From assembly GCF_004365965.1 (NCBI RefSeq), contig NZ_SOEB01000007.1:124001-188000 (forward strand): 64,000 nt of DNA, in the 5' to 3' direction. Shown piece after piece: positions 1 through 64,000 of the stretch. The stretch comes from Rhodovulum visakhapatnamense (GTDB lineage Bacteria; Pseudomonadota; Alphaproteobacteria; Rhodobacterales; Rhodobacteraceae). A program made the translations under genes and the position numbers. Each line of letters opens with the position of its first letter. Position 1 is the first letter of the stretch. A model generated the notes under the pieces. It had not been told where the DNA came from, did not search any database, and worked only from the letters and a program-made list of their open reading frames with translations.

Positions 1-440
1 CGCCCGAGCCCGTCGACGCCCAGCGGGGCCGCGTGATCGGGCTTGGTCGCGGTCGCATGGACCGGGCCGACGCCCAGGTAATCGACCGCACCCGGGGGGA
101 TGGCGTCGAGCTGGGCCAGGGTCTCGACCGACAGGCCAAGCAGCCGCCCCGGTCCCAGGGCCTTGCGCAGCGCGCTTGGGGCGCCGTCGGACTGCCCCAC
201 ATGGAGCCCGTCGGCCCCTGAGGCCAGCACGACCGCCAGCCGGTCGTTGACGATCAGCGGCACGCCGCGCCGGGTCAGATCCGGTTTCAGCTGCCGGGCG
301 AGCGCGATCAGATCGCTGTCGCTGGCCTGCTTGTCGCGCAACTGCACCATGCTGGCGCCGCCCCGGACCGCCGCCATCACCAGATCCGGCGTGGCGCCGT
401 CGGGGGTGACGAAATAGACGGCGAGCGTCTTGCGGTTCAT
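1..440 (-). CDS. thiE: Thiamine-phosphate synthase ThiE (partial, C-terminus outside window)
   Basis: ThiE condenses hydroxymethylpyrimidine diphosphate with hydroxyethylthiazole phosphate to give thiamine monophosphate in the cytosol. Reading the minus strand from the ATG at 440 gives MNRKTLAVYFVTPDG, then QLRDKQ, a VPLIVNDRL strand, GLHVGQSDG and a YLGVGPVHATATK stretch, all hallmarks of the TIM-barrel ThiE family and its diphosphate-binding loops. About 146 codons are visible; the rest lies beyond position 1. The start overlaps the thiM stop (ATGA), so the two are translationally coupled and share the TPP riboswitch upstream of thiM. Confidence 0.93.
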   Translation of the reverse strand, partial: MNRKTLAVYFVTPDGATPDLVMAAVRGGASMVQLRDKQASDSDLIALARQLKPDLTRRGVPLIVNDRLAVVLASGADGLHVGQSDGAPSALRKALGPGRLLGLSVETLAQLDAIPPGAVDYLGVGPVHATATKPDHAAPLGVDGLG

Positions 441-1279
441 GAGGGCTCGACCCGTGCGCCGAGGTCCAGCGCCTCGGGCGTCATGGCGTGCAGCGCGTCG
501 AGCAGCGCGACCGCAAAGCTGCCGGGACCGGATGCACCCCTGGCCGCGATTTCGCCTGCCAGCCCGAAACAGGCCAGCGCCGCGACCGTCGCCTCGGCGC
601 GATCGGCGCCCTCGACCGCCACGAAGGCCGCGACCAGCGCGGTCAGCGAACAGCCCAGCGCGGTGACCTTCGGCATCATCGGGTCGCCATTGGAAACGCG
701 CCAGGCGCGGGTGCCGTCGGTCACGTAATCGACCGGCCCGGTGACCGCGACCACCGCCCAGCTGCGCTGGGCGAGGGCCCGCGCCGCCGCCTCGGCCGCC
801 TCGACCGGGTCGGCGCTGTCCGCGCCCTTGCCGCGCGTGGCGGCCCCGGCCAGCGCAAGGATTTCGGACGCATTGCCCCGGATCACTGCGGGCTCCAGCG
901 CCAGAAGATCGCCGCAAAGCGCCTGACGGTACGAGGTCGCGCCAACCGCCACCGGGTCGAGCACCCAGGGCAGCCCCGCCGCCCGCGCCGCCCCGGCCGC
1001 GGCCTTCATGCCGGCGGCCCAATGCGGCGAGGGGGTGCCGATATTGATCGAGAGCGCCTGCGCCAGCGGCGTGAATTCACGGGTTTCCTCGGCCGCGTGC
1101 AACATCGCGGGCGAGGCACCCGCCGCCAGCAGCACATTCGCGGCGGTGTTCATGGCGACGAAATTGGTGATGCATTGCACCAGAGGCGCGCGGTCGCGCA
1201 TCGCGGCAAGATGGGCGCCGGGCGTGGGGCTTGCGGTTTGGCTCGGGGCGCCGGTCGGGGTCTCTGTCGCGCTGGGCAT
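437..1279 (-). CDS. thiM: Hydroxyethylthiazole kinase ThiM
   Basis: ThiM phosphorylates 4-methyl-5-(2-hydroxyethyl)thiazole, a thiamine salvage step that supplies ThiE. The 280-residue product shows the family N-terminus (PLVQCITNFVAMNTAANVLLA), GTPSPHW, a PWVLDPVAVGA strand and the active-site motif ALGCSLTAL near residue 200. The ATG at 1279 is preferred over the longer open frame (to 1354) because a GGGGAGG Shine-Dalgarno sits just upstream, and the longer version would run into the riboswitch. First gene of a thiM-thiE operon; further thiamine genes may lie outside the window. Confidence 0.93.
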   Translation of the reverse strand: MPSATETPTGAPSQTASPTPGAHLAAMRDRAPLVQCITNFVAMNTAANVLLAAGASPAMLHAAEETREFTPLAQALSINIGTPSPHWAAGMKAAAGAARAAGLPWVLDPVAVGATSYRQALCGDLLALEPAVIRGNASEILALAGAATRGKGADSADPVEAAEAAARALAQRSWAVVAVTGPVDYVTDGTRAWRVSNGDPMMPKVTALGCSLTALVAAFVAVEGADRAEATVAALACFGLAGEIAARGASGPGSFAVALLDALHAMTPEALDLGARVEPS

Positions 1280-1335
1280 GGCTGTCCTCCCCTGGCATCG
1301 GACGGCCGCATCGGCCCGCTTTCGGGCCCGGCACG

Positions 1336-1412
1336 CGACTTCCTCCGCCAGCATGATCTGGTTCAGGTTCTAAGGGTGCTTCTCAGCCCGGGCAGATCCG
1401 GACGCCCCTGTC
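1336..1412 (-). promoter_or_regulatory. TPP (THI-box) riboswitch
   Basis: On the minus strand, upstream of thiM, the conserved THI-box elements appear in order: AGGGGCGTC, then CCGGGCTGAGA, then CACCCTTAGAACCTGA, then ATCATGCTGGCGGAGGAA. These match the TPP aptamer core (CUGAGA, ACCCUU, GAACCUGAUC, UGCNNGC). It ends about 57 nt before the thiM ATG, so repression by thiamine diphosphate, probably through access to the GGGGAGG ribosome site, is expected. Boundaries are approximate. Confidence 0.92.
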
Positions 1413-1599
1413 ACGGGATCCACCAAACCACGTCCGGGCGCGGATGAAAAGGCCCCGGGTGAGGGCCGCGCTTGCACGCGGGGGACGCGGCTGCCAGAAG
1501 ACGGGCACCCCCCACGGGGGCGGATCGGATGAAGGGATGGCGGGCGATGACAGAGCATGATGTTGCGGCGGGCCGCGAACGGGCCGGGCTGGGCCGCGC

Positions 1600-2778
1600 G
1601 TGACGCCCGCGGCGCGGATCGCGGCGGCGGCCGAGCTGCTCGATGCCTGGCGCGAGGGCGCTCCGGCCGAGAAGCTGCTGACCACCTGGGCGCGGCAGAA
1701 CCGCTTTGCCGGCTCGAAGGACCGGGCCGCGATCCGCGACCATGTCTTCGATGCGATCCGCTGCGCCCGATCCTTCTCCGCGCTGGGCGGGGCGGCGACG
1801 GGGCGCGGCATGATGCTGGGCGCCCTGCGCGCCGAGGGCACGGACCCCGGGACGGTCTTCACCGGCGAGGGCCACGCCCCGGCGCCGCTGTCCGAGGCCG
1901 AACGCGCGCCCATGCCCGGCCTGGCGGATCTGCCCGAGGCGGTCGCCTGCGACTGTCCCGAGGCGCTGGAAGAGATGCTTCGCGACAGCCTCGGCCCGGC
2001 CTTCCGCCCGGTGATGGACCTGCTGCGGCACCGCGCGCCGGTCTTCCTGCGGGTCAATCTGCGCCGCAGCGGCCGGGACGAGGCGGCGGCTCAGTTGGCG
2101 GGGGAGGGGATCGAGACCCGGCCGCATGCGCTTTCGCCCACCGCGCTTGAGGTGACGGCCGGGGCGCGGCGCGTCCAGCAGTCGCGCGCCTTTGCCGACG
2201 GCGTGGTCGAACTGCAGGATGCGGCTTCGCAGGCGGTGGCCGATCTGATGCCGCTGGATGCTGGCGCGCGGGTGCTCGACCTTTGCGCGGGCGGCGGCGG
2301 CAAGACGCTGGCCATGGCCGCGCGCGGGACGGCCCGGCATTACGCCCATGACGCGGCCCCGCAAAGGATGCGCGATCTTCCCGACCGGGCCGCCCGGGCG
2401 GGAATCGCGGTGACCTGCCTTGACGGCGCGGATCTCGACGAGGCAGCGCCCTTCGACCTGGTGCTTTGCGACGTGCCCTGTTCGGGCAGTGGCGCCTGGC
2501 GGCGAAGCCCCGAGGCCAAATGGCGCACGACCCCCGACGATCTGGCCCGGCTGACCGCGCTGCAGGCGGGCATTCTCGACCGGGCCGCAGCACTGGTCGC
2601 GCCGGGCGGGCATCTTGGTTATGCCACCTGCTCGCTCCTGTCGGCCGAGAACGACGCGCAGGTCGCGCGGTTTCTTGCCAATACGCCGGGCTGGACCGAG
2701 GTCGCCGAGCGGCGCCTGACCCCGCTTGATGGCGGCGACGGATTCTATGCGGCGGTGCTGCGGCGGGGCGATGGCTGA
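1600..2778 (+). CDS. RsmB/NOP-family RNA (cytosine-5) methyltransferase
   Basis: A 392-residue SAM-dependent RNA m5C methyltransferase. Seen directly: a SAM-binding Rossmann motif VLDLCAGGGGKT near residue 227, the motif IV catalytic region CDVPCSGSGAWRRSPE near 288, and motif VI YATCSLLSAEND near 340; the two cysteines in PCSGSG and ATCS are the general base/nucleophile pair of this family. The start is a GTG at 1600 without a strong ribosome site; the divergent thiM riboswitch promoter lies upstream. Rhodobacterial rsmB homologues look like this, but the rRNA position modified cannot be read from sequence. Confidence 0.88.
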   Translation: MTPAARIAAAAELLDAWREGAPAEKLLTTWARQNRFAGSKDRAAIRDHVFDAIRCARSFSALGGAATGRGMMLGALRAEGTDPGTVFTGEGHAPAPLSEAERAPMPGLADLPEAVACDCPEALEEMLRDSLGPAFRPVMDLLRHRAPVFLRVNLRRSGRDEAAAQLAGEGIETRPHALSPTALEVTAGARRVQQSRAFADGVVELQDAASQAVADLMPLDAGARVLDLCAGGGGKTLAMAARGTARHYAHDAAPQRMRDLPDRAARAGIAVTCLDGADLDEAAPFDLVLCDVPCSGSGAWRRSPEAKWRTTPDDLARLTALQAGILDRAAALVAPGGHLGYATCSLLSAENDAQVARFLANTPGWTEVAERRLTPLDGGDGFYAAVLRRGDG

Positions 2779-2859
2779 CAAGGGTTACGCTGCGTTATTC
2801 GGCGATCCCGTGCCGCCGGGTCATCTCGGGCGGGTCGCATTAACCTTCGATTAATACCT

Positions 2860-5235
2860 GTGGAGAAAGAGTGGGCAAGACGCTCTTTCCGGGAGGCCTC
2901 ATTGTTGCGTTTCGTGCCCGTTCTGGTGACTGTCCGGCGATCCGCGGCGGCCCATGCCGACCGCGCCTGGGTCGCTTTGGCGCTTGGGGTTCTGCTGGTT
3001 GCGGCGGCCTGGACATCGCCCTGGCCCGGGCTTTTCGCGCCCTTGCTGACGGCGGGCAGCACGCTGGCCTGCCTGGCCGTGCTGCTGCGCCTCTTCGGGC
3101 GGCCGGTGTCGGACATCCCGTCGGACCGGTTGCGGCGGCTCTGCGCCAGTGCGCCGGGCGCGACACTGGTCACCGATTCCGAAGGTTGCGTGCTGATCGC
3201 AAGCCCCGAGGCGCTGCGCCGTGTCGCGGCGGTGCGCGGCCAGCCGGTCGCGGACGCCCTGCAGGCGTTCTTTGCCGATCCGGGTCACGCCGTCGCCGAC
3301 CTGATCTCGGCCGCCGCCCGGGGCCTTCCGGCCTCGGCCCAACGTACGTTGGCCTCCGGGCCGCTTCGGATCGCCGTCGAACGCGCCGGGTCGGGGCTGT
3401 TTCTCTGGCGGCTCGAGTCCTGTGCCGCCGACGGGCCGGAAATTGCGCTGCCGATGGTCCGGCTCGATCCGGCCGGGCGTCTCGCGGTCATCAACGCCGC
3501 GGCCCGCGCGCTGATCGGGCAAAGTCCCGACAGCGTGGCGGCCTTGCTGGGCGGCGCATCGGACGAGACCGAAGAGGTGATGGTCGAAACCCCCGAGGGG
3601 CCGAGCCGCCGCCGCCTGGTGCAGCTGCGCATGGCCGATGGCGGGCGCGAATTCTATATCCTGCCCGAGGCGGCCGGGGCGCGGGCCGCCGAGGCGCCCG
3701 AAGGGTTCCTGGACGCGCTGCCGGTCGCTCTCCTGCAGCTCGACATCGACGGCACGGTGCGGCTGTCGAATGCCCGGGCGAACAAGCTGCTGGGCGCCTA
3801 TGCCGGCGAGGCGTTGAACCTCTGCGACCGACTCGAAGGGCTGGGACGGTCGGTCGGCGACTGGCTGGCCGATGCCGCCCAGGGCCGCGCCCCCAACACC
3901 GCCGAAGTGCTGCGCGTGGCCCGCGACGACCGCGAGCTTTTCGTGCAGGTGGCGCTGGCGCGGATGGGCGGCGGCGGTCTGGTCGCGGTGCTGCATGACG
4001 TGACCGAGATGAAGACGCTGGAGGCGCAATTCACCCAAAGTCAGAAGATGCAGGCGATCGGCCAGCTGGCGGGCGGGGTGGCGCATGACTTCAACAACCT
4101 GCTGACCGCGATTTCGGGACATTGCGACCTGCTGATGCTGCGCCATGACGCGGGCGATCCCGATTACGGCGATCTGGTGCAGATCCACCAGAACGCCAAC
4201 CGCGCGGCGAGCCTCGTGGGCCAGCTTCTGGCCTTCTCGCGCAAGCAGACGCTCAGCCCCGAGGTGATGGACCTGCGCGACACGATGGGCGAACTGGCCC
4301 ATCTGCTGGACCGGCTGGTGGGCGAGAAGGTGCGCCTGAGGATGCGCCATGCCGAGGCGCTGCCGCCGATCCGCGCCGACAAGCGCCAGCTGGAACAGGT
4401 GGTGATGAACCTCGTGGTCAATGCCCGCGACGCGATGCCCGAGGGCGGCGAGATCCGGCTGGAAACCGAGGCGGTGCAGCTGAGCACCGAGTTGCAGCGC
4501 GACCGCGCCGTGGTGCCGCCCGGCCCCTATGCGATGATCCGCGTCCGCGACGAGGGGCATGGCATTCCGCCCGACCGGCTGACCAAGATCTTCGAGCCCT
4601 TCTATACGACCAAGCGCCCCGGCGAGGGCACGGGGCTGGGGCTGTCGACCGTCTATGGCATCGTCAAGCAGACCGGCGGCTTTGTCTTTGTCGACAGCAC
4701 GGTCGGGCAGGGCAGCTGCTTTTCGGTCTACCTGCCCGCCTATGCCGGCGAAATCGGCCCGGCCGCGCCCCGGCGCGAGCAGGGCACGGTCGAGGACCAG
4801 CCCGGATCGGCGGTGGTTCTGCTGGTGGAGGACGAGGCGCCCGTGCGCTCCTTCGCGGCCCGCGCGATGCGGATGCGCGGCCATACCGTGCTGGAGGCCG
4901 AAAGCGGCGAGGAGGCCCTTGAAAAGCTCTCCGATCCCGATCTCAAGGTCGATGTCTTCGTCAGTGACGTGGTGATGCCGGGTCTCGACGGGCCGGGCTG
5001 GGTCAGCAAGGCCCTGGCCGACCGTCCGGGCACGCGGGTGATCTTCGTCTCGGGTTATGCCGAGGACAGCTTCGGCGAGATCAAGGCGCGGATCCCGAAT
5101 TCGGTCTATCTGCCGAAACCCTTCTCGCTGGCCGATCTGACCGCCACCGTCCAGCGCCAGCTGCGCGCCGCGGCCCGCGCGCGAGAAGGCCACCCCGACG
5201 AAGAAGAGGGACGGCTGCCCGAAGAGGTCTCGTGA
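2860..5235 (+). CDS. cckA: Hybrid sensor histidine kinase CckA
   Basis: CckA is the membrane hybrid kinase that feeds the ChpT-CtrA phosphorelay of alphaproteobacteria. The 791-residue frame has two N-terminal membrane helices (about 38-55 and 60-80), degenerate PAS-like segments (about 95-380), a HisKA box GGVAHDFNNLLTAISGH with the phospho-acceptor His near 409, an HATPase domain ending in GTGLGLSTVYGIVKQTGG, and a C-terminal receiver (VLLVEDEAPVR) with phospho-Asp near 703 in FVSDVVMPG. The HDFNNLLTAI box is the CckA signature. The start is uncertain: the longest frame uses GTG at 2860, but GGGAGG at 2891-2896 would serve TTG codons at 2902 or 2905. Confidence 0.9.
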   Translation: MEKEWARRSFREASLLRFVPVLVTVRRSAAAHADRAWVALALGVLLVAAAWTSPWPGLFAPLLTAGSTLACLAVLLRLFGRPVSDIPSDRLRRLCASAPGATLVTDSEGCVLIASPEALRRVAAVRGQPVADALQAFFADPGHAVADLISAAARGLPASAQRTLASGPLRIAVERAGSGLFLWRLESCAADGPEIALPMVRLDPAGRLAVINAAARALIGQSPDSVAALLGGASDETEEVMVETPEGPSRRRLVQLRMADGGREFYILPEAAGARAAEAPEGFLDALPVALLQLDIDGTVRLSNARANKLLGAYAGEALNLCDRLEGLGRSVGDWLADAAQGRAPNTAEVLRVARDDRELFVQVALARMGGGGLVAVLHDVTEMKTLEAQFTQSQKMQAIGQLAGGVAHDFNNLLTAISGHCDLLMLRHDAGDPDYGDLVQIHQNANRAASLVGQLLAFSRKQTLSPEVMDLRDTMGELAHLLDRLVGEKVRLRMRHAEALPPIRADKRQLEQVVMNLVVNARDAMPEGGEIRLETEAVQLSTELQRDRAVVPPGPYAMIRVRDEGHGIPPDRLTKIFEPFYTTKRPGEGTGLGLSTVYGIVKQTGGFVFVDSTVGQGSCFSVYLPAYAGEIGPAAPRREQGTVEDQPGSAVVLLVEDEAPVRSFAARAMRMRGHTVLEAESGEEALEKLSDPDLKVDVFVSDVVMPGLDGPGWVSKALADRPGTRVIFVSGYAEDSFGEIKARIPNSVYLPKPFSLADLTATVQRQLRAAARAREGHPDEEEGRLPEEVS

Positions 5236-5344
5236 CCGCCCGGCGCGCCTGGCTTCAGGGCCCGGCCGCGCGATCTCGGCGGGCGTGAACACTTCCTTAA
5301 CTGTTTCGGTCGATCCTGAGAATGGGAACAATTTGACTTGCAAT

Positions 5345-5386
5345 GTTCGCTTTTTGATCTCATATGAATGAGAACAAGAAGCGAAC
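5345..5386 (+). promoter_or_regulatory. Two LexA (SOS) boxes upstream of recA
   Basis: GTTC-N7-GATC lies at 5345-5359 and a perfect GAAC-N7-GAAC (the reverse complement of GTTC-N7-GTTC) at 5372-5386. These are the alphaproteobacterial LexA direct-repeat boxes, including the GATC variant described for Rhodobacter. A TTGACT at 5333-5338 could be the -35 element, so LexA bound at both sites would cover the promoter and early transcribed region. They end 49 nt before the recA ATG. Confidence 0.8.
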
Positions 5387-5435
5387 AAGAGCAGTCATTG
5401 CCGCCCGCTTCCGGGTGTGGAATAAGGAACCGAAC

Positions 5436-6506
5436 ATGGCGACGGCGAACCTCCTGGACATGGCAGACAAGAAAGCTTCGGACAAACAGAAGGCGCTCGA
5501 CTCGGCGCTGGCACAGATCGAACGGCAGTTCGGCAAGGGCTCGATCATGCGGCTCGGGGCGGACAACCCCGTGCAGGAGATCGAGGCGACCTCGACCGGC
5601 TCGCTCGGTCTCGACATCGCGCTGGGGATCGGCGGGCTGCCCAAGGGCCGCATCATCGAGATCTACGGCCCCGAAAGCTCGGGCAAGACCACGCTGACGC
5701 TGCATTGCGTGGCCGAGGAACAGAAGAAGGGCGGCGTCTGTGCCTTCGTCGATGCCGAACATGCGCTCGACCCGATCTACGCCAAGAAGCTGGGCGTCAA
5801 TCTCGACGAGCTTCTGATCAGCCAGCCCGATACCGGCGAACAGGCGCTTGAGATCGTCGATACGCTGGTGCGCTCGGGCGCGGTCAGCATGGTGGTGGTC
5901 GACTCGGTCGCCGCGCTGACGCCCAAGGCCGAGCTGGAAGGCGACATGGGCGATTCCAATCTTGGCGTGCATGCGCGGCTGATGAGTCAGGCGATGCGCA
6001 AGCTGACCGGGTCCATCAGCCGCTCGAAATGCATGGTGATCTTCATCAACCAGATCCGGATGAAGATCGGCGTGTTGTTCGGCAGCCCCGAGACCACGAC
6101 GGGCGGCAACGCGCTGAAATTCTATTCCTCGGTCCGGCTCGACATTCGCCGGATCGGGTCGATCAAGGACCGCGACGAGGTGGTGGGCAACGCCACCCGC
6201 GTCAAGGTCGTCAAGAACAAGGTCGCGCCGCCCTTCAAGCAGGTCGAATTCGACATCATGTATGGCGAAGGCATCTCGAAGACCGGCGAATTGCTCGATC
6301 TCGGCGTCAAGGCCGGCGTGGTCGAGAAGTCGGGCTCCTGGTATTCCTATGGCGACGAACGGATCGGGCAGGGGCGCGAGAACGCCAAGAACTTCCTGCG
6401 CGAGAATACCGAGGTCGCGATGCAGATCGAGGACAAGATCCGCGCCGCCCACGGGCTCGACTTTCACATGAGCGGCGACGACAACGACGAGATGATCGAG
6501 GACTGA
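5436..6506 (+). CDS. recA: Recombinase RecA
   Basis: RecA forms filaments on single-stranded DNA, drives homologous strand exchange and promotes LexA cleavage. The 356-residue product carries [12 protein letters not shown], the Walker [10 protein letters not shown], the VDAEHALDP and VVVDSVAAL strands, loop segments GDSNLG and [11 protein letters not shown], and an acidic tail ending DDNDEMIED. An upstream in-frame ATG at 5364 exists, but that extension overlaps the second LexA box; ATG 5436 with AAGGA upstream matches the family length. Confidence 0.98.
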
Positions 6507-6531
6507 CGCGCCCGCCAGACCCAGGCTTCGG

Positions 6532-6560
6532 ACACCCGCCCCTCTGGGCGGGTGTTCCGC
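6532..6560 (+). terminator. Rho-independent terminator after recA
   Basis: Perfect 10-bp inverted repeat ACACCCGCCC / GGGCGGGTGT with a CTCT loop (6532-6541 and 6546-6555), followed by a pyrimidine-rich TCCGCTTTC, 25 nt after the recA stop. Confidence 0.75.
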
Positions 6561-6660
6561 TTTCAGGACGGGGCTTGCGCGTCTGACCCATGGACAGGCC
6601 CTGCCCGCGGCGATACATCGGACGACAAACCGGAAAACTCCCCCGAAAGGTCTCAGACCG

Positions 6661-9318
6661 ATGCCCAGCCTGAACGAGATCCGCTCGACATTCCTGAGCT
6701 ATTTCGAACGGAACGGCCACCAGGTGGTCGACAGCTCGCCGCTCGTTCCCCGCAACGATCCCACGCTCATGTTCGCCAATTCCGGCATGGTGCAGTTCAA
6801 GAACCTCTTCACCGGGGTCGAGAAGCGCGACTATACCCGCGCCACCACCGCCCAGAAATGCGTGCGCGCCGGCGGCAAGCATAACGACCTCGACAATGTC
6901 GGCTATACCGCGCGCCACCATACCTTCTTCGAGATGCTGGGGAATTTCAGCTTCGGCGACTATTTCAAGTCCGAGGCCATCCCCTTTGCCTGGGAATTGC
7001 TGACCCGCGATTTCGGCATCCCGAAGGACCGGCTTCTGGTCACGGTCTACCACACCGACGACGAGGCGGCCGCGATCTGGAAGAAGGTCGCGGGGCTGTC
7101 CGACGACAAGATCATCCGCATCCCGACCAATGACAATTTCTGGATGATGGGCCCGACCGGCCCCTGCGGCCCCTGCACCGAGATCTTCTACGATCATGGC
7201 GATCACATCTGGGGCGGCCCGCCCGGATCGCCCGACGAGGATGGCGACCGGTTCATCGAGATCTGGAACCTCGTCTTCATGCAATACGAGCAGTTCGAGG
7301 ACGGCACCCGGCGCGAGCTGGCGGCGCAGTCGATCGATACCGGCATGGGGCTCGAACGGATCGGCGCGCTCTTGCAGGGCAAGCACGACAATTACGACAC
7401 CGACCTGATGCGCGACCTGATCGAGGCCTCGGCCCATGCCACCTCGACCGAGCCCGACGGGCCGGGCAACGTGCATCACCGGGTGATCGCCGACCACCTG
7501 CGCTCGACCTCGTTCCTGATTGCCGACGGGGTGACGCCCTCGAATGACGGCCGCGGCTATGTGCTGCGCCGGATCATGCGCCGCGCGATGCGGCATGCCC
7601 ATCTTCTGGGCAGCCAGGACCCGGTCATGTATCGCCTCGTGCCCGCGCTCGTGACCCAGATGGGCGCGGCCTATCCGGAACTGCGCCGCGCCCAGGCGCT
7701 GATCGAAGAGACGCTGAAGCTGGAGGAAACCCGCTTCATCCAGACGCTGGACCGCGGCCTGCGGCTGCTCGACGAGGAACTGGCCCGTCTGCCCGAGGAT
7801 GGCGATCTGCCCGGCGAGGCGGCGTTCAAGCTCTACGATACCTACGGCTTCCCGCTCGACCTGACCCAGGACGCGCTGCGCGAGAAGGGCCGCAAGGTCG
7901 ATGTGGCGGGTTTCGATGCCGCCATGGCCGAACAGCGCGCCAAGGCCCGCGCCAGCTGGGCGGGATCGGGCGAGACGAAGGAATCGACCATCTGGTTCGA
8001 GATCGCCGAGCGCGTCGCCGCGACCGAATTCCTCGGCTACGACACCGAAACCGCCGAAGGCCAGGTGATGGCGCTGGTGGCCGACGGCGCCGAGGTCGAC
8101 GAACTCGCCCCTGGCACCACCGGCTGGATGATCGTCAACCAGACCCCGTTCTACGGGGAATCGGGCGGCCAGGTCGGCGATACCGGCACCTATCTCAAGC
8201 CCGAGGGGCGGGGCGAGATCCTCGATACCCAGAAGATGCCGGGCGGGCTCTTTGCCCACAAGGTGACGCCCGCCAAGGCGCCGCTGGCCGTGGGCGACGC
8301 GGTCGAGCTTCGGGTGGATCATGCCCGCCGTTCGGCGATCCGCGCCAATCACTCGGCTACCCACCTGCTGCACGAGGCCCTGCGCCAGACGCTGGGCGAT
8401 CACGTCGCGCAGAAGGGCTCGCTGAACGCGCCCGACCGGCTGCGCTTCGATTTCAGCCATGCCAAGGCGATGGCGGTCGAGGAACTGGCCGCGGTCGAAA
8501 GCCAGGTCAACGGCTTCATCCGCCAGAACTCGGCGGTCGAGACCCGGATCATGACGCCGGACGATGCCCGCGCCATCGGCGCCCAGGCGCTTTTCGGCGA
8601 GAAATACGGCGACGAGGTGCGGGTCGTCTCGATGGGCCGTGCCGCGACCGGCAAGGGGCACGACGGCCAGACCTGGTCGATCGAGCTCTGCGGCGGCACC
8701 CATGTCGCCCGTACCGGCGATATCGGACTGTGCGTCGTGCTCGGCGACAGCGCTTCCTCGGCCGGTGTGCGCCGGATCGAGGCGCTGACCGGGCAGGCCG
8801 CGCTCGACCATCTGATCGCGCAGCAACAACGCCTCGCCGAGGTGGCCGAGGCGGTCAAGGCCCCGGCTTCGGATGTGGTCGCGCGCATCCGCAGCCTGGT
8901 CGAGGAACGCCGCGCGCTGGAACACGAGGTTACCCAGCTTCGCCGCGAGCTGGCGCTGGCGGGCCCGGCGGGCGCAGCCCCCGAGGTGCGCGAGGTCCAT
9001 GGCGTGCCCTTCCTCGCCCAGGTCCTGCACGGCATTTCCGGCAAGGACCTGCCGCCGATCATCGACGAGCACAAGGCCCGGCTCGGCTCTGGCGCGATCC
9101 TGCTGATCGCCGAGGCCGACGGCAAGGCCTCGGTTGCGGCAGGCGTCACCCCGGATCTGACCGACAAGGTCTCGGCGGTCGATCTGGTCAAGGCGGCGGT
9201 CGCGGAACTTGGCGGCAAGGGCGGCGGCGGCCGTCCCGACATGGCCCAGGGCGGGGCGAAGGACGCGGCCAATGCCGAAGCCGCGATCAAGGCGGCCGAA
9301 GCTGTGCTGGGGGCCTGA
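6661..9318 (+). CDS. alaS: Alanyl-tRNA synthetase
   Basis: Charges tRNA-Ala and edits mischarged Ser/Gly. The 885-residue protein shows the class II aminoacylation start ([20 protein letters not shown]), [16 protein letters not shown], the motif 2/3 region, the editing-domain zinc ligands HSATHLLH near residue 563 and [13 protein letters not shown] near 677, and the C-terminal glycine-rich domain [15 protein letters not shown]. Length is normal. The ATG at 6661 matches the family N-terminus. The DUF1330 gene follows after 4 nt and is likely co-transcribed. Confidence 0.98.
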
Positions 9319-9322
9319 GCCG

Positions 9323-9610
9323 ATGCCCGCGCTCTGGATCGCCCATGTCACCGTGACCGATGCCGAGGCCTATGCGAAATATGCCGAACTGGCCGGTCCC
9401 GCCATCGCCGCGCATGGCGGCCAGTTCATCGCGCGGGGCGGCCGCTTCGTCCAGCTCGAGGGCCGCGAAAGACCGCGCAACGTGGTCGCCCGCTTTCCTT
9501 CGGTCGAGGCCGCGGTCGCCTGCTACAACAGCCCCGAATACCAGGCCGCGCTCGACCACGCGCGCGGCGCCTCGGAACGCGAGCTGATGGTCGTCGAAAC
9601 CAGCGAATAA
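9323..9610 (+). CDS. DUF1330 family protein
   Basis: A 95-residue cytosolic protein of the DUF1330 ferredoxin-like (alpha/beta barrel dimer) family: MPALWIAHVTVTDAEAYAKY, a GGQFIARGGR strand and the VVARFPSVEAAVACYNSPEY motif with the tail RELMVVETSE are diagnostic. Biochemical function of the family is unknown. The start at 9323, 4 nt after alaS, was chosen over an in-frame upstream start because everything before it overlaps alaS. A terminator follows. Confidence 0.88.
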   Translation: MPALWIAHVTVTDAEAYAKYAELAGPAIAAHGGQFIARGGRFVQLEGRERPRNVVARFPSVEAAVACYNSPEYQAALDHARGASERELMVVETSE

Positions 9611-9636
9611 CGCCCCTTTGGCACCCCGAAGACAAA

Positions 9637-9667
9637 GGCCGCGCTCCGATCCCGGGCGCGGCCTTTT
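9637..9667 (+). terminator. Terminator after DUF1330 gene
   Basis: GGCCGCGC (9637-9644) pairs with GCGCGGCC (9656-9663) and is followed by TTTT; an AAA tract precedes the stem. Confidence 0.75.
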
Positions 9668-9691
9668 GCATGTCTTCTTGGCGCAAATACC

Positions 9692-9720
9692 CAAAAAGAA
9701 AACGGCCCCGTCAGGGGCCG
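9692..9720 (-). terminator. Terminator after typA
   Basis: CGGCCCC / GGGGCCG hairpin (9703-9709, 9714-9720, loop GTCA); on the minus strand it is followed by TTTTCTTTTT, giving a classic intrinsic terminator 44 nt after the typA stop. Confidence 0.8.
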
Positions 9721-9763
9721 TCTCTGAAACCGTCGCCCGAAGGGCGTCCGCAGGATGACGGGC

Positions 9764-11584
9764 TCAGCCCGCGGCGCGCGCCTGGCGCTTGCGCTCATGC
9801 GGGTCGAGATAGCGTTTGCGCAGCCGGATCGACCCCGGCGTCACCTCGACCAGCTCGTCGTCGTCGATATAGGCGATGGCCTCCTCGAGGCTCATCCTGA
9901 CCGGCGTCGTCAGCCGCACCGCCTCGTCCGTGCCCGAGGCGCGGATGTTGGTCAGCTTCTTGCCCTTCAGCGGGTTCACTTCCAGATCGTTGTCGCGCGA
10001 ATGCTCGCCGATGATCATCCCCTGATAGACCTGCTCCTGCGCGCCGATGAACAGCTTGCCGCGGTCTTCGAGGTTGAACAGCGCATAGGCCACCGACACC
10101 CCGTCCTCGATCGAGACCAGAACGCCCGCGCGCCGGCCCGGAATCGGCCCTTTGTGCGGCGCCCAGTCGTGGAACACGCGGTTCAGCACGCCGGTGCCGC
10201 GGGTGTCGGTGAGGAACTCGCCCTGATAGCCGATCAGCCCGCGCGAGGGCACATGGGCGATGATTCGCGTCTTGCCCGTGCCGCCGGGGCGCATCTCGGC
10301 CAGATCGCCACGCCGGACGCCGGTCAGCTTCTCGATCACCACGCCCGAAAATTCATCGTCGACGTCGATGGTGACCTCTTCGATGGGCTCCAGCCGCTGG
10401 CCGTTCTCTTCGCGCATCAGCACCTGCGGGCGCGAGATCGACAGCTCGAAGCCCTCGCGGCGCATGTTCTCGATCAACACGCCCATCTGCAGCTCGCCCC
10501 GGCCCGCGACCTCGAAGGCCTCGCCGCCGGGGGTGTCGGTCACCTGGATCGCGACGTTCAGTTCGGCCTCGCGCATCAGGCGTTCGCGGATCACCCGCGA
10601 CTGCACCTTCTTGCCTTCGCGACCCGCCAGCGGGCTGTCGTTGATGCCGAAGCTGACGCTGATCGTCGGCGGGTCGATGGGCTGGGCGGGCAGCGCCTCG
10701 GTGACCTGCGGCGCGCAAAGCGTATCGGCAACGGTCGCCTTCGACATGCCCGCGAGCGTCACGATATCGCCCGCCTCGCCCGCCTCGATGGGCTGCTGCG
10801 ACAGGCCGCGGAAGGCCAGCACCTTCGACACCCGGAAGCTTTCCAGCATCTCGCCGGTCCGCGACAGCGCCTTCACGGTGTCGCCCGGCTTGACCCGGCC
10901 GCTTTCGACCCGTCCTGTCAGGATGCGCCCGATGAAGGGATCGGCCGAAAGCGTGGTCGCCAGCATGCTGAAGGGTGCGTCGGTCCGGGCCAGCTGCTTC
11001 GGGGCCGGGACATGCTCGAGGATCAGGTCGAAGAGCGCGTGCAGGTCCTTGCGCGGCCCGTCCAGCTCCATATCCGCCCAGCCCGACCGGCCCGAGGCAT
11101 ACATATGCGGGAAATCGAGCTGCTGGTCATTCGCACCGAGGCTCGCGAACAGATCGAAGACTTCGTTCAGCGCGCGGTCGGGTTCGGCCTCGGGCTTGTC
11201 GACCTTGTTCAGGACGACGATGGGCCTGAGCCCCAGCGCCAGCGCCTTGGCGGTCACGAACTTGGTCTGGGGCATCGGCCCTTCGGCGGCGTCGACCAGA
11301 AGCACCACCCCGTCGACCATGCTGAGAATCCGTTCCACCTCGCCGCCGAAATCGGCGTGGCCGGGGGTGTCGACGATATTGACCCGGTGGCCGTCCCATT
11401 CGACCGAGGTGCATTTCGCCAGGATGGTGATCCCGCGCTCGCGTTCAAGATCGTTCGAGTCCATGGCGCGTTCGGCCACGGACTGGTTCTCGCGGAAGGC
11501 GCCGGATTGTTTCAGGAGCTGGTCCACAAGCGTCGTCTTGCCATGGTCCACGTGTGCGATGATCGCGATATTGCGAAGGTCCAT
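9764..11584 (-). CDS. typA: Ribosome-associated GTPase TypA/BipA
   Basis: Translational GTPase of the EF-G family involved in ribosome assembly and stress adaptation. The 606-residue product has G1 AHVDHGKTT (residues 10-18), G2 RGITI, G3 DTPGHADFG, G4 NKVDKP, then the EF-Tu domain 2 fold, an EF-G C-terminal domain, and the BipA-specific segment TRGTGVLNRVF and SIRLRKRYLDPHERKR tail. Length matches the family. It stands alone on the minus strand and is divergent from the VPLPA-CTERM gene. Confidence 0.96.
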   Translation of the reverse strand: MDLRNIAIIAHVDHGKTTLVDQLLKQSGAFRENQSVAERAMDSNDLERERGITILAKCTSVEWDGHRVNIVDTPGHADFGGEVERILSMVDGVVLLVDAAEGPMPQTKFVTAKALALGLRPIVVLNKVDKPEAEPDRALNEVFDLFASLGANDQQLDFPHMYASGRSGWADMELDGPRKDLHALFDLILEHVPAPKQLARTDAPFSMLATTLSADPFIGRILTGRVESGRVKPGDTVKALSRTGEMLESFRVSKVLAFRGLSQQPIEAGEAGDIVTLAGMSKATVADTLCAPQVTEALPAQPIDPPTISVSFGINDSPLAGREGKKVQSRVIRERLMREAELNVAIQVTDTPGGEAFEVAGRGELQMGVLIENMRREGFELSISRPQVLMREENGQRLEPIEEVTIDVDDEFSGVVIEKLTGVRRGDLAEMRPGGTGKTRIIAHVPSRGLIGYQGEFLTDTRGTGVLNRVFHDWAPHKGPIPGRRAGVLVSIEDGVSVAYALFNLEDRGKLFIGAQEQVYQGMIIGEHSRDNDLEVNPLKGKKLTNIRASGTDEAVRLTTPVRMSLEEAIAYIDDDELVEVTPGSIRLRKRYLDPHERKRQARAAG

Positions 11585-11793
11585 CGAATATGCCTCGAAA
11601 TGGGGGTTGCGGCGGACATACCCTGTGCGAGGGCCAAAGACCAGTGCCCATTGCGGCAGCAGCTTTTCACGGGACGCGCGCCACAGCCCGACCAGTGGTC
11701 GCAGTGACGTCTGGTCAGCGTTGCCGATCCAAATGCGGCATTGGTAAGGCGAGGTGGGGGTATTTCCTCGTTAAATCAATTTCGGAGTTGCTT

Positions 11794-12510
11794 ATGAAAA
11801 GTCTTGTCTCCGGCGCGCTGATTGGCGGCGCGGCCATCCTGTCATCCTTCGCCACCGACGTCGACGCGGCGACAACGGTTACGGTCTTTGAAGAACCGCT
11901 CGTGTTCGGTGAGGACCACGCTGATCTCGACGGCGACGGTATCGAGGATTTCTATTTTCTGGCTGGCAGTACAAGTGGGCTTATCGGCGAGTTCGGTTAT
12001 TATGATTTTCGCCCCGAAAGCGCTCTTGGAGATGGATGGACGTACCGCCAGACTTTGATGTTGCAGAGCGGGCCGACAGGCAACAACCGCGGTAGCTTGC
12101 CCCAGTTTTTCGAGGCTGGCGACACAATATCTTCGTGGGGCTATGGCACATCGAATTTTGTCAATGTCTACGGTGATGGTGTGGAGGGGCCCCTGGACGA
12201 AATCGGGGCCAGCGCCTTCATTGGCTTTGTCTTCGAAAAGTACACCTCTTGCGATGACCCGGACAGCGAATACTGTGAGGATGAAGGCTACGGCGAATAC
12301 GAGACAGGGGCTTGGCAGTTCGGCTGGCTCGAACTCGAGCGCGGCGAACAAGGCCTGATGGTCAAAAGCATGGGGTTGGCGGACTACTCTGAGGATGCCG
12401 AAATCCCCGGTGCCGCTCTGCCGCCGGTCGCGCCGGTGCCGCTGCCCGCGGGCCTGCCCTTGCTGGTTGCCGGTCTGGGGGCCTTCGGTCTGATCCGGCG
12501 TCGCCGCTGA
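11794..12510 (+). CDS. VPLPA-CTERM sorting domain secreted protein
   Basis: A 238-residue exported protein of unknown function. Seen: signal peptide MKSLVSGALIGGAAILSSF with likely cleavage after VDA; an Asp-rich calcium-binding-like loop DHADLDGDGIEDFYF; two nearby cysteines (SCDDP, EYCED); and a C-terminal VPLPAG-hydrophobic helix-RRRR tripartite signal. The tail is the VPLPA-CTERM type handled by exosortase-like systems in rhodobacteria. ATG 11794 has CGGAG upstream; longer upstream frames cross the typA promoter region. The coding sequence is visibly less GC-rich than its neighbours. No exosortase or polysaccharide genes lie in the window. Confidence 0.85.
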   Translation: MKSLVSGALIGGAAILSSFATDVDAATTVTVFEEPLVFGEDHADLDGDGIEDFYFLAGSTSGLIGEFGYYDFRPESALGDGWTYRQTLMLQSGPTGNNRGSLPQFFEAGDTISSWGYGTSNFVNVYGDGVEGPLDEIGASAFIGFVFEKYTSCDDPDSEYCEDEGYGEYETGAWQFGWLELERGEQGLMVKSMGLADYSEDAEIPGAALPPVAPVPLPAGLPLLVAGLGAFGLIRRRR

Positions 12511-12535
12511 TCCTCAGGGCATTTCGACAGTCGCG

Positions 12536-12566
12536 AAAGCCGTCCCTCGGGGGCGGCTTTCCTCTT
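12536..12566. terminator. Bidirectional terminator between convergent genes
   Basis: AAAGCCG(T)CCC (12536-12546) pairs with GGG(G)CGGCTTT (12550-12560); flanking A and T tracts allow use on both strands by the VPLPA gene and the SMR gene. Confidence 0.7.
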
Positions 12567-12575
12567 TCGGGCCGG

Positions 12576-12911
12576 TCAGTGCGCGGCGGTTTTCGAGAAA
12601 AGGTGAATGACGAGAATGCCCGCGATGATCAATCCGAGCCCCAGCGCGCCGGGCCAGTCGATGCGCTGGCCGAAGACGGCCCAGCCGATCCCCGAGATCA
12701 GCACGATGCCAAGCCCCGACCAGATCGCATAGACGATCCCGACCGGCATCACCTTCAGCGTCTGCGCCATGAAATAGAACGACAGCGCATAGCCCAGCAC
12801 CACCAGCACCGAGGGCCAGAGCCGGGTGAATTGCTGGCTCGCCTGCAGCGAACTGGTGGCCATGGTCTCGGTGACGACGGCGAGCAGCAGATAGAGGTAA
12901 TGCTTGGGCAT
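12576..12911 (-). CDS. Small multidrug resistance (SMR/EmrE-like) transporter
   Basis: A 111-residue, four-helix inner-membrane exporter for cationic compounds or guanidinium derivatives. The product begins MPKHYLYLLLAVVTETMATSS: the membrane-embedded Glu at position 15 in VTETMATSSL corresponds to EmrE Glu14. Further SMR motifs: SFYFMAQTLKVMPVGIVYAIWSG and GIVLISGIGWAVFGQ. ATG at 12911 is the family start; the open frame extends upstream into the YitT-like gene. It follows that gene by 14 nt, probably as an operon. Confidence 0.92.
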   Translation of the reverse strand: MPKHYLYLLLAVVTETMATSSLQASQQFTRLWPSVLVVLGYALSFYFMAQTLKVMPVGIVYAIWSGLGIVLISGIGWAVFGQRIDWPGALGLGLIIAGILVIHLFSKTAAH

Positions 12912-12925
12912 GGAACGCTCCGGAC

Positions 12926-13546
12926 CTAGCGCGCGATATAGCGGTCGCGCCGGTGGTTGGTGGCGATGATGACATTCAGAACCGCCGCGCCCGCCAGCGA
13001 ACACAGCACGGTCAGCGGCGGGATCGCCGCGAAGGCCAGCGCGAAGACGATGGCGTCGAAGCCAAGTTGCACCCAGCCCGCGCGGATGCCCCGGCTGTCC
13101 TGCAGCCAGAGCGCCATGATGCCGACACCGCCGAGGCTCGCGCCATGGCGGAACAGCGCCAGCAGCCCCGCGCCCGCGACGACCCCGGCCAGCATGGATC
13201 CGGCCAGCGGCTGCACCCGGCCCGGCGTCAGCACATGCGGCATGAGTTCGGTGAACAGCGACAGCAGGGCGATCGCGCTGAAGGTCTTGACGGTGAAGGC
13301 CAGCCCCATCCGGCGCAGCGCCAGCCAGTAGAAGGGCAGGTTCAGTGCAAAGAAGACCGGCCCGAAGCCGAAGCCGCTGACATAGCTCGCGACCAGCGAC
13401 AGCCCGGCGATCTGGCCGGTGACAAGGCCTGCGCTTTTCAGGATCTGCACCGAAAGCGCCACCAGCAGCGTGCCCACGACCAGCCCCTGGGCATCCTCCA
13501 GAAGCGAATGGCGGGGAACGGTCGGCGGGGGCATGTCGGTCGGCAT
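12926..13546 (-). CDS. YitT family membrane protein
   Basis: A 206-residue integral membrane protein with five to six predicted helices (for example LVVGTLLVALSVQILKSAG, VFFALNLPFYWLAL, SMLAGVVAGAGLLALF). GQIAGLSLVASY and a GASLGGVGIMALWLQ segment match the YitT/DUF161 family, whose function is not established. No C-terminal DUF2179 domain is present, so it is the short form. Likely first gene of a two-gene operon with the SMR pump. Confidence 0.82.
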   Translation of the reverse strand: MPTDMPPPTVPRHSLLEDAQGLVVGTLLVALSVQILKSAGLVTGQIAGLSLVASYVSGFGFGPVFFALNLPFYWLALRRMGLAFTVKTFSAIALLSLFTELMPHVLTPGRVQPLAGSMLAGVVAGAGLLALFRHGASLGGVGIMALWLQDSRGIRAGWVQLGFDAIVFALAFAAIPPLTVLCSLAGAAVLNVIIATNHRRDRYIAR

Positions 13547-13596
13547 GGGCTAGGGGATGGCGCGGCGGGCGCGGCTTGTCCAGTGCCTTGAAACCG

Positions 13597-13633
13597 AAAA
13601 GGGGCCGACGCGGCGGCCGGCCCCCTTTGGCTG
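13597..13633 (-). terminator. Terminator after icd
   Basis: A GC-rich hairpin (AAAGGGGCC pairing with GGCCCCCTTT with one bulge) is followed on the minus strand by TTTTCGGTTTC, 18 nt beyond the icd stop. Confidence 0.7.
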
Positions 13634-13650
13634 CTCAGGGCGTGGGCGGT

Positions 13651-14865
13651 TCAGCCGGCCAGTGCCTTGTTCAGGTTCTCGTCGATCTTCTCGAGGAAGC
13701 CCATGGTGGTCAGCCATTTCTGGTTGGGGCCGACCAGCAGCGCCAGATCCTTGGTCATCGAGCCCGATTCCACGGTCTCGACCACGACGCGCTCCAGCGT
13801 CTGGGCGAAATGCATCAAGGGCTCGTTGCTGTCGAGCTTGGCGCGGTGCTTGAGCCCGCCGGTCCAGGCGTAGATCGAGGCGACCGAGTTGGTCGAGGTC
13901 TGTTCGCCCTTCTGGTGTTGGCGGTAGTGCCGGGTGACGGTACCATGCGCGGCCTCGGCCTCGACGATCTTGCCGTCGGGGGTCATCAGCACCGAGGTCA
14001 TCAGCCCGAGCGAGCCGAAGCCCTGGGCCACGGTGTCCGACTGCACGTCGCCATCGTAGTTCTTGCAGGCCCAGACGAAGCCGCCGTTCCATTTCATGGC
14101 GCAGGCGACCATGTCGTCGATCAGGCGGTGTTCGTAGGTGATGCCGGCCTTCTTGAACTGCTCTTCGAACTCTTCCTCATAGACCTTCTGGAACAGGTCC
14201 TTGAAGCGGCCGTCATAGGCCTTGAGGATGGTGTTCTTGGTCGAGAGGTACACCGGCCAGCCCATCGAGAGGGCGTAATTCATCGAGGCCCGGGCGAAGT
14301 CGATGATCGACTGGTCGAGGTTGTACATGCCCATGGCGACCCCGGCGGCGGGGGCGTCATAGACCACCTTCTCGATCACCTGGCCGTCCTCGCCGACGAA
14401 TTTCATCGTCAGCTGGCCCTTGCCGGGGAAGCGGAAGTCGGTGGCGCGGTACTGGTCGCCAAAGGCGTGACGGCCGATCACGATGGGACGGGTCCAGCCC
14501 GGCACCAGGCGCGGCACGTTCTTGCAGATGATCGGCGCGCGGAAGACGACGCCGCCCAGGATGTTGCGGATCGTGCCGTTGGGCGATTTCCACATCTGCT
14601 TGAGGCCGAATTCCTCGACCCGCGCCTCGTCCGGGGTGATCGTGGCGCATTTCACGCCGACGCCCACGTCCCTGATCTTCTCGGCGGCATCGACGGTGAT
14701 CTGGTCGTTGGTCCGGTCGCGCTCTTCGATGCCGAGATCGTAATAGAGCAGATCGAGGTCGAGATAGGGCAGGATCAGCTTCTTCTTGATGAAGTCCCAG
14801 ATGATCCGGGTCATCTCGTCGCCGTCGAGCTCGACGACCGGGTTTTCGACTTTGATCTTTGTCAT
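13651..14865 (-). CDS. icd: NADP-dependent isocitrate dehydrogenase
   Basis: TCA-cycle enzyme converting isocitrate to 2-oxoglutarate with NADPH formation. The 404-residue protein belongs to the eukaryote-like (type II) IDH subfamily: [23 protein letters not shown], the substrate loop [34 protein letters not shown], the metal-binding IDDMVA and [17 protein letters not shown] motifs, and the NADP-binding [20 protein letters not shown] 14865 is chosen because the family begins there; an upstream extension to 14973 is leader sequence. Confidence 0.97.
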
Positions 14866-15063
14866 GGGCGCCTCTTTTCGGTGCGGGATTCGCGCTTTCG
14901 GATTGGGTGATACCTCAAAGAGGCACGACGGGGAAGATAGTATGCGGTTGTATACGGAATGGCGCGCAAGCAAGGTTCCCTTGGGTCAATCCGATCTCGG
15001 TCCCCGATCCGGAACAGCGCTCGGCAGGGGCCGCGGGGAGGGCCGAACCACGAGTGGCCAATG

Positions 15064-15098
15064 AAAAAACGCTCCGCCCTCGGGGGCGAAGCGTTTTT
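15064..15098. terminator. Bidirectional terminator
   Basis: AAAAACGCTCCGCCC pairs almost perfectly with GGGCGAAGCGTTTTT around a CTCGG loop, with A and T tracts at both ends. It sits between the icd promoter region and the end of the hydrolase gene, so it mainly serves the hydrolase on the minus strand. A run of eleven G follows at 15105-15115. Confidence 0.75.
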
Positions 15099-15138
15099 CG
15101 GGGTGGGGGGGGGGGCGCGACGGGGCGTCGCAGCCGGA

Positions 15139-15792
15139 TCAGCGGGTGCCTTCGGTCAGGCGCCGCCGGACATAGGTGCTGACGTTCTCGATCATCGGGT
15201 CCATGTGCGGCTCCTGGAAGAAGTGATCCGCCCCCTCGATCTCCTGATGGGTGATGGTGATGCCCTTCTGCTCGTGCAGCTTGTCGACGAGCGCGCGGGT
15301 ATCGGCGGGCGGTGCCACCCGGTCGGCGGAGCCGTTGATGATCAGGCCCGAGGACGGGCAGGGGGCCAAGAACGAGAAATCGTACATGTTGGCGGGCGGG
15401 CTGACCGAGACGAAACCGGTGATCTCGGGCCGCCGCATCAGCAATTGCATGCCGATCCAGGCCCCGAAGGAGAAGCCCGCGACCCAGCAATGCTTGGCGT
15501 TCTGGTTCATCGACTGCAGGTAGTCGAGCGCCGAGGCGGCGTCGGACAATTCGCCCACGCCCTGGTCGTATTCGCCCTGGCTGCGGCCGACTCCCCGGAA
15601 ATTGAACCGGAGCACGGTGAAGCCCATGTTATAGAATGCGTAGTGCAGGCTGTAGACCACGCGATTGTTCATCGTGCCCCCGAATTGCGGGTGGGGATGC
15701 AGGACGATGGCAATCGGGGCGTCGCGGTCTTTCTGCGGGTGGTAACGGCCTTCCAGACGACCTTCGGGTCCGGGAAAGATGACCTCGGGCAT
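15139..15792 (-). CDS. Alpha/beta hydrolase (dienelactone hydrolase-like)
   Basis: A 217-residue soluble serine hydrolase of unknown substrate. The oxyanion strand VLHPHPQFGGTMNN, the nucleophile elbow GFSFGAWIG, an acid in NGSADRVAPP and a histidine in GADHFFQ form the expected Ser-Asp-His triad. The FNFRGVGRSQGEYDQGVGE stretch is typical of the widely conserved bacterial YpfH/KanX-type group. ATG 15792 (MPEVIFPGPEG) is preferred; the upstream in-frame extension is not conserved-looking. It is divergent from iscR. Confidence 0.85.
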   Translation of the reverse strand: MPEVIFPGPEGRLEGRYHPQKDRDAPIAIVLHPHPQFGGTMNNRVVYSLHYAFYNMGFTVLRFNFRGVGRSQGEYDQGVGELSDAASALDYLQSMNQNAKHCWVAGFSFGAWIGMQLLMRRPEITGFVSVSPPANMYDFSFLAPCPSSGLIINGSADRVAPPADTRALVDKLHEQKGITITHQEIEGADHFFQEPHMDPMIENVSTYVRRRLTEGTR

Positions 15793-15941
15793 GCGTGTCT
15801 TCTCATTCGCGGTGCCCGCGATTTCTTGACGAAATCGGACGGGCTCCATAGGACAGGACGAACCCGGCGGGCGCGGGTCGGGGTGCATCCGGAGGTAATG
15901 GTCCGCCGGGGCTGCGTCAACTGTTTGCCGGGGGAGCGTCG

Positions 15942-16403
15942 ATGAAACTCAGCACCAAGGGGCGCTATGCGATGGTCGCCCTCGCCGATCTGGCCTTGCA
16001 GCCGGACGAGTGTCTGGTCTCGCTGTCGGAAATTTCCAAGCGCCAGAACATTTCCCTGCCCTATCTCGAACAGCTTTTCGTCAAGCTGCGCCGGGCGGGG
16101 CTGGTGGAATCGGTGCGCGGCCCCGGCGGGGGCTACAAGCTGGCGCGGCCGGCCGCGGATATCCGCGTCTCTGACGTGCTGGGCGCGGTCGACGAGACGG
16201 TCAGCGCGATGCATACCGGCGCGGGCGTCTCGGGCGGCACCTCGGGCACGCGGGCGCAATCGCTGACCAACCGGCTTTGGGAAGGGCTCAGCGCGCATGT
16301 CTATGTGTTCCTGCACCAGGCCCGCCTGTCGGATGTGATCGGCAACGGGCTTGCGCCCTGTCCGGCGGTGCCTGCGCTCTTCCACATCGTGGACGAGGAC
16401 TGA
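15942..16403 (+). CDS. iscR: Rrf2 family regulator IscR (cysteine-poor rhodobacterial type)
   Basis: Transcriptional repressor of Fe-S cluster assembly genes. The 153-residue product has the Rrf2 winged helix: MKLSTKGRYAMVALADLA, ISLPYLEQLFVKLRRAGLV and VRGPGGGYKLAR, then the dimer helix. Classical IscR has three clustered cysteines around 92-104; here that loop reads HTGAGVSGGTSG without any cysteine, leaving only Cys24 and Cys140. That agrees with the atypical IscR type described in Rhodobacter. It heads the SUF operon and presumably autoregulates it. Confidence 0.93.
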   Translation: MKLSTKGRYAMVALADLALQPDECLVSLSEISKRQNISLPYLEQLFVKLRRAGLVESVRGPGGGYKLARPAADIRVSDVLGAVDETVSAMHTGAGVSGGTSGTRAQSLTNRLWEGLSAHVYVFLHQARLSDVIGNGLAPCPAVPALFHIVDED

Positions 16404-16511
16404 CGCCGCCATCTGTCGCGGTGCCGCCCGCGCGCCTTGCGGCCGTCGACCGCCCGGCGGCGGTGCGGCCGGAGAAGGGCCCGGAACAAGGGCCGGAACA
16501 AGGGGAAGACC

Positions 16512-17558
16512 ATGCCCGGGCGGGTATATCTCGACTGGAACGCCACGGCGCCGCTGCGGCCCGAGGCGAAGGCCGCGATGATCGCGGCAATGGATGTGGT
16601 GGGCAACCCGTCCTCGGTTCATGCCGAGGGCCGGGCCGCGCGCGGGCTGGTCGAGAAGGCCCGCGCCCAGGTGGCCGCGGCGCTGGGGGCCGAGGGCGCC
16701 GAGATCGTCTTCACCTCGGGTGCGAGCGAGGCGGCGGCGCTGGCCTGCGCCGGGCGCTGGCTGCAGGGCGCCGAGATCGAGCATGACGCGGTGGCGGCCT
16801 GGATCGACCCGTGTCTGCCGGTCGATGCCGAGGGGCGGGTCACGGTGCGCGATCCGGCCGGGACCGCGCTTCAGCTGGCCAATTCCGAAACCGGCGTGAT
16901 CCAGCAGATCCCCGAGGGGCTGGCTGTATGCGATCTGACGCAGGGATTCGGCAAGCTGCCGATCGCCTTCAACTGGCTGGGCTGCGAGATGGGTTTGGTC
17001 TCTGCCCATAAAATTGGCGGACCGAAGGGGATCGGGGCATTGGTGATGCGCCCCGGTTGCGACATGGAGCCGCAGATTCGCGGCGGCGGTCAGGAACTTG
17101 GCCGCCGGGCGGGCACCGAGAACGTGATCGGCATCGCGGGATTCGGTGCCGCCGCAGAAGCCGCCGCTGCCGAGCTTGCCGCAGGAAACTGGGCGGAAAT
17201 CGAACGTTTTAGAAGTATTCTAGAATTAACGATTGCAGAGCGCGCAAATAAGACTATTTTTGTCGGGAAAGGGGCGTCGCGTCTGCCCAACACCTTGTGC
17301 CTCGCCACGCCCGGCTGGAAGGGCGAGACTCAGGTGATGCAGATGGATCTGGCCGGTTTCGCGGTTTCCGCCGGATCGGCCTGTTCCTCGGGCAAGCTGC
17401 GCCCCAGCCGGGTTCTGACCGCCATGGGGCTGGGCGAGGACGTGGCGGCATCGGCGATCCGGGTCTCGATGGGGCCGGGCACGACCGAAGAGGATGTGAG
17501 GCGCTTTGCCGAGGCCTGGCTTGCGGCAGAGGCGAAATTCAGGGCTCGCGCGGGCTGA
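16512..17558 (+). CDS. Cysteine desulfurase (IscS/NifS-like)
   Basis: PLP enzyme that takes sulfur from cysteine as a persulfide for Fe-S assembly. The 348-residue protein has [34 protein letters not shown], the PLP lysine in [17 protein letters not shown], and the mobile cysteine loop AGSACSSGK. It is shorter than E. coli IscS (404). GGGGAAG precedes ATG 16512. It lies between iscR and sufB; the operon has a second, group II desulfurase (sufS) at its far end. Confidence 0.92.
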
Positions 17559-17629
17559 GGACGCGCGGGCCGACAGATCGGACCGGCTCCGCGGATCGGC
17601 GGGCCAAGACAGAGAGGCGGAAGACCAGG

Positions 17630-19162
17630 ATGGCTGCTTTGGACAAGGCCGACATGAAGAACGTCAAGGAGGGGGTCGACCAGGAGACGGTCGAGGCCGT
17701 CCAGTCGATGGCCGGCAAGTACAAGTACGGCTGGGATACCGAGATCGAGATGGATTACGCCCCGATGGGGCTGACCGAAGAGATCGTCCGCCTGATCTCG
17801 GCCAAGAATGAAGAACCCGAATGGATGACCGAGTGGCGGTTGCAGGCCTTCCGCCGCTGGCAGCAGATGGAAGAGCCCGACTGGGCGATGGTCGACTATC
17901 CCGAGATCGACTTTCAGGCGCAGTATTACTACGCGCGCCCCAAGAGCATGGCGGAAAAGCCGAAATCGCTCGACGAGGTCGACCCCAAGCTGCTGGAGAC
18001 GTATCAGAAGCTGGGCATTCCGCTGAAGGAACAGATGATCCTCGCGGGCGTCGAGGGCGCCGAGGCCGCGCCCGCCGAGGGCCGCAAGGTCGCGGTCGAC
18101 GCGGTGTTCGATTCGGTGTCCGTCGGCACCACCTTCCAGAAGGAGCTGCAGGCGGCGGGCGTCATCTTCTGCTCGATCTCGGAAGCGATCCGCACCCACC
18201 CCGAGCTGGTGAAGAAATATCTGGGCTCGGTCGTGCCGCAGTCCGACAACTTCTATGCCACGCTCAATTCGGCGGTCTTCTCGGACGGCTCCTTCGTCTA
18301 TGTGCCGCCGGGCGTGCGCTGCCCGATGGAGCTGTCGACCTATTTCCGGATCAATGCCGAGAATACCGGCCAGTTCGAACGCACGCTGATCATCGCCGAC
18401 AAGGAGGCCTATGTCTCCTATCTGGAAGGCTGCACCGCGCCCCAGCGCGACACCGCCCAGCTGCACGCCGCCGTGGTGGAAATCGTGATCCTCGACGATG
18501 CCGAGGTGAAGTATTCGACCGTGCAGAACTGGTTCCCGGGCGACGAGAACGGCAAGGGCGGGATCTACAACTTCGTGACCAAGCGCGCCGATTGCCGGGG
18601 CCCGCGGTCCAAGGTGATGTGGACCCAGGTCGAGACCGGCTCTGCCGTGACCTGGAAATACCCCTCCTGCATCCTCAGGGGCGATGACAGCCAGGGCGAA
18701 TTCTACTCGATCGCCATCACCAACAACTGGCAGCAGGCCGATACCGGCACCAAGATGGTGCATCTGGGCAAGAACACCCGGTCCCGGATCGTGTCCAAGG
18801 GGATCTCGGCGGGCCACGCCCAGAACACCTATCGCGGCCTCGTCAGCATGCATCCGAAGGCGAAGAACAGCCGAAACTACACCCAGTGCGACAGTTTGCT
18901 TATCGGCGACAAGTGCGGGGCGCACACCGTCCCCTATATCGAGGTGAGAAACAGCAGCTCGCGGGTGGAACACGAGGCCACCACCTCGAAAGTGGACGAG
19001 GACCAGCTTTTCTATTGCCGCTCGCGGGGCATGGATGAGGAGGAAGCCGTGGCCCTGGTGATCAACGGGTTCTGCAGGGACGTGCTGCAGGCGCTGCCGA
19101 TGGAATTCGCCATGGAGGCGCAGCAGCTGGTGGCGATCAGCCTGGAAGGGTCGGTCGGGTGA
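17630..19162 (+). CDS. sufB: Fe-S cluster assembly scaffold protein SufB
   Basis: Core of the SufBCD scaffold on which Fe-S clusters are built. The 510-residue product shows [67 protein letters not shown], the [19 protein letters not shown] segment and the C-terminal [19 protein letters not shown] motif. ATG 17630 follows a purine-rich GAGAGGCGG. The stop overlaps the next gene start (GTGA), so translation is coupled. Confidence 0.97.
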
Positions 19163-19536
19163 ACAGGCCGAAGACGATGGCCGCCTCCGGCGCGGGCCGC
19201 GGCACCGGTGCCGAGACCGGGCGCGCGGCGGCCGACCGCGGGCGCGGCCCGGAAGGACGGCGGCGGCTGCTGCCGCTTCCGTCGATCCCGGGCCATGGCG
19301 GGCGGCTGTTCCTGACCACGCGGATGCGGCTTCTGATCGTCGCCCAGGGGCTGATCTTCTACGCGTCGCTCCAGGACGAGGAAACCATCGACTGGCTCGG
19401 CACGCTGGTACCGCTCTCGAAAGGGCAGGCGGCGCTGGCAGAGGGTCTGCTGGGGCTCGTGCTCTTCAGCCTTTGGGGGCTTTGCATGATTGCCTGGATG
19501 CGCGTGGTCGCGCGCGACCGGCAGGACGGGAAATGA
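19159..19536 (+). CDS. Hypothetical membrane protein in SUF operon
   Basis: Unrecognised 125-residue protein. The first 45 residues are Arg/Gly/Ala-rich and probably disordered; hydrophobic stretches near 57-70 ([16 protein letters not shown]) and 93-115 ([19 protein letters not shown]) suggest two membrane helices. GTG start at 19159 overlaps the sufB stop by 4 nt, and the gene is followed by the YbjQ-like gene, so it is co-transcribed with Fe-S assembly genes. Role unknown; a true gene is inferred from the coupling and spacing. Confidence 0.65.
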
Positions 19537-19549
19537 GGAAACACGCGAC

Positions 19550-19861
19550 ATGATCGTCACCACCACACCCTCGGTCGAGGGCCGCTCCATCATCGCCTAT
19601 CACGGCGTCGTCGTCGGCGAGGCGATCCTGGGGGCCAACGTGTTCCGCGACATCTTCGCGGGCATCACCGACATCATCGGCGGCCGGTCCTCGGCCTACG
19701 AGGCCTCGCTGGGCGAGGCGCGCGAGACCGCGCTGGCCGAACTGGAACAACGGGCGCGAGCCATGGGCGGCAATGCCGTGGTCGGCGTCGATCTGGATTA
19801 CGAAGTCATCAACAACATGCTGATGGTGTCGGCTTCGGGCACCGCCGTCACGTTGAGCTAA
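19550..19861 (+). CDS. YbjQ/UPF0145 family protein
   Basis: A 103-residue protein matching the YbjQ (UPF0145, heavy-metal-binding-like) family: [46 protein letters not shown], then [16 protein letters not shown]. The family forms homopentamers of unknown function. ATG 19550 follows AATGAGGAA. Its place between sufB and sufC suggests a link to cluster assembly or metal handling, but nothing in the sequence proves it. Confidence 0.85.
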
Positions 19862-19872
19862 GGGATATCGAC

Positions 19873-20627
<755 letters not shown>

Positions 20628-20628
<1 letters not shown>

Positions 20629-21914
20629 TGGGTCTGCCGCAGGCGAAACTGACCGCGACCGAGGCGCGGCTGGCCTCGCTGGCGATGCCGGTACAGGCGG
20701 GCTGGACGCGGCCCCTGCGCGAGGCGGCGCTGACCCGGGTGCAGGATCTGGGCCTGCCCGGGCGGCGCGACGAATACTGGCGCTTCACCCGGCCCGACGA
20801 GCTGATCTCGGCCGCGCCGGTGCCGGCGGCGGTGCTGCCGCCCGCCGAGAACGCCACCTTCGAGGACATCGACCGGCTGCGTCTTGTCTTCGTCGACGGG
20901 GTGTTCGACCCCGAGGCGTCCGACGATCCGGCGCTGGCCGGGCTTGAGATCACCCGTCTGGCCGAGGCCGAGGCGCAGGACATCTCCTGGGCGGCCGATC
21001 TTTACGGCGTGCTCGAGACCCGCGGCCAGAGCCCGGTGCCGCGTCCGCTGGCCGCGCTGAACACCGCCTTTGCCACCGATGGCGTGCTGATCCGCGCCAC
21101 CGGCAAGGTCGAGAAGCCGGTGAACCTGGTCTATCGCCATTGCGACGAGACCTCGGACGCGATCCTGCATCACCTGATCCGGGTCGAACCCGGCGCCGAT
21201 CTGACCGTGCTGGAAACCGGCCCGGCGGCGGCGCGGTTCAACAAGGTGATGGAGGTCGACGTGGCCGATGGCGGCGCCTTCCACCACGTGCGCAGCCAGG
21301 GCCGCGACCATGACCGCCGCGCCGCGACCCATATCTTTGCGCGGCTTGGCGAGGAGAGCATCTTCAAGTCCTTCACCCTGACCATGAACGGCGCGCTGAC
21401 CCGCAACGAGGTGGTGATCGAGATGACCGGCGACAACGGCACCGCCCATGTCGCGGGCGCCTGCATGGGCGATGGCAGCTTCCACCACGACGACACCGTC
21501 TTCATCACCCATGACGCGCTGAACTGCGAAAGCCGTCAGGTGTTCAAGAAGGTGCTGAGGAAGGGTGCGACCGGCGTCTTCCAGGGCAAGATCCTCGTCA
21601 AGGCGGGCGCGCAGAAGACCGACGGCTACCAGATCTCGCAATCGCTGCTGCTGGACGAAGAGGCAAACTTCCTCGCCAAGCCGGAACTCGAGATCTATGC
21701 CGACGACGTGGCCTGTTCGCACGGCTCGACCTCGGGCGCGATCGACGAGGATGCGCTGTTCTACCTGCGCTCGCGCGGGGTGCCGAAGGCCGAGGCGCAG
21801 GACATGATGGTCCTGTCCTTCCTGGCCGAGGCCATCGAGGAGATCGAGGCCGAGGCCGTGCGCGACGAGGTCGTGGCCAGCCTTGCCGACTGGCTCGAAC
21901 GGCACCGGAGGTAG
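20628..21914 (+). CDS. sufD: Fe-S cluster assembly protein SufD
   Basis: Beta-helix partner of SufB in the SufBC2D scaffold. The 428-residue product has RRDEYWRFTRPDEL at the N-terminus, beta-helix turns through FHHVRSQGRDHDRRAATHIF, FQGKILVKAGAQKTDGYQ, and the conserved C-terminal ADDVACSHGSTSGAIDEDALFYLRSRGV. ATG 20628 overlaps the sufC stop (TGATG), which fixes the start against longer open frames. Confidence 0.96.
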
Positions 21915-21915
21915 G

Positions 21916-22395
21916 ATGGCCGTCACCACCGAAATCGTCGCGACGTGGCGCGGACCGCGCGCCGCGCTGCGGCGGCAGTTGCGGATGGGTCCGCGCGAGG
22001 ATCGCGCGCTGATCTATCTGATGATCGCCTGTTTCCTGATCTTCATCGGGCAATGGCCGCGCCTTGCGCGCGAGGCCTACATGACGCCCGAGGTGCCGCT
22101 GGAGGCGCTTCTGGGCGCGGCGCTGTTCGGCTGGATGGCGCTGGCGCCGCTGTTCTTCTACGGGCTTGCGGCGGTCAGCCACCTGATTGCGCGTGCGGTC
22201 GGGGGCAAGGGCAGCTGGTTCACCGCCCGGCTGGCGCTGTTCTGGACGCTGTTGTGCGTCTCGCCGCTCTGGCTTTTGCAGGGGCTGGTGGCGGGGTTCA
22301 TCGGGGAAGGCCCGGCGCTGGCGCTGGTCTCGACCGTTCTTGCGGTTGCCTTTCTCGCGATTTGGCTCTTGTCTCTGGTCGAGGCCGAGGCGTAG
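21916..22395 (+). CDS. Hypothetical membrane protein (Yip1-like) in SUF operon
   Basis: A 159-residue protein with about four hydrophobic helices (IYLMIACFLIFIGQW, LLGAALFGWMALAPLFFYGL, WTLLCVSPLWLLQGLVAGF, ALVSTVLAVAFLAIWLL). It resembles the Yip1-domain proteins found at this place in rhodobacterial suf operons, like the next gene. It starts 1 nt after the sufD stop with GGAGG just before. Function unknown. Confidence 0.72.
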   Translation: MAVTTEIVATWRGPRAALRRQLRMGPREDRALIYLMIACFLIFIGQWPRLAREAYMTPEVPLEALLGAALFGWMALAPLFFYGLAAVSHLIARAVGGKGSWFTARLALFWTLLCVSPLWLLQGLVAGFIGEGPALALVSTVLAVAFLAIWLLSLVEAEA

Positions 22396-22429
22396 GCCCG
22401 TGCCCGACGAGACGCAGGATAGCCCGATC

Positions 22430-23032
22430 ATGACCGAACCCAGACCCTCCTTGCTGTTGCTGGCCCGCGACACCGTCACCGATCCGCGCGGCAGCGCGGT
22501 GCGCATCCTGTCGCTGGCCCCGCCGCGTGCCGTGCTGTGGGAGGCGCTGGCTCTGGTCGTGATCCTCAGCATTCTGCTGACCGAGCTGGGCGAGCTGATC
22601 AACCCGGCGCCGGTCGACCCGATGATGCCGGTCTTCATGCATTACCCGCTGGCGGCGGCGGCGGTGCAGGGGCTGCTTTTGGTCGTGACGGTGCATGCCA
22701 TCGCCGGGATCGGCCGGGTCTTCGGCGGCACCGGGGATCTGGACGGTGCGCTGGCCCTGACCGTCTGGCTGCAATTCGTCATGGCCTGCCTGCAGGTGGT
22801 GCAGCTTGTCTTCCTGATCGTGCTGCCGCCCGCCGCGGGCCTGGTGGGCATTTTCGGCATCGGCCTTTTCTTCTGGCTTCTCAGTCACTTTGTCGCCGTT
22901 CTTCACGGCTTTCCCTCGGTCCTGAAAACCTTCGCGATGATCGTCTTCTCGATGATCGGGATCGTCTTCGGGATGAGCCTGATCCTGTCGATCCTCGGTA
23001 TCACCCTGACCGGAGCCATCCCCGATGTATGA
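22430..23032 (+). CDS. Yip1 family membrane protein
   Basis: A 200-residue, five- to six-helix membrane protein: N-terminal LLARDTVTDPRGSAVRILSL then helices ALALVVILSILLTELG, ALALTVWLQFVMACLQVVQL and TFAMIVFSMIGIVFGMSLI. The DTVTDPR plus multi-helix layout fits bacterial YIP1-family proteins. A GTG at 22400 would add ten residues; ATG 22430 gives the conserved-looking start. Its end overlaps sufS by 8 nt, so it belongs to the same transcript. Confidence 0.75.
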   Translation: MTEPRPSLLLLARDTVTDPRGSAVRILSLAPPRAVLWEALALVVILSILLTELGELINPAPVDPMMPVFMHYPLAAAAVQGLLLVVTVHAIAGIGRVFGGTGDLDGALALTVWLQFVMACLQVVQLVFLIVLPPAAGLVGIFGIGLFFWLLSHFVAVLHGFPSVLKTFAMIVFSMIGIVFGMSLILSILGITLTGAIPDV

Positions 23033-24245
23033 CGTGCACAAGATCCGTGCCGATTTTCCGATTCTCTCGCGTCAGGTGAACGGCAAGCCGCTGGTCTATC
23101 TCGACAACGGCGCCTCGGCGCAGAAGCCGCAGGCCGTGATCGACGCGGTGACGCAGGCCTATGCGATGGAATACGCGAACGTCCATCGCGGGCTGCATAC
23201 GCTCTCGACCATCGCGACCGAGAAATACGAGGCGGTGCGCGGCATCATCGCGCGCTTCCTCGGTGCCGCCGACGCGGACGAGATCGTCTTCACCTCCGGC
23301 GCGACCGAGGGCATCAATCTGGTGTCCTATGCCTGGGCCGCGCCGCGCTTCGAACCCGGCGACGAGATCGTGCTGTCGGTGATGGAGCATCACGCCAATG
23401 TGGTGCCCTGGCATTTCCTGCGCGAACGCCAGGGGGCTGTGCTGAAATGGGTCGATGTCGATGGCAACGGCAATCTCGACCCGCAGGCGGTGATCGACGC
23501 CATCGGGCCCCGGACGAAGCTGGTCGCCGTCACCCAGATGTCGAACGTGCTGGGCACCGTGGTCGATGTGGCGGCCATCGTGAAGGGCGCGCATGAGAAG
23601 GGCGTGCCGGTGCTGGTCGACGGCTCGCAGGGCGCGGTGCACCAGCCTGTCAACGTGGATGCGCTGGGGGCCGATTTCTACGCCATCACCGGGCACAAGC
23701 TTTACGGTCCCTCGGCCTCGGGCGCGATCCACATCCGCAAGGAGCGGATGGCCGAGATGCGTCCGTTCATGGGCGGCGGCGACATGATCCGCGAGGTCCA
23801 CAAGGACGGCATCCTGTATGCCGATCCGCCGATGCGCTTCGAGGCGGGCACCCCCGGGATCGTCCAGCAGATCGGGCTGGGCGTGGCGCTCGACTACATG
23901 ATGGGCGTCGGGATGGAGGCCATTGCGGCCCATGAGAAGGCGATCACCGCCTATGCCATGGACCGGCTGACCGGGCTCAACTGGCTGCAGGTGCAGGGCA
24001 AGGCCGACCATCGCGGCGCGATCTTTTCCTTCACGCTGGAAGGCCCGGCGCATCCGCATGACATCTCGACCGTGCTTGACAAGAAGGGCGTCGCGGTCCG
24101 GGCGGGCCACCATTGCGCGGGGCCGCTGATGGACCATCTGGGCATCACGGCCACCTGCCGCGCCTCCTTCGCGATGTACAACACCACCGAAGAGGTCGAC
24201 AGGCTGATCGAGGCGCTGGAACTCTGCCGCGACCTCTTTGCCTGA
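23025..24245 (+). CDS. sufS: Cysteine desulfurase SufS
   Basis: Group II cysteine desulfurase that supplies persulfide sulfur to the SufBCD scaffold. The 406-residue product contains VYLDNGASAQKPQAVIDA, NVHRGLHTLS, VFTSGATEGINLV, EHHANVVPW, VDGSQGAVHQ, the PLP lysine in ITGHKLYGPS, and the active cysteine in RAGHHCAGPLM. Last gene of the main SUF operon, overlapping the Yip1-like gene. Confidence 0.96.
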   Translation: MYDVHKIRADFPILSRQVNGKPLVYLDNGASAQKPQAVIDAVTQAYAMEYANVHRGLHTLSTIATEKYEAVRGIIARFLGAADADEIVFTSGATEGINLVSYAWAAPRFEPGDEIVLSVMEHHANVVPWHFLRERQGAVLKWVDVDGNGNLDPQAVIDAIGPRTKLVAVTQMSNVLGTVVDVAAIVKGAHEKGVPVLVDGSQGAVHQPVNVDALGADFYAITGHKLYGPSASGAIHIRKERMAEMRPFMGGGDMIREVHKDGILYADPPMRFEAGTPGIVQQIGLGVALDYMMGVGMEAIAAHEKAITAYAMDRLTGLNWLQVQGKADHRGAIFSFTLEGPAHPHDISTVLDKKGVAVRAGHHCAGPLMDHLGITATCRASFAMYNTTEEVDRLIEALELCRDLFA

Positions 24246-24270
24246 CCGGGCGCCTGCCGGTCCTTTTCGT
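24244..24270 (+). terminator. Terminator of the SUF operon
   Basis: GACCGG (24244-24249) pairs with CCGGTC (24257-24262) and is followed by CTTTTCG, overlapping the sufS stop codon. Confidence 0.55.
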
Positions 24271-24389
24271 CTCCTCCTTCCCGTCCCGGCACCGCGCGCG
24301 TGTTTGACGCAGTGCCAAGGGCGGGGCCGCGCGCGAAACTTTCTTGCGCAATCACGAGGCCGTGACATCGGCCCGAGGAGGAGACCCCC

Positions 24390-25838
24390 ATGCCCAGCGT
24401 CCGTTTTTTCAGCGGCGAGACCGTCCCGCTCGAGATGCACAAGGTCCGCGTCGTCCAGAAGCTGACCCTGCCCGATATCGACACGCGTCTCGCGGCGATC
24501 ACCGCGGCGGGCAACAACACGTTCCTTTTGCAGAACAGGGACGTGTTCATGGACATGCTGACCGACAGCGGCGTCAACGCCATGAGCGACCGGCAGGTCG
24601 CGGCGATGATGGTGGCCGATGACAGCTATGCCGGATCGGCGACCTATACCCGGCTGGAAACCCGGCTGCGCGAGATCTTCGGCATGGACTGGATCCTGCC
24701 GACCCATCAGGGCCGGGCCTGCGAAAACATCCTGGCGCAGGTGATGGTGACGCCGGGCTCGATCGTGCCGATGAACTATCACTTCACCACCACCAAGGCG
24801 CATATCGTTCTGAACGGCGGCAGCGTCGAGGAGATCATCCATGCCCGCGGGCTCGAGGTCACCTCGGACGAGCCGTTCAAGGGCGACATGGATGTCGCGG
24901 CGCTGGACCGGCTGGTGGCCGAGCATGGCGCCGGGCGCATCGCCTTCGTCCGGGTCGAGGCGGGCACCAACCTGATCGGCGGCCAGCCGGTCTCGCTGGC
25001 GAACCTGCAGGAGGTGCGCGCGGCCTGCGACCGGCACGGGCTGACGCTGGTCTATGACGCAAGCCTGATGGCCGACAACCTCTACTTCCTCAAGACCCGC
25101 GAGGCCGCCTGCCGCGATCTGTCGATCCGCGAGATCACCCGCAAGATCGCCGATCTGTGCGACGTGATCTATTTCTCGGCCCGCAAGCTCGGCTGTGCGC
25201 GCGGCGGCGCGATCTGCGTCCGCGACGAGGCGCTTTACAACCGGATGCGGGGGCTCGTGCCGCTTTACGAGGGCTTCCTGACCTATGGCGGCATGTCGGT
25301 GCGCGAGATCGAGGCGCTGACCGTCGGGCTAGAAGAGACCATGGACGAGGACATGATCTCGCAGGGGCCGCAATTCATCGCCTACATGGTGGGCGAACTC
25401 GACCGCCGCGGCATTCCGGTGATCACGCCGGCGGGCGGGCTTGGCTGTCATATCGACGTGATGCGCTTCCTCGATCACGTGCCGCAGCCGCAGTATTCGG
25501 CGGGGGCGCTGGCCTCGGCGCTGTACATCGCCTCGGGCGTGCGCGGGATGGAGCGCGGCACCCTGTCCGAACAGCGCGCCCCCGACGGCACCGAGCCGCT
25601 GGCCAATATGGAGCTGGTACGGCTCGCCATGCCGCGCCGGGTCTTCACCCTGTCGCAGGTCAAATACGCCATCGACCGGATCGACTGGCTCTGGCAGAAC
25701 CGCAGGCTGGTGGGCGGGCTGACCTTCGTCGAGGAACCCGAGATCCTGCGTTTCTTCTACGGCCGTCTCGCGCCGGTCTCGGACTGGCAGCAAAGGCTGG
25801 TGGCGCAGTTCAAGGCCGATTTCGGCGACAGCCTCTGA
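24390..25838 (+). CDS. tnaA: Tryptophanase-like beta-eliminating lyase
   Basis: A 482-residue PLP enzyme of the tryptophanase / tyrosine phenol-lyase family, which splits aromatic amino acids into indole or phenol, pyruvate and ammonia. Seen: NNTFLLQNRDVFMDMLTDSG, DDSYAGSATYTRL, PTHQGRACENI, GGQPVSLANL, the PLP region FSARKLGCARGG (Lys at the E. coli Lys270 place, with Arg replacing the preceding Lys), YEGFLTYGGM and RLAMPRRVFT. GAGGAGGAGA precedes ATG 24390. No transporter or leader peptide with Trp codons is seen. Substrate choice between Trp and Tyr is not decided by what I can read. Confidence 0.82.
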   Translation: MPSVRFFSGETVPLEMHKVRVVQKLTLPDIDTRLAAITAAGNNTFLLQNRDVFMDMLTDSGVNAMSDRQVAAMMVADDSYAGSATYTRLETRLREIFGMDWILPTHQGRACENILAQVMVTPGSIVPMNYHFTTTKAHIVLNGGSVEEIIHARGLEVTSDEPFKGDMDVAALDRLVAEHGAGRIAFVRVEAGTNLIGGQPVSLANLQEVRAACDRHGLTLVYDASLMADNLYFLKTREAACRDLSIREITRKIADLCDVIYFSARKLGCARGGAICVRDEALYNRMRGLVPLYEGFLTYGGMSVREIEALTVGLEETMDEDMISQGPQFIAYMVGELDRRGIPVITPAGGLGCHIDVMRFLDHVPQPQYSAGALASALYIASGVRGMERGTLSEQRAPDGTEPLANMELVRLAMPRRVFTLSQVKYAIDRIDWLWQNRRLVGGLTFVEEPEILRFFYGRLAPVSDWQQRLVAQFKADFGDSL

Positions 25839-25850
25839 GGGCTGTCTCGG

Positions 25851-26462
25851 TCAGGCCTGGCAAAGCCGCCCGTCCGTCAGCACCGTGTCGCGCGCGGCCA
25901 GCGCGCGGCGCAGCCCGGCATCGTGGCTGATCACGATCAGCGCCATGCCGCGCGCCCGTGCCAGCGGCAACAGCGCCTGCCACAGATCGCGCGCCGCCAG
26001 CGCGTCAAGCTGGGCGGTGATCTCGTCGCAGATCAGCACACGGGTCTCGGGCCGGATCATCCGCGCCAGCGACACCCGCGCCAGCTCGCCCCCCGACAGC
26101 TCGCCGGGCAGGCGGCGGCTCCAGTCCGCACGGATGCCCAGCGCCGCGACCGCCCCGGCATCGGGCGGCCCGCCATTCTTCAGGATCTTCGCCACCGGCC
26201 AGCGCGGGTCGGTCGCGGCATCGGGCGACTGGGGCGCGTGCTGGACCGGGCAGGGCCCCCTGCCGGGAAGACCCGCGCCCTGCCAGCGGACGCGGCCGCC
26301 CTCGGGCCGTGTCCGGCCCGCAAGGATGCGCCCCAGCGTCGACTTGCCCGCGCCCGAGGCCCCGCCGATCCCCAGCACCTCGCCCGGGGCAAGGCGCAGC
26401 GACACGCCGCGCAGCACGTCGCGGCCGCCGAAGCCGTGGCGGATGTCCTCGGCGCTCAGCAT
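25851..26462 (-). CDS. Nik-type ABC transporter ATP-binding protein (NikE-like)
   Basis: Second ATPase of the importer. The 203-residue product has Walker A GGASGAGKSTLGRI, signature LSGGELARVSLARM, Walker B VLICDEITAQLD and switch VISHDAGLRR. It is short compared with NikE (about 260), lacking the usual C-terminal oligopeptide-transporter extension. ATG 26462 overlaps the stop of the first ATPase gene by 7 nt; a longer frame exists but lies entirely inside that gene. Last gene of the operon, convergent with the lyase gene. Confidence 0.87.
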   Translation of the reverse strand: MLSAEDIRHGFGGRDVLRGVSLRLAPGEVLGIGGASGAGKSTLGRILAGRTRPEGGRVRWQGAGLPGRGPCPVQHAPQSPDAATDPRWPVAKILKNGGPPDAGAVAALGIRADWSRRLPGELSGGELARVSLARMIRPETRVLICDEITAQLDALAARDLWQALLPLARARGMALIVISHDAGLRRALAARDTVLTDGRLCQA

Positions 26463-27175
26463 GCCTCGGCCCACTCGGTTGCGGTCCAGGTCTGGGCGTC
26501 CCACAGCGCGCGGGTGAAGGGATGGGTCAGCCCCTCGGGGAAGGCGGCGGCCGGGGCGGTCTCGACCGGGCGGCCCTCGCACAGCACCGTCACGCGGGTC
26601 GCCGTCGCGACCAGCCGGGGCAGGTCGTGGCTGATGATGAGAACGCCGGTCCCATCGGCCGCGAGCCCGCCCAGCAGCGCCATGATCCGGTCGGCCGCCT
26701 CGGGGTCGAGCCCCAGCGTCGGTTCGTCGGCGATCAGGGTTCCGGCTCCGGTCGCCAGCGCCGTCGCGATCAGCACCCGCTTGGCCATGCCGCCCGACAG
26801 CTCGTGCGGATAGGCGCGAAGGGCGGCCTCGGGCAGGCCGAGCCGCGCCATCAGCGCGGCCGGATCGGCGCGCCGCCGCGCGAGCCGGGCCAGCCGTGCG
26901 ATCTGCGTGCCCGCCCGCGCCAGCGGATCGAGCGCCGTCACCGCTTGCGGCGCCAGAGCGATGCGGCCCGAGACCTCGATCCGGCCCGAAAGCTCGGCAT
27001 TGCGGGGCAGGGTGCCGGTCAGCGCCTCGGCGATCAGGCTTTTCCCGGCTCCCGAGCCGCCGACCAGCCCCGCGCAGTCGCCGGGTCCCACGGTCAGGCT
27101 GACGCCCGCAAGCGGGCGGGTCAGGCGCCCGTCATGCTGGCGGAAGGCGACCGACAGGTCCTCGATGCGCAACAT
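26456..27175 (-). CDS. Nik-type ABC transporter ATP-binding protein (NikD-like)
   Basis: First ATPase of the importer, 239 residues: Walker A GGSGAGKSLIAEAL, a Q-loop in IALAPQAVTALDPLARAG, signature LSGGMAKRVLIATAL, Walker B TLIADEPTLGLDP and switch IISHDLPRLV. The CEGRPVETAPAAAFPEGLTHPFT tail is the nickel/peptide-transporter ATPase ending. Its ATG overlaps the permease stop (ATGA). Confidence 0.9.
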   Translation of the reverse strand: MLRIEDLSVAFRQHDGRLTRPLAGVSLTVGPGDCAGLVGGSGAGKSLIAEALTGTLPRNAELSGRIEVSGRIALAPQAVTALDPLARAGTQIARLARLARRRADPAALMARLGLPEAALRAYPHELSGGMAKRVLIATALATGAGTLIADEPTLGLDPEAADRIMALLGGLAADGTGVLIISHDLPRLVATATRVTVLCEGRPVETAPAAAFPEGLTHPFTRALWDAQTWTATEWAEAC

Positions 27176-28011
27176 CAGGCCACCCCCTCGCTCGGGTCGG
27201 CCGCGCGCCGCAGCGCCTCGCCGAAACGTTCCACCGTCAGCGCGACCAGCATCAGGCCCGCGCCCGGGAAGACCGCGACCCACCAGTGCCCGGCCATCAG
27301 TGCCCGCAGCGAGTCCGCCAGGATCACCCCGATCGAGGGCAGATGCGGCGGAATGCCGAGCCCGACGAAGGACAGCCCCGCCTCGTGCAGCACGGCATGC
27401 GGAAAGATCAGCACGAAGCCCGCCACGATCTGCGGGATCAGATGCGGCGCCAGATGATGGCGTGCGATCCAGACCGGCCCGCGCCCGAGCCCGCGCGAGA
27501 TCGCGACATAGTCGGAGGCGGCGACCGTCTGCGCCTCGAGCCGCAGGACGCGGGTGAGCCGGGGCCAGTGGGTCAGCCCGACGCCCAGGATCACGCCTGC
27601 CATGCCGCCGCCCGCGGCATAGGAGATCAGCAGGATCAGCACGAAATGCGGCAGCCCCAGCGCCAGTTCGGTCGCGACCCCCACCAGCCGGTCGGCCAGC
27701 CGGTGCGAGGCGGCGGCAAGCCCGAAGACGACCGCGACCGCCGTCGACAGCACCGCCGCGAACAGCCCGACCTTGATCGAGGTGGCCAGCGCCAGCGCGG
27801 TGCGCAGCGCCATGTCCCGCCCCAGACTGTCGGTGCCGAAGGGATGCGCCAGCGAGGGGGCGAGGTTGCGGGCAAGCGCGCTGACGGGCGGGCCTTCGGG
27901 CGGCAGGGCAAGCGCCGCCAACAGCAGCACCGCGACAAGCCCCAGCGCCAGCCCGCCCCGGATCAGCAGGTCGCGGCGCACCGGCGAGGCGAGGGTGAGG
28001 GCGGCGATCAT
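27175..28011 (-). CDS. Nik-type ABC transporter permease (NikC-like)
   Basis: A 278-residue inner-membrane permease of the dipeptide/nickel class. It has an N-terminal helix (LIRGGLALGLVAVLLLAALAL), the HPFGTDSLGRDMALRTALA entry motif of the DppC/NikC family, further helices, and a coupling (EAA-type) loop DYVAISRGLGRGPVWIARHHLAP. Overlaps its neighbours at both ends, so operon membership is clear. Confidence 0.92.
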   Translation of the reverse strand: MIAALTLASPVRRDLLIRGGLALGLVAVLLLAALALPPEGPPVSALARNLAPSLAHPFGTDSLGRDMALRTALALATSIKVGLFAAVLSTAVAVVFGLAAASHRLADRLVGVATELALGLPHFVLILLISYAAGGGMAGVILGVGLTHWPRLTRVLRLEAQTVAASDYVAISRGLGRGPVWIARHHLAPHLIPQIVAGFVLIFPHAVLHEAGLSFVGLGIPPHLPSIGVILADSLRALMAGHWWVAVFPGAGLMLVALTVERFGEALRRAADPSEGVA

Positions 28012-28988
28012 GCCTGCCTCAGTCTTGGGTCGAGCAGCCGCGCCGCGATATCGGCGGCGAGATTGCCCAGAAAGACCACCACCAGCGTGGCCAGCGCGAT
28101 CCCCAGCAAAAGCGGCGCATCGGCGCCCAGCGCCGCGCGCACCGTCGCCTGCCCGAGGCCCGGCCAGGCAAAGACCGTCTCGGCCAGAACCGACCCGCCG
28201 ATCAGCTCGCCCGTGCCCGCCAGATGCACGGCCAGCGCCGGGCCCAGCGCATGGCGCAGCCCCGGCCTCCAGGCCAGCCAGCCGGGGCGGGCGCCATGGG
28301 CGGCCAGATGGCGCGCGGCGGGGCTTTCGAGAAAGGCCGCGGCGCGGGCGCGGCTATGCAGGATCAGCGGCCCGGTGCCCACCACCGACAGGGTCGCCGC
28401 GGGCAGGATCAGATGGCGCAGTCGCGCGGCCAGATCGGCCTCGTCGGCGGTCAGACCGGGCGGGGCCGCGCAACAGGAGGGCAGCCAGCCAAGCCCGACG
28501 GCGAAAAGCGCGATCAGCAAAAGCGCGACCCAGAAGCCGGGGCTTGCCGTCAGCACCACGGCAAAGCCCCGGATCGCCCGATCGGGCCAGCGCCCGCGCG
28601 TCGCGGCGGCGGTCAGCCCGAGGCTCAGCCCCACCGCGAAGGACATCAGGAAGGCCAGCGCGATCAGCGTCAGCGAGGCCCCGGCGCGGCCCGCCAGCAC
28701 TTGGGCGACGGGTGCGTTGAAGGTGATCGAGCTGCCCAGATCGCCGCGCGCGATGTGACCGAGCCACAGCGCGAACCGTTCGGGCGCGGGCGCGTCGAGC
28801 CCCCAGGCCTGGGCAATGGCTGCGCGCTGGTCGGGGCCAACCTCGGCGACGCGGGCGCCGACATAGGACGTGATCGGGTCGACCGGGGCCAGCGAGACCA
28901 GCGTGAAAAGCCCCGCCATCGCCAGCGGCAGCAACCAGGCCAGCCGGATCAGCCGCTCGACCAGCAGCCGCCCGAGCCAGCCTGTCAT
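28008..28988 (-). CDS. Nik-type ABC transporter permease (NikB-like)
   Basis: A 326-residue permease of the DppB/NikB class: first helix LIRLAWLLPLAMAGLFTLV, GLDAPAPERFALWLGHIARGD, the GSSITFNAPVAQ motif and the C-terminal VLAETVFAWPGLGQATVRA motif that is nearly universal in DppB-type permeases. ATG 28988 overlaps the binding-protein stop by 4 nt; the longer open frame upstream is inside that gene. Confidence 0.92.
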   Translation of the reverse strand: MTGWLGRLLVERLIRLAWLLPLAMAGLFTLVSLAPVDPITSYVGARVAEVGPDQRAAIAQAWGLDAPAPERFALWLGHIARGDLGSSITFNAPVAQVLAGRAGASLTLIALAFLMSFAVGLSLGLTAAATRGRWPDRAIRGFAVVLTASPGFWVALLLIALFAVGLGWLPSCCAAPPGLTADEADLAARLRHLILPAATLSVVGTGPLILHSRARAAAFLESPAARHLAAHGARPGWLAWRPGLRHALGPALAVHLAGTGELIGGSVLAETVFAWPGLGQATVRAALGADAPLLLGIALATLVVVFLGNLAADIAARLLDPRLRQA

Positions 28989-30547
28989 TCGCAGGTCCAG
29001 CGCCACCCGGGCAGCCCTTGTGTGATCGGCCAGCCATGGCCATGCGGCTCGGTCTGGATCGGGCCGAGATCGAGGCAGTCGCTGACCCAGTAGGAATGGT
29101 CGATATTGATCAGCCAGGTCCAGGCCGCGTCGCCCTTCGCGCCAAAGCCGGTGGTCCCGTCCCATTGCGCGGCGCGCCATTCGGGCAGCGAGGCCTCGTA
29201 GCTTTCAGAGGCTTCGGCGGCGGCGAAATGGGCATCGACCGCCGGGTTTGCGTAAAAGCCCGGATTGTACCAGCCCCGGCCCGCAAGGCTGCTCTCATAA
29301 AGGTTGAAAACCTCCGACGGGTCGTGCGAGCCCCAGCCGAAGACCACCGGCTCGGAATGCATGAGCCGCCCGATCTCGTCCCAGCTCCGGCCGTCGGGAA
29401 TCGCCCGGATGCCGACCGGTTTCAGCGCCTCGGCGACCCCCAGCGCCAGCGCTTGCCGCACCGAATCCGAGGCGGGATAGACCAGCTGGAACTGCGCCTT
29501 CAGCCCGCCTTTCTCGCGCAGCCCGTCGCCATCGGCATCGGTCCAGCCCGCCGATTCCAGCGTGGCGCGCGCGGCATCCGGGCCGGTCTCGGACAGGCGG
29601 TCGGCGGGGTTGTCCCAGGGCAGCCCGTCGGCCGGGCCATGGGCGGGGGCGCCATGGCCGTTGACCGCCAGCGCCAGCAGCGCGGTCCGGTCCACCGCCT
29701 GATCGACCGCCACCCGGATGGCGCGGTCGGCGGTGACGTCATTGCCGATGGGGGCTCCTTCCGCGGTCGTGCCGCCCGCTGGACGCATCGGGAACATCAC
29801 CCCGCGATTGTCGACGCTGGGCACATGCAGCACCTGCATCCCCTCTGGCGCGGCATCGGCCTCGGCCGGGGGGACGGCGACGATCTGCGCCGCGCCGGTG
29901 CGCGCCAGCGCCAGCCCCGCCGCCTCGGCCCCGAAGACGAAGGTCACGCGCGGAAACGGGATCTCGGGGCCGTGCCAGTAGGGGTTCGGCGCGACGATCA
30001 GCTGTTCGCCCTCGCGCCATTCGACCAGGCGGAACGGCCCGGCGCCGACCGGGTGGCGGGCGTAATCCGGCCCATAGGATGCCTTCGGCACGATCCCCAG
30101 CGTCGCCAGATCGCCGGTGAAGGTGATCTGCGGATGGCGGAGTTCCAGCTCGACGGTCAGCGGGCCGGTCGCGCGGGCCTCTTTCAGCACCTTGAGATCG
30201 GTCAGCCCGTCGCCGTCGCGTGCGGCGTTGAAGGTGAAGGCCACATCCTCGGCGCTCAGCCGCGTGCCGTCCGAGAAGCGGGCATCGTCGCGAAGCGTGA
30301 TGGTCCAGGTCAGCCGGTCGTCCGACAGCGTCCAGCCCGTCGCAAGATCGCCCGCCAGCGACAGATCGGCCTCGCGCCGCAGGAGCGTTGCCTGAAACAG
30401 CGGGTTCCCGTAGCGGCCCCAGCCCATGATCGGGTCGAAACCGGTCTCGGGCTCGCCGCCCACCGCCAGCACCAAGGGCGGGGCCGCCTCGGCGGCCAGC
30501 GGCAGACTCAACGAAACGGCAAGGGCAAGGAAGGACAGGGGGCGCAT
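28985..30547 (-). CDS. Nik-type ABC transporter substrate-binding protein (NikA-like)
   Basis: Periplasmic binding protein of the SBP_bac_5 (peptide/nickel) family, 520 residues. A signal peptide (MRPLSFLALAVSLSLPLAAEA) is followed by the TGFDPIMGWGRYGNPLFQATLL motif, characteristic of the NikA/CntA-type branch, TWTITLRDDARFSDGTRLSAEDVAFTF and GAGPFRLVEWREGEQL. Metal, metal-chelate and peptide ligands all occur in this family, so the cargo is inferred from the NikR operator next door. ATG 30547 has no Shine-Dalgarno and lies only 9 nt from the operator, so a leaderless mRNA is possible. Confidence 0.88.
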   Translation of the reverse strand: MRPLSFLALAVSLSLPLAAEAAPPLVLAVGGEPETGFDPIMGWGRYGNPLFQATLLRREADLSLAGDLATGWTLSDDRLTWTITLRDDARFSDGTRLSAEDVAFTFNAARDGDGLTDLKVLKEARATGPLTVELELRHPQITFTGDLATLGIVPKASYGPDYARHPVGAGPFRLVEWREGEQLIVAPNPYWHGPEIPFPRVTFVFGAEAAGLALARTGAAQIVAVPPAEADAAPEGMQVLHVPSVDNRGVMFPMRPAGGTTAEGAPIGNDVTADRAIRVAVDQAVDRTALLALAVNGHGAPAHGPADGLPWDNPADRLSETGPDAARATLESAGWTDADGDGLREKGGLKAQFQLVYPASDSVRQALALGVAEALKPVGIRAIPDGRSWDEIGRLMHSEPVVFGWGSHDPSEVFNLYESSLAGRGWYNPGFYANPAVDAHFAAAEASESYEASLPEWRAAQWDGTTGFGAKGDAAWTWLINIDHSYWVSDCLDLGPIQTEPHGHGWPITQGLPGWRWTCE

Positions 30548-30556
30548 GCGGAATCG

Positions 30557-30584
30557 GTATGATTTATGTGTTCGATATTCATAC
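30557..30584. promoter_or_regulatory. NikR operator (GTATGA-N16-TCATAC)
   Basis: GTATGA at 30557-30562 and TCATAC at 30579-30584 are separated by exactly 16 bases, identical to the E. coli NikR operator pattern. It lies in the divergent space between the binding-protein gene (ATG 30547, minus strand) and the NikR-like gene (ATG 30690, plus strand), and can control both. Confidence 0.88.
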
Positions 30585-30689
30585 GACCGGAGGGGCGGGA
30601 ATGCCAAGCGCGGTTCTGTCTCTTGTTCGCCCGGCTCTTGTTCGTGCGCGGCTTCGCGGGCAAAGTCGCCGCAAAGCGGGAGGGGCCCC

Positions 30690-31154
30690 ATGCAGCGCAT
30701 CACGATCACCATCGAGGACGACCTGCTTGAGGCGCTTGACGCCTTCATGGACCGGTCTGGCGCGTCGAACCGGTCCGAGGCCTTGCGCGACCTGATCCGC
30801 CGGGGGCTCGATCAGGATGCGCCAGAGGCGGCCGAATGCGTGGGCGTCGTGACCTATGCCATGGACCCGGCGCAGCGCGATCTGGGGCGGCTGGTGCCCG
30901 AAAGCCGCCAGCAGCACCACGACGCGGCCATCGCGGCGCTGTCGGTGCCGCTTGACCATCACGCGGCGGTCGAGGTGGCGGTGATGCGGGGCACGGTGGG
31001 CTCGGTCCAGGCCTATGCCAACAGCCTGTTCCTGCAACGCGGCGTGCGGCACGGACAGACCGTTCTGATCCCGGTGCGGACCGAGGTCGAGTTTCACCTG
31101 CATGGCGAGCGGGCGCATACCCACGATCACCTGCGGGTGCTGGACCGCTTCTGA
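30690..31154 (+). CDS. NikR-like ribbon-helix-helix repressor lacking canonical nickel ligands
   Basis: A 154-residue homologue of the nickel-responsive repressor NikR. The N-terminal RHH domain (MQRITITIEDDLLEALDAFM...NRSEALRDLIRRGL) keeps Arg3, Thr5 and Thr7, the residues that read GTATGA in E. coli NikR. The C-terminal ACT-like domain aligns well (EVAVMRGTVGSVQAYANSL, QRGVRHGQ), yet at the four square-planar nickel positions (E. coli His76, His87, His89, Cys95) it has Gln74, Ser85, Pro87 and Ala93. His76, His77, His90, His91 and a His-rich tail (HLHGERAHTHDH) are candidates for another metal site. ATG 30690 follows GGGAGGGG. Confidence 0.88.
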   Translation: MQRITITIEDDLLEALDAFMDRSGASNRSEALRDLIRRGLDQDAPEAAECVGVVTYAMDPAQRDLGRLVPESRQQHHDAAIAALSVPLDHHAAVEVAVMRGTVGSVQAYANSLFLQRGVRHGQTVLIPVRTEVEFHLHGERAHTHDHLRVLDRF

Positions 31155-31176
31155 CCCCGGCGGCGGCGGGACCGGC

Positions 31177-31545
31177 CTAAAGCCTGAGGCGCCGCGCCCG
31201 GGCGCCGCCCCGGCGGCAAGGGCGCGGCAGGGCCAGATCCAGCGGCCGTGGCGGCATCGCGCGGATCTGCACCAGCAGGCGCCGAAACTCGTCCAGCGCG
31301 GCCGTGGCCGGACCCGGTGCCGCCTGCGCCTCGGCGGCGCGGGCGGCGGCGGGCAGATCGGCCCGGCCGGGCAGGCTGCCCAGCCACTGCATGAAGCCGA
31401 GCTGACCCAGCTCGCGCGCCCGTGCGCCCGTTTCGGGGCAGGCGGCAAGCCGCATCAGGACCATCTCCAGCATCGCCGGCAGACCGGCCCCGCCCGGAAC
31501 CTCGTCACGAAAAACCTGGCCATGACGGCCCCCGATGTCATCCAT
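31177..31545 (-). CDS. Hypothetical protein under cobalamin riboswitch control
   Basis: Unrecognised 122-residue protein. It has an excellent ribosome site (AAGGAG, 7-8 nt before ATG 31545) and directly follows a complete cobalamin riboswitch, so it is very probably translated. No signal peptide or membrane helix; the centre is helical ([48 protein letters not shown]) and the tail is Arg-rich ([16 protein letters not shown]). It is the only gene of its transcript, ending 22 nt from the convergent NikR-like gene. Regulation implies a role in B12 or cobalt metabolism; nothing more can be said. Confidence 0.7.
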
Positions 31546-31589
31546 CGCGGATCTCCTTACCGGGGCACCCCGCCCGGGTTCGCACGCTT

Positions 31590-31775
31590 GGATGGCAGGT
31601 CTCCTGGCTTGCGGGTCATCGCCGCCCCGACCCTTCCCGGACCTGCGGGTCCAGTGGCCGTCTCGGGGGGCTCTCCGCCTACAGTTGCGGGGGCAGCCGC
31701 GGCTTTGCCGGTGGTTCCGGCGGACCGCGTTCCCTTTTCACCCGCGCAGCCGGCAAGGCCTGCGGGAACCATCGC
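31590..31775 (-). promoter_or_regulatory. Cobalamin (B12) riboswitch
   Basis: The minus strand shows, in order, GTGAAAAGGGAACGCGGT, CCCCCGCAACTGTAGGCGG, GCCACTGG, GGGAAGGG and GATGACCCGC, AAGCCAGGAGACCTGCC: the conserved core of the Cbl aptamer and the B12-box. It ends about 45 nt before the ATG of the 122-residue gene, with GC-rich sequence and a Shine-Dalgarno between. It does not face metH, which is on the other strand. Confidence 0.93.
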
Positions 31776-31906
31776 CGCAAGCGGTACCCGGCGGGGCGGG
31801 CGGCTGTCAATGGCGCAGCGGGTCGTTCGGCAATGTGAAGCGGCCTCATAAAGATCCTGACAAACATGAATTGGACAGGAGCGGCCGAAGGCCATATCTG
31901 CCGTCC

Positions 31907-35668
<3,762 letters not shown>

Positions 35669-35698
35669 AGACAGGTGCCCGGCGGACCATGCCGGGCG

Positions 35699-36148
35699 TC
35701 AGGTCCGGTGCATCACCCGGGCCGTCAGGCTCGACAATGCCAGCGAGGCCAGTACGCAGAAGGTGAAGAGGTAAAGCCCCCAGGCGGTTTCGACCCGGCC
35801 GAGGCCCACCCCTTTCGCGACCACGACATAGATCGCGATCAGGAACACATCGGCCATGGCGAGCTTGCCCATGACATGGATCGCGGGCAGCAGCCGGGGC
35901 GAGGCCAGATCGTACTGGACCAGCGCCAGCCCGACGGTCTTGGCATAGGGCGCGACAAGCGCCAGCAGCGTCACCAGCAGCGCGAGGAAAATGTCGGCCT
36001 GCCAGAGCGAGGCCAGCCCCGACAGCACGGAGATTTCCGACATCCCGAACAGCGGCAGGAGCCCCGCGCGCAACAGTGGCGCGGCCCAGGCGACGGGGAA
36101 CAGGATCAGCAGCGCCAGATTGGCGAGGCGCAGCAGCCGCAGGGTCAC
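35699..36148 (-). CDS. PqiA-like (paraquat-inducible protein A) membrane protein
   Basis: A 149-residue protein with four hydrophobic helices (LANLALLILFPVAWAAPLL, IFLALLVTLLALVAPYAKTVGLAL, FLIAIYVVVAKGVGL, LYLFTFCVLASLALS). VAPYAKTVGL and MGKLAMADVFLIAIY match the PqiA transmembrane domain, a partner of MCE-type lipid transport proteins. It is half the size of E. coli PqiA and has one domain copy. A GTG at 36148 gives 10 nt spacing after the upstream ATPase gene; an ATG at 36196 would overlap it. Confidence 0.75.
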   Translation of the reverse strand: MTLRLLRLANLALLILFPVAWAAPLLRAGLLPLFGMSEISVLSGLASLWQADIFLALLVTLLALVAPYAKTVGLALVQYDLASPRLLPAIHVMGKLAMADVFLIAIYVVVAKGVGLGRVETAWGLYLFTFCVLASLALSSLTARVMHRT

Positions 36149-36158
36149 GGCCGGACCG

Positions 36159-36905
36159 TCACCGCACCGCCTCGATGGGGCCTTCGGCGCGGCCATGGAT
36201 GAACTGGTCGAGATAGGGATCGCCCGAGTGGTCCATGTCGGCGACCGGCCCGGTCCACTGGATCACGCCCCCATGCAGCATCGCCACGTCGTCGGCGATG
36301 GCCCGGACCGAGCTCATGTCATGGGTGATGGTCATGGCGGTTGCGCCCATCTCGACCACGATCTCGCGGATCAGCTCGTTGATGACGCCCGCCATGATCG
36401 GGTCGAGCCCGGTGGTGGGTTCGTCGAAGAAGATGATCTCGGGCTCGGCGGCGATGGCGCGGGCCAGACCCACGCGTTTCTGCATGCCGCCCGACAGCTC
36501 GGCCGGGAACAGATCGGCGACCTCGGGTTTCAGCCCGACCCGGCGCAGCTTTTCGATGGCGATCTCGCGCGCTTCGGCCTTTGGCCGCTTGGTGGCGCCG
36601 CGCATCAGCCGGAAGGCCACGTTCTGCCAGACCGGCAGCGAATCGAACAGCGCGCCGCCCTGAAACAGCATCCCGAAGCGCGCCAGAAACGCCTCGCGTT
36701 CGGCGCGCGACGCATCCTCGCCCTCGATCAGGATCTGGCCCGCATCGGGCCGCACCAGCCCGAGGATGCATTTCAGCAGCACCGACTTGCCGGTGCCAGA
36801 CCCGCCGATGATGACCATGCTTTCGCCCTTCGGGACGGTCAGCGTCACGCCCCTCAGGACATGGTTCCGGCCGAAGGCCTTGCGGATATCGCGAAGCTCG
36901 ATCAT
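36159..36905 (-). CDS. MlaF-like lipid ABC transporter ATP-binding protein
   Basis: A 248-residue ATPase for retrograde phospholipid transport across the envelope. Walker A GGSGTGKSVLLKCI, the MlaF-typical FGMLFQGGALFDSLPVW, signature LSGGMQKRVGLARAI, Walker B IIFFDEPTTGLDP and switch TITHDMSS. ATG 36905 overlaps the MlaE stop by 4 nt; the longer frame is inside the permease gene. No MlaD/MlaC genes are adjacent. Confidence 0.9.
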   Translation of the reverse strand: MIELRDIRKAFGRNHVLRGVTLTVPKGESMVIIGGSGTGKSVLLKCILGLVRPDAGQILIEGEDASRAEREAFLARFGMLFQGGALFDSLPVWQNVAFRLMRGATKRPKAEAREIAIEKLRRVGLKPEVADLFPAELSGGMQKRVGLARAIAAEPEIIFFDEPTTGLDPIMAGVINELIREIVVEMGATAMTITHDMSSVRAIADDVAMLHGGVIQWTGPVADMDHSGDPYLDQFIHGRAEGPIEAVR

Positions 36906-37684
36906 GCGGCGAAGAACAGGGTTGTGAGAATGTAGTTGGCGGCCAGCACCAGAACCGAGGCGGCGACCACCGCCGATTTCGTGGCGGCCCCCACGCCCTG
37001 GGCGCCGCGGCCCGAATTCATGCCATAATAGCAGCCGACCAGCGCGATCAGGAAGCCGAAGGCCGCGCCCTTCACCAGACCCGAGGTCACGTCCCAGATT
37101 TCCAGATAATCGGCGGTGTTCTTCAGATAGGCGGCGGCGTTCAGCCCGAGGCTTTGGGTGCCCACCAGATAGCCGCCGAAGATGCCGATGGAATCGCCCA
37201 CGGCGACCAGAACCGGCACGGTGACCGTCGCCGCCAGCACCCGGGGCACCGTCAGATAGCGCATCGGGTCGGTCGAAAGCGTGACCAGCGCGTCGATCTG
37301 CTCGGTCACCTTCATCGTGCCGATCTCGGCCGCGATCGAGGACGAGACCCGCGCGGCGACCATCAGGCCCGCCATCACCGGACCCAGTTCGCGCGCCATG
37401 CCGATGGCGACGATCGATGGCACGACCTGGCCTGCATTGAAGCGCGAGCCGCCCTCGTAGATCTGCAATGCCAGCGCCGCGCCGGTGAAGACGGCGGTCA
37501 GCCCGACGACGGGCAGGCTGTTGTAGCCGATCACCCAGACCGCATGCCCGAATTCTCGAAAATAGAAGGGCGGGCGCACCATCGCGTAAAGCGTGGCCCC
37601 GAGATAGAGCGTGAGTCGCCCGAGCGCGGCCAGCCCGTCCAGCACCGCGCGACCGAGCGCGCCGACGGGGTTCAGCAGGATCAT
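36902..37684 (-). CDS. MlaE-like lipid ABC transporter permease
   Basis: A 260-residue integral membrane permease of the MlaE family: [46 protein letters not shown] and [23 protein letters not shown], the most conserved stretch of the family, then four more helices. It overlaps alr upstream and mlaF downstream by 4 nt each. Confidence 0.92.
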
Positions 37685-38733
37685 GTGCCCGCACCGCCGA
37701 CATAGCGGCGGGCATAGCGGCGGCCGAGCGAGGTCATGATCTCGTAGCCGATGGTCCCGGCGGTGTCGGCGACCGCGTCCACCCCCTGTTCGGGGCAAAG
37801 CAGGTCAAGCGCGGGCGGAACCGTGCCCAGATGGGTGATGTCGGCGGTGATGAGGTCCATCGAGACCCGGCCGAGGATGGGGCAGGGCGTGCCCTCGAAC
37901 CAGAGCTGGCCACGGTTCGACAGCGCCCGGTGCATGCCGTCGGCATAGCCCGCGGTCACGGTCGCGACCACGCGGCGCTCGGGCGCGGTAAAGGTGTAAC
38001 CGTAGCCGATGCTTTCGCCGGGCTGCACCTCGCGGGTCTGGATCACCGGGAAGGACAGGCCCACGACCGGCTCGGCCTCGGGGAAGGGCAGCCCGCCATA
38101 GACGCCCATGCCGGGGCGGGTGACGTCGAAATGATAGTTGGGCCCCAGCAGAACGCCGCCCGTCGCGGAAAGCGAGCGCGGCACGGCGCAGCCGTCGGTC
38201 ATCTCGCGGAAGGCGGTCAGTTGCTGAAGGTTCGCGGGGTGGCCGGGCTCGTCGGCGCAGGCGAGGTGGCTCATGATCAGGACCGGCCCCGCGGCCAGGA
38301 CGATGTCGCGCACCGCCGCCCATTCGGCCGGTTCAAGACCCAGCCGGTTCATCCCCGTATCGAGCTGGATGCCGAAGGCACGACCCGGCAGGCCCTCCAT
38401 GTGGCGGGTCAGCTGGTCGACCGAGTTCAGCATCGGCACCAGGTCGAGATCGCCGATCATGTCGGTATCGCCCGCCATATGGCCCGAGAACACGCAGATC
38501 TGCGGCCCCGGTCCCAGCGCGTTGCGGATCTGGGCGCCTTCCTCGGCGGCGGCGACGAAAAAGCGCCGGGCGCCGGCCTGGGCCAGCACGCGGGCCACGC
38601 GGTCGCCGCCCAGCCCGTAGCCGTCGGCCTTGACGACCGCCCCCGTTTCCACGCCCGCTCCGCTTGCGCGGTCGAGCGCCTTCCAGTTGCGCGCGAGCGC
38701 GTCGAGATCGATCGTGAGTGTACCGGTAGCCAT
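37681..38733 (-). CDS. alr: Alanine racemase
   Basis: PLP enzyme making D-alanine for peptidoglycan. The 350-residue product has the PLP lysine motif [10 protein letters not shown] near residue 35, [38 protein letters not shown] and [13 protein letters not shown] with the catalytic tyrosine, then [17 protein letters not shown] 38733 is the family start; the upstream open frame is poor. Couples translationally into mlaE. Confidence 0.95.
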
Positions 38734-38810
38734 GGCCGCTGTTGTGCCACGCGCGCGGGCCGCGTCAAGAGCCGAATGGCCCGGGCTCGGCCCGCCCGCG
38801 TCCGGGTCGA

Positions 38811-40307
38811 TCAAAAGCCCTCGACCGCCTGTCCCTGCTGCCAGGGTTTTACGAGGTTGCCGAAGCGGGTGAAGCGGCCCTCGAAGCTCAGCTCGACCGA
38901 GCCGATGGGCCCGTGCCGCTGCTTGCCGATGATGACCTCGGCCTTGCCATGGACCGATTCCATCTGCTCCTGCCACTTGGCCATGCCCTCGAGGTCGTGA
39001 TCGCCGGGCTTTTCCCGTTCCTTGTAGTATTCCTCGCGGAACACGAACATCACGACGTCGGCGTCCTGCTCGATCGAGCCCGATTCCCGAAGGTCCGACA
39101 GTTGCGGCCGCTTGTCCTCGCGGTTTTCGACCTGGCGCGACAGCTGTGACAGCGCCACGACGGGGATGTCCAGCTCCTTGGCGATGGCCTTCAGCCCTTG
39201 GGTGATCTCGGACACCTCGTTGACCCGGCTGTCCTTGGCGGTGGCGGGGCGGACGAGCTGCAGGTAGTCGACGAAAAGCGCATCGAGCCCGTGGGTCCGT
39301 TTCAGCCGCCGGGCGCGGGCCGCAAGCTGGCTGATCGGCAGGGCGGGCGTGTCGTCGATGTAGAGCGGACAGGCCTCGAGGTCCTTGGCGGCGTTGACGA
39401 AGCGGCGGAACTCGGTCTCGGTCATGTCGCCGCGGCGGATCTGTTCCGAGGGCACCTCGGCGGCCTCCGACAGGACCCGGGCGGCCAGCTGTTCGGCGCT
39501 CATCTCAAGGCTGTAGAAGCCCACGACGCCGCCATTGACCGCGCCGACCGATCCGTCGGGCAGGGTGCCGCGCTTGTAGGCGCGGGCGATGTTGAAGGCG
39601 ATGTTGGTCGCCAGCGAGGTCTTGCCCATCGAGGGCCGCCCGGCGAGGATCAGAAGGTCCGACCGGTGCAGCCCGCCGAGCTTCTTGTCGAGATCGGTCA
39701 GCCCGGTCGAGAGGCCCGCCAGCCCGCCGTCCCGCTGATAGGCGGCATTGGCGACCTTCACCGCATCGGTGACGGCGCGCAGGAAGGACTGAAATCCGGT
39801 TTCCGACTGGCCCTTCTCGGCCAGCTTGTAGAGCCCCTGTTCGGCCTCGACGATCTGGGCGGCCGGTTCCGAGGCGATGTCGACCTTGGCGGCCTTGTCC
39901 GAGATTTCGGCGCCGAGCTTCATCAGTTCGCGGCGCAGCCAGAAATCGTAGATCATCTGGGCATAGTCGCGCGCCGCGAAGGACGAGATCGCGGCCCCTG
40001 CGAGCCGCGCCAGATAGGCCGGCCCGCCCAGTTCGGCGAGCCCCTCGTCATCCTCGAGGAAGGCTTTCAGCGTGACCGGCGAGGCCAGCTGGTTCTTCTG
40101 GATCCGGTTGGCGGCGATCTCGAAGATCCGGGAATGGACCGGATCGTAGAAATGCTGCGGCTGGACGATGGACGCGATCCGGTCGAAGATCTCGTTATTG
40201 GTCAGGATCGCGCCCAGCAATTGCTGCTCGGCCTCGATGTTATGGGGCAGGCCGGTCGTGTCGTCCGCCTCCTCGCCCTCGGGCCGGATGGTTCTGACCT
40301 TGTTCAT
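38811..40307 (-). CDS. dnaB: Replicative DNA helicase DnaB
   Basis: Hexameric 5'-3' helicase of the replisome. The 498-residue protein starts with a short acidic tail, then the DnaB_N hairpin domain ([19 protein letters not shown]), a linker helix and the RecA-like core: Walker [17 protein letters not shown], Walker [15 protein letters not shown], the sensor segment [20 protein letters not shown] and arginine finger region [20 protein letters not shown]. Standard length, no intein. Confidence 0.97.
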
Positions 40308-40373
40308 GTTCGTTAAACTCCCTGCAGGGGGGTTCTAGCCCCCCGCCTGCGGCCACGGCAATCTGGGTAAACC

Positions 40374-40393
40374 TGTGGATAGCCTGTGGATGA
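40374..40393 (+). promoter_or_regulatory. Two DnaA-box-like 9-mers upstream of dnaB
   Basis: TGTGGATAG (40374-40382) and TGTGGATGA (40385-40393) each differ by one base from TGTGGATAA, the complement of the DnaA box TTATCCACA, and are 11 bp apart. They lie 67 bp upstream of the dnaB start. Too few for an origin; possible DnaA control of dnaB is an inference. Confidence 0.35.
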
Positions 40394-40519
40394 ATGGTTC
40401 ATAAGTTTCCACCCCGAGTCTTGCGGGTCGAGGTGGCCTTGCGTCAAGATTTGGTTTCCTGCCGGGCTCCCGGGCCGGAAGGTCGAGAGGTTTCCGGCGT
40501 CAGACAGGCGGGTTTGCGC

Positions 40520-41200
40520 CTAAACCTTGGCTCGCGCCTCCTGCCAGGCGCGCGGCGCTTTCAGGAATTCCTCGACTTCGGCAAGCGTGGCGGAATCGAA
40601 GGTGCCCTGGGCGCGGGCCTCGGCCAGGACGTCCCACCAGGTGCAGAGATGATGCAGCCGGATGCCGTGATCGCCCAGGGTCTTTTCGGTTTCGGGGAAG
40701 ATCCCGTAATAGAAAATCACCGCCGTATGACCGCAAATGGCGCCGGTGTCGCGGATCGCGTCGACGAAGCTGATCTTCGAGCCGCCATCGGTGGTCAGGT
40801 CCTCGATCAGAAGCACCCGGTCGCCTTCGGCCATCACGCCCTCGATGCGGGCGTTGCGGCCGTAGCCCTTGGGCTTCTTGCGGACATAGGTCATGGGCAG
40901 CGCCATCCGCTCGGCCACGAGGGCTGCGAAGGGGATGCCCGCGGTTTCGCCGCCCGCGATGCAGTCGAAGGCCTCGAAGCCCGCGTCGCGCAGCACGGTG
41001 ACGGTCAGGAAATCCATCAGCGTGGCGCGGATCCGCGGAAACGAGATCAGCTTGCGGCAGTCGATATAGGTGGGCGAGGGCAGGCCCGAGGCGAGCGTGA
41101 AGGGCGTTTCGGCATTGAAATGCACCGCCCCGATTTCCAGCAGCATGCGGGCGGAGAGGCGGGCGATTTCGGACTTGTCGGGGAAGGCGGTCGGGATCAT
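40520..41200 (-). CDS. pyrE: Orotate phosphoribosyltransferase
   Basis: Pyrimidine synthesis: joins orotate with PRPP to form OMP. The 226-residue product shows [18 protein letters not shown], the catalytic loop [17 protein letters not shown], and the PRPP-binding motif [14 protein letters not shown]. Length and motifs fit the family; ATG 41200 is the only sensible start. pyrC lies 73 nt upstream on the same strand and is probably co-transcribed. Confidence 0.96.
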
Positions 41201-41273
41201 GGCGCAAGCGTCTCCGTATCCTGCCGGACGGGTGCGGCCCGGCCCGGCGATTTTTCTGCGAAAAATCCGCGGC

Positions 41274-42317
41274 TCACCGCTCGACCCGCCAGTGCAGATC
41301 GAAGCCCGGATCGAACAGCGTCACCGGCCCGGCCCCGGTCTCGATCCGCGCGGGATAGGCGACGGGCGCGGCATCCCGGGTCAGGGTGATGCGGTCCTCA
41401 TTGGGCGGCAGGCCGTAGAAGGCGGGGCCGTTCAGCGAGGCGAAGGCCTCGAGCCGGTCAAGCGCGCCCGCGCGTTCGAAGACCTCGGCGAGGCAGGACA
41501 GCGTGTTCGTGGCTGAAAAGACCCCGGCGCAGCCGCAGGCGCTTTCCTTGGCCGGGTCGGCATGGGGCGCGCTGTCGGTTCCGAGAAAGAAGCGCACATC
41601 GCCCGAAGTCGCGGCCGCGACCAGCGCGTCGCGATGGCGCGCGCGCTTGGCCACCGGCAGGCAATAGTAATGCGGCTTGATCCCGCCCACCAGAATATGG
41701 TTGCGGGTGATGATCAGGTGATGGGTGGTGATCGTCGCGCCAAGCCCCGCTTCGGCCGAGCGCACGTAATCGACGCCGTCCGAGGTCGTGATATGCTCCA
41801 TCACCACCTTCAGGCCCGGCACCGCGCGGCGGATCGGGTCGAGCACCCGGTCGATGAAGACCGCCTCGCGGTCGAAGATGTCGATCTCGGGGTCGACCAC
41901 CTCGCCATGGACGCAGAGCGGGCAGCCGATCTCGGCCATCCTGTCCAGGACCCCGCGCACCTTGTCGAAATCGCTCACGCCCGAGGCCGAATTGGTCGTG
42001 GCCCCGGCGGGGTAGAGCTTGACCGCCGTCACCAGCCCCTCGGCATGGGCGCGGGCCACATCCTCGGGATCGGTCTCTTCGGTGAGATAGAGCGTCATCA
42101 GGGGGGTGAAGTCCGCCCCCTCGGGCAGCGCGGCGATAATCCGGTCGCGATAGGCGGCGGCCTGGGTCCCGGTCACCACCGGCGGCACCAGATTGGGCAT
42201 GACGATGGCGCGGGCGAAGTCGCGGGCGGATTCGGGCAGCACGCCGGCCATCATGGCGCCGTCGCGCAGATGCAGGTGCCAGTCGTCGGGGCGGCGGATC
42301 GTGAGGCTCTGGGTCAT
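41274..42317 (-). CDS. pyrC: Dihydroorotase (class II, PyrC)
   Basis: Zinc amidohydrolase cyclising carbamoyl-aspartate to dihydroorotate. The 347-residue protein has the metal motif DWHLHLRDG near residue 13, the carbamylated lysine in [42 protein letters not shown] and FLGTDSAPH, which are class II features. ATG 42317 ([16 protein letters not shown]) agrees with the family; upstream frame is not conserved-looking. Confidence 0.96.
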
Positions 42318-42518
42318 GGGGCAGGGCGATACACAATCGCCCGGGCGCTTTCCAGTACCGATCGCGGTCGGCTTGCGGCCTTGGGGCGCCGCGCGCCGCG
42401 CCTGAGCCAAGCGCCTGACGCAAGGCGGGGCTTCCCATCCGTCAATGGAAAAGTCACGGATACTGTCCTATCTTGCGGGCATGGGAGGAAACAACTGTAC
42501 GCGAACAGGAGTTTCCAT

Positions 42519-42725
42519 ATGGCACTCGCGAATACGCATGTTGCGGGCCAACGCGGCTCGCTCGTTTCCTCGATCATCGCGGCGATGGTCCGCATCGTCG
42601 AGAACCACCCGCGCACCCGTGCGCTGGAAAAGCTGAACGCCATCTCGGACGAGGATCTGGCGGCCCGGGGGCTGACCCGGCAGGACGTGATCCGCCGGAT
42701 TTTCAGCGACCGCTTCTACCTTTGA
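42519..42725 (+). CDS. DUF1127 small protein
   Basis: A 68-residue basic protein with the DUF1127 (YjiS-like) core at its C-terminus: RALEKLNAISDEDLAARGLTR followed by QDVIRRIFSDRFYL. ACAGGAG lies 8 nt before ATG 42519. In Rhodobacter a DUF1127 gene is co-transcribed with CCUCC-loop stress RNAs (CcsR); here no such hairpins follow it directly, although a CCUCC-loop RNA is predicted at 50.9 kb. Role probably in RNA turnover or stress response, by family knowledge only. Confidence 0.85.
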   Translation: MALANTHVAGQRGSLVSSIIAAMVRIVENHPRTRALEKLNAISDEDLAARGLTRQDVIRRIFSDRFYL

Positions 42726-42755
42726 TCTCGCTCTGATCCCGGGCCGGTCGGTCGC

Positions 42756-43685
42756 TCAGACCGGCACGTCCGGCCGGTGGCGCCGCAGCCGCCGGTCCAG
42801 ATCGGTGCGTGCGCCGGTCAGGTGCTCGTGCTCGGCAACATGGCTTGCATGACGCAGAACGCCCCGCGCCAGATCGGTGCGGCCGGACTTGTCAAGCCGG
42901 TCCAGAAGGGCCGCAAGATAGGGTGCGTGCTGGCGCCGCGCCCGGAAAAGCCGGAAAAAGACCTCGGCGGTCAACTGACCCTCGCCCGCCGCGTCGATCA
43001 GTTCCGGCAGGACGGCCATGGCCGACAGATGCGCCTCGAGCGCGTCGCCGCAATGGGGCGTGGCCAGCCGCATCACGTTGGGCCCGTCAAACAAAGCGGC
43101 ATGCATCGCGTCGAGCGTCTGCGCCGGGTCGTAGAGGATTGCCGCACAGCAGGCGGCCTCGATCATGTCCGGGGCATAGCCATAGCGCGAGGTAAAGTCG
43201 CGCCGCCTTGCCATCAGAAAACGCCGGTCCCAGTCCAGCTGCGCGGGGTCCAGCGTGGCCTGCGGCGCGAGCGCAACCACAGCCGCCCCCGGCGCCACGA
43301 CGGAATAGGCGCAGGCCGCATAGCCGCACATGCCCGCCCCGTAGAACACCACGCGATCGAACGCGTCGAAGAATTCTGAATCGACGCGCTCGTCGAAGAA
43401 GTCGTAAACCGCCCGGTCGCGGAACCAGGTCGCGCCATGGGCTACCAAGGTCAGCCGCGACCAGCCCGCGGGCTCGGCAAGCTGGGCGGCCAGGGTATGG
43501 CCGACGGTCGCCCCGGTCAGGATCTCGCGGGCCTGCTCGAAAGTGACCAGAAGCGTGCCGCCCCCCGCCGCCCAGACGGCGGCATGGTCGGGGCCAAGCG
43601 CCTTGACCCACGCCCCCGTACCGGACCGGTCCAGCAGTGTATGCCAGCGGCCTGTCTCGCTTTCGCTCGCGAACCGGTCCTTCAT
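42756..43685 (-). CDS. Uncharacterised hydrolase-like protein (rhodobacterial family)
   Basis: A 309-residue soluble protein. GPDHAAVWAAGGGTLLVTFEQA, then VFYGAGMCGYAACAYSVVAPGAAVVALAPQATLDP, resembles a family common in Rhodobacterales that automatic pipelines often name phosphoadenosine phosphosulfate reductase; I see no PAPS reductase signature (no KRTxECGLH-type tail). The GAGMCGYAA turn between a strand and a helix looks like an alpha/beta-hydrolase nucleophile elbow with the serine replaced. ATG 43685 (MKDRFASESET) is preferred to the upstream in-frame start. Single-gene unit; function unknown. Confidence 0.7.
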   Translation of the reverse strand: MKDRFASESETGRWHTLLDRSGTGAWVKALGPDHAAVWAAGGGTLLVTFEQAREILTGATVGHTLAAQLAEPAGWSRLTLVAHGATWFRDRAVYDFFDERVDSEFFDAFDRVVFYGAGMCGYAACAYSVVAPGAAVVALAPQATLDPAQLDWDRRFLMARRRDFTSRYGYAPDMIEAACCAAILYDPAQTLDAMHAALFDGPNVMRLATPHCGDALEAHLSAMAVLPELIDAAGEGQLTAEVFFRLFRARRQHAPYLAALLDRLDKSGRTDLARGVLRHASHVAEHEHLTGARTDLDRRLRRHRPDVPV

Positions 43686-43801
43686 GCCCACCTCTACAAC
43701 CGTGAGGAAGCCTAAATCCAAGTTGCGGCGTCCGAAAGGCGCGTTTTTCACCGACCGGCGCGGCACGGCGTCCGGTCAGCGGAAAACCGCCCCGGGGCCG
43801 G

Positions 43802-44431
43802 TCAGGTGCGCGCCGCCGTCGCGGTCAGGGCCCCCATGCCGATCAGCGCGCCCCCCCCGGCCCGGGTCATCCAGCGCAGCACCGAAGGCCGCCGGATCTG
43901 CGCCCTGAGCCGGTCGGCCAGCAGCGCATAGCTCAGCGCGTTCAGCGCGGCGAGCCCGACGAATGTGGCGATCAGCGTCGCGAATTGCGGCGCCAGCGGC
44001 GCCTCGGGCCGCAGGAATTGCGGAACGAAGGCGATGAAGAACGCGATCGATTTCGGGTTCAACGCGGTGACCATCGCGGCATGGGCGAAAATCGCCCGGG
44101 CCGGGCGCTGCTCTGGCACGCCGCCGCTCTCCTCTTCCAGTGCCGCCGGGCGGCTCCGCAAAAGCTTGATCCCGAGCCAGACCAGGTAGGCCGCCCCCAC
44201 CCATTTCAGCACCGAGAACAGCGTGGCCGAGGCCAGCACCAGCGCGCCCAGGCCGGCCAGAGAGGCCGTCATCGCGATCAGATCGCCCAGGGCCACGCCC
44301 AGGGCCATCGCCACGGCCACCCGCCGCCCCTGGCTCAGGGCATAGCTCAGCACAAGCAGGACCGTCGGGCCGGGGCTCATCAGAAGAAGGGCCGAAGCCG
44401 CAGCAAAGGCAAACCAGAGATCCAAGGGCAT
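43802..44431 (-). CDS. LysE/RhtB family amino acid exporter
   Basis: A 209-residue inner-membrane protein with six predicted helices. The N-terminal FAAASALLLMSPGPTVLLVLSYALSQGRR contains the SPGP motif of LysE/RhtB proteins, followed by GVALGDLIAMTASLAGLGAL, KWVGAAYLVWLGIKLL and TALNPKSIAFFIAFVPQF. These export homoserine, threonine, lysine or related compounds; the substrate is not predictable. ATG 44431 fits the family. Confidence 0.92.
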   Translation of the reverse strand: MPLDLWFAFAAASALLLMSPGPTVLLVLSYALSQGRRVAVAMALGVALGDLIAMTASLAGLGALVLASATLFSVLKWVGAAYLVWLGIKLLRSRPAALEEESGGVPEQRPARAIFAHAAMVTALNPKSIAFFIAFVPQFLRPEAPLAPQFATLIATFVGLAALNALSYALLADRLRAQIRRPSVLRWMTRAGGGALIGMGALTATAART

Positions 44432-44511
44432 TGCGGGCACTCCTGCACGAAAAGGCACGGCTTCCACATACGCCGGTTTCAGCCCGAAACCCAGTGCGGC
44501 GAAGGGGCTGT

Positions 44512-44560
44512 CCTTCTTCTTGGCCGAAATACCCCGGGGGTCCGGGGGCAGAGCCCCCGG
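44512..44560. repeat. Extragenic repeat with GC hairpin
   Basis: CTTCTTCTTGGCCGAAATACCC (two letters over a family core of CTTCTTGGCSSAAATACCC) is followed by an 8-bp perfect stem CCGGGGGC / GCCCCCGG (44542-44549, 44553-44560). A second copy of the first part, TCTTCTTGGCGCAAATACCC, lies at 9673-9692 downstream of the DUF1330 gene. Both are intergenic, suggesting a dispersed rhodobacterial extragenic motif. Confidence 0.5.
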
Positions 44561-44567
44561 CTGACGC

Positions 44568-44656
44568 GGTTCAGATGGTTTGATACCGGGTCGAAAAAAT
44601 ATCAAGCCTTTTTATGTGCTTGCAATGGGGGGCTGGTTCACGAGGTTTAATACCGA
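44568..44656 (+). repeat. Left-end transposase sites L1 and L2
   Basis: L1 (44568-44589) and L2 (44635-44656) share the pattern GGTTCA, three variable bases, then GGTTTRATACCG. The same 22-bp unit occurs twice, inverted, at the right end. Spacing L1-L2 is 67 bp start to start. Confidence 0.8.
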
Positions 44657-44755
44657 TGGGGCCGATTTGGGCCGGAAACGCCGCAAAACACCCAAAGGTG
44701 CAGTAAAAAATCCAATGATATCAATGGGAGCTTGCAGGGATCGTTAAGCTGAGAC

Positions 44756-45220
44756 TTAACGCTTGATGGTCGTTGTCGCGGGCAAAATGCGGAAGTGCCG
44801 CCCAACGAATTGCCGGTGGACGTCGTCGGCTCGGTCAAGCGCAACGCGCATAGTGAAGTCCGAGAGCGCATCGGAACCGGGTTCGAGTTCGGCAAAGGTT
44901 CTTGAAAGCTCCGGGTCCGACTTGAGGTCGCGTAGAAGCTTGATGAACCCGTCAACGGCGGCTCGGTGGGCCGCCTTCTCCGTCATCTCATAGAACTCGC
45001 CGAATACCAGGGCATCCGTGCTGATATTCAACGCTCTCGCAAGCGAGGCTACCGCGACCGCGCGCGGCGAACTCGGTCCGGCCAGATACTTCTCCATGGC
45101 GCTTTTCGACACACCAGCCATACGGGCCATGTCCGCAACCGACAGCCCGCGCGCAGCCATAATCGACCGCAGGACGGGCGAGAGATCAAGGAGCGTGTAG
45201 GGCTCTTGTTCTGCGGCCAT
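44756..45220 (-). CDS. XRE-family repressor of the Mu-like element
   Basis: A 154-residue protein with an N-terminal helix-turn-helix: SPVLRSIMAARGLSVADMARMAGVSKSAMEKYLAG and a following SSPRAVAVASLARALNISTDALVFG helix pair. The C-terminal half (residues 80-154) is helical and unrecognised. It sits next to the left end and is transcribed towards it, the place of the Mu c repressor; the operator-like palindrome lies 31-57 nt upstream of the start. Intact, so it may still be expressed. Confidence 0.8.
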   Translation of the reverse strand: MAAEQEPYTLLDLSPVLRSIMAARGLSVADMARMAGVSKSAMEKYLAGPSSPRAVAVASLARALNISTDALVFGEFYEMTEKAAHRAAVDGFIKLLRDLKSDPELSRTFAELEPGSDALSDFTMRVALDRADDVHRQFVGRHFRILPATTTIKR

Positions 45221-45250
45221 AGTCCGGATAACCTCATCCCAATATTGTAA

Positions 45251-45277
45251 TCCGTAATTATTTACGGTATTCCGTAA
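45251..45277. promoter_or_regulatory. Operator region of the Mu-like repressor
   Basis: Perfect palindrome CCGTAA-TTAT-TTACGG at 45252-45267, with TCCGTAA repeated at 45251-45257 and 45271-45277 (20-bp period). It is AT-rich against the background and lies between the repressor gene and the divergent transposase A start, as expected for the early operator of a Mu-type phage. Confidence 0.6.
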
Positions 45278-45330
45278 CTATTATACGAGTGCCCGAAGGG
45301 CAAGGCAAGAAACGAGGTGCTCCTTTGCCT

Positions 45331-45656
45331 ATGGCGACCGCTTCAGAGCTCGGAGGGGCGGGTTCTATCCCAAGCAGCAAGCCCGCTTGCCTTGCCTCGC
45401 CTAGCTCAAGCGGAATGGCATCGAACCGCGCTCCAACGGCAACGTCTTCCTCTTCCCGGTTTCCGACCTGCCCGAGCCCGAGCGGCTGGCCTGGCAGCGC
45501 AAGACCTGCGACGAGCTGCACCTTGAGCCGGGCACCTATGACGAGGCGGCGCACGCGGCGTTCATGGAGGCGTCGCCCTCGCTGCGCGAACGGGCCGAGC
45601 GGAAGGCCGCGATGGCACGGCTTCTGGTCTCGCTCGCGGCCGAGGGCCACGGCTGA
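45331..45656 (+). pseudogene. 5' fragment of Mu-like transposase A (DNA-binding domain)
   Basis: From ATG 45331 the frame reads MATASELGGAGSIPSSKPACLA; after a frameshift near 45395-45405 the frame continues KRNGIEPRSNGNVFLFPVSD, then LPEPERLAWQRK, to TGA at 45654-45656. Together they fit the N-terminal Mu DNA-binding domain (compare PKECANLPGLPKTS and IEYNANSLPVEAKAALLLRQ of MuA). It is divergent from the repressor, as gene A should be. The remainder, including the DDE catalytic domain, is gone. Confidence 0.6.
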
Positions 45657-46069
45657 AGGTCATCGCGACCCCGGCCGTTGCGCTGCACCAGATACTGGGC
45701 CTCGTCTATAAGCAGCATCGACTCGAAACCGACCGCCTCGGCGATGCGCCGCCTCTCTTCGGGCAGGCGTCGGCCATTCGGGTCTTCGATATCCAGCAAC
45801 CTGTAGAGTTCGTTCGCCAGGTTCCAGACGCCTCCTTCGCCTTGCACCGCGACGTGGATCAAGACGTTTTTGTGAGTGTTTTTGAAGCGGAACAAAGACT
45901 TGGTTATTCCAAGGCCGGGTGCGCCCGCGACCATTGTGAGCGCCGGAGGGTCCATGGCTCGGATGAGCTCCAGGGACCGAAGAATAATCTTGGACGCTTC
46001 GGTCTCGACCCAGCCGCCTATCTGTCGCGATGCGACTTCTGGCTTGGCAATCGGGATTACGTTGGTCAT
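45657..46069 (-). pseudogene. 5' fragment of MuB-like transposition ATPase
   Basis: From ATG 46069 (AGGAGAGG upstream) about 137 residues are readable: MTNVIPIAKPEVASRQIGGW, then MVAGAPGLGITKSLFRF and FESMLLIDEAQYL (Walker B), the pattern of the MuB AAA+ target-selection ATPase. The Walker A lysine is replaced by Ile (GLGITK for GLGKTK; codon ATA against AAA). Homology stops at QRNGRGR, exactly where the plus-strand transposase A fragment ends, marking a rearrangement junction. Frames beyond are shadow. Confidence 0.7.
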
Positions 46070-46136
46070 AGTCCTCTCCTGGTGAAGTGAGGGCCTCGGC
46101 CCTCTGCCAATGGCATGGGAGGCGTTGCAGCGCCTC

Positions 46137-46613
46137 TCATGCCGGTTTCCCGCCCTTCGACCGCTTGGCGGCAAGGAAGGCATCGAAATTCGACATGTAC
46201 TCGTCTGGTTTGGCGGTCTCGGGCTCCGCAATGGTGGGACGTGGGTTCAGCGGCGGGCCGAAGCGGGCGCCGACCACTTTTCCGGGCCGTTCTGGACGTT
46301 CCGCCTTGTCCACATCGAGGGCGGCAAGCGCGGCCTCGAAACTCGCGTCGGTTATGTAGGTGTTGGCCGCAGCGACGGCCGCGCGCGCGGCATTGCGGTT
46401 GCGCGCGGCATCGCGAATGCCGTCAGCGCTGCCATGCGCGGCCTTAGAAGAGCCAAATGCCTGGCGTTTGGAGCGCGCGACTGCAAAGGTTGAGGAAGCC
46501 TTCCAGAAAGGGTATTCGACAACTCCGATGAAATCTTGGGCGCGTGTCCATGCGTGGCCGATGAAGCGGCCTTTGACCGCTTTGTTGCCTCGGCGGCTCC
46601 TGCCTATGCTCAC
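46137..46613 (-). pseudogene. 3' fragment of Mu-like transposase A
   Basis: Reads KGRFIGHAWTRAQDFIGVVE, then SKRQAFGSSKAAHG, NRNAARAAVAAANTYI and the tail PKPDEYMSNFDAFLAAKRSK-type ending (TAKPDEYMSNFDAFLAAKRS). It corresponds to the end of MuA (DGRFICEAECLAPVAF onward) including the C-terminal region that contacts MuB. It is followed after 67 nt by the MuB fragment in the same orientation, the normal A-B order. The reading frame is open to 46613, but A homology begins only about 46590. Confidence 0.65.
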
Positions 46614-46614
46614 T

Positions 46615-46739
46615 TGACGTCTTACGCTGTGACGGCCGCGCCACCGCGCACAAGAGTTTCCGCAGGTGCCTCAGTTTCGTCGGAAGCAGCCGATGTCGCA
46701 CGTCAATTGGGTCTTTGGCCCGAAGCGCTGAGCGATTGA
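46615..46739 (+). pseudogene. Possible 3' end of an unrecognised phage gene
   Basis: A plus-strand frame ending SSEAADVARQLGLWPEALSD stops at 46739, 4 nt before the next plus-strand ORF. Its upstream part overlaps the transposase A fragment on the other strand, so only this segment could be coding; it is probably the remnant of a gene cut at the inversion junction. Weak evidence: spacing and phage-like composition only. Confidence 0.3.
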
Positions 46740-46743
46740 TCAG

Positions 46744-47118
46744 ATGGACGGCGTGTCGCTCCAGATCAGAACCGCTTGCGCAGTGGTCGGGCAGTTGAAG
46801 TTGCTTTTGGACCGGCTCGCGGACGCGCTCGATCAGGCAGAGGATGAACTCCGGGTCGACCCTTTGAGCGCGCATTCCAAGGGCGTTCAAATCGGCTTCC
46901 AGGACCTGCCGGAACCGTCTGACCATCGCCGCAATCACCGGCCCGGAAGACCCTCGAAGATCGAGACGGACCCTGAATTGCGTGCCTTTATCGAGGCGCG
47001 CATCGACCGCATGACGTTCGACGATATCGCGTCAGAGGTATCGCGCACATTTCCCGAAGGCCGCCGGGTCGCGAAGTCCGCAATCCACGCATGGTGGCAG
47101 CGCCGCAGACGCCGTTGA
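46744..47118 (+). CDS. Small phage protein of the Mu-like element
   Basis: A 124-residue ORF. The N-terminal half is helical (QLKLLLDRLADALDQAEDEL), then GRPSKIETDPELRAFIEARI and DRMTFDDIASEVSRTFPEGR, ending SAIHAWWQRRRRR. The second half resembles a helix-turn-helix of small phage proteins that I cannot name. It points towards the right end and ends 57 nt before R2. Confidence 0.55.
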   Translation: MDGVSLQIRTACAVVGQLKLLLDRLADALDQAEDELRVDPLSAHSKGVQIGFQDLPEPSDHRRNHRPGRPSKIETDPELRAFIEARIDRMTFDDIASEVSRTFPEGRRVAKSAIHAWWQRRRRR

Positions 47119-47174
47119 CCTTGTGCCGGACGCCGCTGGGCCATCCCGGATAACCGGGGGACTGCCGGGTTCTT

Positions 47175-47219
47175 CCGGGATCAAACCTCGTGAACCACCG
47201 GTATCAAACCAACTGAACA
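47175..47219 (-). repeat. Right-end transposase sites R1 and R2
   Basis: On the minus strand, R1 (47198-47219) reads TGTTCAGTTGGTTTGATACCGG less its last two bases' neighbours, and R2 (47175-47196) reads GGTTCACGAGGTTTGATCCCGG in part shared with L2 (GGTTCACGAGGTTT). The 23-bp tandem spacing mirrors Mu R1-R2. Confidence 0.8.
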
Positions 47220-47269
47220 CTAACTCCGGCGCGCGCGATTCCGGCCCCGCGACGGGGTCTCAGGTGGCT

Positions 47270-48484
47270 TCAGAAAAAGGCCTGCAGCCCGGTCTGTGCG
47301 CGGCCGAGGATCAGTGCATGCACGTCATGCGTGCCCTCGTAGGTGTTCACCGTCTCGAGGTTCACCATGTGGCGGATCACCGGATAGCTCTCGGAAATCC
47401 CGTTGCCGCCATGCATGTCGCGCGCCGCCCGGGCGATCTCCAGCGCCTTGCCGCAATTGTTGCGCTTGATCAGACTGATCGCCTCGGGCGCGGCACGGGC
47501 CTCGTCCATCAGCCGCCCGACCTGCAGGCAGGCCGACAGCCCAAGCGCAATCTCGGTCTGCATGTCGGCAAGCTTCTTCTGGAACAGCTGCGTCGCGGCC
47601 AGCGGGCGGCCGAACTGACGCCGGTCGAGCCCATAGCTCCGCGCCGCATGCCAGCAGGCCTCGGCCGCGCCCATCACGCCCCAGGCAATGCCGTAGCGCG
47701 CCCGGTTCAGACAGCCGAACGGCCCCTTCAGCCCCTCGACCCCGGGCAAAAGCGCCTCTTCGCCGACCTCGACCCCGTCCATCGCGATCTCGCCGGTGGG
47801 CGAGGCCCGAAGCGACAGCTTGCCCTCGATCTTCGGCGCCGAAAGCCCGGCCATCCCCTTTTCCAGAACGAATCCGCGGATCTTGCCGCCATGGGCCTCG
47901 GATTTCGCCCAGACCACGAAGATATCGGCCATTGGCGCGTTCGAGATCCAGGTCTTGGTGCCGGTCAGCCTGTAGCCGGTGGCGGTCTTCTCGGCCCGGG
48001 TCTTCATGCTGCCCGGATCGCTGCCCGCCTCTGGTTCGGTCAGCCCGAAACAGCCGATCAGCGTGCCCTGCGCCAGCCCCGGCAGATAGCGCTGTCGCTG
48101 CGCCTCCGAGCCGTAGGCGTAGATCGGATAGATCACCAGCGAGGACTGCACCGACATCATCGAGCGATAGCCCGAATCGACCCGCTCGATCTCGCGCGCG
48201 ACAAGGCCGTAGGTCACGTAAGACGCCCCAAGCCCGCCATATGCCTCGGGCAGCGTCACCCCCAGAAGCCCGGCCTCGCCCATCTCGCGGAAGAGTTCCG
48301 GCTCGACCGTCTCGTTGCGGAAGGCCTCGGTCACGCGGGGCTGCAGCCGGTCCCGGGCAAAGGCCCGCGCCGCGTCCCGCAGCATCCGTTCATCCTCGTC
48401 CAGCCGGTCCTCCAGCCGCAGCGGGTCCTCCCAGTCGAATCGCGCCAGCTCGGGCGCATCCTTCGGTTTCAGCGGACTCTCCAA
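47270..48484 (-). CDS. gcdH: Glutaryl-CoA dehydrogenase
   Basis: FAD enzyme that oxidises and decarboxylates glutaryl-CoA to crotonyl-CoA in lysine/tryptophan breakdown. The 404-residue protein has [55 protein letters not shown], and the catalytic glutamate in [17 protein letters not shown]; the Arg of [10 protein letters not shown] context and [10 protein letters not shown] are typical of GcdH. Start ATG 48484. The Mu-like remnant begins 44 nt beyond its stop. No other pathway genes adjoin. Confidence 0.93.
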
Positions 48485-48598
48485 GGCCGTTCCTCCTCCT
48501 TTAGGCTTATGGACGAGGCATAGCCTGCGCGGCAGGGTGAGGCAATCGCCGGTCCTGGGACGGGGGCCAGCGGAACGCTAAGGAGAAGGACAGGGCGG

Positions 48599-49510
48599 GT
48601 GGCAGAAGTGATCGGGTCCATCGATGCGGTGCAGGCGATGCTGGCGGGCCAGAACTATGTCTGCGGCCGCGCGCTCGGGACGGTGGCCTTTCTGGCGCTC
48701 AGGCTCGGGCGGCCGCTCTTTCTCGAGGGCGAGCCCGGCACCGGCAAGACCGAAATCGCCCGCGCCATTGCCGCAGCGCTGGGCCGTCGGCTGATCCGCC
48801 TGCAATGCTACGAAGGGCTCGATGCCGCGAGTGCGGTCTGCGAATGGAACTTCGCCGCGCAGATGATCGCGATCCGTACTGCCGAGGCCGCGGGCGGTGC
48901 CGACCGCGCCGGGCTGCAAGCCGAGCTCTTCGACGAACGCTACCTGATCGAACGGCCGCTATTGCAGGCGATGCGGCCCCAGCCGGGCGGCGCGCCCGTT
49001 CTGCTGATCGACGAAATCGACCGAACCGACGAACCTTTCGAAGCTTTCCTGCTGGAGGCGCTGGGCGATTTCCAGGTGACGATCCCCGAACTTGACACGA
49101 TCCGCGCGGCCGAGCCGCCGATCGTCATCCTGACCTCGAACCGCACGCGCGAGGTCCATGACGCGCTGAAGCGGCGTTGCCTGTATCACTGGGTCGACTA
49201 CCCCGATTTCGCCCGCGAGCTCGAGATCCTGCAGGCCCGCGCGCCCGAGGCGGCCGAAACCCTCAGCCGCGAGATCGTGGCCTTCGTGCAGCGGCTTCGC
49301 AGCGAGGATCTGTTCAAGAAGCCGGGCGTCGCCGAGACCATCGACTGGGCCAAATGCCTGCTCGCCCTCGACGTGATCGGCCTCTCGCCAGAAGTGATCG
49401 CCGACACCATCGGCGCGCTTCTGAAATACCAGGACGACATCCAGCGGCTCGAAGGCTCCGAGGCGCGGCGCCTTCTGGATGCGGTGAGGGCCGAACTTGC
49501 GACCGCCTGA
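48599..49510 (+). CDS. MoxR-family AAA+ ATPase (CoxD-like)
   Basis: A 303-residue MoxR ATPase that probably acts as a metal-insertion chaperone together with the following VWA protein. Walker A LEGEPGTGKTEIARA, Walker B PVLLIDEIDRTDEPFEAFLLE, sensor 1 ILTSNRTREVHDALKRRCLYHW and a C-terminal lid (WAKCLLALD) are seen. GTG start at 48599. In CO-dehydrogenase type operons the pair coxD-coxE matures the Cu-S-Mo centre; the neighbouring xdhC-like and molybdopterin genes support such a role, but no large-subunit gene is in the window. Confidence 0.88.
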   Translation: MAEVIGSIDAVQAMLAGQNYVCGRALGTVAFLALRLGRPLFLEGEPGTGKTEIARAIAAALGRRLIRLQCYEGLDAASAVCEWNFAAQMIAIRTAEAAGGADRAGLQAELFDERYLIERPLLQAMRPQPGGAPVLLIDEIDRTDEPFEAFLLEALGDFQVTIPELDTIRAAEPPIVILTSNRTREVHDALKRRCLYHWVDYPDFARELEILQARAPEAAETLSREIVAFVQRLRSEDLFKKPGVAETIDWAKCLLALDVIGLSPEVIADTIGALLKYQDDIQRLEGSEARRLLDAVRAELATA

Positions 49511-49531
49511 CCCTGCCGCGCCCCGGAGTGG

Positions 49532-50806
49532 ATGAAGATGGCTGACTATCCCGCCCTCGGCATCCCCGACGAGGGGAAGCTCTCGCACAACATCCTTCAT
49601 TTCGCGCGTGCCCTGCGCAAGGCAGGGCTGCCTGTCGGTCCCGGCCGGGCCATCGACGCCGTTCGCGCGGTCGAGGCGGCGGGCTTCACCGACCGGGCCG
49701 ATTTTCACCATACCCTCGCCGCCTGTTTCGTGTCGCGCCCCGAGCATCGCGCGGTCTTCGACCAGGTGTTCCGGCTGTACTGGCGCGACCCGCGCTTTCT
49801 CGAACACATGATGAGCCTGATGCTGCCTGCGTTGCGCGGTGCCGCGGAAGAGCGCCGGGCGCGCCCGGCCGAGAAGCGCGCGGCCGAGGCGCTGCTGGAT
49901 GGCGTGCCGCGCGATTTGTCCGATCCCGTCGAACCTGGACCCGAAGAGGACATCGAGATCGATGCGACCGGCACCCAGTCGGCACGCGAACGGCTCAAGA
50001 GCCTTGACTTCGAGCAGATGAGCACCGCCGAGACCGCCGAGGCGAAGCGGATGTTGTCCCGGCTGCGCCTGCCGGTGGCGCCCCTTGTGTCGCGCCGCAG
50101 CCAGGCCGCGCGGCACGGGCGGCTGCCCGATTGGCGCGGCACGATGCGCGCCTCCCTGCGCGCGGGCGGGGAGGTCCGCGATTTTTCGCAGAAAAATCGG
50201 CGCCCGCGCTGGCCCAATCTGGTGGTGCTTTGCGACATCTCGGGGTCGATGTCGCAGTATTCCCGCATGGTGCTGCACTTCCTGCACGCCGTCTTGAACG
50301 CCAGGGGTGCGGGCTGGGCGCGGGTCCATGCCTTCACTTTCGGTACCCGCCTGACCAACATCACCCGGCATCTCGCGACCCGCGACGTCGACGCGGCGCT
50401 TGCCGCGGCTGGGGCCGAGGCCCCCGACTGGGAGGGCGGCACCCGAATCGGCAGTGCCCTGCATGCCTTCAACCGCGACTGGTCGCGCCGGGTTCTCGGC
50501 CCCGGCGCGGTCGTGCTGCTGATTACCGACGGGCTCGACCGCGACGAGGCGGACATCCTGTCGCGAGAGATCGAGCGGCTGCATCTCTCGGCGCGCCGTC
50601 TCATCTGGATCAACCCGCTTCTGCGCTGGGACGGATTCGCGCCGAAGGCCCGGGGAATACAGGCGATGCTGCCCCATGTGGACTGCTTTCGCGCGGGCCA
50701 TTCGATCCGCTCGCTGGAAGAGCTCGCCGAGGCCGTCTCCGAGGCCCGCGACACCGGCGAACGCGACCGATTGCTGGCCGCCATGCGACATTCCGGACCG
50801 GTTTGA
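49532..50806 (+). CDS. VWA domain protein (CoxE-like)
   Basis: A 424-residue protein with a von Willebrand A domain in the C-terminal half; MIDAS motif CDISGSMSQYSRM near residue 233, the Thr in HAFTFGTRLTNITRH, and LLITDGLDRDEADIL. The N-terminal part (LSHNILHFARALRKAGLPVGPGRAIDAV) is the CoxE-type helical region. It follows the MoxR gene by 21 nt. The stop codon overlaps an FNR-type palindrome, so a new promoter begins at the end of this gene. Confidence 0.88.
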   Translation: MKMADYPALGIPDEGKLSHNILHFARALRKAGLPVGPGRAIDAVRAVEAAGFTDRADFHHTLAACFVSRPEHRAVFDQVFRLYWRDPRFLEHMMSLMLPALRGAAEERRARPAEKRAAEALLDGVPRDLSDPVEPGPEEDIEIDATGTQSARERLKSLDFEQMSTAETAEAKRMLSRLRLPVAPLVSRRSQAARHGRLPDWRGTMRASLRAGGEVRDFSQKNRRPRWPNLVVLCDISGSMSQYSRMVLHFLHAVLNARGAGWARVHAFTFGTRLTNITRHLATRDVDAALAAAGAEAPDWEGGTRIGSALHAFNRDWSRRVLGPGAVVLLITDGLDRDEADILSREIERLHLSARRLIWINPLLRWDGFAPKARGIQAMLPHVDCFRAGHSIRSLEELAEAVSEARDTGERDRLLAAMRHSGPV

Positions 50807-50816
50807 TCCAGATCAA
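50803..50816 (+). promoter_or_regulatory. FNR/FnrL-type binding site with -10 element
   Basis: TTGAT-CCAG-ATCAA is a perfect FNR-family palindrome centred at 50809.5. TACATC at 50837-50842 can serve as a -10 element, which puts the start near 50851 and the FNR site at -41.5, the class II activator position. It overlaps the stop codon of the CoxE-like gene. Confidence 0.72.
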
Positions 50817-50850
50817 AGTGACGGCCCGGCGAAAGATACATCTGACAGTC

Positions 50851-51011
50851 ACTGTTTGCGGGCGGCGTCGGAACGTTCCCAGCCGGCGCCAGCAAGCCCG
50901 CAGCGAGTCCCTGTGTCTTTCCCAGCACAGGATTTCGGCATCAAAGGGGTCCTCCCTCCCCGGATGCCGGTCAGTGAAACGCCGTGGGCCCTCCCTCCCA
51001 CGGCGTTTTTT
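50851..51011 (+). ncRNA. Predicted FNR-dependent small RNA with CCUCCCU loops
   Basis: A region without an ORF contains several hairpins: TGCGGGC...GCCCGCA; CCTGTG/CACAGG (50910-50931); CGGCATC/GATGCCG (50936-50942, 50963-50969) enclosing TCCTCCCT; and a terminator AAACGCCGTGGG/CCCACGGCGTTT (50977-50988, 50997-51008) whose loop is CCCTCCCT, followed by a T run. Loops of CCUCC type can bind Shine-Dalgarno sequences and recall the CcsR/cuckoo RNA family of Rhodobacter. The upstream FNR site suggests induction when oxygen is low. Start and end are predicted. Confidence 0.62.
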
Positions 51012-51072
51012 GCGTTTCCCGTTTCCGTTTTTGTCACAGGCGATCCGTCTTGATCCGACTCGTCGCGCCCTG

Positions 51073-51102
51073 TCATTATATTCCAAACAGAGAATATAAT
51101 GA
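51073..51102. promoter_or_regulatory. SqrR/BigR-type operator
   Basis: An 11-bp perfect inverted repeat TCATTATATTC / GAATATAATGA around an 8-base spacer, containing ATTC-N8-GAAT, the motif reported for the sulfide-responsive repressor SqrR of Rhodobacter capsulatus. It is AT-rich against a GC-rich background and lies 15 nt before the start of the YeeE pair, where a repressor would block transcription. Confidence 0.75.
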
Positions 51103-51117
51103 GGGGAGTGAAATCCG

Positions 51118-51684
51118 GTGAAACCCATGCCACTCAACTGGAAGATCGGCGGCCCGCTCCTTGGGATCTTGGTCTTCCTGGCCGTGCTTCTGGCCAAGCC
51201 GATCGGCGTCTCGACCCAGTTCGTGGTGCTCGACGCCGTCCTGTGGAACCTCCAGCAGCCCGATGCGGGCATCGTCACGCAGACCGCCGAGGGCTTTACC
51301 TCGACCAATGCCTATCTGGCGAAATCGGGCGGGGCGCTGGCGGCCGAGGCGGGCAATCCGCTGACCTATCCCGTGGTCTTCGTTCTGGCGATGATGGTGG
51401 GGGCGTTCCTGTCCTCGCTGATCCGCTCGACCGTGCCGAAGGGCGAACGCAACGTGCCCGCCATGTACCGCGCCAATACCGGCGGCTTCTGGCCGCTGCG
51501 CTGGGTCCTGGCCTTCGCGGGCGGCGTGCTGGTGCTTTACGGCGCGCGGCTTGCGGGGGGCTGCACCTCGGGGCACATGATGTCGGGGATGATGCAGACC
51601 TCGATCTCGGGCTATGTCTTTGCCTTCGGGGCGTTTCTGACCGCCTTCCCGACGGCGATGGCGCTTCTGAAGAAGGAGGGCTAA
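51118..51684 (+). CDS. YeeE/YedE family sulfur transporter, half 1 (PmpA/B-like)
   Basis: A 188-residue membrane protein with about four helices and the YeeE motif LAGGCTSGHMMSGMM, whose cysteine is important for thiosulfate/persulfide passage in the family. Further: VVFVLAMMVGAFLSSLI and FAFGAFLTAFPTAMALL. GTG 51118 with GGGGAG upstream is chosen; ATG 51127 is an alternative nine bases later. First gene of a pair; regulated by the palindrome upstream, so likely induced by sulfide or persulfide. Confidence 0.85.
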   Translation: MKPMPLNWKIGGPLLGILVFLAVLLAKPIGVSTQFVVLDAVLWNLQQPDAGIVTQTAEGFTSTNAYLAKSGGALAAEAGNPLTYPVVFVLAMMVGAFLSSLIRSTVPKGERNVPAMYRANTGGFWPLRWVLAFAGGVLVLYGARLAGGCTSGHMMSGMMQTSISGYVFAFGAFLTAFPTAMALLKKEG

Positions 51685-51687
51685 GCT

Positions 51688-52302
51688 ATGACCATGACCC
51701 TTGTCATCGCCGGGCTTCTGGGCGCGGCCTTCGGGGCGATGCTCGACCGGATCGGGGCCACGAACCCGAACTGGATCGCGAGGATGCTGACCCTGACCGA
51801 TACCAACCTGATGAAGACCATCCTCGTGGCCATCGGCACCGCCTCGATCCTGATCTTCGCGGGGCAGATGTACGGGCTTGTCGATGTGGGCCACATGTCG
51901 GTGAAGGCGGTCCATGTGGGCGTGCTGCTGGGCGGGGCGATCCTGGGCTTCGGCTGGGCCATCGCGGGCTATTGCCCGGGCACCGGGCTGTGCGGGCTTG
52001 CGGTCGGCCGGATCGATGCGTTGTTCTTCGTGGCGGGCGGGCTCGTTGGCGCCGCGGGCTTCATGGTCAGCTATCCGTTCTGGGAGTCGATCGGGTTTCT
52101 GAACGGCGAGAAATGGACTCTGGGCGCCATTCCGGGGGCCGACTACCCCGCCGCGATCCCGGCGCTGCAGGGCGATCTGGCGGGCATCGTGATGGGGGCT
52201 GCCTTCATCCTTATCGCGATCCTTCTGCCGCGCCGGATCGTCGGACGGACGGCCGCCCGCGCCGCCGCTGCCGACGCCGCGAAGACCGCGCCCGCCGAAT
52301 AG
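51688..52302 (+). CDS. YeeE/YedE family sulfur transporter, half 2 (PmpA/B-like)
   Basis: A 204-residue membrane protein, second half of the split transporter. Motif AIAGYCPGTGLCGLAVGRIDAL carries two cysteines at the place of the CTSGH motif in the first half. Helices: MTLVIAGLLGAAFGAML, LVAIGTASILIFAGQM and GIVMGAAFILIAILL. AAGGAGG lies 10 nt before ATG 51688, and only 3 nt separate the genes. Such split YeeE pairs accompany BigR/SqrR regulators and sulfide-oxidising enzymes elsewhere; none of those are in this window. Confidence 0.87.
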   Translation: MTMTLVIAGLLGAAFGAMLDRIGATNPNWIARMLTLTDTNLMKTILVAIGTASILIFAGQMYGLVDVGHMSVKAVHVGVLLGGAILGFGWAIAGYCPGTGLCGLAVGRIDALFFVAGGLVGAAGFMVSYPFWESIGFLNGEKWTLGAIPGADYPAAIPALQGDLAGIVMGAAFILIAILLPRRIVGRTAARAAAADAAKTAPAE

Positions 52303-52315
52303 CCGGCCCCGGCCT

Positions 52316-52344
52316 CCCCGCCCGCCGGACCCCGGCGGGCGGGG
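52316..52344 (+). terminator. GC-rich hairpin after the YeeE pair
   Basis: Perfect 13-bp stem CCCCGCCCGCCGG / CCGGCGGGCGGGG with an ACC loop; a short CCTTTT follows 7 nt later. Strong structure, weak T tract. Confidence 0.55.
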
Positions 52345-52414
52345 GCGCCACCTTTTGCCTATTTCCCCCGGCGGCGCGGCCCCCCAATATCCGGTCCGAG
52401 GGAGGACACCATCC

Positions 52415-53401
52415 ATGCAGATCGCAGACCATGACGCGATCCCCGAAGCCGCGCTCGAATGGCACAGGACGGGGCAGGGCGCGGTGCTGGCCACCGTGAT
52501 CGAAACCTGGGGCAGCGCGCCGCGCCCGGTGGGCAGCCAGCTTGCGGTCTCGGGCGCGGGCGGCATGGCGGGCTCCGTTTCTGGCGGCTGCGTCGAGGGC
52601 GCGGTGATCGCCGAGGCGCTCGAGGCGCTGGGGGACGGCCGCCCCCGCCTGCTCGACTTCGGCGTCAGCGACGAGGACGCCTTTGCCGTGGGGCTCGCCT
52701 GCGGCGGCCGCATTCGTGTGCTGGTCGAGCCGGTGGGCGCGGCGCTGCCCGAGGCGCTTCTGGCCGATCTGGTCGCGGCCCGGGCCGCGCGCCGGGCGGT
52801 GGCCTATGTGGTCGAGACCGACAGCTGGGCCCGGCGTCTTGCGGGGCCCGGCGACCCGGACCTCGGGCCGGTTCTGGCCGACCGGATGCGCGCCGACCGC
52901 TCGGGCTTCGAGGGGGCGGCCTTCATCGCGATCCACAACCCGCCGCTGCGGCTTGCCGTGGTTGGGGCCGTCCATATCGCCCAGCCACTGGTGCAGATGG
53001 CGCGGCTGGCGGGCTTTGCCCCGGTGGTCATCGACCCGCGCCCGGCCTTCGGGTCCGAGGCGCGCTTTCCCGGCGAGCCCCTGATCGACGCCTGGCCCGA
53101 CGAGGCCTTGGCGGGCCTCGGCCTCGATGCCCGCACCGCGGTCGTGACCCTGACCCACGATCCCAAGCTCGACGATCCGGCGATTCTGGCCGCGCTTCAG
53201 TCCGAGGCGTTCTATCTGGGCTGCCTCGGCTCGCCGCGCACCCATGCCAAGCGGGTCGAGCGGCTGCAGGCGGCCGGGGTGGCACCGGACCGGATCGCGG
53301 CGATCCACGCGCCGGTGGGGCTTGATATCGGGGCGCGATCGCCGGCCGAGATCGCGGTCGCGATCCTGGCCGAGATCGTCCAGCGGCTGAGGCGGGGTTG
53401 A
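52415..53401 (+). CDS. XdhC/CoxF family molybdo-enzyme maturation protein
   Basis: A 328-residue protein that binds sulfurated Mo cofactor and delivers it to xanthine dehydrogenase or CO-dehydrogenase type enzymes. The N-terminal XdhC_CoxI domain has IETWGSAPRPVGSQLAV and SVSGGCVEGAVI; the C-terminal Rossmann-like domain has LAVVGAVHIAQPLVQMARLAG, VVTLTHDPKLDDP, YLGCLGSPRTHAKR and GLDIGARSPAEIAVAILAEI. GGGAGGA precedes ATG 52415. The stop overlaps the next ATG (TGATG). Confidence 0.9.
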   Translation: MQIADHDAIPEAALEWHRTGQGAVLATVIETWGSAPRPVGSQLAVSGAGGMAGSVSGGCVEGAVIAEALEALGDGRPRLLDFGVSDEDAFAVGLACGGRIRVLVEPVGAALPEALLADLVAARAARRAVAYVVETDSWARRLAGPGDPDLGPVLADRMRADRSGFEGAAFIAIHNPPLRLAVVGAVHIAQPLVQMARLAGFAPVVIDPRPAFGSEARFPGEPLIDAWPDEALAGLGLDARTAVVTLTHDPKLDDPAILAALQSEAFYLGCLGSPRTHAKRVERLQAAGVAPDRIAAIHAPVGLDIGARSPAEIAVAILAEIVQRLRRG

Positions 53402-54399
53402 TGCGCTTCGGTCCGGTGCCGCCCGCCGAGGCCGAGGGCGCGATCCTCGCGCATTCGCTGACGCTGGCGGGGCGGCGGCTGCAGAAGGGCCGCATTTTGA
53501 CGGCCGAGGATGGGGCGGCGCTGGCGGCGGCAGGCATCGCCTCGGTCACGGTCGCGCGCCCCGATCCGGACGACGTGACCGAGGATGCCGCGGCGGCGCG
53601 GCTGGCGGCAGCGCTGGTTCCGGACCCCTTGGCTGCGGCGCTCCGGATCGGACCGGCGGCGCGGGGGCGGGTCAACCTGCACGCGGTCGGCCCCGGGGTT
53701 GTCGGGCTCGACGCGGCGGCGGTCCAGGCGATCAATCGGGTCGATCCCGGCATCACATTGGCAACCCTCGCGCCGCTGGTCCGGGTCGCGCCCGGCATGC
53801 TGGTCGGTACCGTGAAGATCCTGCCCTATGCGGTGCCGGGGAGGGCGCTTGCGCTGGCCTGCCAGGCCGGGCGGTCGGCCGTCCGGGTGCATCCGGTGCA
53901 GCGGCGATCGGCGGGGCTGATCCTGTCCGAGGTGGCGGGGCAGAAGCCGGGCCTGACCGCCAAGGGCGCGGGTGCGGTCGAAGCCCGGCTGACGGCGCTG
54001 GGGATTTCTCTCGACGCGGTGCGGGTCGTGCCGCACGAGGCCGGGGCGATGGCCGCGGTGCTGGCCGATCTGCCAGGCGAAATCGGGTTGATCCTGACCG
54101 GCTCGGCCACTTCGGACCCGCGCGACGTGGGGCCCGAGGCGGTGCGCCTTGCGGGCGGGACGGTCGAACGGTTCGGCATGCCGGTCGATCCGGGCAATCT
54201 GTTGTTTCTGGGGGCGCAGGGCGGGCGGCCGGTGATCGGCCTGCCGGGTTGTGCCCGCTCGCCCGCGCTGAACGGCGCCGACTGGGTGCTGGAGCGGGTG
54301 GCCTGCGGCATCGAGGTCGATGCCGCTGCCATTGCCGACATGGCGGTGGGGGGGCTCTTGAAAGAGATCCCGTCGCGTCCGCAGCCGCGAGAGGCCTGA
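53401..54399 (+). CDS. Molybdopterin-binding (MoeA/CinA-like) protein
   Basis: A 332-residue protein of the molybdopterin-binding fold. VPPAEAEGAILAHSLTLAGRRLQKG and the DDVTEDAAAARLA helix resemble the first part of MobA/MoeA-type fusion proteins; the second half has LILTGSATSDPRDVGPEAVR, VERFGMPVDPGNLLFLG and VIGLPGCARSPALNGADWVL, the MoCF-binding motifs. Coupled to xdhC by a one-base overlap, so it likely supplies or modifies the cofactor that XdhC carries. Precise reaction unknown. Confidence 0.85.
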   Translation: MRFGPVPPAEAEGAILAHSLTLAGRRLQKGRILTAEDGAALAAAGIASVTVARPDPDDVTEDAAAARLAAALVPDPLAAALRIGPAARGRVNLHAVGPGVVGLDAAAVQAINRVDPGITLATLAPLVRVAPGMLVGTVKILPYAVPGRALALACQAGRSAVRVHPVQRRSAGLILSEVAGQKPGLTAKGAGAVEARLTALGISLDAVRVVPHEAGAMAAVLADLPGEIGLILTGSATSDPRDVGPEAVRLAGGTVERFGMPVDPGNLLFLGAQGGRPVIGLPGCARSPALNGADWVLERVACGIEVDAAAIADMAVGGLLKEIPSRPQPREA

Positions 54400-55008
54400 G
54401 CCCGGGGACGGGCCGCGCCCGGGTCCGGAATTGTTCCGGTCATCGGCATCTGCCGATCGAAACCGTCAGGTGCGAGGGCGCCATCTCTCGGTTTCCGAAC
54501 GCCCTTCGGCTCAGCACGGCGAAAGGCCCGCTTTGACACGGCTCGCTTTTCCGGTCCCCGAGGGCGCCGTTCTGGGCCTGACAGACGCGTCGCGCTGTCC
54601 CGGGCGAGCCGGGCCACGCCCCCCGGATCGGGTTCTCGGAAGCCGCTGCTGCAAGAGCCGGACCGGGCGGCGCTTCGATTGGGAAGACCTGGGTGGTGTG
54701 CGGATATCGGAGGCCGTCTCTGTCGCGATTTGCAGGTCGCCCCGGATCTGCGCCATGCAGGAGTTCCTGCGGATCTGATGCGTCGATCACGCCGGTCTTT
54801 TGCGCGATGCGCTCCGTCGCCTGGCTGCCTTCGTTTGCGGGACCGACGCAGGCCGCAGCAGTTTGAAAAGGGGACGCTGGCTGTCTGCGGTCGCGCACCG
54901 GCGTGGGCTTTGAGGCCAAGCGTGGTTGGGGCGCGGCCCATGCCGCCCCCGGCGGACGGACGGCGTCGGCGATTGGGACGCGCATACGCCCGGCTGCTTG
55001 GCCTCCGA
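54400..55008. other. 609-nt region without a convincing gene
   Basis: Open frames exist on both strands (for example 54440-54985 minus), but none has a ribosome site, recognisable motifs or a family-like composition. No strong terminator, palindrome or repeat was found beyond local GC stems. It lies between the ends of the molybdopterin-binding gene and the convergent chemoreceptor gene and may be decayed coding sequence. Confidence 0.5.
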
Positions 55009-56352
55009 TCAGGCGGCGCGGAGCGCGACGAGGAAGCTCCGGACCTTGTCAGACAAGGTGCCCGCCTCGCCCGATACGGTGCCGACCGCGTCCTTGAGCG
55101 CCATCGACGTGTCGCCAGACCGTTCCACCCGATGCGAGACGTCGTGGATCATCTGGGCCATGTCGGTGGTGCTGGAGGCCGTCGACTCGGCATGCTGGGA
55201 GATATGCTGGGCGGCCTGGGTCTGTTCGGCCACCGCGACGCGGATGCTGTCCGAGAACGACCTGACCCGGCTGACGCAGTCGCTGATGCCGGTCATGCGG
55301 GTGCCCATCAGCTGGGTTTCGGACTGGATCCGCTTGATCCGGTCGTTGATCGAACTGGTCGCCTGGCTGATCCGTTCGGCCAGGGCCTTGACCTCGAAGG
55401 CGACGACGGCAAAGCCCTTGCCCGCGTCGCCCGCGCGCGAGGCCTCGACCGTCGCGTTCACCGCCAGAAGATTGGTCTGCTTGGCAATCTCGGCGATCAG
55501 GTTCACCACCTCGCCGATTTCCTCGGCCGCGGATTGCAGGCTTTCGACCTGTTCCGATGAGGCCTCGGCCTCTTCCATCGCGTTGGCCGAGGCCGAGGCG
55601 GCGTTGTTCACATCCTGGGTGATCGACGTGATCGAGGCGGACAGCTCATCGATTGCCGAGGCGACGGATTGTGCGCTGGTGGCGATCCGCGAGGCGTTGT
55701 CCGACAGCGAGTCGGCACCTTGACGGGCGCGGGAAATCTCTGTGTTCATGGTGCCCGCCGCATCGTCGAGGCGGCGCATCGAGGTCGACAGCACATCCGT
55801 GATGCGGCCGATGTCGTCCTCGAAATTGCGGCCCAGCGTCGAAAGCCGGGCCTCGTATTCCTCGGCCTGCGCGGCGAAAAAGCCGGAGTTCGCGACCTCG
55901 GTATCCAGCATCAGCACCCGCGACAGGGCGTCCATGTACGGGGTCGGGTCGCCGCGGCCCAGGAAGGATTTCCTGCGCACCTCGGCCATGATCAGACCCT
56001 GAAGCGCCAGACCGACCCGGGCATAGGCCGCAGTATAATGGCTGATCGGCAGGCCGATCCGGTGGTGGACCCGGCCGATCTTTTCCGCACTTTCGAAATA
56101 AGTCTGCGAGAAGTTCGAGCTGAACATGAGAATCCAGTGCTCTTTCTGCTTCTTGCGGGCATGCGCGCGCAGCGCTTCGGTCGTGAAATACGCGTCCCAG
56201 TCAGGGGTGTTGGCGATGTCTTCATAGAAACTCGCCAGCACCGCATCGAGATGCGGCAGCAGGATCTTGCCGACCTCGGCAACGCGCTCGCGTGTCTGCC
56301 CCTGAAGCCCATAGGCCCAAAGACGTGCCGGCTGACGTTTCTTTTCGGCCAT
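55009..56352 (-). CDS. Globin-coupled chemoreceptor (HemAT-like, cytosolic)
   Basis: A 447-residue soluble signal transducer: N-terminal protoglobin sensor (about 1-170; proximal histidine region RVHHRIGLPISHYTAAYARV), then a methyl-accepting signalling domain with the tip EIAKQTNLLAVNATVEASRA and GDAGKGFAVVAFEVKALAER. There is no membrane segment. It should sense oxygen, NO or CO through heme and signal to a CheA/CheW complex. ATG 56352 (MAEKKRQPARL) is preferred to a TTG at 56379. Tip residues deviate slightly (NATVEAS for NAAIEAA). No che genes nearby. Confidence 0.88.
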   Translation of the reverse strand: MAEKKRQPARLWAYGLQGQTRERVAEVGKILLPHLDAVLASFYEDIANTPDWDAYFTTEALRAHARKKQKEHWILMFSSNFSQTYFESAEKIGRVHHRIGLPISHYTAAYARVGLALQGLIMAEVRRKSFLGRGDPTPYMDALSRVLMLDTEVANSGFFAAQAEEYEARLSTLGRNFEDDIGRITDVLSTSMRRLDDAAGTMNTEISRARQGADSLSDNASRIATSAQSVASAIDELSASITSITQDVNNAASASANAMEEAEASSEQVESLQSAAEEIGEVVNLIAEIAKQTNLLAVNATVEASRAGDAGKGFAVVAFEVKALAERISQATSSINDRIKRIQSETQLMGTRMTGISDCVSRVRSFSDSIRVAVAEQTQAAQHISQHAESTASSTTDMAQMIHDVSHRVERSGDTSMALKDAVGTVSGEAGTLSDKVRSFLVALRAA

Positions 56353-56452
56353 GACGCTGACGGTCTCCCTGTTGCGCAAGCGGATGCGATGAGACTATCC
56401 GTCGCGACAGTTGACCCAACGTTACCTTCGCCGAGATAAGGAGAATTATAAC

Positions 56453-56482
56453 GAAAAAGCCGCCCCGAAGGGCGGCCGATCG
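56453..56482 (-). terminator. Terminator after infC
   Basis: GCCGCCCC (56459-56466) pairs with GGGCGGC (56470-56476) around a GAAG loop; on the minus strand it is followed by TTTTTCG. About 45 nt beyond the infC stop. Confidence 0.8.
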
Positions 56483-56524
56483 CTGGACGGGCGGGTTTTG
56501 TTATTTGGTCACTTGGCCGGTTGG

Positions 56525-57067
56525 TTACTTGGCCGGTCCGATCATCATCACCATCTGGCGGCCTTCCAGCTTGGGCATGTTCTCGACCTTGCCGATTTCC
56601 TTGACGTCCTCGGCCACCCGCTCCAGCAATTCGCGCCCGAGATTCTGGTGCGCCATCTCGCGACCGCGGAACCGCAGCGTCACCTTCACCTTGTCGCCGC
56701 TCTCGAGGAACTTGATGACCGAGCGCATCTTGACTTCGTAGTCATGGCTGTCGGTGTTGGGGCGGAACTTGATTTCCTTGACCTCGATCACCTTCTGCTT
56801 CTTGCGGGCCTCGGATTCGCGCTTTTGCTGTTCGTACTTGAACTTGCCGAAATCCATGATCTTGCAGACCGGCGGCGTGGCATTGGGAGAAATCTCGACC
56901 AGATCGAGCCCGGCCTGTTCGGCCAGTTCCATGCCGCGGGCGGGGGCCACGACTCCGAGGTTTTCGCCCTCGGCGCCGATCAGGCGGATTTCCGGGCAGC
57001 GGATGCGTCCGTTGATGCGAGGGCCGGTATCGCGCGTTGGCGGCGCGTTGTGAGGTCGGCGGGCTAT
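56525..57067 (-). CDS. infC: Translation initiation factor IF-3 (probable AUA start)
   Basis: IF-3 binds the 30S subunit and checks start codons. The 180-residue product (same length as E. coli IF-3) reads [33 protein letters not shown], then [39 protein letters not shown] and [15 protein letters not shown]. No ATG, GTG or TTG precedes the conserved N-terminal domain; an AAGGAG lies 7 nt before an ATA codon at 57065-57067, making AUA the likely start, comparable to the AUU start used for autoregulation in E. coli. A GTG at 56950 would delete 39 conserved residues. Confidence 0.93.
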
Positions 57068-57264
57068 GGTGTCGCTCCTTGGATCGTTGCAATTGAGTAG
57101 GGTCCAAGTTACCGCCGAGGCGGGCGCGCTTCAAGGCGGTTTTCCGTCTGCGGGCAAGGCTCTGGGGCCTGCGGCGACGGGCCGGTTTGCCGCAGGCTGG
57201 GTGCTTGGGACAAGCTTCGGGGCGAGGGCCGGGGCAGGACGCTCCGGCGGCAGAGGAGGATAGG

Positions 57265-58077
57265 ATGAAAAAGGCTCTTGCAGCGATCGTCATTCTCGCC
57301 GCTTTCGGGCTGGGCGGGTTCATTTGGTATCTGGGCAACATGGCCGGTCCCGGGGCGAAGACCGCCGCCACACCCGCATCCGAAGAGGCTGTGCCCGCGC
57401 CGCCGGAGGCGGCACCGGACGCGGCCGAGGCAGATGCCGGGCCAGTAGAGGTCCCGGCCGCAGAGACGCAGGCCGATGCGCCGCAGGATGAGGCCGCGGC
57501 CGGGCCGCAGACCGGCGCGGGCATGGTCTCGGCCGATGACGACATGAGCGTCGGCGAGGAGACGCAGCCCGAGACGTCCGAGACCCCAGAGGAGACCGGG
57601 ACCCCGGAGGAGACCGAGGCGGTCGGCTCGGGCGATGGCAGCGTCGAGGCGGCGGCTCCCGACGACGGGACCGGCACTGAGGCCGCCGTGCCGCAAGACC
57701 TCCCGGACGCAAAGGCGTCGGACGGGGACGCTCCGGCGGCAGAAAGAGACCCTGCCGCCGCGGCACCGGGCGCCGGTGACGCGGGCGCCGAGGCACCGGA
57801 GACGGCCGTCCCCGAGGGGGCCGACCCGGCCTCCGAAGCGCAAGCCCCTTCAGCGGAAGCGCCCGCAGCCGAGGAGACGCCCGGGGCAGGGGCGGCCTTG
57901 CCCTTTGCGCTGACCGAGGGCGGGTTCGATGCCGCGGCGGTGGCCGAACTGATCGCCGCCTCGGATCTTCCCGAGGACGAGAAGGCGCTGTTGACCGCCG
58001 CGGCCGAGGGCGCGGCAGATGCGCCGGTTCTGGTGCCGCCGGTCGTGGCCCAGATCCGCGCGGCTCTGGGCTACTGA
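57265..58077 (+). CDS. Membrane-anchored acidic Ala/Glu/Pro-rich protein
   Basis: A 270-residue protein of unknown function. MKKALAAIVILAAFGLGGFIW is a membrane anchor or signal; residues 30-215 are low-complexity, rich in Ala, Glu, Pro, Asp and Gly and without large hydrophobics, so disordered; residues 220-270 (GGFDAAAVAELIAASDLPEDEKALL, VPPVVAQIRAALGY) form a small folded-looking helical domain. GAGGAGG sits before ATG 57265. Flanked by divergent infC and a terminator. It could be a periplasmic spacer or tethered adaptor; no homologue recognised. Confidence 0.75.
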   Translation: MKKALAAIVILAAFGLGGFIWYLGNMAGPGAKTAATPASEEAVPAPPEAAPDAAEADAGPVEVPAAETQADAPQDEAAAGPQTGAGMVSADDDMSVGEETQPETSETPEETGTPEETEAVGSGDGSVEAAAPDDGTGTEAAVPQDLPDAKASDGDAPAAERDPAAAAPGAGDAGAEAPETAVPEGADPASEAQAPSAEAPAAEETPGAGAALPFALTEGGFDAAAVAELIAASDLPEDEKALLTAAAEGAADAPVLVPPVVAQIRAALGY

Positions 58078-58105
58078 CGCCGCCGGAGGCTCGACCGAAA
58101 GCGAA

Positions 58106-58136
58106 ACGCCCGGCCGCAGGGCCGGGCGTCTTTGTT
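58106..58136. terminator. Terminator after the acidic protein gene
   Basis: Perfect 10-bp stem ACGCCCGGCC / GGCCGGGCGT with a GCAG loop, followed by CTTTGTTT; lies between convergent genes and may also stop tpiA transcripts. Confidence 0.78.
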
Positions 58137-58156
58137 TGGCGGGACGGCTGTCCTGC

Positions 58157-58915
58157 TCAGGCGGCCGGGGCGGCCTCGAGTGCCGCGATGATCGCCGAGA
58201 AATCCGAAGCCTTCAGCGAGGCGCCGCCGACCAGTGCGCCGTCGACATTCGAGGTCGCGAAGATTTCGGCCGCGTTGCCGGGCTTGACCGACCCGCCATA
58301 CAGCAGCCGGATGCCGTCGGCCGTAGCGCCGAAGCGGTCTTTCAGCGCGGCGCGCAGGCTGTCATGGACCTCGGCGATCTGTTCGAGCGTCGGCACCCGG
58401 CCGGTGCCGATGGCCCAGACCGGCTCGTAAGCCACGACCAGCGTTTCGGCGGAGACGCCCGCATCGGGCAGCGACCCGGCCAGTTGTGCGCCGACCACGG
58501 CCAGCGTCTCGCCCGCGTCGCGCTGAGCTTCGGTCTCGCCGACGCAGACCACCGCCGCAAGACCCGCGGCCAGCGCGGCCTCGGTCTTGGCGCGGATCAG
58601 CGCGTCGGTTTCGCCATGATCGGCGCGGCGCTCAGAATGGCCGAGGATCACGTAGCTTGCCCCGGCATCGGCCAGCATCTCAGCCGAGATGTCGCCGGTA
58701 TGGGCGCCCGAGACCAGCGGATGGCAATCCTGCCCGCCGACCGCGACCTTCGAACCATGGACCGAATCCGCCATCCGGTCGAGCAGCGTGGCAGGGGGGC
58801 ACAGCAGGATGTCGATTCCGGGAGCGGGATGGGCCGCGGCCAGCGCGACCGCCTCGCCAAGCGCGCCGCTCAGCCCGTTCATCTTCCAGTTTCCGGCCGC
58901 CAGCTTCCTGCGCAT
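58157..58915 (-). CDS. tpiA: Triosephosphate isomerase
   Basis: Interconverts DHAP and glyceraldehyde 3-phosphate. The 252-residue TIM barrel has [13 protein letters not shown] (catalytic Lys), VILGHSERR (catalytic His), [13 protein letters not shown] (catalytic Glu plus loop 6), [12 protein letters not shown] and [11 protein letters not shown]. Start ATG 58915. Single-gene unit. Confidence 0.97.
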
Positions 58916-59047
58916 GCGCTCACTCCCTCGTCGCTGATGATGATTCCGGCCTTCCTAGGCGATTTCCCGGCCGGGCGGAACGGCCCTTTTCCGCGCAAGC
59001 GAGGCGCGCCGGACGGCGCGGGGCCGCAACATGCGGAGGAGAGGCGA

Positions 59048-59413
59048 TCAGCCCTCGGCGGCGTCGGTTTCGCGGAACTTGATCGATTCGCCGCAGCCGC
59101 AGGCATCGACCACATTGGGGTTGCGGAACTTGAACCCCGATTCCAGCAGCGAGGTCTCGTAGTCGATTTCGGTGCCAAAGAGGAACATCTGCGCCATCGG
59201 CGCGATGGCGACCCGGGCGCCGTCCTGCTCGACGATCTCGTCCATCGGATCGAGCTCGGCGACATAGTCCATGGTGTATTCCATGCCCGCGCAGCCGCCC
59301 TTCTTGACGCCGATGCGCAGGCCCTGGGCGTTCTGCTGGTCCATCAGGCGCGCGACCTCGGCCGCCGCGGCGGGGGTAAGGCTGACAGCCTGTTTTCCGG
59401 GAATGGCGAACAT
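59048..59413 (-). CDS. A-type Fe-S carrier protein (HesB/IscA/SufA family)
   Basis: A 121-residue carrier that passes Fe-S clusters from the scaffold to target proteins. Family cysteines are present: one in GVKKGGCAGMEYTMDY and two in VVDACGCGESIKF. ATG 59413 (MFAIPGKQAVSLTPAA) is the family start; the upstream extension is noncoding-like. In many relatives this gene and sufT close the suf operon; here both are about 35 kb from it. Confidence 0.93.
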   Translation of the reverse strand: MFAIPGKQAVSLTPAAAAEVARLMDQQNAQGLRIGVKKGGCAGMEYTMDYVAELDPMDEIVEQDGARVAIAPMAQMFLFGTEIDYETSLLESGFKFRNPNVVDACGCGESIKFRETDAAEG

Positions 59414-59508
59414 TGGATACCTCGTTTCCTTCGGTGCCAAGCTAGGGCGGGGCGGGCATCCTGCAAGAGCCCGGACCCTGACCGGCAAGGGCAGGCGGCG
59501 CGGCCGCG

Positions 59509-59871
59509 CTACATGAAGCCCAGTTCCAGCCGCGCCTCGTCGGACATCATGTCCATGCCCCAGGGCGGGTCCCAGGTGATGTCGACCTCGACCCGGTTCA
59601 CGCCCGGCAGCGGCTCGACCGCCTCCTGCAGCCAGCCGGGCATGTCGCCCGCCACCGGACAGCCGGGCGCGGTCAGCGTCATGGTGATGCGCACCACGTT
59701 CTCGGGGTCGATGGTGATGGTGTAGATCAGGCCCAGATCGTAGATATTGACCGGGATCTCGGGATCGTAGACGGTACGGCAGGCTTCGACGACCTGTTCG
59801 TACAGCGGATGGTCGGTGGTCGAGGGCTCGATGAGCGGCGTGCCTTCAAGCTTTCCCTGCGGCTCGGTCAT
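59509..59871 (-). CDS. sufT: SUF system Fe-S assembly protein SufT (DUF59/MIP18)
   Basis: A 120-residue protein of the MIP18/DUF59 family involved in Fe-S maturation under high demand. VYDPEIPVNIYDLGLIYTI, the cysteine in MTLTAPGCPVAGDMPGW and the VEVDITWDPPWGMDMMSDEARLELGFM ending are typical of SufT. CAGGAG precedes ATG 59871. The A-type carrier gene follows after 95 nt on the same strand. Confidence 0.92.
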   Translation of the reverse strand: MTEPQGKLEGTPLIEPSTTDHPLYEQVVEACRTVYDPEIPVNIYDLGLIYTITIDPENVVRITMTLTAPGCPVAGDMPGWLQEAVEPLPGVNRVEVDITWDPPWGMDMMSDEARLELGFM

Positions 59872-59964
59872 GACGGCTCCTGTAATTCCTACCAATTATA
59901 TAAGGAATGGAAAAACCGCCGTCCAGAGGCGGAATGGGGGCGGGGCCTGCGGCGGAGGGATGCG

Positions 59965-60297
59965 ATGTCGTGGATGTCGAGACTGGTCGAGCGGCGGATC
60001 CTGCAGGCGCAGGCCCGCTGCCAGTTGCAGGGGCTGGCGGGCGAGGGCGCACCGCTGCCCGACCGGCCGGGCGATGCCTTCGTCGGCGCAGCCGAGGCGG
60101 CAGGCTTCCGGATCATGGCCGAGGCGGGCGCTCTGCCGGAAGAAATCTCGCTGAAAAAGCAGGTTCTTGCCTGCAGGACCCGGTTGACGGCGCTGACCGA
60201 TCCGGCAGAGCGGAAGGCCGCGATGGCCGAACTGGCCGATCTGCAGATGCGCCAGGCCATCGCCGAAGAGGCGCGGCGCCGGTTTCTGTCTTTCTGA
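59965..60297 (+). CDS. DUF1992 (DnaJ-like) family protein
   Basis: A 110-residue helical protein. MSWMSRLVERRILQAQARCQLQGLAGEGAPLPDRPGDAF matches the DUF1992 start ('KLAERKIREAMEEGEFDNLPGKGKPL'-type), followed by FRIMAEAGALPEEISLKKQV. The family is named DnaJ-like but lacks an HPD motif. GGAGGG lies 5 nt before ATG 59965. Divergent from sufT, convergent with the helicase gene. Function unknown. Confidence 0.82.
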   Translation: MSWMSRLVERRILQAQARCQLQGLAGEGAPLPDRPGDAFVGAAEAAGFRIMAEAGALPEEISLKKQVLACRTRLTALTDPAERKAAMAELADLQMRQAIAEEARRRFLSF

Positions 60298-60307
60298 GCG
60301 GGTCGGG

Positions 60308-62359
60308 TCAGGCCCACATGTCGCGCATGCGGCGGCGCAGGTCGAGCCGGGGCGCTTCGGTCCCGTCTGCCGGTTCGTCGGGGCCGGGCGGGTCCTGCCA
60401 GTAGACCTGCTCGAACTGGCTCAGGATCGAGTCGGGGATGAAGCGGGTCCGCCGGGCATAAAGGTGGCGGTCGCCGAACCGGGCCTGCTGGGTGACATGG
60501 AATTTCAGCGGCACTCCCAGGGCGAGGCTGTCTTTCGCGCGGGTCATCGCCACGTATAGAAGCCGCCGTTCCTCCTCGATCTCGGCCTCCGATCCGGTGC
60601 CCAGATCGGACGGGATGCAGCCGTCGACCGCATTCAGCACGAAGACCGACCGCCATTCCTGGCCCTTGGCGGAATGGATCGTCGACAGGATCAGATAGTC
60701 GTCGTCGCGCAGCGGCACGCCCGCCTCGGCGCTGGTGGCCTCGGGCGGATCGAGGGTCAGGTCGGTCAGGAACCGGGCGCAGTCGGGATAGCCCGCCGCG
60801 ATCCGTTCAAGCTGTTCCAGATCGGCGCGGCGGCTGTCGGCATCCTCGTAAAGCCGGTCCAGATGCGGGGCATACCAGGCGCGGGCGGCGCCGATCAGGT
60901 CCGGCCATCCGGCGGGCGCGGTCATCAGCTCGACCAGCGCGGGCCAGTCGGCGGCGGCCCGGGGCGGAGGGGCCAGACGGCGCAGCGCCTCGGCCGGGGC
61001 AGGCGCCGCCTCCAGCGCGTCAAGCACCCGCGCGGCGGTGCCGGGGCCGATCCCGGGCACAAGCTGCAACATCCGAAAGCCCGAGACCCGGTCGCGCGGG
61101 TTCTGCCGAAGCCGCAGCACCGAGAGCAGGTCCTTGACATGGGCGGCCGACAGGAACTTGAGCCCGCCGAACTTGACGAAGGGCAGATGGCGGCGGGTCA
61201 ACTCGATCTCCAGCTCGGCCGAATGGCTCGAGGTGCGGAACAGCACCGCCTGATCCTTCAGCCTCAGCCCGGCCTCGCGCGCGGCCAGGATGCGCCCGGC
61301 GACATGGCGGGCCTGGTCGCGGCCGTCGCGAAGGGTGACCAGCTGCGGCTTGCTGCCGCCCGCGCGGTCGGTCCAGAGATCCTTGGCGAAGCGTTCGCGC
61401 GCCTGCCCGATCACCGCATTGGCGGCGGCAAGGATCGGCCCGGTCGAGCGGTAGTTGCGGTCGAGCGCGATCACCGTGGCGGGCGGTTCGAAGGCCTTGG
61501 GGAAGTCGAGGATGTTGCGCACCGTCGCGGCGCGGAAACCGTAGATCGCCTGGGCGTCGTCGCCGACCACGGTCAGCCCGCGCCCGTCGGGTTTCAGCGC
61601 CATCAGGATCCGCGCCTGCAGCCGGTTGGTGTCCTGATATTCGTCGATCAGGACATGGTCCCATTGCCCCCCGGCCCAGCGCGCGAAACTCTCGTCTTCC
61701 ATCGCCTGCGCCCAGGCCAGCAGCAGGTCGTCGTAATCCAGCACATTCTGCGCCTGCTTGGCCGCGACATAGGCGCCGAAAAGCCGTTTCAGGTCGTTCT
61801 CCCAGGGCAGACACCAGGCAAAGCGGTCGGCCAGCACCTCGGGCAGCGGGCTTCCCGCATTCACGCAGCGCGAATAGATCGCAAGGCAGCTGCCCTTGGC
61901 CGGAAAGCGTTTTTCGGTCGAGGAGAGGCCCAGACCGTGCCGGGCGAGGTTCATCAGATCGGCGCTGTCCTCGCGGTCGTGAATCACGAAATCGGGGTCG
62001 AGCCCCAGTCGGCCCGCATTCTCGCGCAAGAGCCGGGCGCCGATGGCATGGAATGTCCCCGACCAGCATAGCGCCCCCGCAGGCCAGGCGCGGTCCGACC
62101 CGGCCAGCAGCCGCTCGACCCGGCGGGTCAGCTCCTGCGCGGCCATGCGCGAAAAGCTCATCAGCAGGATCCGGCCCGGATCTGCGCCCCCGGCCAACAG
62201 ATGAGCCACCCGGTGCGCCAGGGTGCGCGTCTTGCCAGACCCCGCCCCGGCGATGACCAGAAGCGGTCCCGCGCCCTCGGGCCCGTGACTCGCAGCCGCG
62301 CGCTGCCGGTCGTTCAGACCGGCGAGATGCCCGCCGTGATCCAGCATGCCCCTGCCCAT
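60308..62359 (-). CDS. UvrD/Rep/PcrA-family DNA helicase
   Basis: A 683-residue superfamily 1A helicase. Motif I VIAGAGSGKTRTLAHR, Ia SFSRMAAQELTRRV, II HVLIDEYQDTNRLQ, III VVGDDAQAIYGFRAA, IV VIALDRNYRST, V LSTIHSAKGQEWRSVFVL and VI LYVAMTRAKDSLAL are all present. It is shorter than UvrD/PcrA (about 720-770) and ends RRRMRDMWA without the extended PcrA tail, so it may be an accessory helicase rather than the repair UvrD. Starts possible at 62359 or 62347. Confidence 0.9.
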   Translation of the reverse strand: MGRGMLDHGGHLAGLNDRQRAAASHGPEGAGPLLVIAGAGSGKTRTLAHRVAHLLAGGADPGRILLMSFSRMAAQELTRRVERLLAGSDRAWPAGALCWSGTFHAIGARLLRENAGRLGLDPDFVIHDREDSADLMNLARHGLGLSSTEKRFPAKGSCLAIYSRCVNAGSPLPEVLADRFAWCLPWENDLKRLFGAYVAAKQAQNVLDYDDLLLAWAQAMEDESFARWAGGQWDHVLIDEYQDTNRLQARILMALKPDGRGLTVVGDDAQAIYGFRAATVRNILDFPKAFEPPATVIALDRNYRSTGPILAAANAVIGQARERFAKDLWTDRAGGSKPQLVTLRDGRDQARHVAGRILAAREAGLRLKDQAVLFRTSSHSAELEIELTRRHLPFVKFGGLKFLSAAHVKDLLSVLRLRQNPRDRVSGFRMLQLVPGIGPGTAARVLDALEAAPAPAEALRRLAPPPRAAADWPALVELMTAPAGWPDLIGAARAWYAPHLDRLYEDADSRRADLEQLERIAAGYPDCARFLTDLTLDPPEATSAEAGVPLRDDDYLILSTIHSAKGQEWRSVFVLNAVDGCIPSDLGTGSEAEIEEERRLLYVAMTRAKDSLALGVPLKFHVTQQARFGDRHLYARRTRFIPDSILSQFEQVYWQDPPGPDEPADGTEAPRLDLRRRMRDMWA

Positions 62360-62702
62360 CGTCTCTTGCCGGACGAGTCTAGCGCGATTGGAACAATCAT
62401 GGAACACCGAAAGACGCCGCAGTCCCGTCCAGGCCGGGGAGCCTCTTGAAACCGCCCGAAGTGAGGGCAAGATTCGCTTTTTCGTTTACCAAGCGTCAAT
62501 TCTGGTCGGCGAAACAGGACGGGATCGGCTTGTGCCTGGATTTGGGGCCGGTCCGGGGACGGGCGCTGAACGATCGGATTAGCGGCCGTTCCGGTGCGGC
62601 CGCGGTGGTTGCGTTTCGGCATGGGGCGGGACGGGCGCCACGACAGATATTCGGGCCGGTGCGGGCAGGGCCGCGGTGCCGGCCCCTTCGGGAGACGGCA
62701 CG
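62360..62702. other. 343-nt divergent intergenic region
   Basis: Holds the promoters of the helicase gene (minus) and the chemoreceptor gene (plus). An AT-richer patch at 62465-62500 may contain the promoters. CGGGAGACGG before 62703 is the chemoreceptor ribosome site. No ORF, clear palindrome or RNA structure seen. Confidence 0.5.
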
Positions 62703-64000
62703 ATGCGCCTCAGCAAGCTATCCTTGAAAGTCGTCCTGACGCTGGGTACGGGCTTGCTCGTTCTTGTGCTGTGCATCGTCCAGGGGGTGGTGCTTCAGCG
62801 CCAGACCGCCGTGGCGATGCGCGAGGCAGCGCAACAGCGCCAGACCACGTCGCTGCGTATCCTGATCGACCAGTTCGACGACCATTTCGGCGGCATCGGG
62901 TTCGAAACCGCGCCCGACGGCACGGTCAGCCGGGTGACCTGGGACCGCTTGCCCGAAGTGACGGATAACGCGCTGATCGACCATGTGGGCGGATTGTCGG
63001 GCGAAACCGCGACCCTTTTCGCCTGGGATGCGGCCAGCGACGACTTCGTGCGGGTGTCGACCAACATCCAGAAGCCCGACGGAACGCGCGCTGTGGGCAC
63101 GCCGCTCGGTCAGGACAATCCGGTCAGGGCGGCAGTGATGCAGGGCCAGACCTACAGCGGAGAGGCGATCATCCTCGGTCGGCCGTTCCTGACTGTCTAT
63201 CAGCCGATCATGGGGTCCGATGGCCAGCCGGTCGGGATTTTCTATGTCGGCATCGACCGCAGCCGGATCGACCATGCGATTGCCGTGCAGCGTCAGACCG
63301 GGCTGGCCGTGACCGCGGTGCTGATCACGGTCGCCATGGCGGTGCTGCTGCTGATGCTGCGAATGCTGCTGCGGCCGCTCGGCGATCTTGGCGACGCGTT
63401 CGAACGGATGGCGGGCGGCGATCTCGAGACCGAGGTGCCGCATGCGCATCGGCATGACGAGATCGGCGCGATCGCCGACCGGGCCGATGCCTTCCGCATC
63501 AAGCTGAAGGCGGCGCACCTGCTCGACGAGGAAGCGCGCCAGCGCCAGAAGGAAGAGGCGCATGTGGTCCAGACCCTGCGCGCCGGGCTGGAGCGGATGG
63601 CCTCGGGCGATCTGTCCCACTCGCTGGAAGAGCCGTTCCCGCACAATTACGAAGGGCTGCGGACGGATTTCAACGCCACCATCGATACGCTGAACGACCT
63701 GATCGGTATCGTTGCCGAAAACGCGGCCGAGATCCGGACCCGCACCGACGAGATCAGCACCGCCGCGGACGAGCTTTCGCACCGGACCGAGAATCAGGCC
63801 GCGACCCTCGAAGAGACCGCCGCGGCGCTGGACCAGATGACCTCGAGTGTGCGGACCGCAGCCGAAGGCGCGGCGGAGGTCGCCGAGGTGGTCAAGCGGG
63901 CGCGCAACCATGCCGAGGAAAGCGGCGTGGTGGTGAAGGACGCGGTCGGGGCCATGTCGCGCATCAAAAGATCTTCGGATGGAATCGGCCAGATCATCGG
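62703..64000 (+). CDS. Methyl-accepting chemotaxis protein with Cache-type sensor (partial)
   Basis: At least 432 residues, running off the window. N-terminal helix LSLKVVLTLGTGLLVLVLCIVQGVVL, a periplasmic Cache_3-Cache_2-like sensor (about 40-190; GGLSGETATLFAWDAASDDF, TNIQKPDGTRAVGTPL, YQPIMGSDGQPVGIFYVGID), a second helix near 198-220, a HAMP region (LLRPLGDLGDAFERMAGGDL) and the start of the methylation/signalling coiled coil (DELSHRTENQAATLEETAAA). The Cache type commonly detects small carboxylates or amino acids. The signalling tip lies beyond position 64000. Confidence 0.93.
   Translation, partial: MRLSKLSLKVVLTLGTGLLVLVLCIVQGVVLQRQTAVAMREAAQQRQTTSLRILIDQFDDHFGGIGFETAPDGTVSRVTWDRLPEVTDNALIDHVGGLSGETATLFAWDAASDDFVRVSTNIQKPDGTRAVGTPLGQDNPVRAAVMQGQTYSGEAIILGRPFLTVYQPIMGSDGQPVGIFYVGIDRSRIDHAIAVQRQTGLAVTAVLITVAMAVLLLMLRMLLRPLGDLGDAFERMAGGDLETEVPHAHRHDEIGAIADRADAFRIKLKAAHLLDEEARQRQKEEAHVVQTLRAGLERMASGDLSHSLEEPFPHNYEGLRTDFNATIDTLNDLIGIVAENAAEIRTRTDEISTAADELSHRTENQAATLEETAAALDQMTSSVRTAAEGAAEVAEVVKRARNHAEESGVVVKDAVGAMSRIKRSSDGIGQII

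Follow-up and report, generated by a model that had tools for sequence, protein, structure and literature searches.

Small RNAs (sRNAs) with several anti-Shine-Dalgarno (anti-SD) hairpins are known from alphaproteobacterial stress control, and the control of sRNAs by FNR-type regulators is also established. Among the former, the CcsR RNAs of Rhodobacter sphaeroides arise by processing of the transcript of ccaF1, a DUF1127 gene read from an RpoHI/RpoHII promoter (PMC10253847 and PMC8625941, in the portions available), in agreement with the stress sigma factor and DUF1127 context that a preliminary description of the present locus had ascribed to them. The loop motif of the cuckoo family is CCUCCUCCC (available portion of PMC3927594). 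Maturation of a precursor by RNase E is a further mark of these RNAs. NfeR1, the alpha-r14 RNA of Sinorhizobium, has its own promoter and three hairpins with variable stems, each exposing an identical CCUCCUCCC loop; according to excerpts of the source, it is under nitrogen-stress control via LsrB/NtrC, acts by pairing, and silences ntrB (PMC10746234).

Among the oxygen-linked sRNAs, FnrS of Escherichia coli is directly regulated by FNR and represses its targets in anoxia, and in R. sphaeroides chromatin immunoprecipitation (ChIP) of FnrL located sites at RSs0019 and RSs2461 (both from the accessible part of PMC4263372). PcrZ of R. sphaeroides is described, in the excerpts available, as a low-oxygen sRNA under PrrA and FnrL. 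As far as the accessible text of the open-access literature goes, it contained no description of an FNR/FnrL-controlled anti-SD RNA or of a Rhodovulum sRNA matching the gene reported below, and no Rhodovulum ChIP or RNA data. The main text of the Rhodobacter capsulatus FnrL paper (PMC4634722) does not use the terms sRNA, small RNA, or non-coding.

A predicted FNR-type promoter between coxE and pmpA

The window, that is, the whole 64,000-nucleotide stretch of Rhodovulum visakhapatnamense DNA that was analysed, contains the following features around the predicted sRNA gene:

49532–50806 (+): CoxE-like VWA protein (Pfam PF05762), upstream neighbour, outside the RNA
50803–50816 (+): FNR/FnrL-type operator TTGATCCAGATCAA, predicted from sequence, overlapping the coxE stop codon
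50837–50842 (+): −10 element TACATC, present as TACAT or TGCAT in relatives
50849–50851 (+): predicted transcription start; a start at 50851 would put the FNR centre at −41.5
50849–51011 (+): predicted small RNA of about 161–163 nt (fold z −6.3; present in all 16 Rhodovulum genomes; covariation)
50856–50903 (+): hairpin H1, with a GUUCCC-containing loop at 50872–50882 (fold; TTCCC invariant)
50905–50935 (+): hairpin H2, loop CUUUCCCA at 50917–50924 (fold, alignment, covariation test)
50936–50969 (+): hairpin H3, loop UCCUCCCU at 50950–50957 (fold, motif count)
about 50976–51011 (+): terminator hairpin, loop CCCUCCCU at 50989–50996, U-run at 51006–51011 (near-invariant in 16 of 16 genomes)
51118–52302 (+): two Sulf_transp genes (YeeE/YedE, PmpAB-like; Pfam PF04143), downstream neighbours, outside the RNA

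The operator is the sole perfect TTGATNNNNATCAA in the 64-kb window, where shuffled sequences lead one to expect 0.02, and both it and the TACATC box stand as the preliminary description had claimed them. The same description placed the FNR site at −41.5. This is exact for a start at 50851, a position that is A or G in all 16 Rhodovulum genomes; however, the start is itself predicted, and the constant 20-nt gap between the FNR site and the −10 element is 2 nt shorter than in most other genera, where it is 22 nt. Throughout the genus, TTGAT and TCAA of the operator are invariant, as are the T, C, A, and T columns of the −10 element (16 of 16 genomes each), and the half-sites read TTGAT/ATCAA in 15 genomes, the remaining one ending in GTCAA. 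Between pairs of Rhodovulum genomes, identity is high in the FNR site (0.90) and the −10 element (0.83) and lower in the RNA (0.65) and the spacer (0.52), a profile such as a used promoter would leave. Conserved in both site and spacing, with the site near −41.5 of the predicted start, the architecture is that of FNR class II promoters. Taken with the comparison across genera given below, this gives good support to a putative class II promoter of FNR type from which a small RNA with anti-SD-like loops would be transcribed.

Elsewhere in the window, a cobalamin riboswitch (31577–31788, minus strand) and a TPP riboswitch (1323–1419, minus strand) were observed. Just before pmpA, at 51077–51098, lies an inverted repeat, TATATTCCAAACAGAGAATATA, which we take to resemble the operator of BigR/SqrR persulfide repressors; similar sequence is found upstream of pmpA in L032, L033, and L100.

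Structure and conservation of the RNA in Rhodovulum

The 164-nt sequence 50849–51012 folds with a predicted energy of −86 kcal/mol, compared to −59.3 ± 4.3 kcal/mol for shuffled sequences (z = −6.3; 0 of 200 as good). Each of the four hairpins in this fold exposes a C-rich loop (AACGUUCCCAG, CUUUCCCA, UCCUCCCU, and CCCUCCCU, in order), and the last hairpin is a terminator of 13 pairs followed by a U-run ending at 51011. The preliminary description had announced a strong terminator, an ORF-free transcript of about 160 nt, and two hairpins with CCUCCCU loops. All of these were recovered, with a predicted length of about 161 nt and no conserved start codon or reading frame inside the RNA across the 16 Rhodovulum genomes, and to the two loops the fold adds GUUCCC and UUUCCC loops, in which TTCCC and TCCC are invariant (16 of 16). 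The window has two copies of the motif GGGNCCTCCCTCCC, each inside the sRNA gene (0.02 expected), while the bare CCTCCCTCC is unremarkable alone, with two occurrences against 1.4 expected. The hairpin stems partly close the loops they carry, and the closing stem UCACUG/CAGUGA of the window RNA is common to some relatives, not to all. Its own promoter, its own terminator, a conserved structure, and no conserved ORF are together the features of an intrinsically terminated trans-acting sRNA.

A DNA search located the gene in all 16 Rhodovulum genomes sampled (the copy in G154 is 98% identical to that of the window), while plain BLAST at E ≤ 0.001 matched a single one of 149 family genomes, the window's own. 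The persistence of the hairpins in relatives, on which the preliminary description had staked its reading, is borne out: in these 16 genomes the loops are kept, the stems vary, and the variation is compensatory. In a MAFFT alignment that was not fitted to the structure, two-sided changes filled 35 cells against 11.3 in shuffled alignments (0 of 500 as high); this signal comes mostly from H1, in which five of the six pairs tested showed compensatory change. H3 lay outside the test, and there is little variation in the stem of the terminator. In a model-fitted alignment, compensatory changes were found at 27 of 31 pairs, a count biased in favour of the structure. The number of CCUCCCUCC motifs also differs, with three in L015 and one each in L012 and L016.

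Given the position between coxE and pmpA, the transcript could be read as a pmpAB leader or attenuator, or as the 3′ UTR of coxE, instead of a separate RNA. This reading does not agree with the promoter and the strong conserved terminator that the gene has of its own, nor with the behaviour of the neighbours. L004 has only fragments of coxE and pmpA, and yet its RNA region shares 90% identity with that of the window; L006 has lost coxDE and keeps the RNA; and in L007, L010, L011, and L016, the RNA is kept with no pmpA directly downstream. Outside the genus, 15 of the 25 loci from further genera introduced below have coxE, pmpA, or xdhC no more than about 1.5 kb from the RNA, and the other ten are elsewhere in their genomes. 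Because the RNA is retained where coxE or pmpA is broken, lost, or no longer adjacent, we rejected a role as leader or 3′ UTR and regard it as hardly credible. At the pmpA loci of Rhodovulum bhavnagarense (L032) and Rhodovulum adriaticum (L033), no RNA was found upstream of pmpA, the sequence there being different.

Relatives within and beyond the family

To look beyond the genus, a covariance model (R1) was built from H2, H3, and the terminator of 14 Rhodovulum sequences, with the promoter excluded. At E ≤ 0.01 it matched 27 of 295 family genomes, 26 of which are not Rhodovulum, and an exact TTGAN6TCAA was present 40–125 nt upstream of 12 of these 26 matches, where the rest of the same loci predicts 0.0045 per match; a thirteenth (L135) has an FNR-type site with one mismatch. 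The model was then retrained on 25 loci (R2), including 14 from outside Rhodovulum, 13 of them from R1 and one from the coxE survey described below. At E ≤ 0.02, R2 matched 55 of 394 family genomes, 53 non-Rhodovulum, and in 24 of the 53 (at least one place inspected in each) an FNR-type site was present. As the 14 training loci from outside Rhodovulum had been chosen partly for that site, the independent evidence consists of the R1 test, the 14 genomes newly found by R2, of which 10 have an FNR-type site, and a second place in G104 (L200), which also has one. No FNR site was seen at any of the 22 loci fetched from the weak tail of R2 (L228–L249), most of which resemble ordinary terminators.

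Counting G040, found by R1 only, 25 further genera thus have the FNR-linked RNA; the FNR-type site is exact in 24 of them and has a mismatch in the other. The distance from the site to the start of a TA is exactly 22 nt in 19 of these genera, as in the class II arrangement. They share descent and hence are not 25 independent origins, and only a minority of the family carries the gene (25 further genera of 393 sampled), as counted by large genome searches whose stricter filters lose weak matches. In a class-wide sample of 289 genomes, a few of them from the same family, only the window's own genome matched at E ≤ 0.002, and collections of plasmids and phages gave no match. In the samples searched the gene is restricted to the family. 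On this comparative evidence there is little doubt that the locus is a real, conserved sRNA gene with a putative promoter of FNR type.

The sequence downstream of coxE was also surveyed in 60 genomes, mostly those with the best CoxE matches among 211 other CoxE-bearing genomes, with some that were already covered or at contig ends omitted. An exact TTGAN6TCAA fell within the first 900 nt in two of the 60: L142, which also has C-rich hairpins, and L145, where the site is just before pmpA. As a separate observation, an FNR-like site lies about 65–95 bp before pmpA (near 2908–2935) in 17 of 80 named pmpA loci, all outside Rhodovulum and with no R1 match upstream of pmpA (L046, L049, L051, L054, L056, L060, L062, L063, L066, L071, L073, L076, L077, L087, L092, L103, and L104).

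From genus to genus, the folds contain one to five hairpins with a C-rich loop, the loop motif being kept while the stems change. Ten members form a subgroup whose branched 5′ element bears CUCCC loops and is accompanied by a hairpin with CUCCCU and a terminator with CCUCCCU; compensatory changes were seen at four of the 19 pairs predicted for it. The folds of L132 and of L216 (the same place as L142) have four C-rich loops. The richest example, in G365 (L250, C30 6000–9000), has an FNR site and five C-rich loops in its fold; by eye it has about seven C-rich runs, with another hairpin array farther downstream. The weakest members, L125, L131, L135, and L137, have one or two such loops (only one in L125, L131, and L137), and L137 is without a good U-run. 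In all ten loci of one subgroup, TGTCGCA precedes the FNR site by 17–18 nt (L114, L115, L116, L117, L121, L124, L211, L213, L214, and L218); in either orientation (TGCGACA/TGTCGCA) it is present in 12 of 24 loci tested, where the best 7-mer of the control windows reached 11. The heptamer could be the site of a second regulator, perhaps RegA/PrrA-like, or reflect common descent.

The preliminary description likened the loops to those of the CcsR/cuckoo RNAs. The likeness is one of C-rich, anti-SD-like hairpin loops in RNAs of the same family, Rhodobacteraceae, and in the case of NfeR1 it extends to several such hairpins, variable stems, and a promoter of their own. Membership is another matter. 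The CcsR1 model of Rfam (RF02791) gave no match at E ≤ 5 in 50780–51040 of the window, and ar14 (RF02344) and ar7 scored 30.8 and 30.0 bits, respectively, about half their curated cut-offs (58.8 bits for ar14 gathering), with E of about 2–3 × 10−4 in this 261-base search. The window loops carry CCUCCCUCC and not the cuckoo/ar14 motif; in contrast to CcsR1–4 of the CIN1 locus, as described in the available portions of their sources, the RNA has an FNR-type promoter of its own, and it has four hairpins where the accessible account of NfeR1 gives three. No DUF1127 gene adjoins it, the neighbours being coxE and the Sulf_transp genes. All five DUF1127 matches in the genome are on other contigs, and in the 800 nt after them CCTCC was found only in L205 (two) and L206 (one), without C-rich hairpin loops of the sRNA kind.

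Some of the covariance-model matches lacking an FNR site follow DUF1127 genes (L112, L120, L122, L123, L222, and L223, confirmed by Pfam) or ammonium-transporter genes (L118, L129, and L225; Pfam PF00909). When 17 loci were scanned with Rfam, ar14 and/or CcsR1 matched L112, L120, L123, and L129 at E ≤ 0.01, and neither matched any of the 13 FNR-linked loci; L123 alone passes the curated cut-off (ar14, 70.1 bits), L129 remaining below it at 44.4 bits. The sub-threshold ar14 and ar7 scores might be taken to suggest a CcsR/cuckoo (CIN1) or ar14 RNA that acquired an FNR promoter, but their low level, the absence of CcsR1, the different loop motif, and the confinement of such matches, among the 17 loci scanned, to those linked with DUF1127 or ammonium-transporter genes make this improbable, and membership was rejected on the Rfam scores and the loop motif. 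Thus, the preliminary description stands for the promoter, the sRNA, and the anti-SD-like loops, and fails for the assignment to CcsR/cuckoo. The RNA appears to belong to a real, undescribed family rather than to the known stress-induced cuckoo RNAs, though its way of working may be that of a cuckoo RNA. The C-rich anti-SD-type hairpins immediately 3′ of the ammonium-transporter gene in L118, L129, and L225 are possibly an ammonium-linked group of cuckoo-like RNAs.

Identity with PcrZ was rejected as well. PcrZ shares the predicted low-oxygen regulation and sits elsewhere, near a cytochrome b561 gene, and its locus in R. sphaeroides 2.4.1 (L203, about 2.3 kb on each side of the coordinate in the available part of PMC6238624) had no R1 match at E ≤ 10. 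The whole genome G051, which we take to be R. sphaeroides 2.4.1, had none at E ≤ 5, and no FNR site follows coxE there in the stretch examined. With no copy detected in that strain, its FnrL ChIP data have no bearing on the sRNA. FnrS shares the predicted FNR control, in a comparison made by description only, and to our knowledge has no such run of C-rich hairpin loops.

Probable regulator, candidate targets, and proposed mode of action

At E ≤ 0.01, PF00325 matches four proteins encoded in the genome of the window. The top match, a protein of FNR type, contains CFDCPIRHRAVCARC and ETVSRQ, and we take it to be FnrL from its cysteine cluster; the three further (Crp-family) matches include two above the cut-off. 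Oxygen or FnrL control of the sRNA is what we infer from the operator, and activation by FnrL in anoxia can be predicted with good confidence. The regulator could instead be another Crp/Fnr-family protein, such as an NO-sensing one of the Dnr/NnrR type or similar, as the other Crp-family proteins in the genome and the TTGAC/GTCAA half-sites in many other genera would allow. The TTGAT/ATCAA half-sites of 15 of the 16 Rhodovulum genomes and the cysteine cluster, presumably of FnrL type, of the best match speak against such a protein, which we consider unlikely. Also in the window, 55009–56379 (minus strand) encodes a probable oxygen sensor in which a chemotaxis signalling domain is joined to a protoglobin domain.

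We propose that, as oxygen falls, FnrL would bind TTGAT-N4-ATCAA at about −41.5 and activate the class II promoter. The free-standing gene would then yield an RNA of about 161 nt ending at its own terminator, whose two CCUCCCU loops, together with GUUCCC and UUUCCC, could pair with G-rich Shine-Dalgarno regions (GGGAGG), and this pairing would reduce the translation of a group of mRNAs as the cells become anoxic. That the RNA acts through pairing with ribosome-binding sites is likely from the loop sequences, and the reading as a whole, an FnrL-activated, anoxia-induced, trans-acting sRNA whose C-rich loops pair with ribosome-binding sites, is probably correct.

Potential partners for such pairing are present. 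The sequence AGGGAGGG, a perfect complement of the CCCUCCCU loop, stands 3–11 nt before an ATG at 22 places in the genome, some of them before frames too short for genes, compared with one for the reversed pattern. These are ordinary Shine-Dalgarno-like sequences, and their existence as partners does not imply their use. Ten of the 22 proteins were scanned, and the sites precede soxA (TIGR04484), a DsbD-like gene, and the genes of glutathione reductase, ribosomal protein S11, and an NtrB-like kinase that scores below the cut-off of the NtrB model. The DsbD-like gene and soxA have their complementary start regions on one contig (G000:C11 3102 and 5868; L258 and L259). Because NfeR1 silences ntrB, this gene was followed as a candidate, the only one; its site is not conserved, RGGGAGG being kept in only three of the 16 Rhodovulum genomes. 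The search for targets suggested in the preliminary description therefore gave complementary sites, but no conserved target.

A different use of the loops is conceivable, in which an sRNA under the same FNR-type regulation titrates an RNA-binding protein or Rho and the number of hairpins sets the capacity. The variation in hairpin number between genera under a constant loop motif, and the arrays of G365, would suit such a sponge. We know of no protein partner for an RNA of this kind. The exact order of CCUCCCU is maintained, which suits pairing with GGGAGG, and NfeR1, with its similar loops, acts by pairing in the available account (PMC10746234); titration is rather unlikely. More broadly, and quite tentatively, the RNAs might form a separate Rhodobacteraceae family, an anoxia-induced, multivalent C-rich-loop RNA in which duplication tunes the number of hairpins (with one or two C-rich loops at the low end and five, or perhaps seven, at the high end), and which attenuates the translation of many mRNAs simultaneously or soaks up an RNA-binding factor when the cells leave oxygen.

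For experimenters, the gene is a defined object that comes with a promoter, a model of its structure, and loops open to mutation. FNR-type control and multi-hairpin anti-SD RNAs, each already known, would here be joined in one family conserved across about 25 genera, which would extend the oxygen regulon of purple bacteria and their relatives to the control of translation.
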